Shown here one piece after another: positions 1-64,000 of a DNA stretch of 64,000 bases (the first letter of the stretch is position 1; each line of letters starts with the position of its first letter). The notes below the pieces were generated by a model. That model did no database searches, was not told the DNA's origin, and saw only the letters and a program-made list of their open reading frames with translations. The DNA lies in assembly GCA_002005505.1 (NCBI GenBank), contig KV908344.1, positions 150,001 to 214,000 on the forward strand, written 5' to 3'. A program made the translations under genes and the position numbers. This DNA comes from Botryococcus braunii (taxonomy: Eukaryota > Chlorophyta > Trebouxiophyceae).

Positions 1-4
1 AGTC

Positions 5-20
5 TTGTGTGTGCGCGCGC

Positions 21-73
<53 letters not shown>

Positions 74-84
74 AGCGCGTGCGT

Positions 85-160
<76 letters not shown>
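5..160. repeat. (GT)n microsatellite, compound with GC steps
   Basis: Nearly pure GT dinucleotides broken by short GC/GA interruptions. It lies just upstream of the first recognisable exon of the transporter gene, so it is probably intronic. Open frames through it encode only Cys-Val runs and are not genes. Confidence 0.95.
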
Positions 161-161
<1 letters not shown>

Positions 162-277
162 TGGGGTGACCTTGTTTGTTACATAGTTTGTTTGTCTGGG
201 CTCCCTGTCTATCATCACCACCACTCATGACACACAGGCCAACTGTTAACTAGCCAATTGCTAGTTATCTTTCACAG

Positions 278-919
278 TACAGTAGGCCAGAGGCAGCAGC
301 AACTTCAGCGGTGTTCACAAGGCAGATCGTTGCGATGGTTATGCAGGTGGTCATTGCCTACACCATTGGCGTGGCAGCCATGTTGGCAGCCTTCTACTTC
401 ACGCCTTCCAGCCTGCCTTGGCTTCAGTGGCTGACCGTCTTCATGATCGGCTTCTTCCTCTACGGACCGCAGATGCTGATTGGCCTCTGTGGTGCCGAGC
501 TGGTGCGTTCCTTTTCCTTCTGCACTGCATCTGCCCACCGTTCTCCACGGCTCTTAGTTTGTGGAATCCAGGAAGAGGTTTGGACCTCTTGCTTGAGCAG
601 CTCTTTGCTAGTGCCCAAGTTAGACTAGTTCTAGTTGTAAATGGACAGCCTCTTGGCTAGGCATGGCTCAGGATTGAAGGTCATCACCCATGCAATTGCG
701 TCGTTGTTTGCTGCTTCGACCCTTCCTCAAGTGTGTCCGCAACCTAAGCTGGATCGTCCTCCAGCACGCGCACATGCTGGCTTTGCACGGGCGTCCGGGT
801 GTGCAGGCACATCCATGTCCCAGCATGCCTGAGTCCGTGCAAGTGCGTTATTGTGCATGCAAGTTCGCGCCGGTGTGCATGTATAGAGCGCGCGCGCTCC
901 GCTCTACACATGCACACGG

Positions 920-987
<68 letters not shown>

Positions 988-1440
988 GTGCGTGTGTGTG
1001 TTGACATGATATGGCTGACTTCTTCACTAAAAGAGCAGGAAGTTTACTTGGGGCATGTTTTAGCTTTTTGAGTGTCAAGGTTAGGCTTCTATGCAGCTGA
1101 CCTTCTATGTGTCATCTCTGGAATGGCAAGGGACATCACAGTTCTTAAGGCTGATCTTAAGGCGCCAGCCGTGGATTCCATGTATGTGTGGTTGCTGATG
1201 CAGGTGGGGCCGGAGTCTGTGGGCGCTTCTGAGGGCTTCCTGGGCTGGATTGCGTACCTGGGTGCTGCGAACGCCGGCATTCCCTTGTCCATCATAGTCA
1301 AAACATATGGCTGGGAAGCTTACTTTGTGGCTCTCGGCGTAGCGTGTGCCATGGCTCTCCTCTTGCTTGCCCCCATGGTCAATCTTAAGTCTTATGTCCA
1401 AAGGGAAGGCGGGAAGAAGCAGCAAGGCAAGTCAGAGTAG
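278..1440 (+). CDS. Organophosphate:phosphate antiporter (MFS, UhpC/SLC37-like), last two exons
   Basis: This is the 3' part of a major-facilitator transporter that would exchange a phosphorylated sugar or glycerol-3-phosphate for inorganic phosphate. Two exons are visible. The first runs from about 278 (possible acceptor TTTCACAG; start uncertain, but the frame is certain from 311) to 502 and is followed by donor GTGCGT. The second is 1204-1440, after acceptor GATGCAG and ending in TAG. The spliced product contains hydrophobic helices and the family-like string YGPQMLIGLCGAEL. It continues with VGASEGFLGWIAYLGAANAG, then a last helix and a Lys/Gln-rich cytosolic tail. The 700 bp intron holds a (GT)n tract. 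Earlier exons lie outside the window. Family assignment rests on remembered motifs of the OPA/SLC37 group; the substrate cannot be told from this part. Confidence 0.75.
922..995. repeat. (GT)n microsatellite inside the transporter intron
   Basis: A pure GT run lies between the two transporter exons. A stretch of alternating GC (GCGCGCGC) precedes it at about 888-895. Confidence 0.95.
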
Positions 1441-3643
1441 TTCTCCTTGCTCTACTTCCATCTGAAGCTTGCCCCGCTTGCAAGACTGAACCTTCCTGTC
1501 TTACGACATCTTGCCCGAGGAGCGTCAAGAGGCTGTCGTGGGACCCTAGTTCTGGGAATATCTTTTTTTAAGCTTTTTATGACCTTTTTCATGCCTTATT
1601 GGGCTCCTAAGAAGCCAGGCAAGCAAGGGGACCTGCTTTCAGGCATGGCCACCCACTGTCTTTTCGAATTCAGGAATTCTACATGCGTGAAGTCGCTTTC
1701 CCACCCTCCATTCCCCAGACTATCTGCTTCTGATGTGGAAATGGACAGCATAATGGCCCCCTTGCTTGCGGAATTCTTTTGTTGTGAAGATGAAGATGTC
1801 ATTCCTGCTCATTTCTCAGTTGTATTTGAGCAGCTTGTTGGCGTGTTTCATGGGCCACAATTCTTGGTCTTGGATAGGGCCATTTACAGGCTGCCCTGTA
1901 GATTTGTGAAGACTTCGGAATTTCTTTCCTGGCACCGCAAGTTATGGCAAGCAGTGCTTTTTTGTGCGCCATCCATTCATTCCTTCACCTTCTTATGACT
2001 TTGTCGATGCATCGGCTTCTGCAAAGATAAGAGGTAGGTCACCTTTGTGCCCTCTACAGTTGGCGCAGTGCTCATGTTTGAGTGCGCAAAAGTGTTTCTC
2101 TTTTTGTGCATAAAGTGAATCTCTTCTAGTGCATGAAGTGATTCACTCCCCCGCTTGCTTTACATGACTTGTGTAACTGAAATTTCATCTCTGTAGGGGT
2201 GAATGTCACCCCGCATTGTGTGCTTAAAATTATGGTACGTAACATTGTGTAAGGGGACTCTTCCCGATCGCACAGGCCCTGCCCCCACTAAGATGTGTGC
2301 TATGAAACTGCCTCCTGGCACTAGATGCGATTAATGGGACAAGCCCTGGTTTGAAATTAGCGTCCTGTTTGTGTCTCTGCTCTGGGGAGCATGCGCTCGG
2401 GCTTGCGTCTATCTTTGCAAGGATGCTGTTCTTGGCACCATGTATCAACTCTGGTCAGGATGAGATGTGTGTCATTCCGAGGACCCGGGGTCAAAACAAG
2501 GAGGAAGGTCGGATTGACCCATCGATGGACTGGACAACCTTCATGACGTCTGGCGTGACGGCGGACTACTTGAAGCATTGTCTCACCACTTGCTTTTGCA
2601 AGAAGTCTGCACTGGCTCTGGCTCTATGTTAGCCAGGCAGCACGCCGTTTCGTCTAACATGGGTTTGGCAGCCCCCTTTCGATCCACCACAGCTACGCCA
2701 AGGCTAGCGTGGTGGATTGACAGCCACTAGAAAACGCATTGACTCTCTTCCATCAGCAATCAGCCTCGAGGAGCACCTCTGTTGAAGGGATTTTGGGGGC
2801 GTCCAAAGCCCCATGGATGTGAGGGTGAAGCACATCATCAGAAAACTTCTATAAGGATGATGTTGCAATCCTTCACGCCATCTGAGGTTCTAGTGAACTT
2901 CGTGGTTGTTGACAGTGCAAACGGGCTGCAAAAAGGAGTGGCCCACCCTAGACTTATTGGATCGGCATCATGGAGAAGACTACCAGATTAATGTTTAGTA
3001 ATGTTGAGCATCACCGCACGGCACGCCACCGCGTGAGTGCTGCGCAACTTACATGCAGGAATGCTGCTGGTGCATCCCTACAGTGGGGTTCATCCGCGAA
3101 CGCACACCTCTGGAAAAAGTTGTAGCCTGCCTTCTTTCGATTTTTGTTGATGGTATGCAAGTGTGCCTTGCAAGGGCATTGCTAGATTCGGTCAGGCACA
3201 TACAATATTGGGGTTTGTTAATAAACCCCGGTGTGATGAGTCGTCTTACTTAACAGTGAGGTGCAGGCAATCTTGAGGTTTGTGCGTAAAGTACGATGAA
3301 ATATCAATGCGGTTCCTTTCGGAAAGATTCTGTGTTGACGAATTTTTATGTACATAAGGATCATTCTACAGGCGGCCAAATTGAGTCTGGGGGCTGTACA
3401 CTAGTGTACGTATACCAATGTGCTGTACATTCATATGCCAGTGGGCACACTGGTGCAATATGGTGTACACCACATTTGGGGGTATAGCATGTTAGTGCGA
3501 TGTCTTCCATAGTACTACTCGTTCTTTACCGTCACTACGACAGGAACTGCCATTCATGTGCTGTTGATGTAATGTGCCGTCATTACAAAACAAGGAATTT
3601 CTCGTTTGTTCCTCTGTCGCCCTTTGGAAACGGGTTTTCTTTT

Positions 3644-3663
3644 GGGGGGGGGGGGGGGGGGGG
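3644..3663. repeat. Homopolymer G20
   Basis: Twenty consecutive G residues; length may be unreliable because such runs are hard to sequence. It can form quadruplex structures. Confidence 0.9.
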
Positions 3664-4309
3664 CATGGCTCCTGCAAGGCTTTCAGTGGGCGCCCTGCAA
3701 GATTGATGGGGGCCTCGAGGGAGCTCCCCCACCAGGGACGTATTGGAGGGATACATGCCCAATTGCTTGCAAGCAGCAAAAGGAAAGGAACAGCCTCCCC
3801 CTGATGAACCGCTATTTTAGCTTGCACCACGTGCACGTTCCCCCGCGTATAAGTAGCGATGAGTCGGGCCTCCATATATAGAGGCTTATAAGCTGTTGAT
3901 CGCCTGCAGGCTGCTTGCCGGGTGGGACTCGTAGCTTGAGCGTTTGGAAGTTTCAATTACAACCGTTCACGACACCACCCGATGAACCAGCCCTAACTAA
4001 TGCTGGAAACCGAACTCTTCACCCCACAAAGGCAGCCTCGTAGCAAGCTGCCGACCCACCGCCCGAGCAATAGCAAAACTCAAACGCCGAATCTTCGAAA
4101 ACCAGACCAACTCCTCAAGTGGAATATTGGGCCTGACCCACAACCCCCTGCAACCTAGAGAGCAACTCAACAGCATCCGCATGAAGCCCTCCAAAAACAT
4201 CAAAAGCGAAGGGGTGGAGGATAACATGCGGCGTTGATGTGTCATAATGTTCCTATAAGCTTAAGGGCAGCGCTGCTTAAGGTAGCCGCCCGAGCCACAG
4301 CTCGCCCCG

Positions 4310-4330
4310 CCCCCCCCCCCCCCCCCCCCC
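4310..4330. repeat. Homopolymer C21
   Basis: Twenty-one consecutive C residues, complementary to the G run at 3644-3663. Confidence 0.9.
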
Positions 4331-5196
4331 AACGGACTAAAAATCCCCCCGATACCAGAAGGCCAGCGGGGAGCCGCAGGGACTCCCACAACTCGTGGGA
4401 GGGACCCGCGGAAAGTGTGTTTTTAGTGATTTTCCGAATTATTTAATATGGAAAATCTGGGTGTGGCGAGCCAATTTGTCAAGCAGTGGCAAATCTATAT
4501 ATGGCACGAAATTACATTTACACTGGCCACTGTGAAAAATACGGCCCCAATGCTAACTTGTGGACATGCCAACGACATCCGAGAGCTTTTAAGCAAAAAG
4601 CATTCGAGCAATTGCATTGAGAGTAAATTCCAGAACAATTGTACTAAGAGCATTTCTGCCGATGTCGGCTCCATGCATAATTATAAACGCGAACACGACT
4701 GTGTTCATAGGCATATGAGTCTAACACTCATCATGTGCTTTCGCATCACTCAAGAGTTGGCACGTACATCTTCTGCATAGACCCTGCTCAAAATATCTGT
4801 GTCAAAGGCAACGGCAGCCGTTCTCTTCTTGCTGTTAGCTGTAAAGCTAAATTTAGCTGTCAGGCCCCGACGATCTTTGTTCTGCAAGAAAATTTCCAAA
4901 GCCTTCTGATACGGAAACCCGTCAATTGTGTACCTTGATGTGAAAAGCCTCACGGTGGCGTTCAAATACTTTTTCAACCAAAAGGAATCCTAGTTCTAGA
5001 TACCCTGGCTGAGGCCGGACCGGACAGTCTAGGGGATAGTCTAGTGAGAGCGCCCCTGGCTCAGGGCTTCTGACTCAGAGGACCGCAGATCTCGTTGCGT
5101 GGAGTTGTACTCAGAATGATGTTAAATTGGGAAGTCACGGCAAACATATCAACATGCCACTTTGGCAAATTTGGACGTGGTTGATTTATTTTCCAG

Positions 5197-5236
5197 TTGC
5201 CACCATGTACATGTTGCCACATGTACATGGTGGCAA
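5197..5236. repeat. Perfect hairpin, 18 bp arms
   Basis: Arms 5197-5214 and 5219-5236 are exact reverse complements (arm TTGCCACCATGTACATGT) around the 4-base loop TGCC. The surrounding DNA is AT-rich and has a second hairpin just downstream. Confidence 0.9.
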
Positions 5237-5296
5237 ATCCGGTTCATTTCAAATTCTTTTTTGATTGCCAAAATGGCGAGTCGACTCAAAAAAATG

Positions 5297-5361
5297 CATA
5301 TGTATATATATAACTTTGAGACGCACAGACGTCGGTGCGTCTCAAATTTATATGTATATGC
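5297..5361. repeat. Imperfect hairpin with perfect 12 bp inner stem
   Basis: The inner arms TTTGAGACGCAC (5315-5326) and its complement (5335-5346) are perfect. They extend outward imperfectly through AT-rich GCATATGTATAT-type sequence. It may be a small foldback element. Confidence 0.7.
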
Positions 5362-5504
5362 CACTTTTTGGGCTCAAATTCAAATAAAATTTTAATGTTT
5401 AATGTTTAAACAGCCATTTTGGACTCAACTTGGGCTCAAATTCAGTTAAAATAGCCATTTTGGTAAACAATTCCCACTAAGAACACACTGGCGGGGACCC
5501 TTCG

Positions 5505-5604
5505 CAGGGACCCTGCCTAATGCTTGCGCAGGGCTTTGGAGGGTAATCTCGGGTGAACTGTTCGGTCCCCCTGGCCTGCGTGACACTCACGGTCCGTGAA
5601 TCAC
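5505..5604. repeat. Palindrome-rich segment, inverted relative of 47177-47330
   Basis: Contains CACGGTCCGTGAATCACGG, a cluster of complementary CACGG/CCGTG steps, followed inward by LINE-B. The reverse complement resembles the DNA just outside the other end of LINE-B (shared blocks CCGTGA, GGCCAGG, GACCGAA, TTCACCCGAGA). LINE-B is therefore flanked by inverted related sequences, as if it landed inside a foldback or long-TIR element. Confidence 0.45.
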
Positions 5605-5610
5605 GGATGA

Positions 5611-5880
5611 CTCCCATATATAGCATGGGAAGACCTTACTAGAGCTTATCGCAATCTCGGTTGCAACATGTCAATGATGCTCATGACAGAACTGTACTTA
5701 GCTTTCCTACCACCCCTCATCTCCTTTGGATGTGAAGTCTGGGCATTCAGATGCTTTCAAGGCAGACAATTGTCGTCGGGATCACCTAGTAGTATACGAG
5801 TTTTGGGTGCGCACAAGCGGGGCTTAGCTCAGATTTTGGGGCTGCGTCGGACAATCCCTGAGGGAAATAATCAATAGTGA
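5611..5880 (+). pseudogene. LINE-B relic, piece 1: C-terminal part of reverse transcriptase ORF2
   Basis: Translation gives WEDLTRAYRNLGCN, then MTELYLAFLPPLISFGCEVW and a short tail. This aligns position by position with the post-RT region of intact LINE-A (WSSLMRKYGNLQCA, then LILMCVVPTASYACEIW, 39670-39790). The 5' end is truncated near 5611 and the right end is interrupted near 5880 by unrelated DNA. This is the left-most piece of the LINE into which the whole transposon nest was inserted. Confidence 0.7.
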
Positions 5881-5929
5881 ATTAAACATATTTTCTTTGT
5901 TGTAACGGTCTCCTCGTATTGCTGTAGTC

Positions 5930-6640
5930 CAGGGTTGCCGCTAAAACCAAATTATTTGGCGCGCCTTTGCCAAATTAATTAATTTACGCGCATTTAGCCA
6001 CCACCTCTAATTTGGCAAAGGCTGGCCAAATTCCAGTGCCGTACAAAGCAGTACAAAAGCATTAGTGATGTACTGCACGTGCTGCTCGTACCGGATCCAT
6101 CCATGACAGTCGTTTTGCTCCCTCCCGCGCACATAAGTTTGAAACAATCCACCGCAAACACATCAAGTTGGCACATTTATGTTAATATCGAACTAGATTG
6201 GCATGGCGTCAAGTTTTTTTCTGATTCTGTAGATGAAATGTCCGGGGGGGAGTAGGATTGGCTTAAGATCCTACTCTCCGGAGGGGAGAGTAGGATTGTC
6301 TTAACCTTTCCAAATTGTGCCCAGATTGCAGAGAAAAGCATATATGTAACAATTGTGAGCTCTTGTGATTTTTGCCTGCACTGGTCATCCTTGTAAAACA
6401 TTTTGCATTGCAAGGCAAATTTGGCACATGTAGTTTTTGCAATATATCATGGTCCTGTTCAGTTTTTGTTGGCAGATAATGGAACAGGCCGATAGAGCTT
6501 TGAAAAAGGAGTCGATTGGTGCCTTCAAATGAATTTTTGCCAACAATGTCGAATAAAGCCAGGTGAAAAACAAGTTGTGCAAAATATTTGGCACATTTGG
6601 AATTAGCAATCGGAGTTCAATAATAAAAGCGGCAACCCTG
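5930..6640. mobile_element. Small element with 13 bp terminal inverted repeats, hAT-like ends
   Basis: Ends CAGGGTTGCCGCT at 5930 and its exact complement AGCGGCAACCCTG ending at 6640 face each other 711 bp apart. The CAGGG start resembles hAT-type termini. I could not find an 8 bp target duplication and there is no transposase frame. If it is an element, it is an old non-autonomous copy. It lies in the gap between LINE-B pieces 1 and 2. Confidence 0.4.
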
Positions 6641-6974
6641 CTTTTATTAGCTTCCGCCTGTGACATGTGGGGATTCTACTCGTCTCCCGTTCCAAGGGCC
6701 CACTGGCTCTTGGCGGGACAATGCCTAGCTGGCTCCTATGTACTGCCTATCGGGGGATTGCCCATCGAGTCCCGCCCGAGCCTATAAAGGGAAGTAGGAT
6801 GCCATGCTAGAGAACCATTGGGCATATATGCATGTACATATACATATGAATATCTATCATCTATCGTTGGCACAGCCAACTGATGTAACTGGCATCTGGC
6901 CATGTTCCAATCCCATTACTGATGTCTCTTCCTTTCCTTAGTGCTTTGAGCACTACATTTGTGGTCAACTTGAA
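6641..6974. other. Unassigned DNA between the TIR element and LINE-B
   Basis: No gene. A TATAAA box-like motif occurs near 6783 in GC-rich surroundings. This could be part of a solo LTR or promoter fragment, but I found no paired copy in the window. Confidence 0.4.
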
Positions 6975-7168
6975 TCTTACGCATGGTCAGGTTTTGGAAC
7001 AGTATAGCGGCCATGAGACTTGATTCATTGCACTACAAGGTCCTCGAGGTCCTCGAGATACTGAGCTCATGCATGACATTAGATTGGCAATAGTAGAAGG
7101 CCGAGAAACGTTTTCGGGTACCGTTATGCAACAACTTAAGAAACTAGGATACTATATAGCTGACCATG
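6975..7168 (+). pseudogene. LINE-B relic, piece 2 of ORF2
   Basis: One frame gives RMVRFWNSIAAMRLDSLHYK; after a frame slip it continues HDIRLAIVEGRETFSGTVMQ and LKKLGYYIADH. These match LINE-A KRMATFWNSLVSLPHDHLYA and FMKALIKVGYPYQID. The piece ends exactly at the target-site duplication CATG (7165-7168) of Element 3, and the frame resumes at 40996 on the other side. Confidence 0.75.
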
Positions 7169-8692
7169 TGTCACGTCCTCTATCGGGTTCCCGTTACCCA
7201 AGGTAGACAAATTTTTTTTCTGATTGAAAATTAGAGATTTTGCACTACGATTAGTAATAGCTGGGCTGCGGCTTCTGTATCAAGGTAAATTATGCGGATC
7301 GCCACTCAAGGATCCGGCCTTGAGACCTGGGTTACCGGATTACTGGATTACTGGTTCTTACGATTGTGCGATTCGAAGGCTGGAGGTTACAATCGGAGAC
7401 TGCTGCGGTTCAAGTCTCGGATGTTTTAGTCGGGGATCCGTAGTCGGGGTCACCGGCTTACGGCCTATCGCTGGCCGGGCTATCGGACTTTGGGGGTTGA
7501 CGGCTGGAGTATGATCTTAACTGGAGTTATAAATCAGATATTTCACTTTCAAAGGTGTTAATCTATTTTATTCTAATCCTACTGTTAGGGTTTGATGCTC
7601 CTTTTCAGGATCCGGGTTGGTACTACTGTGCGTGATGTTACGACTTAGGTGTGGCGGCTTCGTACCAAATTACTTGCGGCGCTTGTTAAATGAAATTTAT
7701 GAACGACTATATGATAAACAATGAATTACTATAGGTACTGGAACAGGTAAGTTGATTGTTACTGCACGAAGGTGGGACGGCTAGATCTTGGTATTGATCT
7801 TCGGTCCGTGCTAAAAGGGTGGAATGCTCACTGATACTATTAAGATTTGATAGAAGATATCCAAATCAATACTGGCACTGAGTTTCAGAGGTGTTACTTC
7901 ACAATTGCGACGAGTTACGACAGGCAAGTGGGGTAGATCAAGTTACGACTAGGACATTCAAGGACAAACGGTCAGGCACATTAACGCAGTGGTCACGGAC
8001 GAGGCTAGTAGGAATGTTGGGATTCAAACTTGTGCGGTTACAAAGACTCACGACAGAGGTTTCCCTCACCTAACTTCCTAGCACAGCGCGGTTTAGAGGA
8101 CGGCTGGACGCCCTTATATAGTCGTCCCCGAACTTACGCGGAGATTCTGGAAGATTCTGGACCCTTCTAACCGAAAGGTCCAGAAGAACTTAGAACCTTC
8201 TGGAGGAATCCAGAGAAGCTCTTACAATCAGCCACGCACTTCAAATGCATGACAAACTGACACGTATAAGAAATCTAGAGAGTTCTAGACTGATGGAGAA
8301 AGTTCTAGACACGAAGTTCACAATGAAGAGACGCTAAACATTACACGTCACCACTGTTCTAGAAAGTACGAGCTGATTCCTGAAACATCAAGGAACTGTT
8401 TAGCAGCTGCTTATGAACTGCACATTAAAACTGGCCTTCAACGTGCGGGCCAACAACGTGTCAAACAACAAATTTCCCTCTAAGTCCCACTCCAGACCAA
8501 CACGTGCGGGGCTGGGACTTAAAAGGGCACAAGATTGAGGGTTTTATCAAGCAGTACAAAATCCTCTCGAGCCGCGCAAGTCCCGACTCGAGGGCGCAGT
8601 CTTCCCGGTCTCCAGGGCACCCGGAAAGGACATATTCTGTTCGAAATCCATTATGGCTACTTAGTATAACAGGCACTTGCTATATCGTCACA
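7169..8692 (-). repeat. Element 3 left LTR (3' LTR on the minus strand)
   Basis: Near-identical to 21086-22477 joined to 40875-40995. Read on the minus strand, a TATATAAG box lies near 8113-8122. It contains the uninterrupted sequence that LINE-A split in the other LTR (empty site 8562-8571). The extreme left 12 bases (7169-7180) have no counterpart beside the primer-binding site of the right LTR, so the exact left boundary is uncertain. Confidence 0.75.
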
Positions 8693-9194
8693 TATGTCAC
8701 GTCCTTTCCCCCCCTAAAAGGAAGGAAAAGACTGGGTACGTCTTTTCGAGAAGTAGCACTTTGGCTTGCATAAGGTACAGCTTGTTAGGTAAGATAAGGT
8801 ACGATTCGATGTTGCATGAGATGTTGAGTATAATTTAGGGGCCAACTCCCCATTTACTTGGAAACTCCTGACTCCCAAAGAGGGTTTGCTCGCATTGAGA
8901 TGGTCACAATATATTCTAGTACTGCATTGAATGAGTCAATAAGGTACAACCTATGTACTGCGTGCCGATGCGTAACTTTTGCCAACATGGTGGCATATCA
9001 GACACCACTTGTAGAAACACATAATTACTGCAGACGACTACTTATTCTCCTCCACCAGAGTTCAAATGCTTCAGATTGCTTCCACCATGAAGGCGTAAAT
9101 GCTTGATCAAAGCCAGTTCTTCTGGACTAGAAGCCTGTGTGATATTATTGCTCCCACTTCGGGAATCCAAACCCTTCCACATATGCTGCTCCAT
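8693..9194. other. Element 3 non-coding 3' region and polypurine tract
   Basis: About 500 bases between the ORF stop (9195) and the 3' LTR. On the minus strand a purine run (TTAGGGGGGGAAAGG, near 8703-8717) lies just before the LTR and is the likely plus-strand primer. Confidence 0.55.
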
Positions 9195-11567
9195 TTAGAT
9201 TGATGCTCGGATGCGCTGACGTGTTGCATATTTCTCGTTGAGATATCCATGATAGCAAAATGACCCAAGTTGTGACGGCGGCATGCGGCACACCTGGTCC
9301 TTGGTCATTGACCCTGGAATAAGTTCTTGTACTTCGCCCTTGCTGCAAGGTACTTTGTAGGTGTTGTTGTCGGTTGCTGCGTGTTGGGGAGGTGATTCAG
9401 AATGCACCGCATTTGCGGCATCACCGTTGTTGATCAGGGACCCTTGGTCCATGAGTATAGTTGCGCAGGGCTGAATTGCTCGTGCCGCGGCTCCTTGCTT
9501 ACGTATTCCTTCCAAATCCAAACTCCGACATGCCAACGTGATACTGCTTTGGCTGAAGTCCTTTAGAGCAAGCTTCTTATCATGCATGGTCTTCCTTCGT
9601 AGGGAGGTTGCATCCTTTAGCATTCTACCGGTGGTGATATAAGCTACTTTAAACCTTTTCAATGCGGGCAATACTATTCCTTTTCTAAATATTTCAACAA
9701 GTCTTGTGGGAATTCCAAACACTCTAGGTAAAACACTACAACATTTGTGCGTCCAGCCTAAAGAAGGCATGGCACTCCCAGTACTATCATGTGGGGCACT
9801 TTTAAAGTGAACTGGTTCTAACATAGAACACATTACTTTTGCTGACGCGAACAGTGGGCTGAAGTGGTCTGAGTATATTATGTTGCATAAATTCTCTTGG
9901 GCGATGCACGAGCGAGGGCTCGTGGGTGAACTTGATGTATTGTGACTACTGTTAATCTGAGGCTTCTGCATACTATTTACTGCGTGTTGAAGGTGATCCG
10001 GGGAATGCTCATCCCGGGATTGCGTCGGTAGACGTAAATTAAGTACTTCTGATTGTACTGCGGCAGACTTAGGCTGCATGGGAACTCCCGTTAGACTTTT
10101 GTCCTGGTGTACCACTGCTTCTGCAGGGACAGCGATAAGGTGCGGCAAGCCGAGGTCTATCCTATGATGCATCAAAGTAGTACGTTGCTGCGTAATGCCA
10201 GGGGAAAACACATCCCTGTACTCCTTAACAAGTCCAAGGGTGCGATCGCGCTCCTCGGGTAAAATCTTGGTCCCCAGGGGAACATCTTCGGGCTCAAGGT
10301 GGTCTGTCTCTTCTTCAATTATTTGGATGTCTGGCAATTTCTGTAGGCCGGGGTCTTCAGTCAAGTTGGGTGCAGGGGTCTTCACAATCATCACCGGCCA
10401 ACGGGTAGGCCCCACACGCATGCAAGAAGAGCTGGGGGATCGTCCCGGGGCTGTAAACATCTGCACTCCTGGAGGATATTGTCGAACGATTTGGAATTTC
10501 TCCATTACTATCGGAAACCATGTGGCTTCAGGCCACCAGGGTAAAACAAGGACGGCTGACGTCGTGGTTGGGCTGCTATCATAATATGTGAGGCAGTGCT
10601 GCACAATCTCCATTGCTTTTGAAAGAGGTGGGTTGCAGTAAATGTTCTTGTGGGTCCAATCTTGCTTTAAACAGTCTTGCTGGGGTGTCCAAAAGTAAGG
10701 CAATTGAGAGTTGCGGCCTTCCTGATCGCAGCAAGCGTCAAGGTCAAATGGGCCGAATTGCTCCTCAATGTCTTTGAATATATTCTTTTCTAGCATCCAA
10801 TCTTCGGTGTTACTCGTTGAAGGCGGCGAGAGAGATGGTCCCTCTGCAAGGGTGAGGTCGGCGGTGGTGGAATTTAAAAAGCCTACTTGCATTGCTTGTG
10901 GCTCCTCAATAAGGTCAGGGTATTCTTCCACAGATGATGAACTGGCAGTCTCTCCACTACTGACTTCTTCTTCGCTTGAATCCTCGGGCGCAGAGGTGTC
11001 AGAGGCGCTCTCGTCGAAATAAATTACTTCTGGCAGTGCCGGTACCTCCGGTCCCTCTTGGTCTCCCAGGTTCCTAACGGGAGCTCGCATAACACAATAA
11101 CGATTAAAAGTCTTATCAGATGGCAGTACTGTTATAGGGACTTTCCCAATGAGGTTAGGGTCTATTTTATAAGACATTTCTGACTTTGCAAAGCTGATTT
11201 CTGCGTGGGCTTGGGTAAGCCAATCGGTACCCAGCAGTACATCGTAGTTCGTCGCTCCACTAACAAAAACGTCAATTGGGAATATCAATCCATCAACACC
11301 TACTGGTAGCTTTCTAATTATGCCCCATGGGGCAGACATGTTGCCATCAGCACATGAGTACTTAAGTCTACAAGGCTCGATCTGGTTAAGCATGCCCAAT
11401 TGCCTAGCTGCCGATTGCGATATCATGGTATTTGTTGCTCCTGTGTCGATAATTCCTTCCTCAAAGATAGTATTGTTAAGAATAATAGGGACTGTGGCTA
11501 CAGTGGTGCTGATCGGGTTGCGTTGCAGATGCTGTTGGACTCGCGGTGCCTCCGGCGTATCGCTGGC
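9195..11567 (-). CDS. Element 3 polyprotein, second half: retropepsin, Dam-like N6-adenine methyltransferase domain, unknown C-terminus
   Basis: This continues the gag frame across the Copia insertion. With Copia and one target duplicate removed the frame is open for 1283 residues. In order: an aspartic protease with active site IIDTGATNTMIS (near 11430-11462) and the flap-side string YDVLLGTDWL; an acidic Ser-rich linker; then a block from about 10805 to 10350. That block has FDLDACCDQEG, TPQQDCLKQDW, YCNPPLS and VLVLPWWPEATWF, the layout of phage-type Dam-like methyltransferases. Motif IV reads NPPL, whereas active enzymes usually have an aromatic residue after PP, so activity is doubtful. 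Next comes a pre-RT-like string (EYRDVF, then HHRIDLG), after which similarity stops. About 300 unrecognised residues follow with no YxDD motif. Confidence 0.7.
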   Translation of the reverse strand, partial: ASDTPEAPRVQQHLQRNPISTTVATVPIILNNTIFEEGIIDTGATNTMISQSAARQLGMLNQIEPCRLKYSCADGNMSAPWGIIRKLPVGVDGLIFPIDVFVSGATNYDVLLGTDWLTQAHAEISFAKSEMSYKIDPNLIGKVPITVLPSDKTFNRYCVMRAPVRNLGDQEGPEVPALPEVIYFDESASDTSAPEDSSEEEVSSGETASSSSVEEYPDLIEEPQAMQVGFLNSTTADLTLAEGPSLSPPSTSNTEDWMLEKNIFKDIEEQFGPFDLDACCDQEGRNSQLPYFWTPQQDCLKQDWTHKNIYCNPPLSKAMEIVQHCLTYYDSSPTTTSAVLVLPWWPEATWFPIVMEKFQIVRQYPPGVQMFTAPGRSPSSSCMRVGPTRWPVMIVKTPAPNLTEDPGLQKLPDIQIIEEETDHLEPEDVPLGTKILPEERDRTLGLVKEYRDVFSPGITQQRTTLMHHRIDLGLPHLIAVPAEAVVHQDKSLTGVPMQPKSAAVQSEVLNLRLPTQSRDEHSPDHLQHAVNSMQKPQINSSHNTSSSPTSPRSCIAQENLCNIIYSDHFSPLFASAKVMCSMLEPVHFKSAPHDSTGSAMPSLGWTHKCCSVLPRVFGIPTRLVEIFRKGIVLPALKRFKVAYITTGRMLKDATSLRRKTMHDKKLALKDFSQSSITLACRSLDLEGIRKQGAAARAIQPCATILMDQGSLINNGDAANAVHSESPPQHAATDNNTYKVPCSKGEVQELIPGSMTKDQVCRMPPSQLGSFCYHGYLNEKYATRQRIRASI

Positions 11568-12255
11568 TGTTGTGTTAATTAATTTTATGCCTTTCCCTCA
11601 GAGGAGAAATAATGGCAAGTCTCCGGATGAGGACAATACCAATTAGGAAGGAGAGGCAAAACTCTGAGTTCTGCCAGGCAATACATGCATTTGAACGAAG
11701 ACTATCATAACGCAAGTTACAGACACGTTTGTAGAAAGGAGGCATATGGGGCAAGCACGGAGAGGGAAGGCACTTGATTGGAACTATAGCAGCACTCCGG
11801 GTGTCTATCAATCAGTTGCCAACCAGTCCTTGACTTGTATATGTCCGTGCCTACTTAACAACGCACAAGTAGGAGGACATCGTCTAACACCCTCCGTGCC
11901 GCCACCATGCAGGTGACTTAACCCTTATTGTATTCCTGGATTTAGCACTCAGATGAACATTGTTAGAACAAGCTAGACATATGGAGTTGAGTTTAGCTCA
12001 TCGGACAAAGTAACGAGCATGACCTGAGTGAGAGCAGGTTAGGCGTGTTTGAACTGCGTCACCTTATTAGGAGAGATGAGAGGGAAGGCACTTGATTGGA
12101 ACTATAGCAGCACTCCGGGTGTCTATCAATCAGTTGCCAACCAGTCCTTGACTTGTATATGTCCGTGCCTACTTAACAACGCACAAGTAGGAGGACATCG
12201 TCTAACACCCTCCGTGCCGCCACCATGCAGGATACGCCAAGCCCAGAATATTTCA
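11568..12255 (+). repeat. Copia 5' LTR
   Basis: Starts TGTTGTGTTAATTAATT and ends CCCAGAATATTTCA, matching 17994-18681. Inside it a 154 bp segment occurs twice (11760-11913 and 12078-12231). Confidence 0.95.
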
Positions 12256-12277
12256 GGTTATGGGCCCACGGGCTCGG
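12256..12277 (+). promoter_or_regulatory. Copia primer-binding site matching the anticodon arm of initiator tRNA-Met
   Basis: Directly after the LTR comes GGTTATGGGCCCACGGG. Its complement contains GTGGGCCCATAACC, the conserved anticodon stem-loop of eukaryotic initiator tRNA-Met, including the CAU anticodon. Drosophila copia is known to be primed by a cleaved 5' half of the same tRNA. There is no CCA-complement TGG at the LTR edge, as expected for half-tRNA priming. Confidence 0.75.
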
Positions 12278-12323
12278 ATGCTGAGAGTGGGTGGCGCCTA
12301 AATCGGAGCTCACTAGACTGTGA

Positions 12324-12521
12324 ATGGCGAAGAAGCGAACAAAGCAAACAGCCAGGAAGACTACCAACCTCAACGTCCCAGCGCGCTTGAGATCAGGACC
12401 TCCGTCATACAACGAACTAATCAGAGAAGGAGGACAACGTGGAGACCGCAATCCTGGCGAGAGAGCCTTTATCGTCAAAGACTACATTTTTCACCTTCAC
12501 GTTGGCTGTCCGCTAGAGTAA
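12324..12521 (+). CDS. Copia leader ORF, 65 residues, starting with a histone H3 tail-like sequence
   Basis: An ATG 47 nt after the primer-binding site opens 65 codons beginning MAKKRTKQTARKTT. Histone H3 begins MARTKQTARKST, so the match is the eight residues RTKQTARK plus the initial MA and a following T, with two extra Lys after MA. The remainder (rich in Arg, Gly, Asn and Pro) does not resemble a histone fold. It is in the same frame as gag, but two stops (TAA at 12519 and another about 35 bases later) separate them. Its position in the genomic RNA leader makes it an upstream ORF. Whether it is translated is unknown; the identity of the tail string is directly visible. Confidence 0.5.
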   Translation: MAKKRTKQTARKTTNLNVPARLRSGPPSYNELIREGGQRGDRNPGERAFIVKDYIFHLHVGCPLE

Positions 12522-12572
12522 GATCTTGCTGCTACGTTGCGAGTACTGGAGTTATAAGACAACTGGGGAATT

Positions 12573-15500
12573 ATGACTTCCAAGAAGAAAGGATCATCAG
12601 CTAGTGGAGCATCAACGTCAAGCAGTGAACCAGCCTCATCCACGCCCATCAGAGAACCATGTACTCCCAGCACCTCAAGAGGCAGCGGAGATGAGCTGCC
12701 CAAGATTATCCCAACAAATGTCAAGGTACACATAAAACTGAAGGAACGGGGGACAAATATTATTGTTTGGAAGAATGCATTTTTGGCAGCAAATGAGTCA
12801 AAAGGGTCTCTGCCTGCCATCCTGGAGGCTATGCCTGGTACAGCACATGATGCAGCCGCAATGTTGCTGATTTATGAGTCAGTTCCAGAGGAATGGCTGG
12901 GACCTCTGTCTAATCTGCCCTCTGCCTATGATGCATATGAGTTCATCTGCAGAAAGTTTATTGGTGGATATAATATCCAGGCCAATGCAGACTGGCTCCA
13001 AGAAATGAACCAGGGAATGAAACATGACGAGACGATATCGCAGTATGTCAACAGAATGATCAACCTGAAGGCATGCCTTGACAGGAACAACCATGCTCTA
13101 CTGGATGCACACGTTGCAACCCAGATTGTGCAGGGCTTGCCTGATGCAGCTAAAGAGCCAGGAATGATCACAACTGCTGCAGCACAACCCCTGGAGAAGC
13201 TGGCTGGACTTCTGCGCAACACAGCAGCGGCAGTGGGTTTTGATGAATATGCTCCTCGCCAACCAAGGGTTTTGGCTCTTGGACAAGGCTCCAGTGGAAC
13301 CAATACCCCACCAGCTGCCAATGCAGCCCATCAGCAGGCCCAACCAACTGTCTCTGAGGCCAAGTCCGAGACAAAGGGCATCTGCAACTACTGCAATAAG
13401 AAGGGGCATTACTGGAGGGACTGTCGAAAGAGGAAGCGGGACGAGGAGACCCAACGGAACGTAGTGGCAGCGGTCCAACAACTGCAGGGAATGTGGCTAC
13501 AGGGACCTCCACCTATGGGTGGCCCACACCCTCCTGCAGCCCAGCTGGCGCACCCTGGACTGGATGCCTTTCCTGCATGGTTTCAACCCCCAGCTCCCCC
13601 ACCTCCACCACCTAGAGGTATGCCATACATAATTTCCCTCAACATCCTGAAGACTCCTGTCAGAAATTCGTCTCTGCAATCCTGGCTGGTGGACAGTGGA
13701 GCATCTGTACATCTGGTGAATGATGTGACCTTGCTACATAATCCAACTGTGCATGCCAAACCCATCCCATTACATCTGGCCACTTCAGATGCCACTGGAG
13801 GAATTGTAGCATCTGGCTCTGTCTGCATCCTCAGTCGAGTGGGAGTTCCCTTGTGGATACATCATGTTCAGTGTGTTCCTTCTGCAACCTCAAACATACT
13901 GTCAGTATCTGCAGCATTGCGGGATGGGGCAGTCTTTCGCACAGATGATGTTGGAGCATTCACTGAAGTCTGTGGTCCAAACAGCTGGAGGTCTCGGATC
14001 AGTGCAGAGAAAGGGCTATTTTACATTCATCAAGTTGTAGCTCTGAGTCCCAGTGTTAACCACAGAATCATCTCGGCTGCTGTGAAGTCCAAAACCCCCA
14101 CCCAAAACTCACACAACTGTGCCAGACGATACCTCTGGCATAGCAGAATGGGACATCCAGGTGAAACATGGATGCAGCGCCTAACCAATGAGGACCTGGT
14201 CTCAGGACTTGATACATCCCTATGCCCCTGCTCCAATTGTCCAGTCTTCTGTGAAGCATGTATTGAGGGAAAGACGTCTCGGCCTCCATTTGGAGTAAGT
14301 AGTAGACCAGCTGTTGAACCACTTGACAGAGTACATATTGACACTGTGGGCCCCATTTTTCCTGCTGCAGTAACTGGTGAACGTTACTGGGTGACTGCTT
14401 TGGATGAGTCATCTCAGTTAAAGGCAGTCCTGCCTGTGAAGTCCAAAGATGCCATCAGTGCTGCTGTGCGGGACCTCCTTCTATATTGGCAGACCCAGAA
14501 GAAAACCAAAGTGAAGTGTGTCCGATGTGACCGTGGAACTGAATTTCTGAATGCCACGTTCAAAGAATTTTGTGCATCCCAGGGGACTACATTGGAGACC
14601 TCAGCTCCTTACACCCCGCAACAGAATGGAGCAGCTGAAAGAGCCAATCGCACCCTCAAGGAACGTACCAGGACTCTTCTGGCTTTTGCAGCTGCCAGTC
14701 CAACGTTGTGGAAGGAGGCCCTGGAAACTGCCTGCACCCTACTGAACATGGGTCCCAGTACCGGGAGGGACCGCACGCCATCAGAATTATTTTTTGGCTA
14801 CAAACCAAATGTAACCCCATTGCGTACCTGGGGTTGCTTGGCCTTTGTGCACATCCCTGATGTCCAGCGCTCTGTGTTTTCCCCCAAAACTGTGCCAGGG
14901 ATGCTTACTGGTTACTCAGCCTCCTCCAAAGCCTATCGGATATATGTGGGAGGGGGTATCTGGAAGGAGAGCAGAGATGTGGTTTTCGTAGAGCACCTCA
15001 GGGGAGCCTCTCGGGTTGGCATGAGTGCTTCCCCAACACAGCCTACAGAGTTCCTGTGTCCTGAGTCCTCTGCAAGTGACACTCCCCCAGTCTTTCCCGG
15101 TACCTCCCCTGACACAACCAACATCAGCCTTGAGACAGATCTGGATGACCCACACAGTGAGCCTGAGTACCTGCCAGCCTCCAGCAACCTCCCCACACAG
15201 CCTGTCACAGGACCCCCCAGGGAGGCTGAGCCCGAGTCTAAATCCAGAAGACTGTGTGACCCAGTGGAGATGGATCAAACCCTGGAGGCAGTACAGGACT
15301 TAGCCAGAGGAGTGAGAGGGGACTCCCACCTTCGACCACAGATGGAGCGAGCCCAGGAGGTCTTCAGACCAACTAGGTCTGAATGCCGCAACCACCAATT
15401 GGATGGCCTGACCCGGGCCCAACGACACGAACAACGCATTGCCGCCAAAGACCTCCTGCTGCCACAGGAGAAGGGAGAGAGCAGAGAGCGAGAGGGGTTG

Positions 15501-17975
15501 ACTGAAGGTGACTCTCTGTCACAGGGACCAGGGGAAGTGCAGCTAGAGGGTGATTCACATGAGGGGCATGAATTGCATGTGAGTGCAGTGAGGGGGGCAG
15601 CTACATGCAAAGCTGCAAATGGTCCCGGGGAGCTGAGCAGCATGGGTGGGTCCTGTTCAGTGATTGAGAGAAATGTAAGAGATGTGACCATGCAGAGTTC
15701 TTTTGGCAACCCGTCCAGTCAGAGCACTCCTGGACGGGACTGTGGTGGCAGCCACCGGTCAGAGGAAGCATCATATGCTCCCTCTGCACCAGCCAAACAT
15801 GATTGTGAGCGGGAGACAGGGTCTGCATCCTTGACTCCGTGTAAGGGACGAGAGGAGGAGGTGAATCAGGAGCACAGACATTGTGGAGACAGACCAAATT
15901 ACAAGTGCTCACTGAGAGGTACCTGTGCCTGGGAGAGTGATGTCAGAGATGTGAGGTCACTCCCAACAGTGACATGCAGTCGGTCTGAGAGGCATGTGGA
16001 TCACGTGAATCAGGGGAAGTATGCAGACACTCTGCCATATCCCGATGTTGTTTGTGAGAGACCTGAAGAGTCTGAACTCTTGCAGGCATGTCAGAGTGTG
16101 TCCGAGGAGGTGAATCGGACGTCTGGACAATGTGAAGGAAATCCAAATTACAAAGACTGTCCGAGAGGTACCTGTGCATGGGAGGATGATGTGAGGGATG
16201 AGCAGAGTAACTTGTGCAAAGCCAAGTGTGAGTCCAAGCGAGAGCGTGCTATGAGAGTGCATTCTACTCCTACTGGAGAGCCTGTGATGTGTAACTCAGC
16301 GAGTGTCAGTGGAAGAGTAGTGGGTTCTGGACAAAGTGAGGGAAAATCAGGCAATACAAAGGAAAAGCACACAGGTGTCAGATTTGGGAAAATTCACGTT
16401 CCCTCTAATTTGAGAGAAGCACAGATGTCTCCCCAGTGGGAATACTGGAAGGCAGCTATGCAGGAAGAGCAAAATTCCCTAGATACTCATGAGGTCATGG
16501 AGTATGTGCCAAGACCTCGTGGACATAAGGTTATTCCAGTTCACTGGATATTTTCAGTGAAAATGGATGCACATGGCAATGTGGTGAGATTCAAGGCCAG
16601 ATTAGTGGCACAGGGATGCAGACAAATCCCTGGAGTGGATGTGATGGAGGTTTTTGCTCCTACTAGTAGCTATGGAGCTAGAAGAGCTCTGCTGGCCGTT
16701 GCTGCAAGAGAGGGCTGTGAAATTCATCAGGTAGACGTTAAGACCGCCTTTCTGAATGGTGAGCTCGAGGAGGAAGTATATGTAACGCAACCTCCTGGCT
16801 TTGAGAATGGGGATAAGCATATTGTGTGCCGATTGAGAAAGGCGTTGTATGGCCTGAAGCAGGCTCCACGTGCCTGGCACAAAACCCTGAATGACAAACT
16901 TGAAGTCATGGGGTATGAGGTGTGCAAGAGTGATGCGGGAGTGTATGTGAGATGCTCTACTGATGGAGGAAAGTCCTATGTGCTGATCTATGTTGATGAT
17001 CTTCTGATAGTTTCCAAGGGTATGTCAGAAATCGAGAGAGTGAAGGGACTCCTCAAGAAAGAGTTCACCATCCATGATCTTGGAGAAGTAAAGGATTTCT
17101 TGGGATGTCAAGTGATGAGAGATAGAGATAAAGGGCTGATCACCCTGAGTTGCATCCCTAAAATCGATGCACTTGTAGAGAAATTTGGCTTGGATCTTGA
17201 GTCAGTGGGACCTGATACTCCCATGACAAAAGATTTCGTAATGTCCCAAAGGCCTGCACCGAGAGATGGGAGCGACAGCATTGGTGCTGGCAGTCCACTA
17301 CCTCCAGGTCACCGTTACTGTGAGTTAGTAGGGTCTCTTCTGTATATAGCCAACACCACACGTCCCGACATAGCTCAAGCAGTAGGTGTATTGTCTCGTT
17401 ACCGCATATCTCCCGCCACAGCACATTGGAATGAAGCCATCCGTGTGTTGAAGTATCTGAAAGGAACCCGAGATTTGGTTCTAACTCTCGGAGGGGGGGA
17501 GATAGAGCTAGAAGGCTATGTGGATGCCGACTATGGAGGTGATCAGGATCATCGCTTCTCTACCACTGGCTTTGTCCTCACTGTGTTTGGAGGAGCAGTG
17601 GTGTGGGGAAGTAAAAAGCAATCTGCTGTTGCCACTTCAACAGTGGAGGCTGAATTCATGGCAGCAAGTGCTGTTGTAAAGGAAGCAAATTGGCTGAGAG
17701 GTTTCCTGGAGGAAATTGGAGTGTTACCGTGGATAGTGAAGATTCATTGTGACAACCAAGGGTGTATAAACCACCTGAGGAATCCGGTGTACTCCAAACA
17801 CACAAAGCATATTGCAATTAGCTGTCACTTTGCCCGTGAAGCTATTGCAAAGGGGCAGGTTGAATTCAAGTACATTCAATCTGCTAGAAATGTGGCTGAC
17901 ATTTTTACCAAACCACTAGTTAGACAAGTGTTTCTGGGACATCGTAACTCACTGGGACTGGCCAAGTTTCTGTGA
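12573..17975 (+). CDS. Copia Gag-Pol polyprotein, 1800 aa, intact
   Basis: A single ORF starting MTSKKKGSSASG, with domains in Copia order. Gag comes first, with CCHC knuckle CNYCNKKGHYWRDC at about 271-284. Protease LVDSGAS has its active Asp at about 374. Integrase has a HSRMGHPG-type zinc region near 522 and a catalytic triad of about D590, D653 and E689 (35 residues between the last two). Reverse transcriptase YVDDLLIV has its Asp pair at 1475-1476. RNase H begins near D1651 (VDADYGGD). Copia polyproteins are usually about 1300-1450 residues; the excess lies in an integrase-RT linker (roughly 880-1280). This linker is acidic, Ser-rich and holds two copies of a Cys-containing module (1095-1127 and 1178-1210). 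The ORF ends with TGA just before the polypurine tract. Confidence 0.95.
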   Translation: MTSKKKGSSASGASTSSSEPASSTPIREPCTPSTSRGSGDELPKIIPTNVKVHIKLKERGTNIIVWKNAFLAANESKGSLPAILEAMPGTAHDAAAMLLIYESVPEEWLGPLSNLPSAYDAYEFICRKFIGGYNIQANADWLQEMNQGMKHDETISQYVNRMINLKACLDRNNHALLDAHVATQIVQGLPDAAKEPGMITTAAAQPLEKLAGLLRNTAAAVGFDEYAPRQPRVLALGQGSSGTNTPPAANAAHQQAQPTVSEAKSETKGICNYCNKKGHYWRDCRKRKRDEETQRNVVAAVQQLQGMWLQGPPPMGGPHPPAAQLAHPGLDAFPAWFQPPAPPPPPPRGMPYIISLNILKTPVRNSSLQSWLVDSGASVHLVNDVTLLHNPTVHAKPIPLHLATSDATGGIVASGSVCILSRVGVPLWIHHVQCVPSATSNILSVSAALRDGAVFRTDDVGAFTEVCGPNSWRSRISAEKGLFYIHQVVALSPSVNHRIISAAVKSKTPTQNSHNCARRYLWHSRMGHPGETWMQRLTNEDLVSGLDTSLCPCSNCPVFCEACIEGKTSRPPFGVSSRPAVEPLDRVHIDTVGPIFPAAVTGERYWVTALDESSQLKAVLPVKSKDAISAAVRDLLLYWQTQKKTKVKCVRCDRGTEFLNATFKEFCASQGTTLETSAPYTPQQNGAAERANRTLKERTRTLLAFAAASPTLWKEALETACTLLNMGPSTGRDRTPSELFFGYKPNVTPLRTWGCLAFVHIPDVQRSVFSPKTVPGMLTGYSASSKAYRIYVGGGIWKESRDVVFVEHLRGASRVGMSASPTQPTEFLCPESSASDTPPVFPGTSPDTTNISLETDLDDPHSEPEYLPASSNLPTQPVTGPPREAEPESKSRRLCDPVEMDQTLEAVQDLARGVRGDSHLRPQMERAQEVFRPTRSECRNHQLDGLTRAQRHEQRIAAKDLLLPQEKGESREREGLTEGDSLSQGPGEVQLEGDSHEGHELHVSAVRGAATCKAANGPGELSSMGGSCSVIERNVRDVTMQSSFGNPSSQSTPGRDCGGSHRSEEASYAPSAPAKHDCERETGSASLTPCKGREEEVNQEHRHCGDRPNYKCSLRGTCAWESDVRDVRSLPTVTCSRSERHVDHVNQGKYADTLPYPDVVCERPEESELLQACQSVSEEVNRTSGQCEGNPNYKDCPRGTCAWEDDVRDEQSNLCKAKCESKRERAMRVHSTPTGEPVMCNSASVSGRVVGSGQSEGKSGNTKEKHTGVRFGKIHVPSNLREAQMSPQWEYWKAAMQEEQNSLDTHEVMEYVPRPRGHKVIPVHWIFSVKMDAHGNVVRFKARLVAQGCRQIPGVDVMEVFAPTSSYGARRALLAVAAREGCEIHQVDVKTAFLNGELEEEVYVTQPPGFENGDKHIVCRLRKALYGLKQAPRAWHKTLNDKLEVMGYEVCKSDAGVYVRCSTDGGKSYVLIYVDDLLIVSKGMSEIERVKGLLKKEFTIHDLGEVKDFLGCQVMRDRDKGLITLSCIPKIDALVEKFGLDLESVGPDTPMTKDFVMSQRPAPRDGSDSIGAGSPLPPGHRYCELVGSLLYIANTTRPDIAQAVGVLSRYRISPATAHWNEAIRVLKYLKGTRDLVLTLGGGEIELEGYVDADYGGDQDHRFSTTGFVLTVFGGAVVWGSKKQSAVATSTVEAEFMAASAVVKEANWLRGFLEEIGVLPWIVKIHCDNQGCINHLRNPVYSKHTKHIAISCHFAREAIAKGQVEFKYIQSARNVADIFTKPLVRQVFLGHRNSLGLAKFL

Positions 17976-17978
17976 GGT

Positions 17979-17993
17979 AAAGGCAAGGGGAAG
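17979..17993 (+). promoter_or_regulatory. Copia polypurine tract
   Basis: AAAGGCAAGGGGAAG lies immediately before the 3' LTR, the expected plus-strand primer position. Confidence 0.75.
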
Positions 17994-18681
17994 TGTTGTG
18001 TTAATTAATTTTATGCCTTTCCCTCAGAGGAGAAATAATGGCAAGTCTCCGGATGAGGACAATACCAATTAGGAAGGAGAGGCAAAACTCTGAGTTCTGC
18101 CAGGCAATACATGCATTTGAACGAAGACTATCATAACGCAAGTTACAGACACGTTTGTAGAAAGGAGGCATATGGGGCAAGCACGGAGAGGGAAGGCACT
18201 TGATTGGAACTATAGCAGCACTCCGGGTGTCTATCAATCAGTTGCCAACCAGTCCTTGACTTGTATATGTCCGTGCCTACTTAACAACGCACAAGTAGGA
18301 GGACATCGTCTAACACCCTCCGTGCCGCCACCATGCAGGTGACTTAACCCTTATTGTATTCCTGGATTTAGCACTCAGATGAACATTGTTAGAACAAGCT
18401 AGACATATGGAGTTGAGTTTAGCTCATCGGACAAAGTAACGAGCATGACCTGAGTGAGAGCAGGTTAGGCGTGTTTGAACTGCGTCACCTTATTAGGAGA
18501 GATGAGAGGGAAGGCACTTGATTGGAACTATAGCAGCACTCCGGGTGTCTATCAATCAGTTGCCAACCAGTCCTTGACTTGTATATGTCCGTGCCTACTT
18601 AACAACGCACAAGTAGGAGGACATCGTCTAACACCCTCCGTGCCGCCACCATGCAGGATACGCCAAGCCCAGAATATTTCA
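17994..18681 (+). repeat. Copia 3' LTR
   Basis: Same length and sequence as 11568-12255, including the internal 154 bp duplication; followed by target duplicate CTGGC. Confidence 0.95.
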
Positions 18682-20165
18682 CTGGCTGAGGGGCTCTCGG
18701 AGGTGTCACTAGAGATTACTACAAGCTCTGACTCCGCAGCTCTTGGCGGGGTTGAAGTGGTTTGCTTGCTTCGCTGGAATTGTTGGCGGGACGCATGTAG
18801 CTCTTGGATGGATCTTTGAAATTCCTCCTCACTAATATGATTCAAATAGGATTGTACTGTCAGCTTCATAGGTAGCCCTTTAATTTGTTGGATAGGCTCG
18901 CTGGAAGGGGCTGGCACAACTGGTGGTCTTCGGTACGCCGGCCGGGGAGGATCTGGAAGTGGTGGCAGTCCCCCTAAGTCGACTGGCGGGCGCGGCGCAG
19001 GTGCCCTCCTAGGAAAAGCAGGTACTGGGGCTGGCGTAGGAGGTGCAGCAGTTGAAGGATTATTTCTTGGTGCTGAAGGTTCATTAGGCCCTGGGGCAGC
19101 TGGCCTATTTGAAGATCTGGGGTCCACAGTGGTGTTTTGCACATTATTAGGCCGGCGGCGTAGCAATGGCTGATCCAATTCAGGTGGATTTTCGGCTGGT
19201 CTTTTGGTGGCATAGACGGGGAATGGGTCAGTAAACCCATCATACATCATCCTTACTTGGGGCTGTTCCTCCTCGGCTGGGTCCTCATGAAACTGAGTAA
19301 AATTAGCGGCGGGCATGGGCCTCTGTAATTCTGCAATTTGGATTCTGAGTCTCTCCATTTCTCTGGTAAGCGTATCTATATCGGTTGCGGGTGGCGGAAG
19401 AGGTGCCTCCCTAGGTGGGTTAGCTGGTGCAATCTGTCTTGGCGGTGCTGCTGGTTGCGGCTGATTACGCCTCTCGGGGAAATCTCGCTGACGCGGCCAG
19501 TTTCTATTTTCTCTGTTATCTCTGTTGTTCTCCCTTTGATTTTGCTGCTGCGGCGCGTGTGGCGCTCGCTGATCCACATTGTCAATCGGGCGGCGAGTCC
19601 AAGGCTCACTTCTCTCGCGTGCTGGTACTTCTGTGTTTTGATTAACGTACATACCTCCTAATGGTGCATGCCCAAAGGTCTGTTCATAGTTTGCAGCCAA
19701 ACGTATTATGTCGGCTAACGCTCCATTGCCGGGGTAGGTCATCTGTACTCGCTCCCTAAGATGGGGAACTAAGCCTTTCACAAATAACTGGGTCACCATC
19801 CTGGGTGGCAGAGAGTTCTGCAAGTAACCCACTAATTTCCTGTATCTGTCAGCGTAGCTGCGAACGGTCTCATTTGACAATTGTGCACATGTGTCTAACT
19901 TTAACATAAGGGTGTCTTCATCAAGGCCAAATCGTTCAAGAAAGGCCTCTTTACAGTCATCCCAGTCATGTATATCATCTTGATTTGCGCGGAACCATGT
20001 GTAAGCCTCCTCGCGCATGGCATGCTTAACAAAACGTAAAACCCGATCACCCACTACTTGGTTGATCTCAAGAAAGAGTTCAAAAGACTCTAACCACTGA
20101 AAAGGGTCCTCTGTAGGCTTTCCATAGAAAAATTCCAAACGTACTGGGGCTTGTATGTCTGCCAT
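18682..20165 (-). CDS. Element 3 polyprotein, first half: Gag
   Basis: Starts at ATG 20165 (MADIQAPVRLEFFYGKPTED). Residues ~10-165 fit the retrotransposon gag fold: QWLESFELFLEIN, ESF and WFR motifs, and a DWDDCKEAFLERF-like helix. A long Pro/Arg/Asn-rich region follows, with an EMERLRIQIAEL coiled-coil-like segment. No CCHC zinc knuckle is visible. The frame runs into the Copia target duplicate (18682-18686). If Copia is ignored it continues without a stop into the protease at 11567, so the ORF was open when Copia landed. Confidence 0.75.
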
Positions 20166-21070
20166 GATAATTGTTCAATCAAACAAGGTCTTATGCTCTA
20201 GATCGCCTAACACACTATTAGAGATTACGCTCGAGTGTTCACAATACTAATTAATGTCAGATAATGTTGATACTGCTATATACTTAAATGCTGATTCTGC
20301 TATTATAGCTGGCTGTAGGGGTGCCTGTTCAACAAACGGAGTGTAATCAGACCCCTCCTAAAGGGGCATCTCACTAACTCTGATAATGGAGTTGCAGATA
20401 AGTCTTCCTTCAAATCAGGGTACTCTGAAGCTTCTTAATAATTTTAATTCTCCAACAAACGATAAAACAAACTATAAGTATTTCAGGATTTGCAGAAGCT
20501 CGAGTCTCAATTCAGCTAGTTACGCCAACCTCGGACCTTCAACTCATAAATGCAAACAGTGCAGATGAACTCTGGAAGTACTTTTAATGTGAAACCAGAC
20601 CTTCCTTCTAAAGATGAGATCGAAATATTATGTATTTCCACAGGTGTGTATCACGAAACCGCGATCTTTGATGTTGCTAAGACTTCGAAAAAGAAACAGA
20701 TATGCAAACGCGATTCCAATAGTATAGTATTTACTATTTCTCAATTGTATTCAAACAGAAAACAAGTACTGAAAGCTATCAGATTGTCTCAACTAACTTC
20801 TGCAGTACAATGATGGGGTGCTTCAAACTGAACTTTCCTAATATATGGTTTCGCTGCAAACGGTCGTTGCTGATGTCTTTGCTGTCGTTCCTGCGACACA
20901 CGGAATGTAATCAAGCCCCTCCTAAAGGGGTATACCCAGTTCTATAAGCGGACAAAGCTCAACTGATTCCAAATACGGTACTCACGTGGTGCTATAAATA
21001 CGGCAAATCTGCGCAGAAGGCCAGATTCGGAGAGCTCAGGCGCTGACTAATTCAACGCGCTAAAACTCCC
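20166..21070. other. Element 3 leader with a repeated hairpin
   Basis: About 900 non-coding bases lie between the primer-binding site and the gag start. The motif CCCCTCCTAAAGGGG, preceded by GTAATCA, occurs twice (near 20355 and 20916) and folds as a 5 bp stem with a CCTAA loop. This may be a packaging or dimerisation signal; that role is inference. Confidence 0.5.
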
Positions 21071-21085
21071 TGGACGGTGCAGCCA
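21068..21085 (-). promoter_or_regulatory. Element 3 primer-binding site
   Basis: On the minus strand TGGCTGCACCGTCCAGGG directly follows the 5' LTR. It starts with TGG, complementary to a tRNA CCA end. It differs from the site shared by G1, G2 and the LARD. I cannot name the tRNA. Confidence 0.6.
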
Positions 21086-22477
21086 TATCGGGTACCGATA
21101 CCCAAGGTAGACAAATTTTTTTTTCTGATTGAAAATTAGAGATTTTGCACTACGATTAGTAATAGCTGGGCTGCGGCTTCGCCACTCAAGGTAAATTATG
21201 CGGATCGCCACTCAAGGATCCGGCCTTGAGACCAGGGTTACCGGATTACTGGATTACTGGTTCTTACGATTGTGCGATTCGAAGGCTGGAGGTTACAATC
21301 GGAGACTGCTGCGGTTCAAGTCTCGGATGTTTTAGTCGGGGATCCGTAGTCGGGGTCACCGGCTTACGGCCTATCGCTGGCCGGGCTATCGGACTTTGGG
21401 GGTTGACGGCTGGAGTATGATCTTAACTGGAGTTATAAATCAGATATTTCACTTTCAAAGGTGTTAATCTATTTTATTCTAATCCTACTGTTAGGGTTTG
21501 ATGCTCCTTTTCAGGATCCGGGTTGGTACTACTGTGCGTGATGTTACGACTTAGGTGTGGCGGCTTCGTACCAAATTACTTGCGGCGCTTGTTAAATGAA
21601 ATTTATGAACGACTATATGATAAACAATGAATTACTATAGGTACTGGAACAGGTAAGTTGATTGTTACTGCACGAAGGTGGGACGGCTAGATCTTGGTAT
21701 TGATCTTCGGTCCGTGCTAAAAGGGTGGAATGCTCACTGATACTATTAAGATTTGATAGAAGATATCCAAATCAATACTGGCACTGAGTTTCAGAGGTGT
21801 TGCTTCACAATTGCGACGAGTTACGACAGGCAAGTGGGGTAGATCAAGTTACGACTAGGACATTCAAGGACAAACGGTCAGGCACATTAACGCAGTGGTC
21901 ACGGACGAGGCTAGTAGGAATGTTGGGATTCAAACTTGTGCGGTTACAAAGACTCACGACAGAGGTTTCCCTCACCTAACTTCCTAGCACAGCGCGGTTT
22001 AGAGGACGGCTGGACGCCCTTATATAGTCGTCCCCGAACTTACGCGGAGATTCTGGAAGATTCTGGACCCTTCTAACCGAAAGGTCCAGAAGAACTTAGA
22101 ACCTTCTGGAGGAATCTAGAGAAGCTCTTACAATCAGCCACGCACTTCAAATGCATGACAAACTGACACGTATAAGAAATCTAGAGAGTTCTAGACTGAT
22201 GGAGAAAGTTCTAGACACGAAGTTCACAATGAAGAGACGCTAAACATTACACGTCACCACTGTTCTAGAAAGTACGAGCTGATTCCTGAAACATCAAGGA
22301 ACTGTTTAGCAGCTGCTTATGAACTGCACATTAAAACTGGCCTTCAACGTGCGGGCCAACAACGTGTCAAACAACAAATTTCCCTCTAAGTCCCACTCCA
22401 GACCAACACGTGCGGGGCTGGGACTTAAAAGGGCACAAGATTGAGGGTTTTATCAAGCAGTACAAAATCCTCTCGAG
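21086..22477 (-). repeat. Element 3 right LTR (5' LTR), first part
   Basis: Matches 7181-8571 with few differences. It is interrupted at the LINE-A target site and continues at 40875-40995. A TATATAAG-type box on the minus strand near 22018-22027 may be the element's promoter. Confidence 0.8.
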
Positions 22478-22520
22478 TCCTTTTAGTCCCCACGCTTTTG
22501 ACACCAGATACACTTCTACA

Positions 22521-23432
22521 ATGACGTCTATGTTTACACTTTTAGGGGAGAAGCGTGTTCGTTCGACTACACCTCCCCCTGGTGATGCCGCCATCGCCGT
22601 TGATGGTGCTCTGTCAGGCCCGATCCAGGAGGCCCTGAAGAACATTCTGCCCACCATAATTACTGAGGTAGTAACAAAAGTAGTAGAACAGCTTGTTCCG
22701 AATCTCACGGCGCAGTTCAAGCAGGTCAGTGACAGATTGGACCAGATCACATTGTCCATTGCCGACAGTCACCGTGCAACTGCAGAGCTCCGCCAGGCTC
22801 AAGAGACTATTAGAGCCCTTCAAGAGCTTCACTCCAATGAAATCAACCGGCTTTTGTCGCGACAGGAGGGCCTGGAGCGCCAATGGAAAGCTCCCAATGC
22901 CATTCTATATAATGTCAACGAAGTCCCACGGGACTCGTTGACCGAAGTTAAGTCCCTCATTTCTGGTGGTGTGACCTCAGAAAATAATGGCATTATTGAG
23001 TGCCATCGTTTGGGGCGACAGAACCCGCAGGCCCAAAGACCTCGTCCCATCCTCATCAAGTTCGCAACCGTGGAGCAGAAACACGCGGCGTTTAAACATG
23101 CCAAGCAGCTACGGCTTAATGGAATCACTATGGATGATGATTTAACCCCCGCCCAGCGTGCAACACGCAAGGAGCGCACTGCTGAAGCCATAGCTTTGAG
23201 GAATGCTGGGTGGCGCGTCTTCTGGAGGGGTGACCGCCTCTTCAAGGTCAAGGAGGGTGGGGCACCTACCCTTGTTCCTCTCTCCCACTCTAGATTGGGT
23301 GGGGGGGTTGTTTTGGGTCAGGCTGGAGGCATTTCAGGGTCCTCACCCCCCCTTGGTGGCCTTGGTGAGGGGGTGGCTTCTCCTGGGCCCACCTCGGCGT
23401 CCGGCCCTACTCCTCCCGGTGATCATGCATAG
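22521..23432 (+). CDS. LINE-A ORF1 protein (RNA-binding, L1 ORF1p-like), 303 aa
   Basis: Starts at ATG 22521 (MTSMFTLLGEKRVRST). Residues ~60-125 form a helical, heptad-like region (QVSDRLDQITLSI). They are followed by an RRM-like part (AILYNVNEV, RPRPILIKF) and a C-terminal part (MDDDLTPAQRATRKER) as in L1 ORF1p. The tail is Gly/Pro-rich. It would coat LINE RNA and form trimers. It ends in TAG at 23430-23432, and ORF2 follows in the same reading frame. Confidence 0.8.
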   Translation: MTSMFTLLGEKRVRSTTPPPGDAAIAVDGALSGPIQEALKNILPTIITEVVTKVVEQLVPNLTAQFKQVSDRLDQITLSIADSHRATAELRQAQETIRALQELHSNEINRLLSRQEGLERQWKAPNAILYNVNEVPRDSLTEVKSLISGGVTSENNGIIECHRLGRQNPQAQRPRPILIKFATVEQKHAAFKHAKQLRLNGITMDDDLTPAQRATRKERTAEAIALRNAGWRVFWRGDRLFKVKEGGAPTLVPLSHSRLGGGVVLGQAGGISGSSPPLGGLGEGVASPGPTSASGPTPPGDHA

Positions 23433-24705
23433 GGGTGTCAGGGCCACATTGGGCTATCCATTTTAGTGTGGAACGTGAATGGCCTAACCGACTCGAAGGT
23501 TGCTCTCCATGATTATTTTTCTTATTTTCGGGAACATGATGTGATTCTTCTGCAGGAAACACTCTCCCATGCGTATGACCCAGCTTTGTTTAGGGGTTAT
23601 CGGGTGTTTCTATCCTTATCTTCTCCTTCCTTTTCTCCACTTCCCCTCCCCCACAAGAGGGGTCTTGGTATGCTGATTGCTGTGCGGGATCATAGTGGGT
23701 ATAGTGCGCAATTGTGGGGTTCCACATCTTCTTCATTGTGGGTTAAAGTGACTTTCATGGGTGCCCATTCCCCACCTCTGTATGTGGGAGGGGTGTATGT
23801 TCCCCCGAGGGCTCCCCCCGTCTCCAAGAGGTTCCCATGCCTCATCGGATGGCTGAGCTTGAGGGTCGCATTCAGGAGGCTTTGCTCGATGGTTCAGTGG
23901 TGTTGGCGGGTGATTTCAATGCTCGAGTTTCTTTTGCATCCACGTCGTCTTCTTCAGTTGTCCCAGTGCCGGTTGGCCAAAATCCACATGGCCGTCGTTT
24001 AGTGGATTTGTCTGCGACAACAGGGTTGGTTCTCTGCACGGGGCGGGTCGATGGGGATCTCCATGAGCCCCCTTCTTTTCCCACTCCTCGGGGAGGCACC
24101 CGTCCTGATCATGTCTTAGTCTCAGCGCCCCTTCTTCCTCATGTCACGAGTATTCGGGTGCAAGCTGACTTACGAGGTTCTGATCATTATTCTCACCATG
24201 TTCTTCTTCAGATTCCAGTCTTGCATTGTTCATCGACTCCTCTCCCACTCCATAAGGTCTCTCGTGTCACGTGGAAAGGGACCCACCGTCGTGCCTATGT
24301 GCATGCCTTACAAGGGGAGGAGCCCTCATTACGTACATGCGCAGAACTTGCTCAATCGGGTGATCTCCCTGGGGCATCTTCTCTTCTTATGGCTGTCATT
24401 TCTCGGTCAGCTACACATGCGCATATGAAGGTGTCGCGGCGGGAAAGTCCCCCTTCTCGGCCGCCGTGGAAGCCTTTCTTCACTCACCAGTGTTTTGCGT
24501 TAAAACGGGAGTGGAAGAGGTTGGGTAGGCAGCTAGGATGGCGGGCTCCCCCAGTGGTTCTCTTGGAACGCCGGTACCATTCCTTCGTGAGATCTCAAAA
24601 GAGGTCTTGGCTCCTGACTCAGCTTCAAGACGTTATTGCAATGTTCCATACGGAGCCCCGCCGGTTTTGGCGCCTGCTCAATGGCTCCCCACCCCCGCTC
24701 CCAGG
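23433..24705 (+). pseudogene. LINE-A ORF2, endonuclease part (frameshifted, cut by G1)
   Basis: Continues in the ORF1 frame straight after its TAG, without a nearby in-frame ATG. The start VWNVNGLTDSKVALHDYF and VILLQE is the APE-type endonuclease opening. The frame slips by one base near 23830. It then continues with LAGDFNARVSF, RGGTRPDHVL and LRGSDHYSHHVLL, the catalytic Asp/Asn and SDH motifs. The coding part is cut at CCAGG (24701-24705), the G1 target duplicate, and resumes at 38468. Confidence 0.8.
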
Positions 24706-25181
24706 TGTGATGGAATGTAGGGATTTCCCGGCATTTCTGGACATTTCCCTTACCCCCTAGCCTAGGCGCACATGTGGCGCACATGTCGTACGAGCAACGC
24801 GAGTACGCACGTGCCTAGCGTCTAGCCTTGGCTTCCTAGCCGTCGAATTCCATTGGATAGTTATGGACGTTACTCTCATAGTAGGATTCTAGGATATTTT
24901 CTAGATACTATTGTAGAGGTTTGGTGGACTAGTGCGCTACCATTGGAGGAACGTGAACACACGATCACGAACCACGGGAAGGAACGGATAGAGACGTAAG
25001 CCACGGGAAGACACGCACTCAGGTAATTTGGAAGCTTAGTAGACCACAAGTAGGGAGTGGAAGCTCCGTGAGGTGGGGGTTACTTGTAATTGGAAAGAGC
25101 GTCCAACTTGTCGGCCATCCGGCCTTGTCTCTCTCTCTCTCACAACTTGGAAATTCTCTCTAACTTGTGCATTCTACGACA
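24706..25181 (+). repeat. G1 5' LTR
   Basis: 476 bp, TG to CA, matching 37992-38467 throughout my comparison. Confidence 0.95.
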
Positions 25182-25183
25182 TC

Positions 25184-25197
25184 TGGTATCGGCGAGA
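25184..25197 (+). promoter_or_regulatory. G1 primer-binding site
   Basis: TGGTATCGGCGAGA starts two bases after the LTR. The same 13-14 bases sit beside the 5' LTRs of G2 and the LARD. The implied tRNA 3' end is CTCGCCGAUA-CCA, giving U72 opposite A1, a signature of eukaryotic initiator tRNA. Confidence 0.75.
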
Positions 25198-25299
25198 TGC
25201 CGAATTGTTCTCTGCAAGTCTTTCGCGTGGTGGAAGGAGGAAAGTCGTAGGAGGGAGATCGTTCGATGGAAGGTCCTAACTCTCATATGTGGGCCGTAG

Positions 25300-26319
25300 A
25301 TGTCACCGCCCTCTTCTGGGAAGTTTAAAAACCTTTCTTCGGAAGAAAGAGAATTTTTGGAAGCGTTGGAAAGCTCAGGGGAGCTGGTAGAGGACTTGAT
25401 GGAGGGGGCATCTCGCGATCCGTCGCCCGCTCCGTCCACACCAAAGACAAAGAAGATCAAGTTGACCAATAAAATAAAGGAGCAGTTATTTTTGGAATTT
25501 AAGGAAAAGCTTCTTGCCGAAAGGCAAGTTGGAGGGGATGGGGTGGAGGAGACTCCTCGCCCTAGTGGACAAGTAAGAGCAACTCCTCCTTCTTTGTTTT
25601 CGGGAAAGAGGGGATCTTTTTGCTATTTTGCAAGGAAGTTGGAAGGCTATGCAAAACTAACCAATGTGCCTGCAGGAAAGTGGGTGGCCTTGGGAGTGCA
25701 ATTGATGGAAGAAAGACCCACAAAAGTTTGGGACACACATGTAAGGAAACTAGAAAAGGAAGGGATACATGAGCATACATTGGAATGGAAGGATTTTAAA
25801 ACTTTTATGGTTAAAAGATATGATTCCACAGACACAGTGGCCATTGCCAGGGCAAAATTAGACAAAGTCTTTCAAGGAAATGAGACTGTCGAGAGATATA
25901 TTGAAAGATTTATGTCTCTCTTAGCAGATGTAGAGGTTGACTATCAAATAGCCATGCAAGACCAGTTACATCTTTTTACCAAGGGTCTTAATACTCCTCT
26001 CAAACTTGCATGCACTGTGAACCCTGCAACAGGCAGTCCTTTCACTGATCTGGAAGACATTTGCACTTATGTTGTTAAATATGAGGCAAGTCTCAAAAGC
26101 ACATATGTGGATGCACAGGGACCCAAGAGGAAGAGGGTCTACACCCAGACACCAAGTGGCAGCAGGAGTGGTGGAACAACAGCCCCCTGCACCACCTTCC
26201 TTGGGTTTGGTGGGAGCACCCCCTTTTGGGTCCGGGAGAAAAATTGATTCTAGAACCTCTATTCCAAAGGATAGGGAATGCTATTTTTGTCATAAACTAG
26301 GCCACGAGTCATGGCAGTG
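25300..26319 (+). CDS. G1 Gag, N-terminal part (frameshift, interrupted by G2)
   Basis: ATG at 25300 (MSPPSSGKFKNLSSEEREFL). An acidic/Lys-rich start is followed by a retrotransposon gag domain (FARKLEGYAKLTNVPAGKW, VFQGNETVERYIERF). Reading must slip to the next frame between about 26140 and 26240 to reach the zinc knuckle CYFCHKLGHESWQC, whose last codon spans the G2 insertion. G2 cut at target duplicate CAGTG (26315-26319). Confidence 0.8.
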
Positions 26320-26617
26320 TGATACAGTAGAAACGGCCAAAGGATGCGAAAACAATGGTTACAAGTTGTTTGGGCTCCACCTCAGTACCCGTCCAGTCCG
26401 GCCCGGTCCTTCCTCTGCCAAAGCCTTATTCTATCCTGTTCTAAGTGTGTCCCTGTCTCCATCGCCAATGCGCCTTGTCAAGTAAGGGTCACTCCCTTGG
26501 CGCGTGAAGTAGCCACTTCTTGGCGTGGAGGAACATAACTCACGAAGGGACCTTTATGGAGGTCCAAATCCTCGTGGTCCGGTCATTTTCCTATAACACG
26601 CGACTTTTCCTGTTACA
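26320..26617 (-). repeat. G2 3' LTR (left copy)
   Basis: 298 bp, TGATACAG to CTGTTACA in plus orientation, same as 32366-32663. On the minus strand the purine run AGCTAAGGGGGGGAGGG (26618-26634) precedes it as polypurine tract. Confidence 0.95.
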
Positions 26618-26634
26618 CCCTCCCCCCCTTAGCT

Positions 26635-27206
26635 TGGACGTCACGGCCAAGAGGGAGACTCACTCTAAACAACTACACTACGCACCTAACACACTTGGCA
26701 GAGGTACGGTCCTGTCACGTCCTGTCCGCGGGTACTAGTCTGGCGTCCCCAGCCCAAGCCAGACCCCTGTCCTGTCCTGTCTTGTCCAGCCCTGTCCGTA
26801 TAACAATGTAAAATCTGTCCCGTCCATACATAAATTCGCCCGTCCTGTCCAATAGGAATTCTACCCAACGGCAGTGGGGCCACCCATCTGCGTCGGGCGT
26901 TACGCTACAGCGCGAGCTAGCACGGATGTCGCGACATTACATGCTTGACGTCCGAAACCTGACAAGGGTGAGCAGTCAGCACCGCACGCACCCGAGGTAG
27001 ACGACACCCTACCTCGACGAGTCCTGTCCAGGGTGAGCGGTCATCACCGCACGCACCCGAGGTAGACATTCTACCCCGCTTACGTCCTATTCATCCGAGT
27101 GCGCTCTAGTACTGGGATACCCCCAGGGTACACTCTAAGGGCCAAGCTTAGAGCTTCCAAGGTGGCCCAAGGACGTACCGAGGGGCCGACCCGACCTGCC
27201 AGAGCA
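26635..27206. other. G2 non-coding 3' region with CCTGT repeats
   Basis: Contains many irregular CCTGT/CCGTC pentamers (26700-26860). A ~45 bp direct repeat (GGGTGAGC, then ACCGCACGCACCCGAGGTAG) occurs twice near 26966-27001 and 27030-27066. Confidence 0.6.
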
Positions 27207-27848
27207 CTAAGCGCGCCTAGCGCGCTTCCGCTGCTTCTCAGCATTTTTACCACGTCCTTTACGTTTCTTGTCCACCTTTTCTTTTTGTTCCGGCCTGTGC
27301 TCCGTGGTTAAATCCCAGTACCGCTGTAACGCCTCCCTGGCGTGTTCTAAGTTATCCTCTGGCTCCCAAGTATTATGAATATCCTGATACCCGGTCCACT
27401 TTACAAGATATTCTCGCGCAGTTTTTCGACCTCGTAACTTTCGTTCCCTATGAGCTAGCACAGCCTCGACCTCATACTCCTCTTCTCCATCAATAATCTC
27501 AGGTAGAGGAGGAGGTTGTACCGTCCCACCTTCCTTATAAGGCTTAAGCATAGAAACATGGAAGACATCATGAACCCTCAGAGTTTTTGGAAGCCTAATT
27601 CTGAAAGCTACCGATGATACCTCCTGGACGATGGGAAAAGGCCCAACAAACCGAGGTAAGAGTTTTCTTGTCCGAGTATGCTTGAATTTCAGATTCTTTG
27701 TTGAGAGGAGGACAGGTTGGCCTATTTTTAAAATAGGAGCATCTTTTCTCCTCGCGTCCGCATATGCCTTCATGCGGTCCTGCGCAGCTTTGAGACATGT
27801 CCGCGCTCTTTCTAGATCCCATCTCATCCTTCGTACAAACTTGATTGC
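27207..27848 (-). CDS. G2 pol, C-terminal part: integrase C-terminus and chromodomain
   Basis: Begins in KFVRRMRWDLERARTCLKAA, the helix after the integrase core, equivalent to FMRKMQDKITLARKCLRAA in G1. It continues through the beta-barrel (VLLSTKNL, RFVGPFPIV) to a chromodomain REYLVKWTGYQDIHNTWEPE and a basic tail. It has no start codon of its own and is joined to upstream pol by a deletion junction, with a frame change, near 27849. Confidence 0.85.
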   Translation of the reverse strand, partial: AIKFVRRMRWDLERARTCLKAAQDRMKAYADARRKDAPILKIGQPVLLSTKNLKFKHTRTRKLLPRFVGPFPIVQEVSSVAFRIRLPKTLRVHDVFHVSMLKPYKEGGTVQPPPLPEIIDGEEEYEVEAVLAHRERKLRGRKTAREYLVKWTGYQDIHNTWEPEDNLEHAREALQRYWDLTTEHRPEQKEKVDKKRKGRGKNAEKQRKRARRA

Positions 27849-29066
27849 CACTTTCTGTCAGGTATTTCTAGAGGGTGTAGTAACCCTGCAGGTAAGTGTG
27901 CTGGGGCTTTGACACGCTGACACGAGTCACATTGGGCCACAAAGTCAGCCACATCTGAGGCCATCCCTGGCCACCACCAGGAACGTTGAACTAATTCGAG
28001 GGTCCTGTCCCTGCCTGGATGACCAACTATAGGTGGTCCATGCAAATTTTCCAGGATTTCTCTACGAAGGTTACGTTCGACACCGTCAGAACTCATATGG
28101 TGGGAGGGAACGTAAATGCGCGCACCGCGCTTCCACAAGCCACTATGGAAGCTTAACTTGCGGCGATTTTGTTTACGATGGAGCCAATCATCTATCTCAT
28201 ATGCCTCACTTAAAACCCTTCCCCATCCCCTCAACCCATCCATCGGCGTGGGTAGGGTGGTGGAGTCTGCAGCCTCCCCAACCCCCATCGCTCCTACTCC
28301 GACAGGGGGAGAGTGCTCCCCCAGGGGCCCTGCCCAAGCCTGAACCGACGCCTGAACCCCAGCCTGGGCCCGAGCTAGGGCTCGGACGTGGGCCCCGGCT
28401 AGGTGAGGACTCCTAGACAATGGGTCAGCAGGGTTAGTGGATCCCGGCGCATATTCCCATTGGATGTCGAATAACTGTAGAAACTCCGCCCAGCGCGCCC
28501 GTCTGGGTGAGAGTAGGGTTTGGGTTTGCAAAAAACTATTCGCGCGATGGTCCGTAACAACTGTGAAAGTTTGCCCTAATAAGTAACACCTCCACTCCTT
28601 GAGGGCATACAACACACCTGCAAGCTCTTTCTCAGTTGTGGAATAATTGCGTTCGGCATTACTAAGCTTTTTACTGAAGTATGCTACAGGTCTACCTTCT
28701 TGCAATAGTACTGCACCCACCCCATAGTCACTGGCATCTGAGATCACTTTGAAAGGCTTGCTACTGTCTGGGAGTGCTAGTACAGGAGCATTGGACAAAG
28801 TTTCTTTTAAACTTTGAAACGCGTGCTCTTCAGCTTCTCCCCACGTCCAAGGAACTTTGCCAGTGAGCCGGGTTAAGGGGGCCGCAAGCGTACTGTAACC
28901 CGGGACGAACTTGCGGAAGTAGTTGGCTAGTCCCAAGAATTGTCGTACGTGCGTGCTCCCCGTGGGAGTTGGCCAGTCCACAATAGTCCGAACTTTGGCA
29001 GGGTCAACTTTGATGCCGTCGCGCCCCACGACATGTCCCAAATACCGCAACTCGTCAGCAAAAAAA
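27849..29066 (-). pseudogene. G2 pol, middle part: RT end, RNase H, integrase zinc domain
   Basis: Re-enters the pol frame after the A7 (plus strand) homopolymer at 29060-29066: FADELRYLGHVVGRDG. The RT thumb, RNase H (VISDASDYGVGAVLLQ, TDHRAN) and the HHCC zinc domain ending CDSCQRVKAPAHLPAGLL follow. It stops at DRKWQ, where G1 continues into SMDFITGLP. The whole catalytic core is missing. Confidence 0.85.
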
Positions 29067-30821
29067 CTCACACTTGGATAATTTTGCATAAAGTTGTTCC
29101 TCTCTCAGCCGAGTAAGGATGCGAGTTAAGTGCTCTAAGTGCTGTTCCCTGGACTTGCTGTATACCAACAAATCATCTAGGTAAACCACAACAAAACCCT
29201 CTCGAATAAAATCATGAAACACACTGTTCATCAGTCTCTGAAACGTGGAGGGAGCATTCGTGAGACCAAAAGGAAGCACCAAAAATTCAAATGAACCTAA
29301 GGGTGTTCTAAAGGCGGTTTTGGGAACATCGGATTCATGTAATCGCACTTGATGGTAACCTGACAAGAGATCAAAAGAGGTAAAGAACTTTGAACCCTGC
29401 AGCTTGTCCAGAAGATCGTCTATCCGTGGCAACGGATATTTGTCCTTCCTTGTTGAGTTATTAACTGCCCTGTAATCTATAACCATTCGGAATGTTCCGT
29501 CTTTCTTTCTCACAAACAATATGGGGCTACCATACGGTGATGCACTCGGCCTGATGAAACCCTGTGCTAGTAATTCCTCAACCTGCCTCCGACACTCCGC
29601 CACTTCTGGTTCAGCCAACCTATAAGTGGGGCGACAGGGCGGCGTATGGCCGGGTGTCATAGGTATAGTGTGCAAGATGCCCCTGTCTGGAGGTAAATCT
29701 GGCAATTTCTCTGTAAAAACATCCAAAAACTCTAACAACAACTGCTTCAAGTCTTGTGGCTTGTCAGTCATACCCTCAATAACACGCCGGGAGTTTTCGT
29801 TTAAATCTAGGCCGGTGGCTCCGCTGTCTTCGTCCCAAGGATTATCCCCCTCTGTAGTTGCCACTGCAACCCTATGGAGATAGTGTGTTGCACAAACTGA
29901 GTCCTGTCCACTCCTTGCCTCTCGCACAACCCCCCAAAACCCTGGACAACCCTTTCGCATAGCCCGCCTAGCTTGACCCTCACTTATAACATTTACTTTT
30001 TGCGCCGGTAAGGTACCTCTTTCACTAGGGGGCAGCGGGTTGAGGAGTGTAATGTAGTGTGAGGAATGAGGCGGTTTAAGATGAACTGCGCCATGATTGT
30101 AGTCAATTAACGCTTTTCTTTCTTTCAGAAAATCCTCACCAAGGATTAAGTCCACCCCATCCAACAGAGTTTCGCAGACAATGAAATCCCTCTGTTCCAC
30201 ATATGTTTGAGATAAGTGCACCCTGAGCTTAGCTGTCCCCGCCGAGCGCATGGTCTGCCCATCTGCAAGCTGGACATCCACACACTTCTTTGACAGCCTC
30301 ACTCCGAGAGTAGCTAGGAAGTCATGTCTGACGAACGAGTGCGTCGCCCCGGTATCGACTAAAGCGACGCCCTTCACACCAGTACAGTTAACATGAAAAA
30401 GCATTGCTAAATGCCTATTTGAAAAAGCTTGAGCAAAAGATACGCTAAATTTGGGTCCGGCATGGTAAACTACATAGGAGTAGGGGACATCAGGTCCCTT
30501 GGTACCTTGCAGGATAACTCTCATGCCTTTTAGCCATGGGTACACTGCCTTGGATTTCGCCACTTTACCACCCATTAGAAAACAAGCACTTAAATGTTTA
30601 TTTGCTTGTTGCTCACGAGCGAAAGTGGATAAGGTGTCCTCCGCTTTACCTATAGGTACTGCAACAAATGTCGGTTTAGACGTTCCATCGGGTAGGGTAT
30701 TGTCAAAGGGGCCTCTAGAAAAAGAACAATGCAAAAACTCAGAACAACGTTGCTCGATAGAAGAATGAAAAGATTCCCAAGGAACAAAAGTGTGGAGGTT
30801 TCCTTCTCTAACTCCACTCAT
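29067..30821 (-). CDS. G2 pol, N-terminal part: protease and reverse transcriptase
   Basis: ATG at 30821 overlaps the gag stop as ATGA. The protease motif ALVDTGATHSFVRHD has its active Asp at about residue 156. The RT has the conserved FRMVIDYRAVN, LLSGYHQV and VVYLDDLLVYS (Asp pair about 549-550). The frame is lost at the A7 run 29060-29066; six would restore it. Confidence 0.9.
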
Positions 30822-32260
30822 GGCCTACCGCGTGCCCTTGCCCGGCCCCGTCCACGGCCCCGTCCTCTGATTCTCCGTCCCCGTCCGGCCCCACCCTGTG
30901 CTGTCCACCCTTGCATAGGGGCTGCTCCCACACCGAGGGACCTAAAGTTGTTGTGGCCCCCTCCTACCCGTCGCCGCAGCAAATCACCAGCCAGACCTGG
31001 AATTGGTGGAGCAGGCTGGTTTACCTCCTGTCTGGCCTTCACAATGTGTTGCAAGATGTCCCACTGTTGTTGATTAAGATAGGCGTTAGGGTCCTCTCTA
31101 AGTTTTTTGAGTGGGCAAAACCAAGATTCATGGCCAGGGGTATTGCACGCGTAACAGCTTCTGTTGAGGGGAAAGGCAACTCTAGTGTCCCTCCGATACT
31201 CGGGAGGTAAACCATCCCTGCGGGGATAAGGAGTCGCGCCTTGGATCGCGGCGACCGTGGCGAGCGGCGCAGGGTAACCATGGGCCATCTGGATTGGCGC
31301 TGCCACCATCGGTGCAGCTGCCATCATCCCAAATTCATGACTGTAGTAGGGGATTGTCCAGTCCTGTCCGACGCCAGCAACGTGCGGTGCTGGGCCAACG
31401 GTGGCGGTTGCAATGCTTGAGTTAGGGCCCCCGGGGCCGGTTCTCAGTCTCTTTGCCTGTAAGGGCCCGCCCACCGCGGCATCGTACCGTGTGAGTAAAC
31501 TTATCAAGGCATCCAAATCATCAAAACCTTTGCCTGTTGTAGGGTTAATTGCTGAATATTTCTTTAAATCCTCACGTAGGCCTTTACGAAACCTATGGAT
31601 TTTCTCCCCCATGGATAGGTCCCCACTGACTTCTACCTCTGCTAGCAAGGTTGTAAAGCGCTCAACATACTTCTCAACTGATTCGTTGCCCTGATATACG
31701 GAATCAAGTTTATCCCTTGCCTTTGCAACCTTATCAGTGTTATCATAGACAGAAGACAACAGATCCCCAAAGAGAGCTAAATCCACGACAGCACCTGGAT
31801 TTTGCCTCATGTAAGCTGCTTTTTTGGTAAACCACACCTTTTTCACGCTCTTTCCTAAACAGCGCACTGCGTAATCAACCCTGAGGTTCGCGGGCACACC
31901 GGTGAGTTCACAATATGACCTCACATCGTCTAGGAATTGTTCGAGATCGTCCCTGCGTCCCTCGAATTTTTCCGGTAAATGCGTTCGAACTGTCGGGATT
32001 CTTGCCTGTGGGTTCGCGGGGTTTTGAGCCGCGACTTCAGCGTTTTCTGCCTGTTGTCGTAACTCAGCCAGTTCGGCAGCCATTGCCGCTTCACGCCCCT
32101 CGGCCTCGGCCAAAGCAGCCTGCAGCTCTTCGACTTGTCGTCTAGCCATTTCTGAGCTGTCAGTGCTGGCGAGGCTCGGTGACACAGGAAATCGAGAAAG
32201 TCCGGGTGGGGGCCCTAAACTCGGTGACCCGAGTCGTAGGCCCCTAAAAGCGCCACACAC
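30818..32260 (-). CDS. G2 Gag, 480 aa
   Basis: The most upstream ATG-compatible start is near 32260. A more likely one is MARRQVEELQAAL further in, beginning a coiled coil (QVEELQAALAEAEGREAAMA). The gag domain follows (HLPEKFEGRRDDLEQFLDD, VYQGNESVEKYVERF). One CCHC knuckle is present, CYACNTPGHESWFC, then an RG-rich tail. The last codon and stop overlap the pol ATG. Confidence 0.85.
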   Translation of the reverse strand: MCGAFRGLRLGSPSLGPPPGLSRFPVSPSLASTDSSEMARRQVEELQAALAEAEGREAAMAAELAELRQQAENAEVAAQNPANPQARIPTVRTHLPEKFEGRRDDLEQFLDDVRSYCELTGVPANLRVDYAVRCLGKSVKKVWFTKKAAYMRQNPGAVVDLALFGDLLSSVYDNTDKVAKARDKLDSVYQGNESVEKYVERFTTLLAEVEVSGDLSMGEKIHRFRKGLREDLKKYSAINPTTGKGFDDLDALISLLTRYDAAVGGPLQAKRLRTGPGGPNSSIATATVGPAPHVAGVGQDWTIPYYSHEFGMMAAAPMVAAPIQMAHGYPAPLATVAAIQGATPYPRRDGLPPEYRRDTRVAFPLNRSCYACNTPGHESWFCPLKKLREDPNAYLNQQQWDILQHIVKARQEVNQPAPPIPGLAGDLLRRRVGGGHNNFRSLGVGAAPMQGWTAQGGAGRGRRIRGRGRGRGRARARGRP

Positions 32261-32350
32261 ACCACAACTAACCCAATCCGAATCTATAGAATTCTCTGAA
32301 AAACTTCTTTGGGAAATTTTTTCAACGAGAGGAGCTCAAAATTTGGCCCC

Positions 32351-32364
32351 TCTCGCCGATACCA
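32351..32364 (-). promoter_or_regulatory. G2 primer-binding site
   Basis: On the minus strand TGGTATCGGCGAGA, one base after the LTR edge; the same 14 bases as in G1. Confidence 0.75.
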
Positions 32365-32365
32365 G

Positions 32366-32663
32366 TGATACAGTAGAAACGGCCAAAGGATGCGAAAACA
32401 ATGGTTACAAGTTGTTTGGGCTCCACCTCAGTACCCGTCCAGTCCGGCCCGGTCCTTCCTCTGCCAAAGCCTTATTCTATCCTGTTCTAAGTGTGTCCCT
32501 GTCTCCATCGCCAATGCGCCTTGTCAAGTAAGGGTCACTCCCTTGGCGCGTGAAGTAGCCACTTCTTGGCGTGGAGGAACATAACTCACGAAGGGACCTT
32601 TATGGAGGTCCAAATCCTCGTGGTCCGGTCATTTTCCTATAACACGCGACTTTTCCTGTTACA
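32366..32663 (-). repeat. G2 5' LTR (right copy)
   Basis: 298 bp, same as 26320-26617; followed by target duplicate CAGTG. Confidence 0.95.
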
Positions 32664-32885
32664 CAGTGTGTTGCTAAAAAGCAATATCTAGCTGCCAAAG
32701 CTCAAGCTAGTGGGCACACCCCATCAAATTTTCAGCCTGGATTCTATCCGAGGCAAGGAAACAATCAACCAGTGGCAGCACCACTGCAAGGTGTTTCACC
32801 TCCCTCACACATTGGGCCTAAGGGATTTAACAAGGGAAAACATTGGAAAGGGAAAGGGAAGGGCAAGGGCCCTAAACAAGATTAG
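32664..32885 (+). CDS. G1 Gag, C-terminal tail after G2
   Basis: Completes the zinc knuckle Cys at the target duplicate and continues VAKKQYLAAKAQAS to a Lys/Gly-rich end (GKGKGKGPKQD). Stops with TAG at 32883-32885, two bases before the pol ATG. Confidence 0.8.
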   Translation, partial: QCVAKKQYLAAKAQASGHTPSNFQPGFYPRQGNNQPVAAPLQGVSPPSHIGPKGFNKGKHWKGKGKGKGPKQD

Positions 32886-32887
32886 TC

Positions 32888-35800
32888 ATGAATGAAATTT
32901 GTTTTTCATATTTAACTTTTCTTGTTCAGAAGTCCTTGGGAAGTTGGAATACACCTCTGATTGTTCCTGGCAAACACAAAGCTGAGACTTGTATTGAATC
33001 TTTTCTTGCTGAACGAAAAGAAAACTCACAAGTCAGTGCATGCTTTGTGATAGGCCAGAAGGTGTGGAAAAGTAGGAGTTTCTTTTTGCGGTTACGCTCT
33101 CGCGCAAACCTGAAAATTCTTGCTAGGGGCTCAAAAGGGGAATGCTTTTCTTTTCAAGGACAGCAATGTACATTTCCTTTTTCCTTTGTTTTAGCTTATG
33201 CAGCACCCAAAGCATCTTGTCAGTTGGGTTCAACGTCAAGTGCTGCACCTCTTAACCTCACATTTCCTGTCATGGCAAGGGGACAACAATGTAAAGCTTT
33301 AATGGACACCGGGGCCACACACTCTTTTGTCCGGGAAAAAGTTTTGCAAGGTTTGAGGTATAACAAGAGGACTTCACCCGTCACACTTGCTGATGGGACA
33401 GTAACACACACAAATGGGAAAGTGGATTTGAGTGTCCGGTTTGCTCCATCTATCATTACGAGACACTCCTTTCTTGTGTGTGACTCAATAATGGAAGGAA
33501 TTGACATAATTTTGGGACAGGATTGGCTAGCACCACGACATGCTAATGTTAATGTGAGAGCTGGCAAGGCTCATATTAGACACAATAACAAATGGGTCTT
33601 GTTAAACAAACATGGAAAAGGCTTGGGAAAGAAGTTGGGATGGGGAATCAAATTAGGAAACACCAGGAAAGGGAAACGGGATCATTGGAAAACCTGCTTG
33701 TTCAATGTCATGGCCAAGGATGAACATGTTGGTTGGGATGAACAGGAAGAGGTGCCACCTTTGGTGGATATGGACGACCCCTCGACGGAGTCATCCGGGA
33801 CTTCCTTACACAACTCTGCGCCGGGGGATACCTCGGGCACGGCCCCGGATATGGAGAGTTGCCTAGAAGTGGAGAAGGAAGTGGAAGAGGAAGAGGAAAG
33901 GGAAGAGGAAAAGGAAGAGGAAGAGGGAGAATCCGAGGTCACCACGGGTAAGCCTTCGGACCCTCTAGAGGAAATTTGTGTAAAAAAGCCTGAGCGGCTA
34001 GCACACTTGCTCCGGGAGTACAAGGACATTTTTCCAAATGGGCTACCAGGACTACCCCCACACCGACAAGTCTATCACACTATTAATGTGCAGGAAGGAA
34101 TAACTCCTCCAAACCGTCCTGCTTACCGCTTGTCCGTGGAAGAAACTGAGGAATGTGAGCGAACTGTGGATGAACTACTTTCTAAGGGACACATACGCCC
34201 CTCATGTTCACCATATGCTTCACCGGTCTTGTTTGTGAGGAAGAAGGAGGGCACATACCGAATGGTTATAGACTACAGGGCATTAAATAAAATCACCATT
34301 CATGATAGGTACCCTCTCCCTCGCATAGACGACTTGCTTGATAAACTTAAAGGTGCTAAGATTTTCTCAAGTCTGGACCTCCTCAGTGGTTATCATCAAG
34401 TAAGGCTAAAGGAGGAAGACATTCCTAAAACAGCGTTTCGTACACCCTTTGGGCTGTATGAGTTCTTAGTGCTTCCTTTTGGACTCACCAACGCCCCCGC
34501 TACCTTTCAACGCCTAATGAATGAAATCTTTCATGATTTCATAAGGGAAGGGTTTGTGGTAGTGTACCTTGACGATGTTCTAATTTTCAGTCGGGATGAA
34601 GAGGAGCATTATGCTCATCTTCGGAAGGTGTTCCAACGCCTTCGGGAAAAGGAATTGTTTGCAAAACTTGCCAAATGTGAATTCTTATGCTCAGAACTCA
34701 AATACCTCGGGCATATCATTGGCAAGGATGGACTGAAAGTGGACCCCCAAAAGGTGGAGGTAGTCAAGGATTGGCCCACACCCCAAAACGTCACCGACGT
34801 GCGTAGATTTTTGGGGCTTGCAAATTATTTTCGAAAATTTATTCAGGGGTTCAGCTCACTTGCTGCACCTTTGACTAAACTGTCCAGTAGCAAAAGTTCT
34901 TGGACTTGGGGAAAGGAGCAAGATGAGGCCCTTGCGGCTCTCAAGGATGCATTAATACAGGCACCCATACTATCACTGCCAGACCTTCGTAAACCCTTCC
35001 AGGTAATTTGTGATGCGAGTGATTTTGGGGTTGGCGCTGTACTATTGCAGGAAGGTCGAGTCATTGCTTATTACAGTAAGAAGCTCAATAGTGCAGAAAG
35101 GAACTATTCTGCAACTGAGAGGGAGTTACTTGCTGTAGTGTATGCCTTGACGGAATGGAGATGTTATGTCCTAGGGAAACAAGTCACTGTCACCACAGAC
35201 CATAAGTGTAACACTTTTCTTCAGCAACAGGTTGGTTTAAGCCCTCGGAGGGCACGGTGGGCTGAGAAGTTGCAGGAGTTCAACATTCTTTGGGTTTGGG
35301 AGCCTGGAAAGACTAACGTTGCGGATGCGTTGTCCAGGAACCCAGTCCTCCAGGGACAGCTCCAGGGACAACAGCAGCGCAACGTCTCCACGGAGCCCAA
35401 CCCCGGGAAGGGGACCAATGCAACCTCGATGGATGGGGACGGGAGGGCCCGCTCGGGCTCCATCACCCTCGGGTCTGACGGGTGTGACACCTTCTTGGAA
35501 TTGTTGAAGGGTGCTTACGCACATGATTCGTGGTTGGGAACAAGGGCAAATAGGAGAAAAGTTCACTTTACGGACGGGGTTTGGGAATTTGGAAGGGAGG
35601 GAAGAAAATATGTGCCTGCATTTTATGAAGTCCGGGATAAGGAAGGTCCAGTTGCTAGGAATCTGCGGCAGGACATATTGAAAGCTTTGCATGAACCTCC
35701 TTCTGTTGGTCATCCAGGCTTTGCGAAGATGTATGATCTAGTGAAGCGGGACTGGTGGTGGCCGGGAATGGCGGAGGATGTGCGGGAGTATGTGAAGTAT

Positions 35801-37048
35801 TGTGATTCATGCCAGCGGGTGAAGGCCTCAAACCAGTTACCCGCAGGACTCTTACACCCTTTACAAATCCCCACAAGGAAATGGCAAAGCATCTCAATGG
35901 ATTTCATCACGGGACTGCCTAAAAGCAAACACGGGCATAACGCAATATGGGTAGTGGTTGACAGGTTGAGCAAATGTGCCCACTTTGCCCCTACCACTAC
36001 CAATGCAGATGCTTATGAAGTTGCTGTTCTGATGAGGGATAAAGTATGGAAGTATCACGGTTTCCCTGAAGAAATTGTTTCGGACCGAGATCCTCGGTTT
36101 GTGAATAATTTCATGAACACACTTCTAAGTCTGACGGGGTGCAAGCCGGCTCGAACTACGGCATATCATCCTCAGTCAGATGGTCAAACGGAACGGGTGA
36201 ATAGGATCTTGGAAGATTTTTTGAAACACTATGTCAAGGATAACCCAAGGGAGTGGGAGGATTACCTTTCAGTGGCGGAATTTGCCTACAACAACTCTTG
36301 GCAAACTTCCCTAAACTCCACACCCTTCAGGTTAACATATGGGCAAGATCCAAATATACCGTTTGCGGTGGGACACATGGAGGGCACTAAGGTGGATAGG
36401 GCTGATCTCTTCATGAGAAAAATGCAAGACAAAATCACCCTTGCAAGGAAGTGTTTGCGTGCAGCTCAAGACCGTCAGACGGCCTATGCCAACCGGCATA
36501 GGAGGGAGGCCATCTACCAGGAAGGGGACTATGTCCTCCTTTCAACCCGTGCGGCCCCCACGCTAACTTCAAACAGATTCAGCAAGCTGCAACCCAGGCA
36601 CGTGGGACCCTTCAGGGTCATGGCGGTCACGCCCGACAACGTTAACTTCGTCACACTGGATCTTCCGGACCGGCTGGACATCCACCCCCGCATAAATGTC
36701 TGCTATTTGAAGCCATACTGGACACGTGAGGAGGCGCAGTCGCGTGGATACTGCCCCCCAAAAGTCATCACCAAAGCGGATGGCACCACTCACCTGGAGT
36801 GGGTAGTGGATGCACTAGTCGATCACCGGCTGTTGCACGACAAGGATGGGTTCTCCTACCATTTTGAGGATGGCACACCCTTTCTCGAGTACCTTGTAAA
36901 GTGGGCAGGCCATGGGGCCACAGAGGACTCATGGGAATCTCAGGAGGCATTCGAGACCCATCCCGGGCTGGTTAATACCTATCATAGACTCCAGGGGCTC
37001 GCCCCGCCCATTTGGGACCAGGTGGCGCTGCGCGACACCTTCCCTTGA
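32888..37048 (+). CDS. G1 Pol polyprotein, 1386 aa, intact
   Basis: Protease ALMDTGATHSFV (Asp about 140) and an acidic Glu-rich linker come first. RT has FRMV-type YRMVIDYRALNK and VVYLDDVLIFS (Asp 562-563). RNase H follows (VICDASDFGVGAVLLQ). Integrase has an HHCC zinc domain ending CDSCQRVK (Cys 972 and 975) and a catalytic triad of about D1005, D1066 and E1102, with 35 residues between the last two. A chromodomain (EYLVKWAGHGATEDSWE, about 1310-1365) would target modified histone H3 tails in related chromoviruses. No internal stop. It lies two nt after the gag stop in another frame, so translation needs reinitiation or frameshifting. Confidence 0.95.
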   Translation: MNEICFSYLTFLVQKSLGSWNTPLIVPGKHKAETCIESFLAERKENSQVSACFVIGQKVWKSRSFFLRLRSRANLKILARGSKGECFSFQGQQCTFPFSFVLAYAAPKASCQLGSTSSAAPLNLTFPVMARGQQCKALMDTGATHSFVREKVLQGLRYNKRTSPVTLADGTVTHTNGKVDLSVRFAPSIITRHSFLVCDSIMEGIDIILGQDWLAPRHANVNVRAGKAHIRHNNKWVLLNKHGKGLGKKLGWGIKLGNTRKGKRDHWKTCLFNVMAKDEHVGWDEQEEVPPLVDMDDPSTESSGTSLHNSAPGDTSGTAPDMESCLEVEKEVEEEEEREEEKEEEEGESEVTTGKPSDPLEEICVKKPERLAHLLREYKDIFPNGLPGLPPHRQVYHTINVQEGITPPNRPAYRLSVEETEECERTVDELLSKGHIRPSCSPYASPVLFVRKKEGTYRMVIDYRALNKITIHDRYPLPRIDDLLDKLKGAKIFSSLDLLSGYHQVRLKEEDIPKTAFRTPFGLYEFLVLPFGLTNAPATFQRLMNEIFHDFIREGFVVVYLDDVLIFSRDEEEHYAHLRKVFQRLREKELFAKLAKCEFLCSELKYLGHIIGKDGLKVDPQKVEVVKDWPTPQNVTDVRRFLGLANYFRKFIQGFSSLAAPLTKLSSSKSSWTWGKEQDEALAALKDALIQAPILSLPDLRKPFQVICDASDFGVGAVLLQEGRVIAYYSKKLNSAERNYSATERELLAVVYALTEWRCYVLGKQVTVTTDHKCNTFLQQQVGLSPRRARWAEKLQEFNILWVWEPGKTNVADALSRNPVLQGQLQGQQQRNVSTEPNPGKGTNATSMDGDGRARSGSITLGSDGCDTFLELLKGAYAHDSWLGTRANRRKVHFTDGVWEFGREGRKYVPAFYEVRDKEGPVARNLRQDILKALHEPPSVGHPGFAKMYDLVKRDWWWPGMAEDVREYVKYCDSCQRVKASNQLPAGLLHPLQIPTRKWQSISMDFITGLPKSKHGHNAIWVVVDRLSKCAHFAPTTTNADAYEVAVLMRDKVWKYHGFPEEIVSDRDPRFVNNFMNTLLSLTGCKPARTTAYHPQSDGQTERVNRILEDFLKHYVKDNPREWEDYLSVAEFAYNNSWQTSLNSTPFRLTYGQDPNIPFAVGHMEGTKVDRADLFMRKMQDKITLARKCLRAAQDRQTAYANRHRREAIYQEGDYVLLSTRAAPTLTSNRFSKLQPRHVGPFRVMAVTPDNVNFVTLDLPDRLDIHPRINVCYLKPYWTREEAQSRGYCPPKVITKADGTTHLEWVVDALVDHRLLHDKDGFSYHFEDGTPFLEYLVKWAGHGATEDSWESQEAFETHPGLVNTYHRLQGLAPPIWDQVALRDTFP

Positions 37049-37991
37049 ACGGGCCCCTCCGGACGGTTGTCCCCCTCATTCCACTTGTGGAGTTCCCACC
37101 TGGTGTCTGGGAATACATGGGACGGGACCTATGGTAGGGACTGTATATCTTGTGTACTTTGGGACAAGGGACGGGGTAGGTTGCCTACCTCGGTATGTGT
37201 GGCATGAGGCCTCATACCGCTTCGATGCATTGAACTCGGGGTTCTGCATTCAGGGATAGGAATTGAAGTACACATGGCGCGCAACCGCAGTCTGCTTAAC
37301 TAGCACTTGGGACGTGGGCTTGAAGTACAGAAGTGACTTGGAACCCTTGGCTATGGGCTACTTGGAACCCTTGGATATGGACTACTTGGCATCTTGGGAT
37401 GGATTTCTTTCTATGTACTATATGTGTACCTTATGTGTACAGTATGTGTACAGTATGGACAATGTATCATAAAGAAACTGTGTTGTATGGATAGCCACTT
37501 TAGGGAAGCATTGTGGACTGAGCTACACCTGTGTCATATTTATCTTGTTCGGATTGTTTATCGGTTGTGTCACAAGCATTGTATTGCTTTAATAAATAAT
37601 AAATAGGGATGTGTCAATAAAGGCGGACTTGGATAGTTCGAAAGGAATAAGGCGAACGTTCGTCGTAGTTCGCCGTAATTTATCGTAATTTATCGTAATT
37701 ATAGTACCGTGTCGTATCGTATCGTACAGTATTGTACTTAGGACTAAAATAAAGCACACCTAATAAATAAATTTAAAAAAAAACAAAAAAAAAAAAATGG
37801 ACGCTTTAGTCAATTGCTTGGGATGATAGGGGAATAACTTGGAGGCGGGGACCCTAATGTAACCCATTCGGCAAGGGTCTAACGGCGCTGGTGGATGGGC
37901 CGTTCGGTGACGACCATTCCCTTATAATTGTGGTCTACTGTATGTGTGTATGTGGCTGCATGAGGACATGCAGGAATTAAGGGGGGGATGA
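37049..37991. other. G1 non-coding 3' region and polypurine tract
   Basis: About 940 bases without a gene. It contains short tandem repeats (GGAACCCTTGG..TATGG near 37340-37380; TCGTAATTTA near 37677-37700), an A-rich block at 37769-37798, and the purine run AATTAAGGGGGGGATGA just before the 3' LTR. Confidence 0.65.
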
Positions 37992-38467
37992 TGTGATGGA
38001 ATGTAGGGATTTCCCGGCATTTCTGGACATTTCCCTTACCCCCTAGCCTAGGCGCACATGTGGCGCACATGTCGTACGAGCAACGCGAGTACGCACGTGC
38101 CTAGCGTCTAGCCTTGGCTTCCTAGCCGTCGAATTCCATTGGATAGTTATGGACGTTACTCTCATAGTAGGATTCTAGGATATTTTCTAGATACTATTGT
38201 AGAGGTTTGGTGGACTAGTGCGCTACCATTGGAGGAACGTGAACACACGATCACGAACCACGGGAAGGAACGGATAGAGACGTAAGCCACGGGAAGACAC
38301 GCACTCAGGTAATTTGGAAGCTTAGTAGACCACAAGTAGGGAGTGGAAGCTCCGTGAGGTGGGGGTTACTTGTAATTGGAAAGAGCGTCCAACTTGTCGG
38401 CCATCCGGCCTTGTCTCTCTCTCTCTCACAACTTGGAAATTCTCTCTAACTTGTGCATTCTACGACA
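37992..38467 (+). repeat. G1 3' LTR
   Basis: 476 bp copy of 24706-25181; followed by CCAGG. Confidence 0.95.
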
Positions 38468-40126
38468 CCAGGTCCTCTGTGTCATCCCTCTGCATGGGAA
38501 TCCTTTGCCGCAGGCCTCCAGGGCTCTTCGGTGGTGGATCATGCACCCCTCTCAGAGGTGGCTTTTCCACACCAGGTTGTGCAGGTCCTTAGTGATCTTC
38601 ACAGGCCTTTCACTCCCGTAGAGGTGGAAGTTGCTTTGTCGGCATTGAAACCCGGTAGAGCAGCAGGGCTTGGTGGGTTCCCCTCTGAGTTCCTTCGGTT
38701 TGCGCAACAGTGTAGGACCCCGGAGGTGGTGGCTCCCCCTCACTTATTGGCCCCATCCCTCACTGCAATTTTGAATGCTATGTTAGGCGCGGGGTGTCTG
38801 CCCCCTGACCATGACATCCTCACAGTCACCCCGGTCCTGAAAGACTCCTCCCGGTCTGTGCTTGATACCACGAATTATCGCCCCATTGCTGTGCAAGACC
38901 CCTTAGTTCGCCTCTATGCCTCATTGTTGAACACCCGACTCGTGCGGTATTTAGAAGAAAATCGCTTTCGCTGTCCTGAGCAATGTGGTTTCCGCCCTGG
39001 GTTCTCGACGTTACATGCGTTGTTTACTCTACAGCATTTTGTTGACTTAGCTACGCCCACTGCCCCGTTGTATTGCTGTTTCTTAGATCTATCTAAAGCC
39101 TATGATCGTGTTCCTCGGCATTACTTATGGGAGGCCCTCAGGCGCCTCGGGGTGGCTGAAGGTTTTATCCGCGCGGTACGGTCCACGTATGATGGTGTTC
39201 GGTTTACGGTTGTTGCTGGGGGCATGGCTGGATCTTTCCACGCTTCGGGTGCTGGGGTTACCCAGGGGTCTCCGATTAGTCCCACGTTATTCACGGTTTA
39301 TGCTGATGGGCTCCTTAGGCAGATTCGGGCTACTTGTCCTGGGGTTGGTCCCCAAACTCGAGATGGGACTCATGTCCCGGCTCAAATGTACGCTGATGAT
39401 TTGATACTTCTTGCTGAAACGGCAGAGGGCTTGCAACAACTCATTGACGCCGTTGTTCATTGGTGTGGCTTTTCGTATATGCGTATTAATCCCATTAAGA
39501 CCGATGTCATGGTCTTTCCATCGTCGCCCGAGTCGCCCCCTTCCTTTCAGTGGGTTTGTGACGGGGTCATGCTTCCCGTCGTATATACTAAGAAATACTT
39601 GGGTGTTATTTTATCCTCGGTTGGGGGTGTGGGGGGCACCTTTGGCCTGCTGAATGGTAAAATGTGGGCCACGTGGAGCTCCCTTATGCGTAAGTATGGT
39701 AACCTGCAGTGCGCGGCCTCTATAGGTCTTCTTCTTAAGTTGATTCTCATGTGTGTTGTGCCCACGGCGTCATATGCATGTGAGATTTGGGGATGGCGTT
39801 CTTTTCGTTCACCGGCTGCGGCCCAATCTGTTCAGCTCTTAGAGTCTAGTTACTTGGTCATGTTGAAGATGTTGTTAGGGGTGCGCCCCTCGGTGGCCAC
39901 TCCGATTTTGTTAGCTGAGTTGGGGCTTCAACCCCTCGCTCATCACTGGCTGAAGCGTATGGCCACCTTTTGGAACTCGTTGGTGTCTTTGCCTCATGAT
40001 CATCTTTATGCCTTGATTCTTCGCGACTCGTGCTTTTATGGCGTCACTACCCGTACTCCCACTTGGGCAGGGTATTTCATGAAGGCCCTTATTAAGGTTG
40101 GCTATCCTTATCAGATAGATTGTTAA
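38468..40126 (+). pseudogene. LINE-A ORF2, reverse transcriptase part
   Basis: Resumes the ORF2 frame after G1. Pre-RT GRAAGLGGFPSEF is followed by RT blocks YRPIAVQDPLVRLYA, CGFRPGFSTLHAL, LDLSKAYDRVPRH, GVTQGSPISPTLF and catalytic YADDLILLAE. A post-RT region homologous to LINE-B pieces 1 and 2 follows. A single in-frame TAA at 40124-40126 separates it from the C-terminal part; the same frame continues immediately afterwards. Confidence 0.9.
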
Positions 40127-40609
40127 GCCCCTCATCCGATTGATATGCCGTCCCTTCGGGACCTCTTGCGTCGGCATGGCCGCCAACCCTGGGAGGGCTT
40201 GCATGTCTCTCCTCGTCTCTGCCCGTCTGAGCGGGCTCAGCTTTGCACATACTCTAGGTGGTTTAATAGTCCGTCCCGCGCCACTCTCTCTAGGCTTTTG
40301 TGGTTACGTATGAGTGTTTCCAAGTTGAGGGTTTTCCATCGATTCCGCATGGGGGTTCACAACCTTCCTATTGATGCTGGTCGTCGTCGGGGCATCCCCC
40401 GTTCCCACCGGTTCTGTGATCAGTGTCAGGCTGGTTTGGTGGGTGATGAACACCACCTTGTCTTTTCCTGTTCGGCCCTTCAGCCGATCCGGGACCGTTA
40501 CCCCCATCTTTTTCGTTCCCCCTTTCGGTCGTTACGTCAGTTCGTCTGGCAAGATGACCTTCAGTCTGTGGTTAACTTCATTTATGATTGTTTTCAGTTT
40601 CGGTCTTAG
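40127..40609 (+). pseudogene. LINE-A ORF2, C-terminal zinc-knuckle part
   Basis: Same frame as the RT after one stop. It reads PIDMPSLRDLLRRHGR, then MGVHNLPIDAGRRRGIPRSH and the Cys/His motif CDQCQAGLVGDEHHLVFSC typical of LINE C-termini. It ends FQFRS and a stop. LINE-B carries the homologous sequence at 41020-41439 plus 46943-47041. Confidence 0.85.
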
Positions 40610-40864
40610 GTTTGTGTCTTGCCCTTTGCTGGCCCTTGCCCACTCTTGGGCTGTGTCCTGGGGCTTTCCTGCCCCTTCCTCTGTGTCCTGGGGCTTTCAT
40701 GCCCTTCCTTTGTGCTCTTGGCTCCCCACTCGGTACTTTGGGTTTGTGTTTGGCCTTGATTCTTAGGGTTTGTGTTTGGTTTCTCTCGGTGTCTTGCTGC
40801 GTCGGTGTTCGGTTTTCCATCTCATCAGCCCTTTGGGCTGGGTTGATGTAATTCCTTCCTTCCT
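40610..40864 (+). other. LINE-A 3' UTR and tail
   Basis: Has two imperfect copies of a TGTGTCCTGGGGCTTTC segment and ends GATGTAATTCCTTCCTTCC. LINE-B ends with nearly the same 3' terminus (GGATGTAATCTTCCTTCC, 47159-47176). Confidence 0.75.
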
Positions 40865-40874
40865 TCCTCTCGAG

Positions 40875-40995
40875 CCGCGCAAGTCCCGACTCGAGGGCGC
40901 AGTCTTCCCGGTCTCCAGGGCACCCGGAAAGGACATATTCTGTTCGAAATCCATTATGGCTACTTAGTATAACAGGCACTTGCTATATCGTCACA
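40875..40995 (-). repeat. Element 3 right LTR, second part
   Basis: 121 bases matching 8572-8692, after the LINE-A target duplicate; ends ATCGTCACA, then the CATG duplicate. Confidence 0.8.
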
Positions 40996-41439
40996 CATGT
41001 GCGCTTTGATAGAGCCATGGAGATTGACATTTCACACGTAAAGGATCTTTTAGACCGTAAAAGCGACATGATATGGGATGACCTAGACATCTCCCGTCGC
41101 TCTTGTGCATCCCCAAGAGCCTTATTCTGCAGATACCAAAGGTGGTTCGCACGTCCGCCTCATGTGCCACGGCGTAAGAGTGCGCTCATAATACATTGCG
41201 GGCCTTTAAAGGGCCGCAATGTCATGAATCTAAATCGCATAAATTTATGCGATTTAGATTAGGGTGTCATGACCTTCCTATTGATAAAGGCAGACAACAA
41301 GGCATCCCTCGAGACCAGAGGATCCTCTTTTTTACACGAGATTTGCACGAGGTGCTCCTTAGAGCTCGTTGGTAATGAACATAATCTGTTGTTCACTTGT
41401 CCAGCTGTACAACATGTACGGCAGCAATTTATGCATCTC
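40996..41439 (+). pseudogene. LINE-B relic, piece 3 (ORF2 C-terminus)
   Basis: Reads DISHVKDLLDRKSDMIWDDL and FCRYQRWFARPPHVPRR, then, after a palindrome-containing insert, [20 protein letters not shown] and PAVQHVRQQFMHL. This aligns with LINE-A SLRDLLRR and CDQCQAGLVGDEHHLVFSC. It ends at ATCTC (41435-41439), the LARD target duplicate. Confidence 0.8.
41194..41260. repeat. Two adjacent palindromes inside LINE-B
   Basis: 41227-41260 is a perfect 34 bp palindrome centred on AAATTT. 41194-41221 is a near-perfect one centred on TTTAAA. They replace the coding sequence expected here by comparison with LINE-A, so they arose within the relic. Confidence 0.85.
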
Positions 41440-42540
41440 TGCAAGAACAAATTCGAAGCAGCGATAACATTAGACCACAATTACTTCAGACTGAAAACAT
41501 TAAATTAGGTTGGGAACACCATCCAACCCTTTGTCGAAACGTGAGACAAAGCTTCAAGCGCGCTCCTGATGGACGACTCCACTTGGACGACTCCAGAGCA
41601 GGAGATAACTCCAGACACTTGTTAGGAACACCATCTAACAAGGCCACCTGTGCCATAACCATGTATGTCACAGAAAACGTAAGGACGTGTAGTACGAGTC
41701 CTGTCGCACCATGCGCACAAGGGACAAGGAGTCGAGGCTATCCACCATCAAGACTTTACACAAAGTATCGTAGCTTAACAAAGCAACCTAACTAAGGGCA
41801 GTCTTACCTGTGCCATAACCATGTATGTCACAGAAAACGTAAGGACGTGTAGTACGAGTCCTGTCGCACCATGCGCACAAGGGACAAGGAGTCGAGGCTA
41901 TCCACCATCAAGACTGATGAAAGAATGCCAAGCCGTCCCATATGACGCAAGGCCAAAGGAAACTAAACGGTAGGTGGACGAAGCTAGAATTCTTAAGTTC
42001 TAGGCCTCCGAGCCTACCAGCTACACTGACTCCGACGAGACCGTACGACAATAATCCGGGTCCCTAAGGAACTGCCACTTACACGCGCTTCAAGGAGGTC
42101 AAATCCTCAGCACGTTTCCTAACTTCAAAGGAACTCCTACGACCTTTAAGAGTACCCTAGTGATTCCTGGGTACAAAGGTCAGACCTAGCAATTACTCAA
42201 GAAGAGAACTAATTGCCCTTCATGAGTACATCACTTGAACTTCCAAGGCACACAAGAGGATGATAGTAAACTCGAGGTCATGACTTCTCGAATCGACTAA
42301 TCCTCAACGACAGGCAACCACATTAGTAGACATTACCTTTGAGATTACCGTATGACAAGCACCAAGCATAACACAAGGAGCTAGTCACATGCCAAGTGTA
42401 CCTTCCAAACTAAACCATGAGTTCCACATGTTTACGAACGACTGGAAAGTGACTATTTATTGTCCATCAGCCACTTCACACACGAAGGCACACGCTATGG
42501 GGAACCTCAAACCCTAGGGTTCCCATATTATTTCACAACA
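41440..42540 (-). repeat. LARD left LTR (3' LTR) with a 160 bp internal tandem duplication
   Basis: 160 bp longer than the right LTR because a segment starting ACCTGTGCCATAACCATG (41645 and 41808) is duplicated. Otherwise only a few substitutions separate the two LTRs. Confidence 0.85.
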
Positions 42541-45500
42541 CCTCCCCTTGCATGAAGTGGGGGAAGTGAGTGTCCATCACATGAAGAGAGTAATATGCCC
42601 CCCCCCAAAGTAAGTAGGCATAAAACATCACTCCATCAGCGAGAGCAACAATCATCGGTACAAGCGTAAAATCAACTGCCTGATTACCTCCCCTGGAGAT
42701 CAGGAAGGAGCAACCAATGCAAAGCATGCATAAACAAACGCCAAATCACGAAGGAACGCTCAAGCACAATATGAATGTAGCAAGAACACCATAACATGTT
42801 AAGAGACCACTCTCCATGGTAAATCTCCTAACCGATAAGCTATTCCCCGCGTAAGCGCGACCATGAAAGCGTAAACTTGATAGACAGTTTGTCCCAGTGT
42901 AAACCAGAAACTGAAGTAGCTTGATAGGAACCTTCAGAATACCAAACGCCTTTAGAAGCTTCTCATACGAGAAGAAAATGCATTTGACAAGAGGCAGCAC
43001 CTCCTCAAGTCAAGCAAAGCTTTAGACCAACGAAGTGGGAAGTAGACAATCACCTCAACTTAGATGATCCTCCCCTCGAGCTATGCACCATAAAGTGACT
43101 TAACAAACTGAATACCAAACAAAAGCAGTGGAGTAAACAGCCACTTCAAGCAAAAGCGACCCTCCCATCGATGAATTTGCTCACGCTTAATGTTAACACA
43201 AGCATCACAAGCTCAATGCTTACAAGCATCAATACACGAAGCATATGCATTGCCGCTACTGCAAGAAAACATATGACTGACCATTCCAATCTCACACCAA
43301 TTCCTTGTGAGACCAAAGTACGTATCAAAGGGTAACCATCCAAGCTGAAGAATCGTTACTTTAGTCAGCTTATCCAAGTTTAAACAGCGGCTTCTTCTAC
43401 CTCTTATTGTCACTTCTTGACTGAAGTCAAACGTCAAACGGAACTGATTCCGAAGCTCTATTGGGTATGCCGCAAGCTATCTTGGAGTTGTTCCCAAGTT
43501 CATGTTGGGTGCCTCACGCCTACTGCGCATCTTGGCCCACCCTCAAACTTATCCGGGAACATACACTACCGGTGTATACTCCTCAACTATATTGGACTAC
43601 CCGCAAACCATCATGGATCACGTGCTATCCCCATAGCCTCTGTATAGGGCAAAGCAAGTTCCTAGTTATCATGGCCGTTACAGCCCAACAATCAATCAAA
43701 TGAGGCACCATTGTCTCAGATAATCTTGGTCCCTTTGATGCACTCTCTCACGAGCAAGTTATCATAGCAATCACAGGCCATCATACTTGGTGATAGTCAC
43801 ATATTCATGTATAAATTTGGCAATGAAGAACCGCTCGCTGTTGAAGGACGAGCACAAACATCAATGAGGAGAGCTTCACTCCACCTTAGGAGGGATGAAG
43901 CTCCATGATATGATTAGGGCAAACCAACGTACACAGTTTGCCTTGAGAGACAAAGGCAAAGAACTTGTCCCTTGCATCACAATTTATCACGTGTAATCCA
44001 TGCAAGCAGAAGACAAAGTATTGGTAATAAGCCAGTACTTCGAATGTTACGAGCAGCCATCCGAACCTTCGAAGCATTAACCGCTTCGAGATTCGAATTG
44101 TACCGCGATCAGACAACCACGAGTCCGAATCGTGAGGCTCTAACTACCGCGTGGAGATAGGCCCAAACGTGACTATCTACAGTGACCTTAGAAACTTGTC
44201 TGAACAGCTCTGTAGAGGAACCAGCCCTTCAGACACCATACCAAGCACTCAAATATCCTTTCAAGATCATTGTAGCATACAAGAAAGGTCAAATGCAAGT
44301 AGCAATGCCAGTAGAACAAGCAACCCACAGTAGACGCCTTTGCGCAACGTGAATCTGAAGGTTGCAAGTAGCATAACTTGAAGCAGTTAGTACTAAAATC
44401 TGTGAAACTTAAATCAGGTCCACAGAAACCATAAGCAGTACCCAAGACAGGTCACAAGAAGCTACAACTCCTTAAAGCCGGCAAACTTCACATCTGCCCT
44501 TTAGTGCGCTGTACCCCAAGATATTCAGGGAACCTGTCATCAGGATGATCTTAGAAAGCATGGGACTTCATCAAAAATCCCAAAGACTCAAGTACTTAAC
44601 ATGAGGAAAAACAAACCTTTGCATAACAAAGAGCACAGAACCCCAGCATATCCAACTGCAGGGTTTGCCAATGTGCGCGCATCGATAACGTAACCTGGCT
44701 ATGCACCTGTCTTCCTCCAGATGCAGCCAAAAACAGTGTAGTTTCGCAGAGGTTTGCATATGCATGTTATACATGCCCTGGTACAATGAAAACCAGTTGA
44801 CTAAGGGTGAGAGATCTCTCACCCTTAATCCAAACATGTGTACACTGACAAGTCATCTCCAAAGAAGTAAACTGCATCTGGTGCGCTGACCCTTTCCTTC
44901 AACATAAAAGTCATGAAATTGCTACACTTAACACAACATGTGCATGCTCTTTAGGAGCAAGTCACTAGTCATGACCACATTGTGAACAGAAGGGTCTGCA
45001 TAACCAAACTCCCCAACTGCACACACTGCCATGGCCTTGGAAATGTAAAATGGTGTGAGGTATGAAGAGACACCTTTCTCATGCCTATCACATCCCCAAC
45101 AACCCAAGGCCAAGTGCATCTTTATGATGTCCATGTCATGTACCATTGAAAAACTACAGATCAATGGTAATTGCAAAAGTTTTTATAGGTGTAAGAGAGA
45201 GAGACAAAAGTGCAGATAACCACACCTATGCCCACTCGACTCATCGCATGCTCACATAAGGAGTATTTTGCTCACTCAAGAAGCACATACTCAACATTGG
45301 GCAGCCTGAAGATGCCCCCAAGCAACAAGCCACATGCCCCACACACTAGGGGCACTTGGGAAGGTAGGGAAAGATGCTACTGCACACATAATCAGGGGTC
45401 ACATGTACTTATGCCCCATGAGGAAGTTGGGACAGTACTCCCTTTCACGCTTGAAGGTGAGATTATTTCTCCAGAGGTGTCGATGCATGTCCATTCTTGG

Positions 45501-45983
45501 CACGCAAGGAACCTCCTTTTGTCCTCCCCTAGTCCCGAACCAGCCCGTACTGAACTGATCCATGTGTGCAAAAGCACCTGAAACCCATCAGCATACCGAA
45601 GAGTTAGTATACCGATAATCACAAATGTCAAATAGTAGGCTTGCAAGTAGACGCTTTGAACGCCCCTTTTGGAAGTTCAACGTTGAAGTGCCACTACACT
45701 TTCACAGATGTAGCACATGAATCATCTTTGCAATCTTGAATGCTCAAAAGATCACACAGAAATGATTGTATCTTAAAACATTCCGCCTTTCAAGTCCACA
45801 TTGGCTTGAACGGATCGAAATCGCCACGAAGTTTCAACAACGACAACAACTGATACCATGAGATTCAGCACCATGAATTAATCAACTGCTAAAACAATGA
45901 ATTAAAACCTTTCTGACGGAACACCATCGTCAGCAAGGGTAATGTTTACCACAGGCGTCAAACGTATTCGTTGACGATCGGCA
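42541..45983. other. LARD interior, non-coding
   Basis: No ORF with recognisable similarity on either strand. The minus-strand purine run GCAAGGGGAGG (42541-42551) next to the left LTR fits a polypurine tract. Confidence 0.7.
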
Positions 45984-45996
45984 CTCGCCGATACCA
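45984..45996 (-). promoter_or_regulatory. LARD primer-binding site
   Basis: Minus strand TGGTATCGGCGAG, directly abutting the LTR; the same core as in G1 and G2. Confidence 0.75.
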
Positions 45997-46937
45997 TGCA
46001 AGAACAAATTCGAAGCAGCGATAACATTAGACCACAATTACTTCAGACTGAAAACATTAAATTAGGTTGGGAACACCATCCAACCCTTTGTCGAAACGTG
46101 AGACAAAGCTTCAAGCGCGCTCCTGATGGACGACTCCACTTGGACGACTCCAGAGCAGGAGATAACTCCAGACACTTGTTAGGAACACCATCTAACAAGG
46201 CCACCTGTGCCATAACCATGTATGTCACAGAAAACGTAAGGACGTGTAGTACGAGTCCTGTCGCACCATGCGCACAAGGGACAAGGAGTCGAGGCTATCC
46301 ACCATCAAGACTGATGAAAGAATGCCAAGCCGTCCCATATGACGCAAGGCCAAAGGAAACTAAACGGTAGGTGGACGAAGCTAGAATTCTTAAGTTCTAG
46401 GCCTCCGAGCCTACCAGCTACACTGACTCCGACGAGACCGTACGACAATAATCCGGGTCCCTACGGAACTGCCACTTACACGCGCTTCAAGGAGGTCAAA
46501 TCCTCAGCACGTTTCCTAACTTCAAAGGAACTCCTACGACCTTTAAGAGTACCCTAGTGATTCCTGGGTACAAAGGTCAGACCTACCAATTACTCAAGAA
46601 GAGAACTAATTGCCCTTCATGAGTACATCACTTGAACTTCCAAGGCACACAAGAGGATGATAGTAAACTCGAGGTCATGACTTCTCGAATCGACTAATCC
46701 TCAACGACAGGCAACCACATTAGTAGACATTACCTTTGAGATTACCGTATGACAAGCACCAAGCATAACACAAGGAGCTAGTCACATGCCAAGTGTACCT
46801 TCCAAACTAAACCATGAGTTCCACATGTTTACGAACGACTGGAAAGTGACTATTTATTGTCCATCAGCCACTTCACACACGAAGGCACACGCTATGGGGA
46901 ACCTCAAACCCTAGGGTTCCCATATTATTTCACAACA
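45997..46937 (-). repeat. LARD right LTR (5' LTR)
   Basis: 941 bp, lacks the 160 bp duplication; followed by ATCTC duplicate. Confidence 0.9.
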
Positions 46938-47176
46938 ATCTCTTTCAACACAGGAGTCGATCTGTACAAACGTTTATGTGGCAAGAAGACCTTCAAGGGG
47001 TTGCCAATATTGGCAACAAATTTGCCAATTAATTGGCAAATTTGTGACTAGAGCACTGGAGAGCAATCTAACTCTCCCAGGTGCTGTGAGACCTCAATTG
47101 GCTAGTTTTAGGTCATTCATTGTACTGCCGTCCTCTTCAGCCCTAGTGACTGGTCTTTGGATGTAATCTTCCTTCC
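46938..47176 (+). pseudogene. LINE-B relic, piece 4: ORF2 end and 3' terminus
   Basis: Reads on from piece 3: HLFQHRSRSVQTFMWQEDLQ and GVANIGNKFAN, then stop, matching LINE-A HLFRSPFRSLRQFVWQDDLQ. The 3' UTR ends GGATGTAATCTTCCTTCC like LINE-A, fixing the LINE-B 3' end at about 47176. Confidence 0.8.
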
Positions 47177-47330
47177 ACGATGGGACATCCGTGAATGTCA
47201 CGGTCCGTGACTCACGGAGGCCAGGTCCGAGTCGGACCGTCCGACCGAACGGTCCGAGTCGGACCGTCGGACCGTCCGACCGAATTATTCACCCGAGAAT
47301 CTCGGGCCGAGATTATCCAAATCCCTGGGT
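47177..47330. repeat. GC-rich palindromic segment flanking LINE-B
   Basis: Contains GTCACGGTCCGTGACTCACGG, a run of GTCCGAGTCGGACC and CGGACCGTCCG palindromes and CCGAGAATCTCGGG. Inverted relative of 5505-5604. Confidence 0.55.
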
Positions 47331-47455
47331 GATGCCGGAGGCTCTCAAACCCTACAACCCACTATCAACCTCAAGAAGGACCCGTATTGTACTCAAGAAC
47401 GTGGAAACTGTATTTTAGAGTGATTACCTTCCAAGCTTCAGTGAATTGCTAGGTT

Positions 47456-47704
47456 ATGTCTACATCAGGCACCGATTCGAGCGATGATGCTGAAGAGTTG
47501 GCCGTACCCCGGCCTATCACGGTATTTTCCATGGAAGCTAACTTGAAAATGTTTTTAATCTGTCCCTCACCTCAGACTTTGAAATCGCAAGACGCTGCTT
47601 CCCGTGCCAGAGCGAGGATGTCACGAGAAGGCTATTTCAAACAGAACCTGATACAACTATCACGAAAAAATATTCGCTTTATTAGTTTTAAAAAGAAATT
47701 ATAA
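47456..47704 (+). other. Short ATG-started ORF, unrecognised
   Basis: 82 codons beginning MSTSGTDSSDDAEELAVPRP, Ser/Asp-rich at the start and basic at the end. It may be the truncated start of a transposon ORF1/gag or may be chance. No family recognised. Confidence 0.2.
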
Positions 47705-49056
47705 AACAAAGTGATATTTCTGGCTTCTTTCTCGTAATGAATGTCACACACCAAGTAGCACTGTAGGCTGGACATGTACATGTCGGCAATTTTTCGATCG
47801 TTCAAGAGTCGTGCAAATGATTGAATTGAAAAGAGTGCAACTAAACTAGCCATTTAGATTTAAATATACATCGTTCATGACGTGCCACGACACGACAATG
47901 TGTATTCTGCTTAACTTGTAGTGCAAGACATCCTGGTACTGACAATGACATTTTTCTGGCACTTGAGAACTGTATAGAGAGTCTAAAGCCAATTAAATAT
48001 AGAAAAATGTTGTGATGATGGTATTCTTCGTAAGCCTTGTGTTTCTTTTTGCAACTTGACCGACCGTCACGTACCGGTAGTATGCACTAGGTTGCACGGT
48101 CACCCCCACCCAGATCTCCCGAGGATGGATTCATCCCCCCAAGGCCATAGGCATAATCATAAATCTTCTGTTGTTATTGATTGGAACGTACGGAAGAAAA
48201 GCTCGCGACAGCATCTTCGACCTGCTATGTTTTTCATTGGTCGTTCCAAGTCTTGCTCACGGAGCCCAGAAATTACGTATTAAAACGTTGGCTAATTAGG
48301 TGTAGGCCCTGCTAAAGCGATTTGACGATAGAAGTTTTTGCAGGCATGACTGGACTAGCCCAGTCCGCATGAGCGCTCATGTGGAGTGTCAGGCGCTTAT
48401 CTTAGGTTTCAGGTTGCACTGCGCAGTGTAACCATGAACCTGAAGACTATGATGTCGTACTTGCATGCAAGTATCACGTATTGGTCTTGCTTTCATCATG
48501 CCTATACAAAGGCAATGCAACTGTTGGTATTAGCATGACATACTTGGGGGGTCAACCACATGGGGTTTTGTGCATTGAAGTTCCCACTTGTGGCAACTTC
48601 AACCCTTTCATCTGTACAGATACATGGTTTACCAATAAGCAATTGCAGAATGCATGTCTGGCTGATCAGGCGAGATGCGCTTTCTAAAATAATGGATCCT
48701 AATTAGTTCCAGCGCCCTATCCAAGACAGCGTTCCGGAAAGCTACATAGCCTCGATATGTACTAGGCCTTGACTAGTCCTGTAGTGTTGGTTCTGACATA
48801 AGGGAGTTTCTTGACAGGCACCATCGAGGAGATTAAATCTGGATGTCGAGGTCTCAATTGCAAACTTGGCGGCTGCCACTGTCAATCTCAACATCCAAGC
48901 CAACACTTCTACGGCTTCGACGACGACGGCCGTGCAGGTAATTATATGCCAATTGCTAATATTGCCCACTTGGTTCAAAGCCCTTATGCATTATCACGAG
49001 TGCTGGCAAGTGCCTGCGTGGTTACAACATTAGGCGAGGTCCAACTTCAAGCCTTG
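47705..49056. other. No recognisable gene
   Basis: AT-rich to mixed sequence with short frames only. A near-palindrome GTTGCACTGCGCAGTGTAAC occurs near 48413. Confidence 0.5.
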
Positions 49057-49078
49057 ATGTGTGTGTGTGTGTGTGTGT

Positions 49079-49138
<60 letters not shown>

Positions 49139-49215
49139 TGGGTGGGTGGGTGGGTGGGGGGCGGGGGAGGGGGGAGGGTTGCGTGCAGGGTGGGGGGGGG
49201 GGGGAACCAGTGTGT
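49057..49215. repeat. (GT)n microsatellite passing into G-rich DNA
   Basis: GT run to about 49134, then GGGTGG repeats and a run of G residues near 49191-49204. Confidence 0.95.
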
Positions 49216-49458
49216 TGGGGGGAAGCGGGGGGCTTGATGGGGGAGGGTTGGGAGTGGAGGGAGTGCGTCTGTGGCGTGCGTTTGCATTGCAGGCATCATT
49301 TAATTTTGCAGTTCATCAATATCTTCTACGACAGCTACTCATCCTGTAACCTATGATGTCGTATAAAGTTACCCTATGGTTGTCCGTACTCATATGTGCT
49401 TGGTACTTATCAAACTATGGCTATAGTGATTATGTAGTTAGATAACTACACGATGTTT

Positions 49459-49608
49459 TAGTTTTTGGTTGTTTGTGCTTGAAATCCTGTTGCAAAACAC
49501 AACAGGGACATTAAGTTACTTTAATCTATAGATTCTATTGATTAAACTAACTTAATGTCCCTGTTGCGTTTTGCAACAGGATTTCAAGCACAAAACAACC
49601 AAAAACTA
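49459..49608. repeat. 150 bp foldback element
   Basis: About 60 bp arms beginning TAGTTTTTGGTTGTTTGTGC face their near-exact complement ending at 49608 around a short AT-rich centre. Looks like a small MITE/foldback element; no obvious target duplication. Confidence 0.75.
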
Positions 49609-49686
49609 TTTTCATAGCTATTTCCAAGTAAACAAGATTGTATGCTTTGCCAAAGTAGGACCTGCACCTTAAATGGAGGAAATTTG

Positions 49687-49741
49687 GGATAAGCATTCCA
49701 GCTACTAATTAACTATTATAATAGTTGGAATGCTTATCCCA
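49687..49741. repeat. Second hairpin, 19 bp arms
   Basis: GGGATAAGCATTCCAGCTA pairs with TAGTTGGAATGCTTATCCC (one mismatch). Flanking CCTGCACCTTA / TAAGGTGCATG suggests a larger nested foldback with the previous hairpin. Confidence 0.75.
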
Positions 49742-50074
49742 GTTTTATGCATACAAACTATAGTTTGCTGGTCTCTGGATGAATTCGAAGCACAGAGAGG
49801 TGTAAGGTGCATGTCCAATTTTGGCGAACTACTCAGCGAACTACTCAGATATAACCTCATGTCCCTGTTGCCTTTTGACGGGAGAATGCATTAGGGATAA
49901 CGACACCTAACTATAATGCGGTGTGGGGTTGCGTGTTACGGCTCAATAGGTTCCAGGAAGCCCTAGTGCCGACTCAAATTCCGTGTCCGGTCCATTAAAC
50001 TCCTATCAAGGAGATGCGGCGAGCATTTCTGCCACAACCGCGCCGGACCTACAACCTGCCCCACAGGACCATGA

Positions 50075-50274
50075 GCCCACCCCAGCAGTCCAACAGCCCA
50101 CCCCAGCAGTCCAGCAGCCCACCCCAGCAGTCCAGCGGCTCGCCCCAGGAGTCCAGCGGCCCGCCCCAGCAGTCCAGGGGCTCGCCCTAGCAGTTCAGCG
50201 GCCTTCCCCAGCAGTCCAGCGGCCCTCCCCGCGAATCCGGCAGCTCGCCCCAGCAGTTCAGCGGCCCTCCCCAC
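50075..50274. repeat. 21 bp minisatellite, about nine copies
   Basis: Units of GCCCACCCCAGCAGTCCAGCA type repeat about 9.5 times with divergence. The plus frame is open and reads PTPAVQQ-like heptads. It may be coding, but no start, splice or family evidence supports a gene. Confidence 0.85.
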
Positions 50275-50450
50275 AGGTGCCTGAACAAGTCCAATAAGCC
50301 GGTTCTTAAAGCACTAATGAGTTCCCGTCCCTGGAATTGTTTGTGTATGTGGGGCAGGCTGCAGACGATAACCTTGTATATCCGTGCGTTGCCTTTAACC
50401 CTCATTTGGAGGGAAATTTTAGGACGAGTGCGCCCTGCGCTCATACTAGT

Positions 50451-50637
50451 GGGCGCGTGCGTGTGTGTGTGTGTGTCTGTGTGTGCGTGCGTGCGTGCGC
50501 GCTCGCGCGCGTGTGTGCTCGGTCGTATGCGAGCGCGTGTGTGCGTGTGCGTGTGCGTGTGCGTGTGCGTGTGTGTGCGTGCGTGTGTGCGTGCGTGCGT
50601 GCGTGTGTGTGTGCGCGTGTGTGTGCGCGTGTGTGCG

Positions 50638-50693
<56 letters not shown>

Positions 50694-50760
50694 GGGGGGG
50701 GGTCCTGTGTGTGGGTGGGGGGGGGGGGTGGAGTGGACTGGGGTAGGGGGGTGGCTGATA
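50451..50760. repeat. Compound GT/GC microsatellite and G runs
   Basis: GTGC and GT steps alternate to about 50690, followed by two G runs. Alternating purine-pyrimidine, so Z-DNA-prone. All long frames here are repeat artefacts. Confidence 0.95.
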
Positions 50761-51027
50761 TCAGGTGGGGCTGATGAGGTGGGGCTGATATCAGGTGGAG
50801 CTGATGGGCCTCCTGAGGTGGAGCTGGGGGCCTTAGTGTGTGGCAGGTTTCCACATGCATTTGGGGGACTGGGGTAGGGGGGGGGCTGTGTGGCGCATAT
50901 TGGCTGTGCTTATGTGTACGCTTACGCATGCAGTGGTCCAACGGGCACAGGTACGGGGTTTTGGGTTGGGGGGAGGGGGTGGTTGTGCGTACGTGTGCAT
51001 GCCCGTGCGTGTGCGTGCGCGCGCGTG

Positions 51028-51047
51028 TGTTTGTGTATGTGTGTGTG

Positions 51048-51103
<56 letters not shown>
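51028..51103. repeat. (GT)n microsatellite
   Basis: GT run following GC-alternating bases; a G run occurs near 51217-51230. Confidence 0.95.
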
Positions 51104-51104
<1 letters not shown>

Positions 51105-51849
51105 CGTGTTGTGTCTTGTTCATGAGCGTGCACGTTCTGGGCGCTTGTGTTTTGAGCTAGTGGCTGTGAGGAAGGTGAGAGAGGGATTAGGGTGGGGGTC
51201 AGGTCAAGCCCACCCGGGGGGGGGGGGGGGGACGAGTGGATATTTCGGACATGTGCTTGGGTTTCCCCCATCACAGCATATCATAGTGTGCACTACCATG
51301 ACTACAAAGATGTGTCCGAACTATTCGTTTGGTCTTGCTGTGTACACACATTTGGGTAGGCTCGGGTACATGATGCACGACTTAGGCACTTGCACGAATC
51401 TTCTTGCAATATTCGTATATAGGAGTCCTCGTGGGCCGTACATGCATATGCACAGGGGTTGGACCTCGTTTTTGGGCACGCAGACGCGTGAGTTCGTGTG
51501 CACGTTCGTGCGTTTGAATGTACATGTGCACAGCGCCACACTACCCGTCTGTTCACAGATACACACAAAGTTGCGAGCATGCCGACCCCAGACCCCTAAA
51601 CCCTCTGTCATTGATGGCTGGTGATACAAAATGGGGTTTGGGTGCAGTCCGGATACCAAGTACAGCTTGGTCGGCTTCCCTTGGCCTTGGCTGGGTGGGA
51701 CGGGCAAACATCTTTACGCACTCGGTCGCACGAAGACGGGCGTCAGACTGTCACTGGGGTGAGGGTGGCGAGACCGGTCATGCTCCACTCTCTTGGTACC
51801 ACATCAAAGTTGACGCTCGTGTACAGTACATCCGGGGGGAGTCGCATCA

Positions 51850-52407
51850 GTGGGGAGGAGCGCGACTATCGGACCCATCGGCTGTTTGGAAGACGATGCG
51901 GTGACAATAGAGTTTGAATGCAGGGGCTGTATCCTGGGGCCTGTACAGCCACGACCTCTTAAAGTTGGGGGACGGACTGAAGGCGTTCAGTTCATTTGCG
52001 TCGGCATTCCAGAAGCACATTTCGGCCCAATACATGATTTCTTCCAAAGCCAGTACCTTGATTTCAGGCTGCTCACAAAACGTGACGGATTCTACTGGCC
52101 GTTGGTGACTTGGGAGAACAAAGTTGAAGTCGGCACATTCAAGGACGGGCTCGAAGATAAGATCCTCGAGCCCGGTATGGATTACACCCATATGCTGAAA
52201 AATGTCGTACAGGTGCTAGGAACTCGCGCATCTCCATTTTCAGATTTCTACGCTTCGCACGCAGGCTCAAAGGGTACGAGCATCTTCAAGATGCGCATCT
52301 CAACACGCTACTCAAATGTGCAGATGCATATTCAGATTCTGGAGCACCGGCATGAGAGGATCGAATTTTTCAACACTTCGACGCCTTGGAAGTCATCACG
52401 AGCTTGA
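51850..52407 (+). CDS. Unrecognised coding-like stretch (possible exon), about 185 codons
   Basis: An open frame with balanced, protein-like composition and C-ending codon preference. It includes FQSQYLDFRLLTKRDGFYWP, LVTWENKVEVGTFKDGLEDK and HMLKNVVQVLGTRASPFSDF, and ends at TGA. There is no ATG at its 5' edge, so it could be a terminal exon or a relic. I recognise no family and no neighbour that would suggest a role. The antisense frame is also open over part of it. Confidence 0.3.
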   Translation: MGRSATIGPIGCLEDDAVTIEFECRGCILGPVQPRPLKVGGRTEGVQFICVGIPEAHFGPIHDFFQSQYLDFRLLTKRDGFYWPLVTWENKVEVGTFKDGLEDKILEPGMDYTHMLKNVVQVLGTRASPFSDFYASHAGSKGTSIFKMRISTRYSNVQMHIQILEHRHERIEFFNTSTPWKSSRA

Positions 52408-52663
52408 CGGCTTTCATCCGGCTTCATGGGCTTCTCCGACTGAGTAAGTCCCGAGTTGACAGACATGTCCAGGACAGAACAGAGGTAGCTACCTTAAAAA
52501 GGCAATATGCTGCCCGTGCTGCCCATGGGTATGTCATTCAAGTCTACCTGTATGTGTGAACTACCAGAATGCGGTCAGCAATATTAAAGTAATTGGCACT
52601 CTGTGATGTTAACACAGATACACGAGCCACATGCATAGCTCTTGTGTATATTACATAAGTTGG

Positions 52664-52692
52664 CGCGCGCGCGCGCGCGCACACACACAGAC
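52664..52692. repeat. (GC)n/(CA)n tract
   Basis: GCGCGC run followed by CACACA; Z-DNA-prone. Confidence 0.9.
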
Positions 52693-52910
52693 GCACACGT
52701 GCACACATGAGCTGTAGCTACTGTACATGAGCTGTAGCTACTGAAACTATAGTGGCGATGTATACATACGAGGCCGTTTTTGTTAAGCTGTACATGCATT
52801 GTTGAGGGCAGCACCACCAGTACTGTTGGTTTAGTTGGTCTAGATCCATATGATTTGCATGAACTGTCTAGGTAATAGAAAGTACCAACGAATTTGTCAC
52901 TCGTGTTCTT

Positions 52911-53407
<497 letters not shown>

Positions 53408-53579
53408 GTGTGCGCGCTACGTGTGCAAGTCTCTGTGTGTGTGGATGCTTGCGCGGCGCGTGTGCATTTGCACGTGATTGTGAGCGAATCGGTGAAGTGA
53501 AGACTCGATCCAATAGCTATGGCCTGGCTTTATCAGGAATAGGATAAGGAACTGGTACAGACGTTGATGTCTCGCTCAA

Positions 53580-53637
53580 AATCTGCAGGATGGTACCATC
53601 CTGCAGATTAAGGCTAGTACCGATATATCTAGCCTTA
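53580..53637. repeat. 30 bp perfect palindrome plus adjacent hairpin
   Basis: 53580-53609 is an exact palindrome centred on GGTACC. It is followed directly by TAAGGCTA / TAGCCTTA arms around a short loop. Confidence 0.9.
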
Positions 53638-53639
53638 AA

Positions 53640-54960
53640 ACTTTACCAAGGGTTCAGGTTGGACACTTTGGAACATGTCATTTGCCGTTGACTATGGTAC
53701 ACGTGTCAATGTTCCTGCATTGTCTACCCTGATTGGAGCTAAATGCAGTTTTTTATTCTTTTCTTGGGGCTCATGAGCAGGTGCCGATGAGATGCATGGT
53801 GGCTTCAGATAAGCATAGAGGCAATTGCAACGGGCACAAATAACCGCTTGCCAGCACGTGAGAAATGCTGCAACCGCACGTAATCAATGTTGCAAATAAT
53901 TGGCTCGTTGAGCTCATAAGAGCAGGCACGCGATCCATTCGCAGGTCTCGCAAGCACAAAACAAATTCCAACATGACATACCTAAGGGTGGCCTGTGACA
54001 TTGGCCCCTGTGATCCCCGGGTCCTCGAGGAGGTCCTGTGAGTGATCCCTGGGTCAAGTAAGCTAATTGCAAACAAATCATGATCATGAAAATGTGGATC
54101 ATGAAAATACTGATCAGAAAATGGTGGCCACCTGGAACGTCATGTCTTGTTAGTGGTATGAACTGAGGGGTATAGGTTTTGATAATGTACAGTGCGCCGG
54201 TGTTTTGCTCCGGCTCTAGAGAGCTAGCTAGAGCACCTGGAATGCCTTAATTTCCAGCATGTGCCTCTGCCTTTCATGCATGTTGCCTTTTCCTTTAGGC
54301 CAACAACCTGGAGAAGTTACAAGGGAACGGCAACCTGAAGAACCAACAAGCTTGTTGGCGTTCCCTAGTTGGCTAACTAGTGAACTAACCAACCCAACTT
54401 AGCTAACTAAGGCCCCAAGTCGACTTGCTGGTTGTTGGACGTCCTTGATGATGGAAAAAAATCCGAATAACGCGACTCTTGTGCACATAGACACATGGGG
54501 GAGGCGTGGGAGATGATGCGGCAGCAGAGTTGACCTCCCCGGGCCCGGGTGTGTGCCCTCCCGTATGCCCCATGGTTATAACTGGCCAGTTGTAACCAGT
54601 TTTCCACACGCTTCCTGTTTTCTCATACATGCGTTCCGGTCCTTCCGTTACATACCTCATACGTGTGGAATGTTTGGACCTTCTTCCCGATGTACGCTCA
54701 GTATTAGCTGTTCGTAACCTGAAGTATTGTTGAATCCTTCGAAGGACCGTGTCACGATCTCTAGAGAATGCTTAGAAGGATCCTCCAAGGCATTTCTGAT
54801 GCCAGCATGACCAATTCAGTCCCCAGGGTAACGGGGTGGGTGAAACTCGAGGCATTTTCGCACTGGGGCCTGAAAGTGGGAGAAATTAATTAAGACTTTG
54901 ACCCTGAGGGGAAAATGCGAAAGCCAGTACTTTTCGGTAAGATTGTGGACTTTAACACAC
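53640..54960. other. No recognisable gene
   Basis: Mixed sequence with short frames and small hairpins such as CCAACAAGCTTGTTGG near 54346. Confidence 0.5.
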
Positions 54961-55021
54961 AGTTACGGTACAGTACATTGCACTGCGCAGTAACACACCG
55001 TTACGGTACAGTACATTGCAT
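54961..55021. repeat. Short direct repeat
   Basis: GTTACGGTACAGTACATTGCA occurs twice about 40 bp apart. Confidence 0.8.
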
Positions 55022-55374
55022 GCACTGCAGTATGTATGTACAGCATGCACAGCTGTATGTTTTTGGCATTAATGCCAAAAATACAATTATGTACTGTCGA
55101 TTTGCCGATCGCTCAAAAAACACCAACCCCCACAAGCGCACGCGTACCTGCGCAACAGTTTTCGGAATCGTTTAAAGCTTGTCTTATGCAAATGTACATA
55201 TAAGATTCGAGGTGTTAGGCGCGGAGCTTGCAGCGGTGTATATCCATGAGCGTGCACGCATGTGTGTGTGCGGGTGTGTGGGGGTGGTTGTGCGTTCGTG
55301 TGTGTGTGCGCGGGTGCCCGGGGGGGGGGGGGGGTATATCACGTTTTTAAAACATCCAGGCTGTTCTCAAACCC

Positions 55375-55447
55375 GTAACATGCATGTCCCGCAAGGGGCA
55401 ACAAATCTTAAAAGCATGCACGCTTTTCAGATTTGTTGCATGTAACC
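55375..55447. repeat. Hairpin around GCATGC, about 73 bp
   Basis: AACAAATCTTAAAAGC pairs with GCTTTTCAGATTTGTT, with outer GTAACATGC / GCATGTAAC. Both strands therefore give similar short peptides. Confidence 0.75.
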
Positions 55448-56380
55448 TAGTGAATGATCCTCGCAGGACCTTATGGAAGACGGGGTCTGTATATGAATGA
55501 AACCTGGAATATGGTTGATGAATGGCTTGCTCAGGAGTCAGGATCAATATTGTGTTCGCCTTGATATTTTAAGCTTTCTAATGACTTCCCGTAATGCCAC
55601 CGGTGGTATCCTGCCCATGGGTCTTCTCCACTGATCAGACCAGACCACTCATGAGTTTTGCTTAGATTTCACCCTTCCATCAAGCGACTTCGGACAGTCC
55701 CTGTCACACGAGGTGTCGGGAGTCCGGAGTCGGGACCATGTGCAGCTGCAGTTCCTATGTTGTATGCGTACTGCAATGTGTATTTAGGGTTCAGATGTTT
55801 GACTCCTAAGCGGACACGTGTTTCGACAAGGCTCATGTCACATGGTACTGTAGTAGAAGATAAGAACGCTTCGTACGCGGATTAGTAAGACCATCAGGGT
55901 CCACCAGTCTTGGACACATAGATGACAATCATGGTTTGATGTATCAGCCCATGATGTATATCTATATGTGTATAGACCCTAATGTGAGTGTGACCAGCTA
56001 GATTGTGAATACGATCTATCACCGGAGTACAAGTGGAGGGTGAGCCTTACGTTTACCTACAGGAAGGAGAACCCTACCATGTGTGTACTTCAGGATTAAG
56101 GGGAACGCGACAGATCAGTTGGTTATCCGACTCTTTTTCAAGAACAACGTACTTTCAGCAATGAAACCACTTTGAAGATAATCTGAAGTTAATGGTCAGA
56201 GCGAGAGAGAGACGTGCTTTAGGCCAAATTCGAAAGGCCTTGCAGAACACTTGCTGCTGGGATACGTCTAGTAGCCCTGCAGCGTTCGGACCAGGCTGAC
56301 CATATTTAGCAAGCAATCGTACACTTGAGAAGTGCATGGCACTTCTGATCTCAGTCCTGCTTTGCGCACGTTGCTGTAGT
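55448..56380. other. No recognisable gene
   Basis: Only short frames without family resemblance. Confidence 0.5.
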
Positions 56381-57176
<796 letters not shown>

Positions 57177-59387
57177 CTCGCACGCCCCGGCAATGAGGAC
57201 ATATTAGGAACAATTGTTTCGCCCCATTGACCTTTTGTAAACCTTATGCTTTCCAACAAAATATGATGGTCTGCCTTACACACCTTGTGAATCTGTTGCG
57301 TCAGCTGAACTGAAGAGAGCTACATGGAGCCTACCAATCTGATACCGCCACAAAATCAATGACATCGTAACGCTTTTTCCGTTCACGCCCTTCTGCCCTA
57401 TACGCCACAGAAGTCTTGCGTAATCATGGTCACAAACACTTCCACCCCAACCCCTACCACCACCGCAAACTCCCTGGAGAATGTACTGCATGTGCCTCTA
57501 ACATAGTCAGCACCCAACAGCAGTCACATTTGTAATCCAACCCACTCCAAACCCTCGTCCGTGCGGGGAACTGCTTTTCCACCCAACGACTCCCTCTTAC
57601 CCACTCTGGAAGCCCTCGATCACCAACTGGGCCAACTGGTGAAACACTCCCGCAACCCTGAACAAATCATGTGCACCCCTAGACACATACGTCTACTCTT
57701 CCATGCACATCCCTACATCCATAAACACACCAGTTCCCTCTCCCTTGAAAAGACCTTGGTCCCAAGGACTCGGCAGCTGTGCACTGCTGTGGGAGGGAAT
57801 CCCCCAAGACACCTCTCTGCTATTCCCAGAACCAGTAACTTCAACATAAGTGGCGTAAACGAGTGGCATGATATAAAGCCACCCCCGGGGCAGGGGGGCA
57901 AGGTTAAGAAGTTTCTGTCCGATGAGGTTGGTCCCTACCAAACATGGTTGCATAGAGGACCAGCGATGGCCACACTGGTCAAAAAGGGGACATCGCAAAG
58001 CAGGCACCTTGCCAAGGGGGCATAGTTCACATTAGTCCTTTCTGGTCTGGGAAATACCTTCATGAAGTCCCTGTCCGGCTTTCAAGACCGTGGACATCTG
58101 AACTAGATTCCTGCCTGCACTGCCCTTGCTCCCTGCTGTTTCTTCTTTGCTGTGACCCTATCCTGTTACTGCCTCAAGTTGCAGCTGAAGGCCCCCTCAG
58201 ACTGAAGAGCCACACGGACAAGCATCAACCCTGCTGACTCCCAATCCCAGCACGCTGGGATTCCTGCTCCTGCAAAGTGTCACAAGCAGGATGCCCAACA
58301 CACGGAATCACAAGTACCCTTCTCAGATTTCAATCGCCACGCCAGATTCCGCATGAATCAGCCACTAATTTCAATCTGCAGATGGCAGTGTAGCCAAACC
58401 AGGCCAATAATACATGCATGGCCACGATCGCAGGATGAGCCCATCTGTCATGTTGGGTCCACCCCAGTCCAAGGGACGTCTATAGTTCTTGCAGCATTGT
58501 CACTGGGCAGGCCAAAACAATCATTACTACTGCAGCAAAGCACCAAAGCTCATCCGACGATTTGCCGATTTGTCCATATGACCCCTCTGCGGGTCGCCAT
58601 GGGGAGGCCATCCATGCGAATCACATGCCTGTGTCTGCAATCCGGCAGCCCCTGCATGGTCCCGTGGGTACTCTGCTGTATCCTAGGCGAGGAAGACCAC
58701 AGGGAGGGAGAATAGGCTTCACTCTTAATTATAAAAGGAAATCTCCAAGGCCAACTAGACGCGCAAGCAATCTCCCATCTGCACAACAACGCAACTGATA
58801 CAGGTCAAGAGGGTTAGCACATCCATGCATGCAAGGAAAAGCCCAACATGTCTCAGTGCAGTACTCTGCTCGCAGCGCGATGAAGACGGAACATGTGCCT
58901 TCCCGGTTTCACTGCACTGCAGTGTCCTCCGATAGATTCCCTCAGAAGAACTTGGAGACCCAGTTCCATGCATTCAATGCAGATGTTATTAAGAATATTT
59001 TAGATGAAATTTGTAAAGAGTGTATTAGAATCTGGTCCAAGCTATGATCAGAAAGACAAGTGCACTCAGATGAGCATATGCCCCCCCCCCCTCCCACCCT
59101 TTACTGGAGATGGGTCATCCTATCACCAGTGGTCACGGTACTCCGGAGACCTCCTTACTGCCTAGTGCTACATTCACAGCAGAGACATGACAAAGTAGCA
59201 AAACAAAATTTTCGTATCCAGCCAGATCCGTCGCTCTAGATAAACTCCTTGTTGGTTCTCCAGCTGCCCGGCTGCTGCTGCTTCTTCGTCGAGGGCAAGG
59301 CAGTAAGATGCGCTGAAGCCTGACACAAGTAATCAATATACATCAATATTGCAGACAGCTTTCCTGTTGGAAGACTTCAAGCACACC
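57177..59387. other. No firm gene upstream of the SDHC 3' end
   Basis: A 154-codon frame at 57561-58025 lacks an ATG and has no recognisable family. A perfect small hairpin AATCCCAGCACGCTGGGATT lies near 58243. Short frames at 58353-59047 have no support. Confidence 0.4.
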
Positions 59388-60387
59388 TCAGAAGCTGTAT
59401 AGTGCCGCTGCAGCAGCCCCAACAGCGCTCACACCGAAGACAGCATAGGATGATGCGTCAACCGGCCCCAGATCTAGCGGGCTGTTCTTGTCCGCCATAT
59501 TGCCATATCGCGCTTTGTCCCAATAGACGTGGCGCACGCCTCCAGCATAGTGGTAAATGATTGGGAAGGCTACTGCTGCCTTGAGAGGCAGTGTAAGCCA
59601 CGGTACTGACGCCTTGATGGCATCAACAGTTCCTGGTAGGTCGCCTGTTAAGGCTATCCATCCCGCTGCAGTGAATCCTTCACAAACCACAAAAATACTT
59701 GTAAGGATGCCTCTCACAGCCTGTGTGCTTCCTCTGCCGCCAAAGCTCTAATTGAAGTTGTGGAACTAAGAAGCTACACAAGCAGCTTTGGTTCTATGCG
59801 GGCAACCAAGGAATAAGGTCGAGGAAACTCACCGACTGAAAGCGCCACCCCTGTAAAACGATTCGTGACTGATGAAAGAGCATTGACCGGAAACTTGTAG
59901 TGCATCTCTCGGTCATTGATCTCAAAAACATGTGGAGACACTGGCCGCTTCGCCACCAACTGCGGTGCAGTGGAAATTCATGGCTTGCTTATGAACATGC
60001 TTCAAACGAGCACGTTTATTGGTAACCTGCAAGTGCATTCAGCAAGATAGCCACACCTCTAAGTGATCTGTGGGAGTCCCAAGAAATTCTGTGCTTCCGT
60101 GGTAGGGCGAGTCCTTTCCCCAGTAAGGGGGCACACCCCCTCCATGACTTCTGCAGCAAATCACATAGTCAGTTTAAATGTGCCAGATGCGTCCTCAGAA
60201 TTCCAGGAAGTACGCCTGTGCTACGAAGCAACGATCGTCTATAGCTTCAGCTTCCACTCGCAGCACAATCGGACAATGCCTCAAACCTTGTCTGAGAAAG
60301 CAATATGCCAGGCGCAGTAGATTGTAAGAGCTGTCCGCTGAACATAGAATGCTTTTTCAACATCTGGGCAACGGCCCCTCGAGCCAT
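59388..60387 (-). CDS. SDHC: Succinate dehydrogenase cytochrome b subunit (SDHC/SDH3), four exons, 203 aa
   Basis: This anchor subunit of mitochondrial complex II helps bind haem b and ubiquinone in the inner membrane. Minus-strand exons: 60387-60287 (ATG, MARGAVAQMLKKHSMFSGQL, a presequence-like start), 60150-60057, 59959-59833 and 59677-59388. They are joined by GT-AG introns with matching phases (total 612 nt including stop). Exon 3 has KRPVSPHVFEIN and SSVTNRFTGVALS. Exon 4 has HYAGGVRHVYWD, which fits the cytochrome b556 signature with the haem-ligand His, followed by a last helix. In SILHRxTG-type motifs the residue before Arg is usually His; here it is Asn. Exon 2 (YWGKDSPYHGSTEFLGTP) was inferred from splice signals and phase. 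The promoter is probably shared with SDHD. Confidence 0.85.
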
Positions 60388-60720
60388 CTTGAAGAACTGG
60401 ACTTGATCTGAACTCGAATTTCAATCAACGCAAGACGATTACTATTTAAAACAATGTTCAACCGGAATGAAGAGAGCGGACATGGCCTGCGATGCATGAG
60501 TGTCAGTCGAACCTTGCATTCGGGACATTTCGGAAGAGCTAGGGTTAAAGAATGCGACGTCGGCCTGCGGGCATAGCTCCAGGACATTGAACGCTGGCAA
60601 CGGTCCTGTATTTAGCAAGTATTAGAACACGAATACACGGCAAACATTTTCTAGTTCAACTCTCTATAACCACCCTTAGAAAACAGAGGGTGCAGTATCC
60701 TCGGCCAGGAACTGGGTCAT
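60388..60720. promoter_or_regulatory. Shared intergenic region between divergent SDHC and SDHD
   Basis: 333 bp between the two ATGs, no other gene. No clear TATA box; a bidirectional promoter is inferred from the head-to-head arrangement only. Confidence 0.5.
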
Positions 60721-61809
60721 ATGGCTTCACCCGGCAGTGGGCTTTTTTCAAAAGTACTGAGAGGTGCGGTGCACATTTCTAGCACTTTGGGTGAGAATAA
60801 ATCATCTTCACTGGCATGGAATGACACGGTGATTGGTGGGGGCATTTCAGCTGACGCTGCAGGATCTGCCTTCCAAAAGGCTTATGAAAACACTCACATA
60901 GGCTTAGCAGGTGGGTGAATTCCTGCGTGAAGTCAGCACTGATTATTGTGCACTATGATGGGTTGTTTGGGGGTTGCACTGACATTCCTCCTCTGCATCT
61001 TTGCAGGGCTGGTTCCTATTGCTGCACTGTCTGGCGATGTAAGTGGAAACACAAGATGGTTTAGTCTGACTCAATAGTCTAATGGTGATCTCAAGAGTGT
61101 TGGGAAGCTCGCTTACTTGTTCCTTGCGCTTCATGGCCGCTCACTCACTGTGTCGTTTGTGTCTGCAGGGGGTTTTGCAGCGGGTGGCTGACATTGGTCT
61201 TGGTATTCTCATTCCAGTGCATTCACAAATCGCTCTGAACAGTGTTGCGTCGGACTACATACCTAAGGGCTCTTTGGGTATGCAACGACCTTATATCCAT
61301 TCTTGACAAAGTTTAACGCCAGGGCAAATGCAAAATTTCTGTGCACATGTTCTTGTTCAGCCCAGTGCCTCAGCACAATGCATATTGTTTTGCTGCCCTG
61401 GTTCTGGGTGAAAGGGGGAATAACCCATAAAGATAATTTGTTCCTCATTAAGTACTTGCCAATGCTGGCATTACACAGGGGAGCTGCGACAATGATCACA
61501 GAGATTTTGCAATGACCGTCCTTCTTATTACCGGCAACATTCTATTAGAAAAACAAAATGCATGCCAGACACTGTATTTTTGGGGGATATGCAGATCGGT
61601 CAATTTCGTTATGTTGCCCGAAGTCCGTGCATCCGTGCATCTCTGTTCCCGTGCTCGCTGACTGCTGTGCATAACGGGGATGTGCAGGGCTCTCGAGGTA
61701 TGCAATTTTGGCGTCCAGCGCTGTCATGTTTGCGGGACTCTTGAAGCTGAACTTGGCCGGACCTGGGCTGACCCCAACCATAAGGAAGCTTTGGCAAAAG
61801 GAAAAGTGA
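60721..61809 (+). CDS. SDHD: Succinate dehydrogenase membrane anchor subunit (SDHD/SDH4, CybS), four exons, 150 aa
   Basis: Partner of SDHC in the complex II membrane anchor. Exons 60721-60910, 61007-61038, 61169-61277 and 61688-61809 are joined by introns with donors GTGGGT, GTAAGT and GTATGC and CAG acceptors; phases match. The ATG opens MASPGSGLFSKVLRGAVHIS, a mitochondrial presequence-like start. The mature part has three hydrophobic segments: IGLAGLVPIAALSG; VADIGLGILIPVHSQIALNS leading to VASDY; and YAILASSAVMFAGLLKLNLA. The His in PVHSQ is followed by ten residues and then DY, exactly the HX10DY haem-ligand motif of CybS. The C-terminus IRKLWQKEK resembles the family's end. Exon 2 is only 32 nt. 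Confidence 0.85.
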
Positions 61810-62915
61810 AGCCTGGGTAGTCGAGTGTATAAAACGCCCCTTTCGGGCTTGTGGCAGGTTCTGTAGAGGGTTCCTTCTTTGAGGGAACCTATGCTTGTGG
61901 GACTAGCACTAACAGCCAGAACCGGTTTTGATACATTTGTCAGACTGATTTAGCTGGGGACATTGTGGAACTGGCATGTAAGGGGTCAGGAGAAGAGAAG
62001 GACTCATTGTGTTGATCATGACAGATTGAAGAAGTAAAGCAAAATCTGTAACAAGCACCTGGGAAGAATGGGTCATAGCGGGCCGTTTCGGCCCAATGTG
62101 GGTGGGTTAAAAATTGCATCAGCACGTTGGGTATAAAATTTCCTGCGATCTGTTGGCCAGGACAATTGAGAAGTTCACCTTTTGGACCAATGACTTGAGG
62201 ATGTCAGGCATTTTCTTGTGGGACTTTCTCCATGGCACCCAGCATCCAGAACTACATTTTAGCATGGCGGACAACATCGGCTCTGGATTGTGCAGGGACG
62301 GGGTGTGGGGTAAGCAACTTAATAGCTGCGGGAAAGGCAGCTTTTTTTAAGAGTGGGTGTGTTGAAAGCTATTTGAGGTAAGGTCTAAAGTATGGTTCCA
62401 ATAGTGAGGGTCCACAGCCCTCTACATATGGTTGCCTTTTCGTTACATGCTCCAAGGGCAGGCCGCCCTGGGACAGCACTTCGGTTGCTTGCTGCTTATC
62501 GCAAATTTGCATCTCTAATATTGATAATCCCTGTAGGCACTGCTGTTCCCAAAAGCTGATTTGCTTCAAGTACCACATCTGTTGGTACAGTATGGCTGCT
62601 GCAAAATGTTAGGCTTTAGACATAGTTACCTCTGTGAGCCGTTGAGAAAGTTTGGTAGCATGCTAGAGTAGGAAAACCAACACTGTTTAGGTTGTACACA
62701 CAGGCTAACAATCCAGTGCTGGTGGTATGGTGAAAGCTTGTAGGTTGCATTGGTGTTCGGCATTGATCAGTTTCCATGCTGCTGCAAGCCCCGCTGCTGT
62801 GATTTGCTGTTCTCGAAATGATATTGTCCTCCTTCGTGCTGTGATGTCAGTGGGTACCGCGTGCATGCTTTTTTTTCTGCTTCGCCCCACACGACTCGCC
62901 TCCGCTCGCGCGCGC

Positions 62916-62917
<2 letters not shown>
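61810..62917. other. No firm gene downstream of SDHD
   Basis: The start is presumably SDHD 3' UTR. Frames at 62114-62350 lack an ATG and a recognisable family. Confidence 0.45.
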
Positions 62918-63013
<96 letters not shown>

Positions 63014-63059
63014 CATGCATGCAGGCAGGCAGGCTGGCAGGCACGCAGGCACACACACA
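62918..63059. repeat. (CA)n microsatellite with ATGC and AGGC extensions
   Basis: CA run to 63011, then ATGC and AGGC/TGGC tetramers, then CA again. Confidence 0.95.
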
Positions 63060-63099
63060 CATGGCTACCCAGCACCGCTACGTTCCACTCCCCTCGTCC

Positions 63100-63260
<161 letters not shown>

Positions 63261-64000
63261 CCACTTTCTTTACCGTCCTTGCCACATCAGTGTAGTACAA
63301 GCTGTTTGCTTATGAGGCACCCGGCAGGCTCTGTAGTGTGCTGCGAAAATTAGCAAGAATGGGAAGGTCACTAGGTGCCGCCATGTATGCACGTCAGCAT
63401 GTAAGCAGGGAGGGAGGTAGGGAGGGCAACGGGGAAGACGGGGTGGGTGTGTCTGACAAGCCATCGTCACACCATAAACATCCACAGACGCAGCATACCA
63501 TCCAAAACGTGGGAATGGGAGACCGCATGCCAGTCAGCAGGCAAGATAACACAGTCAACGACAAGCTTGCATACTTGCGTCTGTTTGCAGCCCTGCCTAG
63601 GCTGCCCATGCTACATCATGTACAGGTAGATTTGCAACATCATGTACTGGAAAACTGGATTGGTCGTTTCACTTTTCTTCTAAGAGTGGAAATTCACTGA
63701 GAGCGGTCAGTGACCACTGGTCTTCCACCACTTTGTTATGCCGGAAGCCGGCAAGAATGACAAGGTAACTGAGGGCTGCCATATTATACCATATTAGCAG
63801 GATCGCGGTTTTCACTCCAGTAGTGATCGAGATTGTTCAGTGCATAGATGAGACGTGGCAGGGCTTGTGTTTCATGAGGCACGTGCGGCAATGCACAAGG
63901 AAAGGAGGGGGCCCCCCAACATTCCAGAAGACATTCCATGCGTGGAGGATCTTTTGAGTAGGCCTACTGGGTCTCCACGTTGCCAGTGAGTCAGTGACCT
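63261..64000. other. No firm gene; possible first exon near the end
   Basis: ATG at about 63738 opens MPEAGKNDK directly followed by GTAACT, which could be a tiny first exon with donor. Nothing in the remaining 260 bases confirms it. Confidence 0.25.

Follow-up and report, generated by a model that had tools for sequence, protein, structure and literature searches.

The window (the whole 64-kb stretch of DNA analysed) contains a Copia retrotransposon whose leader region carries a short open reading frame (ORF) that begins like histone H3. The Copia context of this ORF is confirmed by the long terminal repeats (LTRs), the target site duplication (TSD), the primer-binding site (PBS) and an open gag-pol reading frame:

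11563..11567, no strand: left copy of the TSD, CTGGC, matching the right copy
11568..12255, plus strand: 5' LTR, 688 bp, identical to the 3' LTR at every position
11760-11913 and 12078-12231: 154-nt direct repeat inside the 5' LTR
12225..12284, plus strand: 19-codon upstream ORF gccgccaccATGc, starting in the LTR, crossing the PBS in the frame of ORF1 and ending before it
12256..12268, plus strand: PBS GGTTATGGGCCCA, directly 3' of the LTR
12324..12521, plus strand: ORF1, shortened form of 65 aa (full form elsewhere 166 aa)
12324..12365, plus strand: H3-like tail MAKKRTKQTARKTT, in which RTKQTARK equals H3 residues 2-9
12516..12517, plus strand: junction of the 303-nt ORF1 deletion, with TAG at both ends in the full form
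12573..17975, plus strand: open gag-pol ORF of 1800 aa in Copia order
17994..18681, plus strand: 3' LTR, 688 bp
18682..18686, no strand: right copy of the TSD, CTGGC

The element has the characters of the Ty1/Copia group, namely LTRs with a short TSD and an integrase encoded before RVT_2 (rve at residues 582-682, then RVT_2 at 1307-1551, of 1800 aa). It is very young, as its 688-bp LTRs are identical and flanked by CTGGC. The PBS presumably fits the anticodon arm of the initiator Met tRNA, i.e., half-tRNA priming as in Drosophila copia. Drosophila copia and Ty5 are both Ty1/Copia elements with a half-tRNA primer; the window element is like them in its LTRs, the type of its PBS and the placement of integrase before reverse transcriptase, and unlike them in having the additional ORF1 between PBS and gag. 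The same position is occupied by an ORF1 of 174 aa in two further elements (L117 and L118), which share GGTTATGGGCCCAC with the window element at the PBS, and across nine loci from both clades described below ORF1 starts 58-68 nt past the start of the PBS. The start context of the 19-codon upstream ORF is one that we take to be strong; its ATG is present in L118 and absent from L117.

The ORF in the window translates as MAKKRTKQTARKTTNLNV... (65 aa) and is an internally deleted derivative of a conserved leader protein, ORF1, which in its full form of ~160-175 residues is encoded ahead of gag-pol by a large Copia family of the trebouxiophyte green alga Botryococcus braunii. The longer ORF was found in four of the 20 loci read (L057 and L059-L061), with 166 aa where it is intact and a stop codon in L057. 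Compared with L061, 303 nt are missing from the window form and 283 nt from the form in L058; the two deletions share their 3' end point, within the 3 nt left open by a TAG repeat, and in both forms the H3-like tail is intact and residues 1-64, at least, remain. The shared 3' end immediately precedes the ORF1 stop codon, the L058 junction lies 213 nt into ORF1, and each of the two deletion forms (that at 12516/12517 and that of L058) is present in many copies. The initial annotation, made on the window alone, was correct in calling the element an intact, recent Copia copy, given the identical LTRs, the CTGGC duplication and the open 1800-aa gag-pol. A reading of this ORF as the whole protein is not supported; the window copy derives from a 166-aa ORF by deletion. 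Its placement of the ORF shortly after the PBS stands, while its figure of 47 nt varies with the choice of PBS end, the distance from the first PBS base to the ORF start being 68 nt (12256 to 12324).

The layout of full-length ORF1 is a short H3-like N-terminal tail, a linker, a helical body and an acidic end. A search of one full protein (P0003) against Pfam, at E values up to 10, returned no family, including the histone fold PF00125. The relation of ORF1 to its surroundings varies between copies. The frame upstream of it is open for ~20 residues, with no Met, in some copies with Met at position 9 (L098-L103), and in L093 an in-frame Met lies nine residues ahead of the tail. In L117, whose 300-bp LTR stretches are mutually identical, ORF1 and the gag start lie in one frame, parted by a lone TGA followed by C (1301-1319), and readthrough from ORF1 into gag is conceivable there from the sequence. 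A single copy has ORF1 sequence (C565:65086-65376) within a 1821-aa open frame, possibly an ORF1 fused to gag-pol.

The genome searched comprised 176 Mb in 989 contigs. With the window ORF as query, the best 40 of 767 candidates in the DNA search were all 99-100% identical, and the best 150 of 740 candidates in the protein search were 98-100% identical and all lacked internal stops. This near-identity (98-100% among the places scored) indicates that the insertions are recent. More of the diversity was seen with a query from the C-terminal part of ORF1, for which the best 150 of 504 candidates spanned 100% down to 49% identity. A protein query of the type with Met at position 9 gave 145 matches from residue 1 and 140 stop-free matches, by our reading of the table, among the best 150 of 798. 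In the protein collection, an ORF1 profile had 13 matches (eight Botryococcus gene models, three JGI and two ENA sequences), and a search with full ORF1 matched Botrbrau1 gene models, one of which is letter-identical to an ORF of the genome searched (P0002). Repeats are reported to make up 43% of the Botryococcus B race genome, with LTR elements predominant (PMC11286282).

Host H3 begins MARTKQTARKSTGGKAP, and the RTKQTARK of the window ORF is identical to its residues 2-9, so the eight-residue identity with the H3 tail that was first noticed in the window agrees with the host's own H3. By base composition over six frames, RTKQTARK would be expected 6.7e-6 times per 64-kb window and 0.018 times per 176-Mb genome, an expectation weakened by the post hoc choice of the motif. 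The tails fall into two clades, named here for the residue at H3 position 9. Tails of the K9 clade, which includes the window copy, are exemplified by MAKKRTKQTARKTT, MAKRRRPKQTARKTT and MAKKRRTKQTARKTT; their MA is followed by an insertion of two or three residues, and the residues at H3 positions 2 and 3 differ between rows. M9-clade tails include MARTRQTGRMSTGG, MARTRKTGRMSTGY, MARTRQSGRMRSGT, MGRTRQSGRMGSGS and MGRTKQSGRMSTGGKRP, with Gly as residue 7 in seven of eight rows. Two metagenome relatives have the tails MARRRQTARRNP and MTHHRQTARRSP, with Arg at position 9. When all of these are compared, each of H3 residues 1-14 is present in one clade or the other.

Of the 13 positions that follow Met, the M9-clade tail MARTRQTGRMSTGG shares 10 with H3 and MGRTKQSGRMSTGG shares 9, each with a shuffle p of ~5e-6, which is the floor of the test. 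The other nine tail rows tried had 5-8 matches in 13 (p from 0.00007 to 0.011), the weakest single M9 row being L098 at 0.011. H3 residues R2, Q5 and R8 are nearly invariant in a 34-row ORF1 alignment, whose rows were selected by requiring M[AG][RK] as the in-frame start, a criterion that favours an early R/K and not Q5 or R8. The K9-clade rows and the two metagenome rows are just 39-43% identical to L111, and tail residues R2, Q5 and R8 are still kept. One divergent relative, L096, has no recognisable H3-like tail.

Position 9 is Met, preceded by Arg, in all 21 M9-clade loci from the two fetched sets, one of which was found with a tail-containing query and may favour tail-keeping copies. An extra copy, fetched because it lacked Met, has Ile there (L125; C179:95249-95383; MARTRQSGRI, MARTRQSGRIRAGA), giving Met in 21 of the 22 copies read. 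Genome-wide, the pattern M[AG]RT..Q.[AG]R occurs at 221 places, 214 of which (97%) continue with ATG, and a reversed-pattern control gave none. The seven non-Met places include, among the matches listed, three canonical H3 genes, one unrelated-looking start, the copy with Ile (C179) and a fragment that leaves the ORF1 family before position 9 (C64; L124). For the K9 clade, 359 places encode KQTARKTT, with six DNA versions among the 100 listed and none for the reversed-pattern control; by construction, this search pattern admits little beyond synonymous versions. The totals of 359 and 214 count copies and not independent events, and the independent evidence is at the level of subfamilies. Met with Arg at -1 in the substrate position is the K-to-M trap feature, and it is found in the M9 clade; the window copy has Lys and not Met at this position, and the feature is absent from its clade.

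Of the 40 loci in the two fetched sets, 28 entered the alignment. L077 was left out because the coordinates used had truncated it and L099 because it looked identical to L098, and ten loci were without a start, frame or readable tail (L085, L086, L088, L089, L090, L092, L096, L097, L104 and L105). Within these ten, KQTARK is still seen in L088, L089, L090 and L092 and the M9 tail in L097, L104 and L105, while the tail of L085 is shifted and none is seen in L086 or L096. Constraint was counted on eight of the 11 K9 rows and eight of the 17 M9 rows, a selection made by eye so that different subfamilies were represented. For the tree, L113 was dropped as a near copy, and P0013 and P0009, the latter a gene model without the tail, were added.

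For the eight codons of the K9-clade core, KQTARKTT, pN was 0.026 and pS 0.671 over eight rows, and three of 128 body windows were as low. The sole amino acid change in this core is R8G in L079. The M9-clade core (pN 0.091, pS 0.640, eight rows) was no lower than 25 of 141 body windows, and the block as a whole shows no unusual constraint compared with its body. Single residues in these eight M9 rows are steadier: R2, T3, R8, M9 and G12 are unchanged, R8 with four codons, and Q5 varies once. The body of ORF1 has a pN/pS of 0.30 and 0.28 within the two clades, evidence that ORF1 is under selection as a protein, and synonymous sites between the clades are near saturation. Taken together, the specific H3-tail sequence is kept beyond chance, the case being weaker for the M9 core block and for M9 rows taken singly. 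In a tree built from the body only, the M9 rows are split from the rest with support of 100/100, and the Botryococcus K9 rows group at 99/98 with the two metagenome rows (98/85) beside them. This tree was drawn with a midpoint root, so it does not prove a direction of change from K to M; this direction is the simpler reading because H3 itself has K.

The nucleotides of the tail were compared with four host H3 genes. The window's RTKQTARK codons match at 18-19 of 24 positions, where random synonymous codons have a mean of about 18; L111 matches at 21-28 of 42 (random mean 25-28) and L095 at 27-29 of 42. As the tail is no nearer to host H3 than random synonymous codons would be, a recent capture of an H3 gene is not supported. 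Convergence would fit the sequences, as would a capture in the distant past after which the protein stayed under selection for a long time. Elsewhere in the genome, two divergent H3-like genes were observed, one starting MARTKQTARKSVGGNRP (L042; C224) and one with an H3 core and unusual upstream sequence (L053; C256).

On balance, these results lend partial support to the interpretation in the initial annotation. Its check, a look through other copies for stops, frameshifts or random substitutions in RTKQTARK, comes out mostly on its side: the KQTARKTT core of eight K9 rows has one replacement (R8G, L079) beside many synonymous changes, with the reservation that some copies are broken. Its suggestion that a host H3 fragment had been captured could now hold for an ancient event, the nucleotides giving no support for a recent one. 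Conservation of the tail goes further than it anticipated, in that a second clade keeps a longer resemblance to H3. This M9 clade lay outside its view and alters the likely mechanism.

We propose that ORF1 is a retrotransposon-encoded mimic of the H3 tail that engages the host H3K9 methylation machinery and blunts silencing, a proposal to which we give about an even chance and in which we infer translation, binding and effect. A Botryococcus Copia lineage would have a protein of its own in ORF1, encoded between PBS and gag, and the tail of ORF1 would act on host enzymes and readers of the H3 tail near lysine 9. To judge from its sequence, Met in place of lysine 9 suggests a decoy against the silencing machinery. 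In the K9 clade, including the window copy, the intact KQTARKTT may occupy H3 enzymes as a decoy substrate or H3 readers as a ligand. M9-clade tails, with Met in place of Lys and the neighbouring Arg kept as in H3K9M, may lock H3K9 methyltransferases into a dead-end complex. The outcome in either clade would be an element that, when expressed, is silenced less strongly, and the helical body and acidic end may aid oligomerisation or help the protein to reach chromatin. An initiator Met before Ala or Gly is normally removed, which would leave the M9-clade proteins with A/G-R-T as their exposed N-terminal residues, a feature of H3 as well. That the lineage maintains an H3K9M-like 'oncohistone tail' as a natural inhibitor of H3K9 methyltransferases, with the unmutated tail of the sister clade as a decoy substrate, is a more specific idea that we regard as possible rather than probable.

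Several published observations bear on these ideas. According to PMC5030085, H3K9 methylation is dominantly blocked by H3K9M, which traps Clr4 and binds G9a together with SAM, and residues 3-12 of the H3K9M peptide are visible in the crystal. The M9 clade is like this histone in that its Met occupies the substrate position, follows Arg and lies between H3-like flanks; it differs in that ORF1 is a retrotransposon protein in which K4 is usually Arg and A7 usually Gly, and its trap activity is putative. For G9a, PMC8541646 describes Arg before the lysine as essential and a hydrophobic residue such as Ala as preferred ahead of that Arg; the Gly at residue 7 of the M9 clade departs from this preference and counts against the proposal. 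In the green alga Chlamydomonas, H3K9me1 counts as a repressive mark (PMC7722844). As for the enzymes of the host itself, a search for Pre-SET gave no match, and the controls were likewise without a match; the one host SET match that was classified resembles H3K36 enzymes. Also weighing against the proposal are the unexceptional constraint on the M9 core block, the weak H3 match of some single M9 rows, the insertion after MA and the variable positions 2 and 3 of K9 tails, the Arg of the metagenome relatives, the tailless L096 and the upstream Met of L093.

Another parallel is EZHIP/CXORF67, which like ORF1 is a non-histone carrier of a K-to-M H3-like peptide: PMC6513997 describes inhibition of PRC2 through a K27M-like peptide in which Met or Ile both work. 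The Ile at position 9 of L125 has a parallel in the inhibitory Ile at K27 in that study (PMC6513997). EZHIP differs in copying the K27 region, near its own C-terminus, and in being a host gene of placental mammals (PMC12842176), whereas ORF1 copies the extreme N-terminus of H3 around K9 and belongs to a mobile element. Influenza NS1 and SARS-CoV-2 ORF8 (PMC10208167) resemble ORF1 as parasite proteins with a short H3-like motif; those motifs span about four residues, against ~ten to fourteen from the start Met, kept across clades, in ORF1. Mimicry of the H3 tail by ORF8 is contested (PMC10833455). The VANC proteins of Arabidopsis VANDAL transposons are an example of transposon-encoded anti-silencing, shown for VANC and proposed for ORF1, but VANC acts sequence-specifically, and H3 mimicry is unmentioned in the portions of PMC10398659 and PMC5735166 available.

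Three other explanations deserve consideration. The tail could be a ligand of H3-tail readers (chromodomain, PHD, Tudor or similar), with ORF1 tethering to chromatin and steering the integration complex to chosen chromatin instead of countering silencing. The methylatable ARKT kept in the K9 clade, the many near-identical recent insertions and the housing of ORF1 and gag-pol in one element would all suit such a role; we nevertheless think it unlikely, given that position 9 of the M9 clade cannot be methylated and that fission-yeast chromodomains left an H3K9M peptide unbound (PMC5030085). Nuclear import or histone-chaperone mimicry, in which importins or chaperones would use the basic tail as they do that of H3 and bring ORF1 or the particle into the nucleus, is in keeping with the basic K9-clade starts (MAKKR/MAKRRR) and the acidic C-terminal end of ORF1. 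It appears quite unlikely in view of the M9 clade, where T3, the R8-M9 pair and G12 are invariant in eight rows and Q5 varies once, and where the first 14 residues have just three or four basic ones. Incidental resemblance, i.e., that the basic disordered N-terminus of a nucleic-acid-binding accessory protein looks like H3 by chance, could draw on the post hoc choice of RTKQTARK and on the lack of nucleotide closeness to host H3 genes, but is very unlikely for a match that begins at the initiator Met, that one clade extends to STGGK and the other to KQTARK, and that rows with about 40% identity still share.

Histone mimicry in viruses and K-to-M inhibition in tumours and EZHIP are already known; a full-text search of open-licence papers found no report of an H3-tail-mimic retrotransposon protein. 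If the proposed engagement of H3K9 methylation is true, ORF1 would be an anti-silencing weapon of a kind absent from the results of that search, a mobile-element H3-tail protein with Met at the lysine-9 position in one clade, and the element would be fighting heterochromatin with a copy of the very peptide on which heterochromatin enzymes write. Short peptides and purified SET domains would then allow a direct test of retrotransposon spread in a silenced genome, and the ORF1 tail could yield a natural H3K9 methyltransferase inhibitor.

Some further features of these elements were observed. An internal LTR direct repeat of ~150-160 nt at a spacing of 318-330 nt, as in the window, is also present in the two M9-clade elements (211-362 and 541-692 in L117; 184-341 and 512-669 in L118). 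The M9-clade Copia element L118 contains, at 2906-6100 on the minus strand, an apparent Gypsy-type retroelement (labelled by eye) inserted in reverse. In the window, a 97-nt stretch occurs twice in the integrase-reverse transcriptase interval of pol (15855-15951 and 16104-16200, 75% alike) and encodes a repeated RGTCAWE..VRD peptide. Finally, a 743-aa ORF on the minus strand (9195-11426) ends beside the Copia insertion, inside what is apparently another retroelement; its FGPFDLDACCD...YCNPPLS sequence is reminiscent of phage-type adenine methyltransferases.
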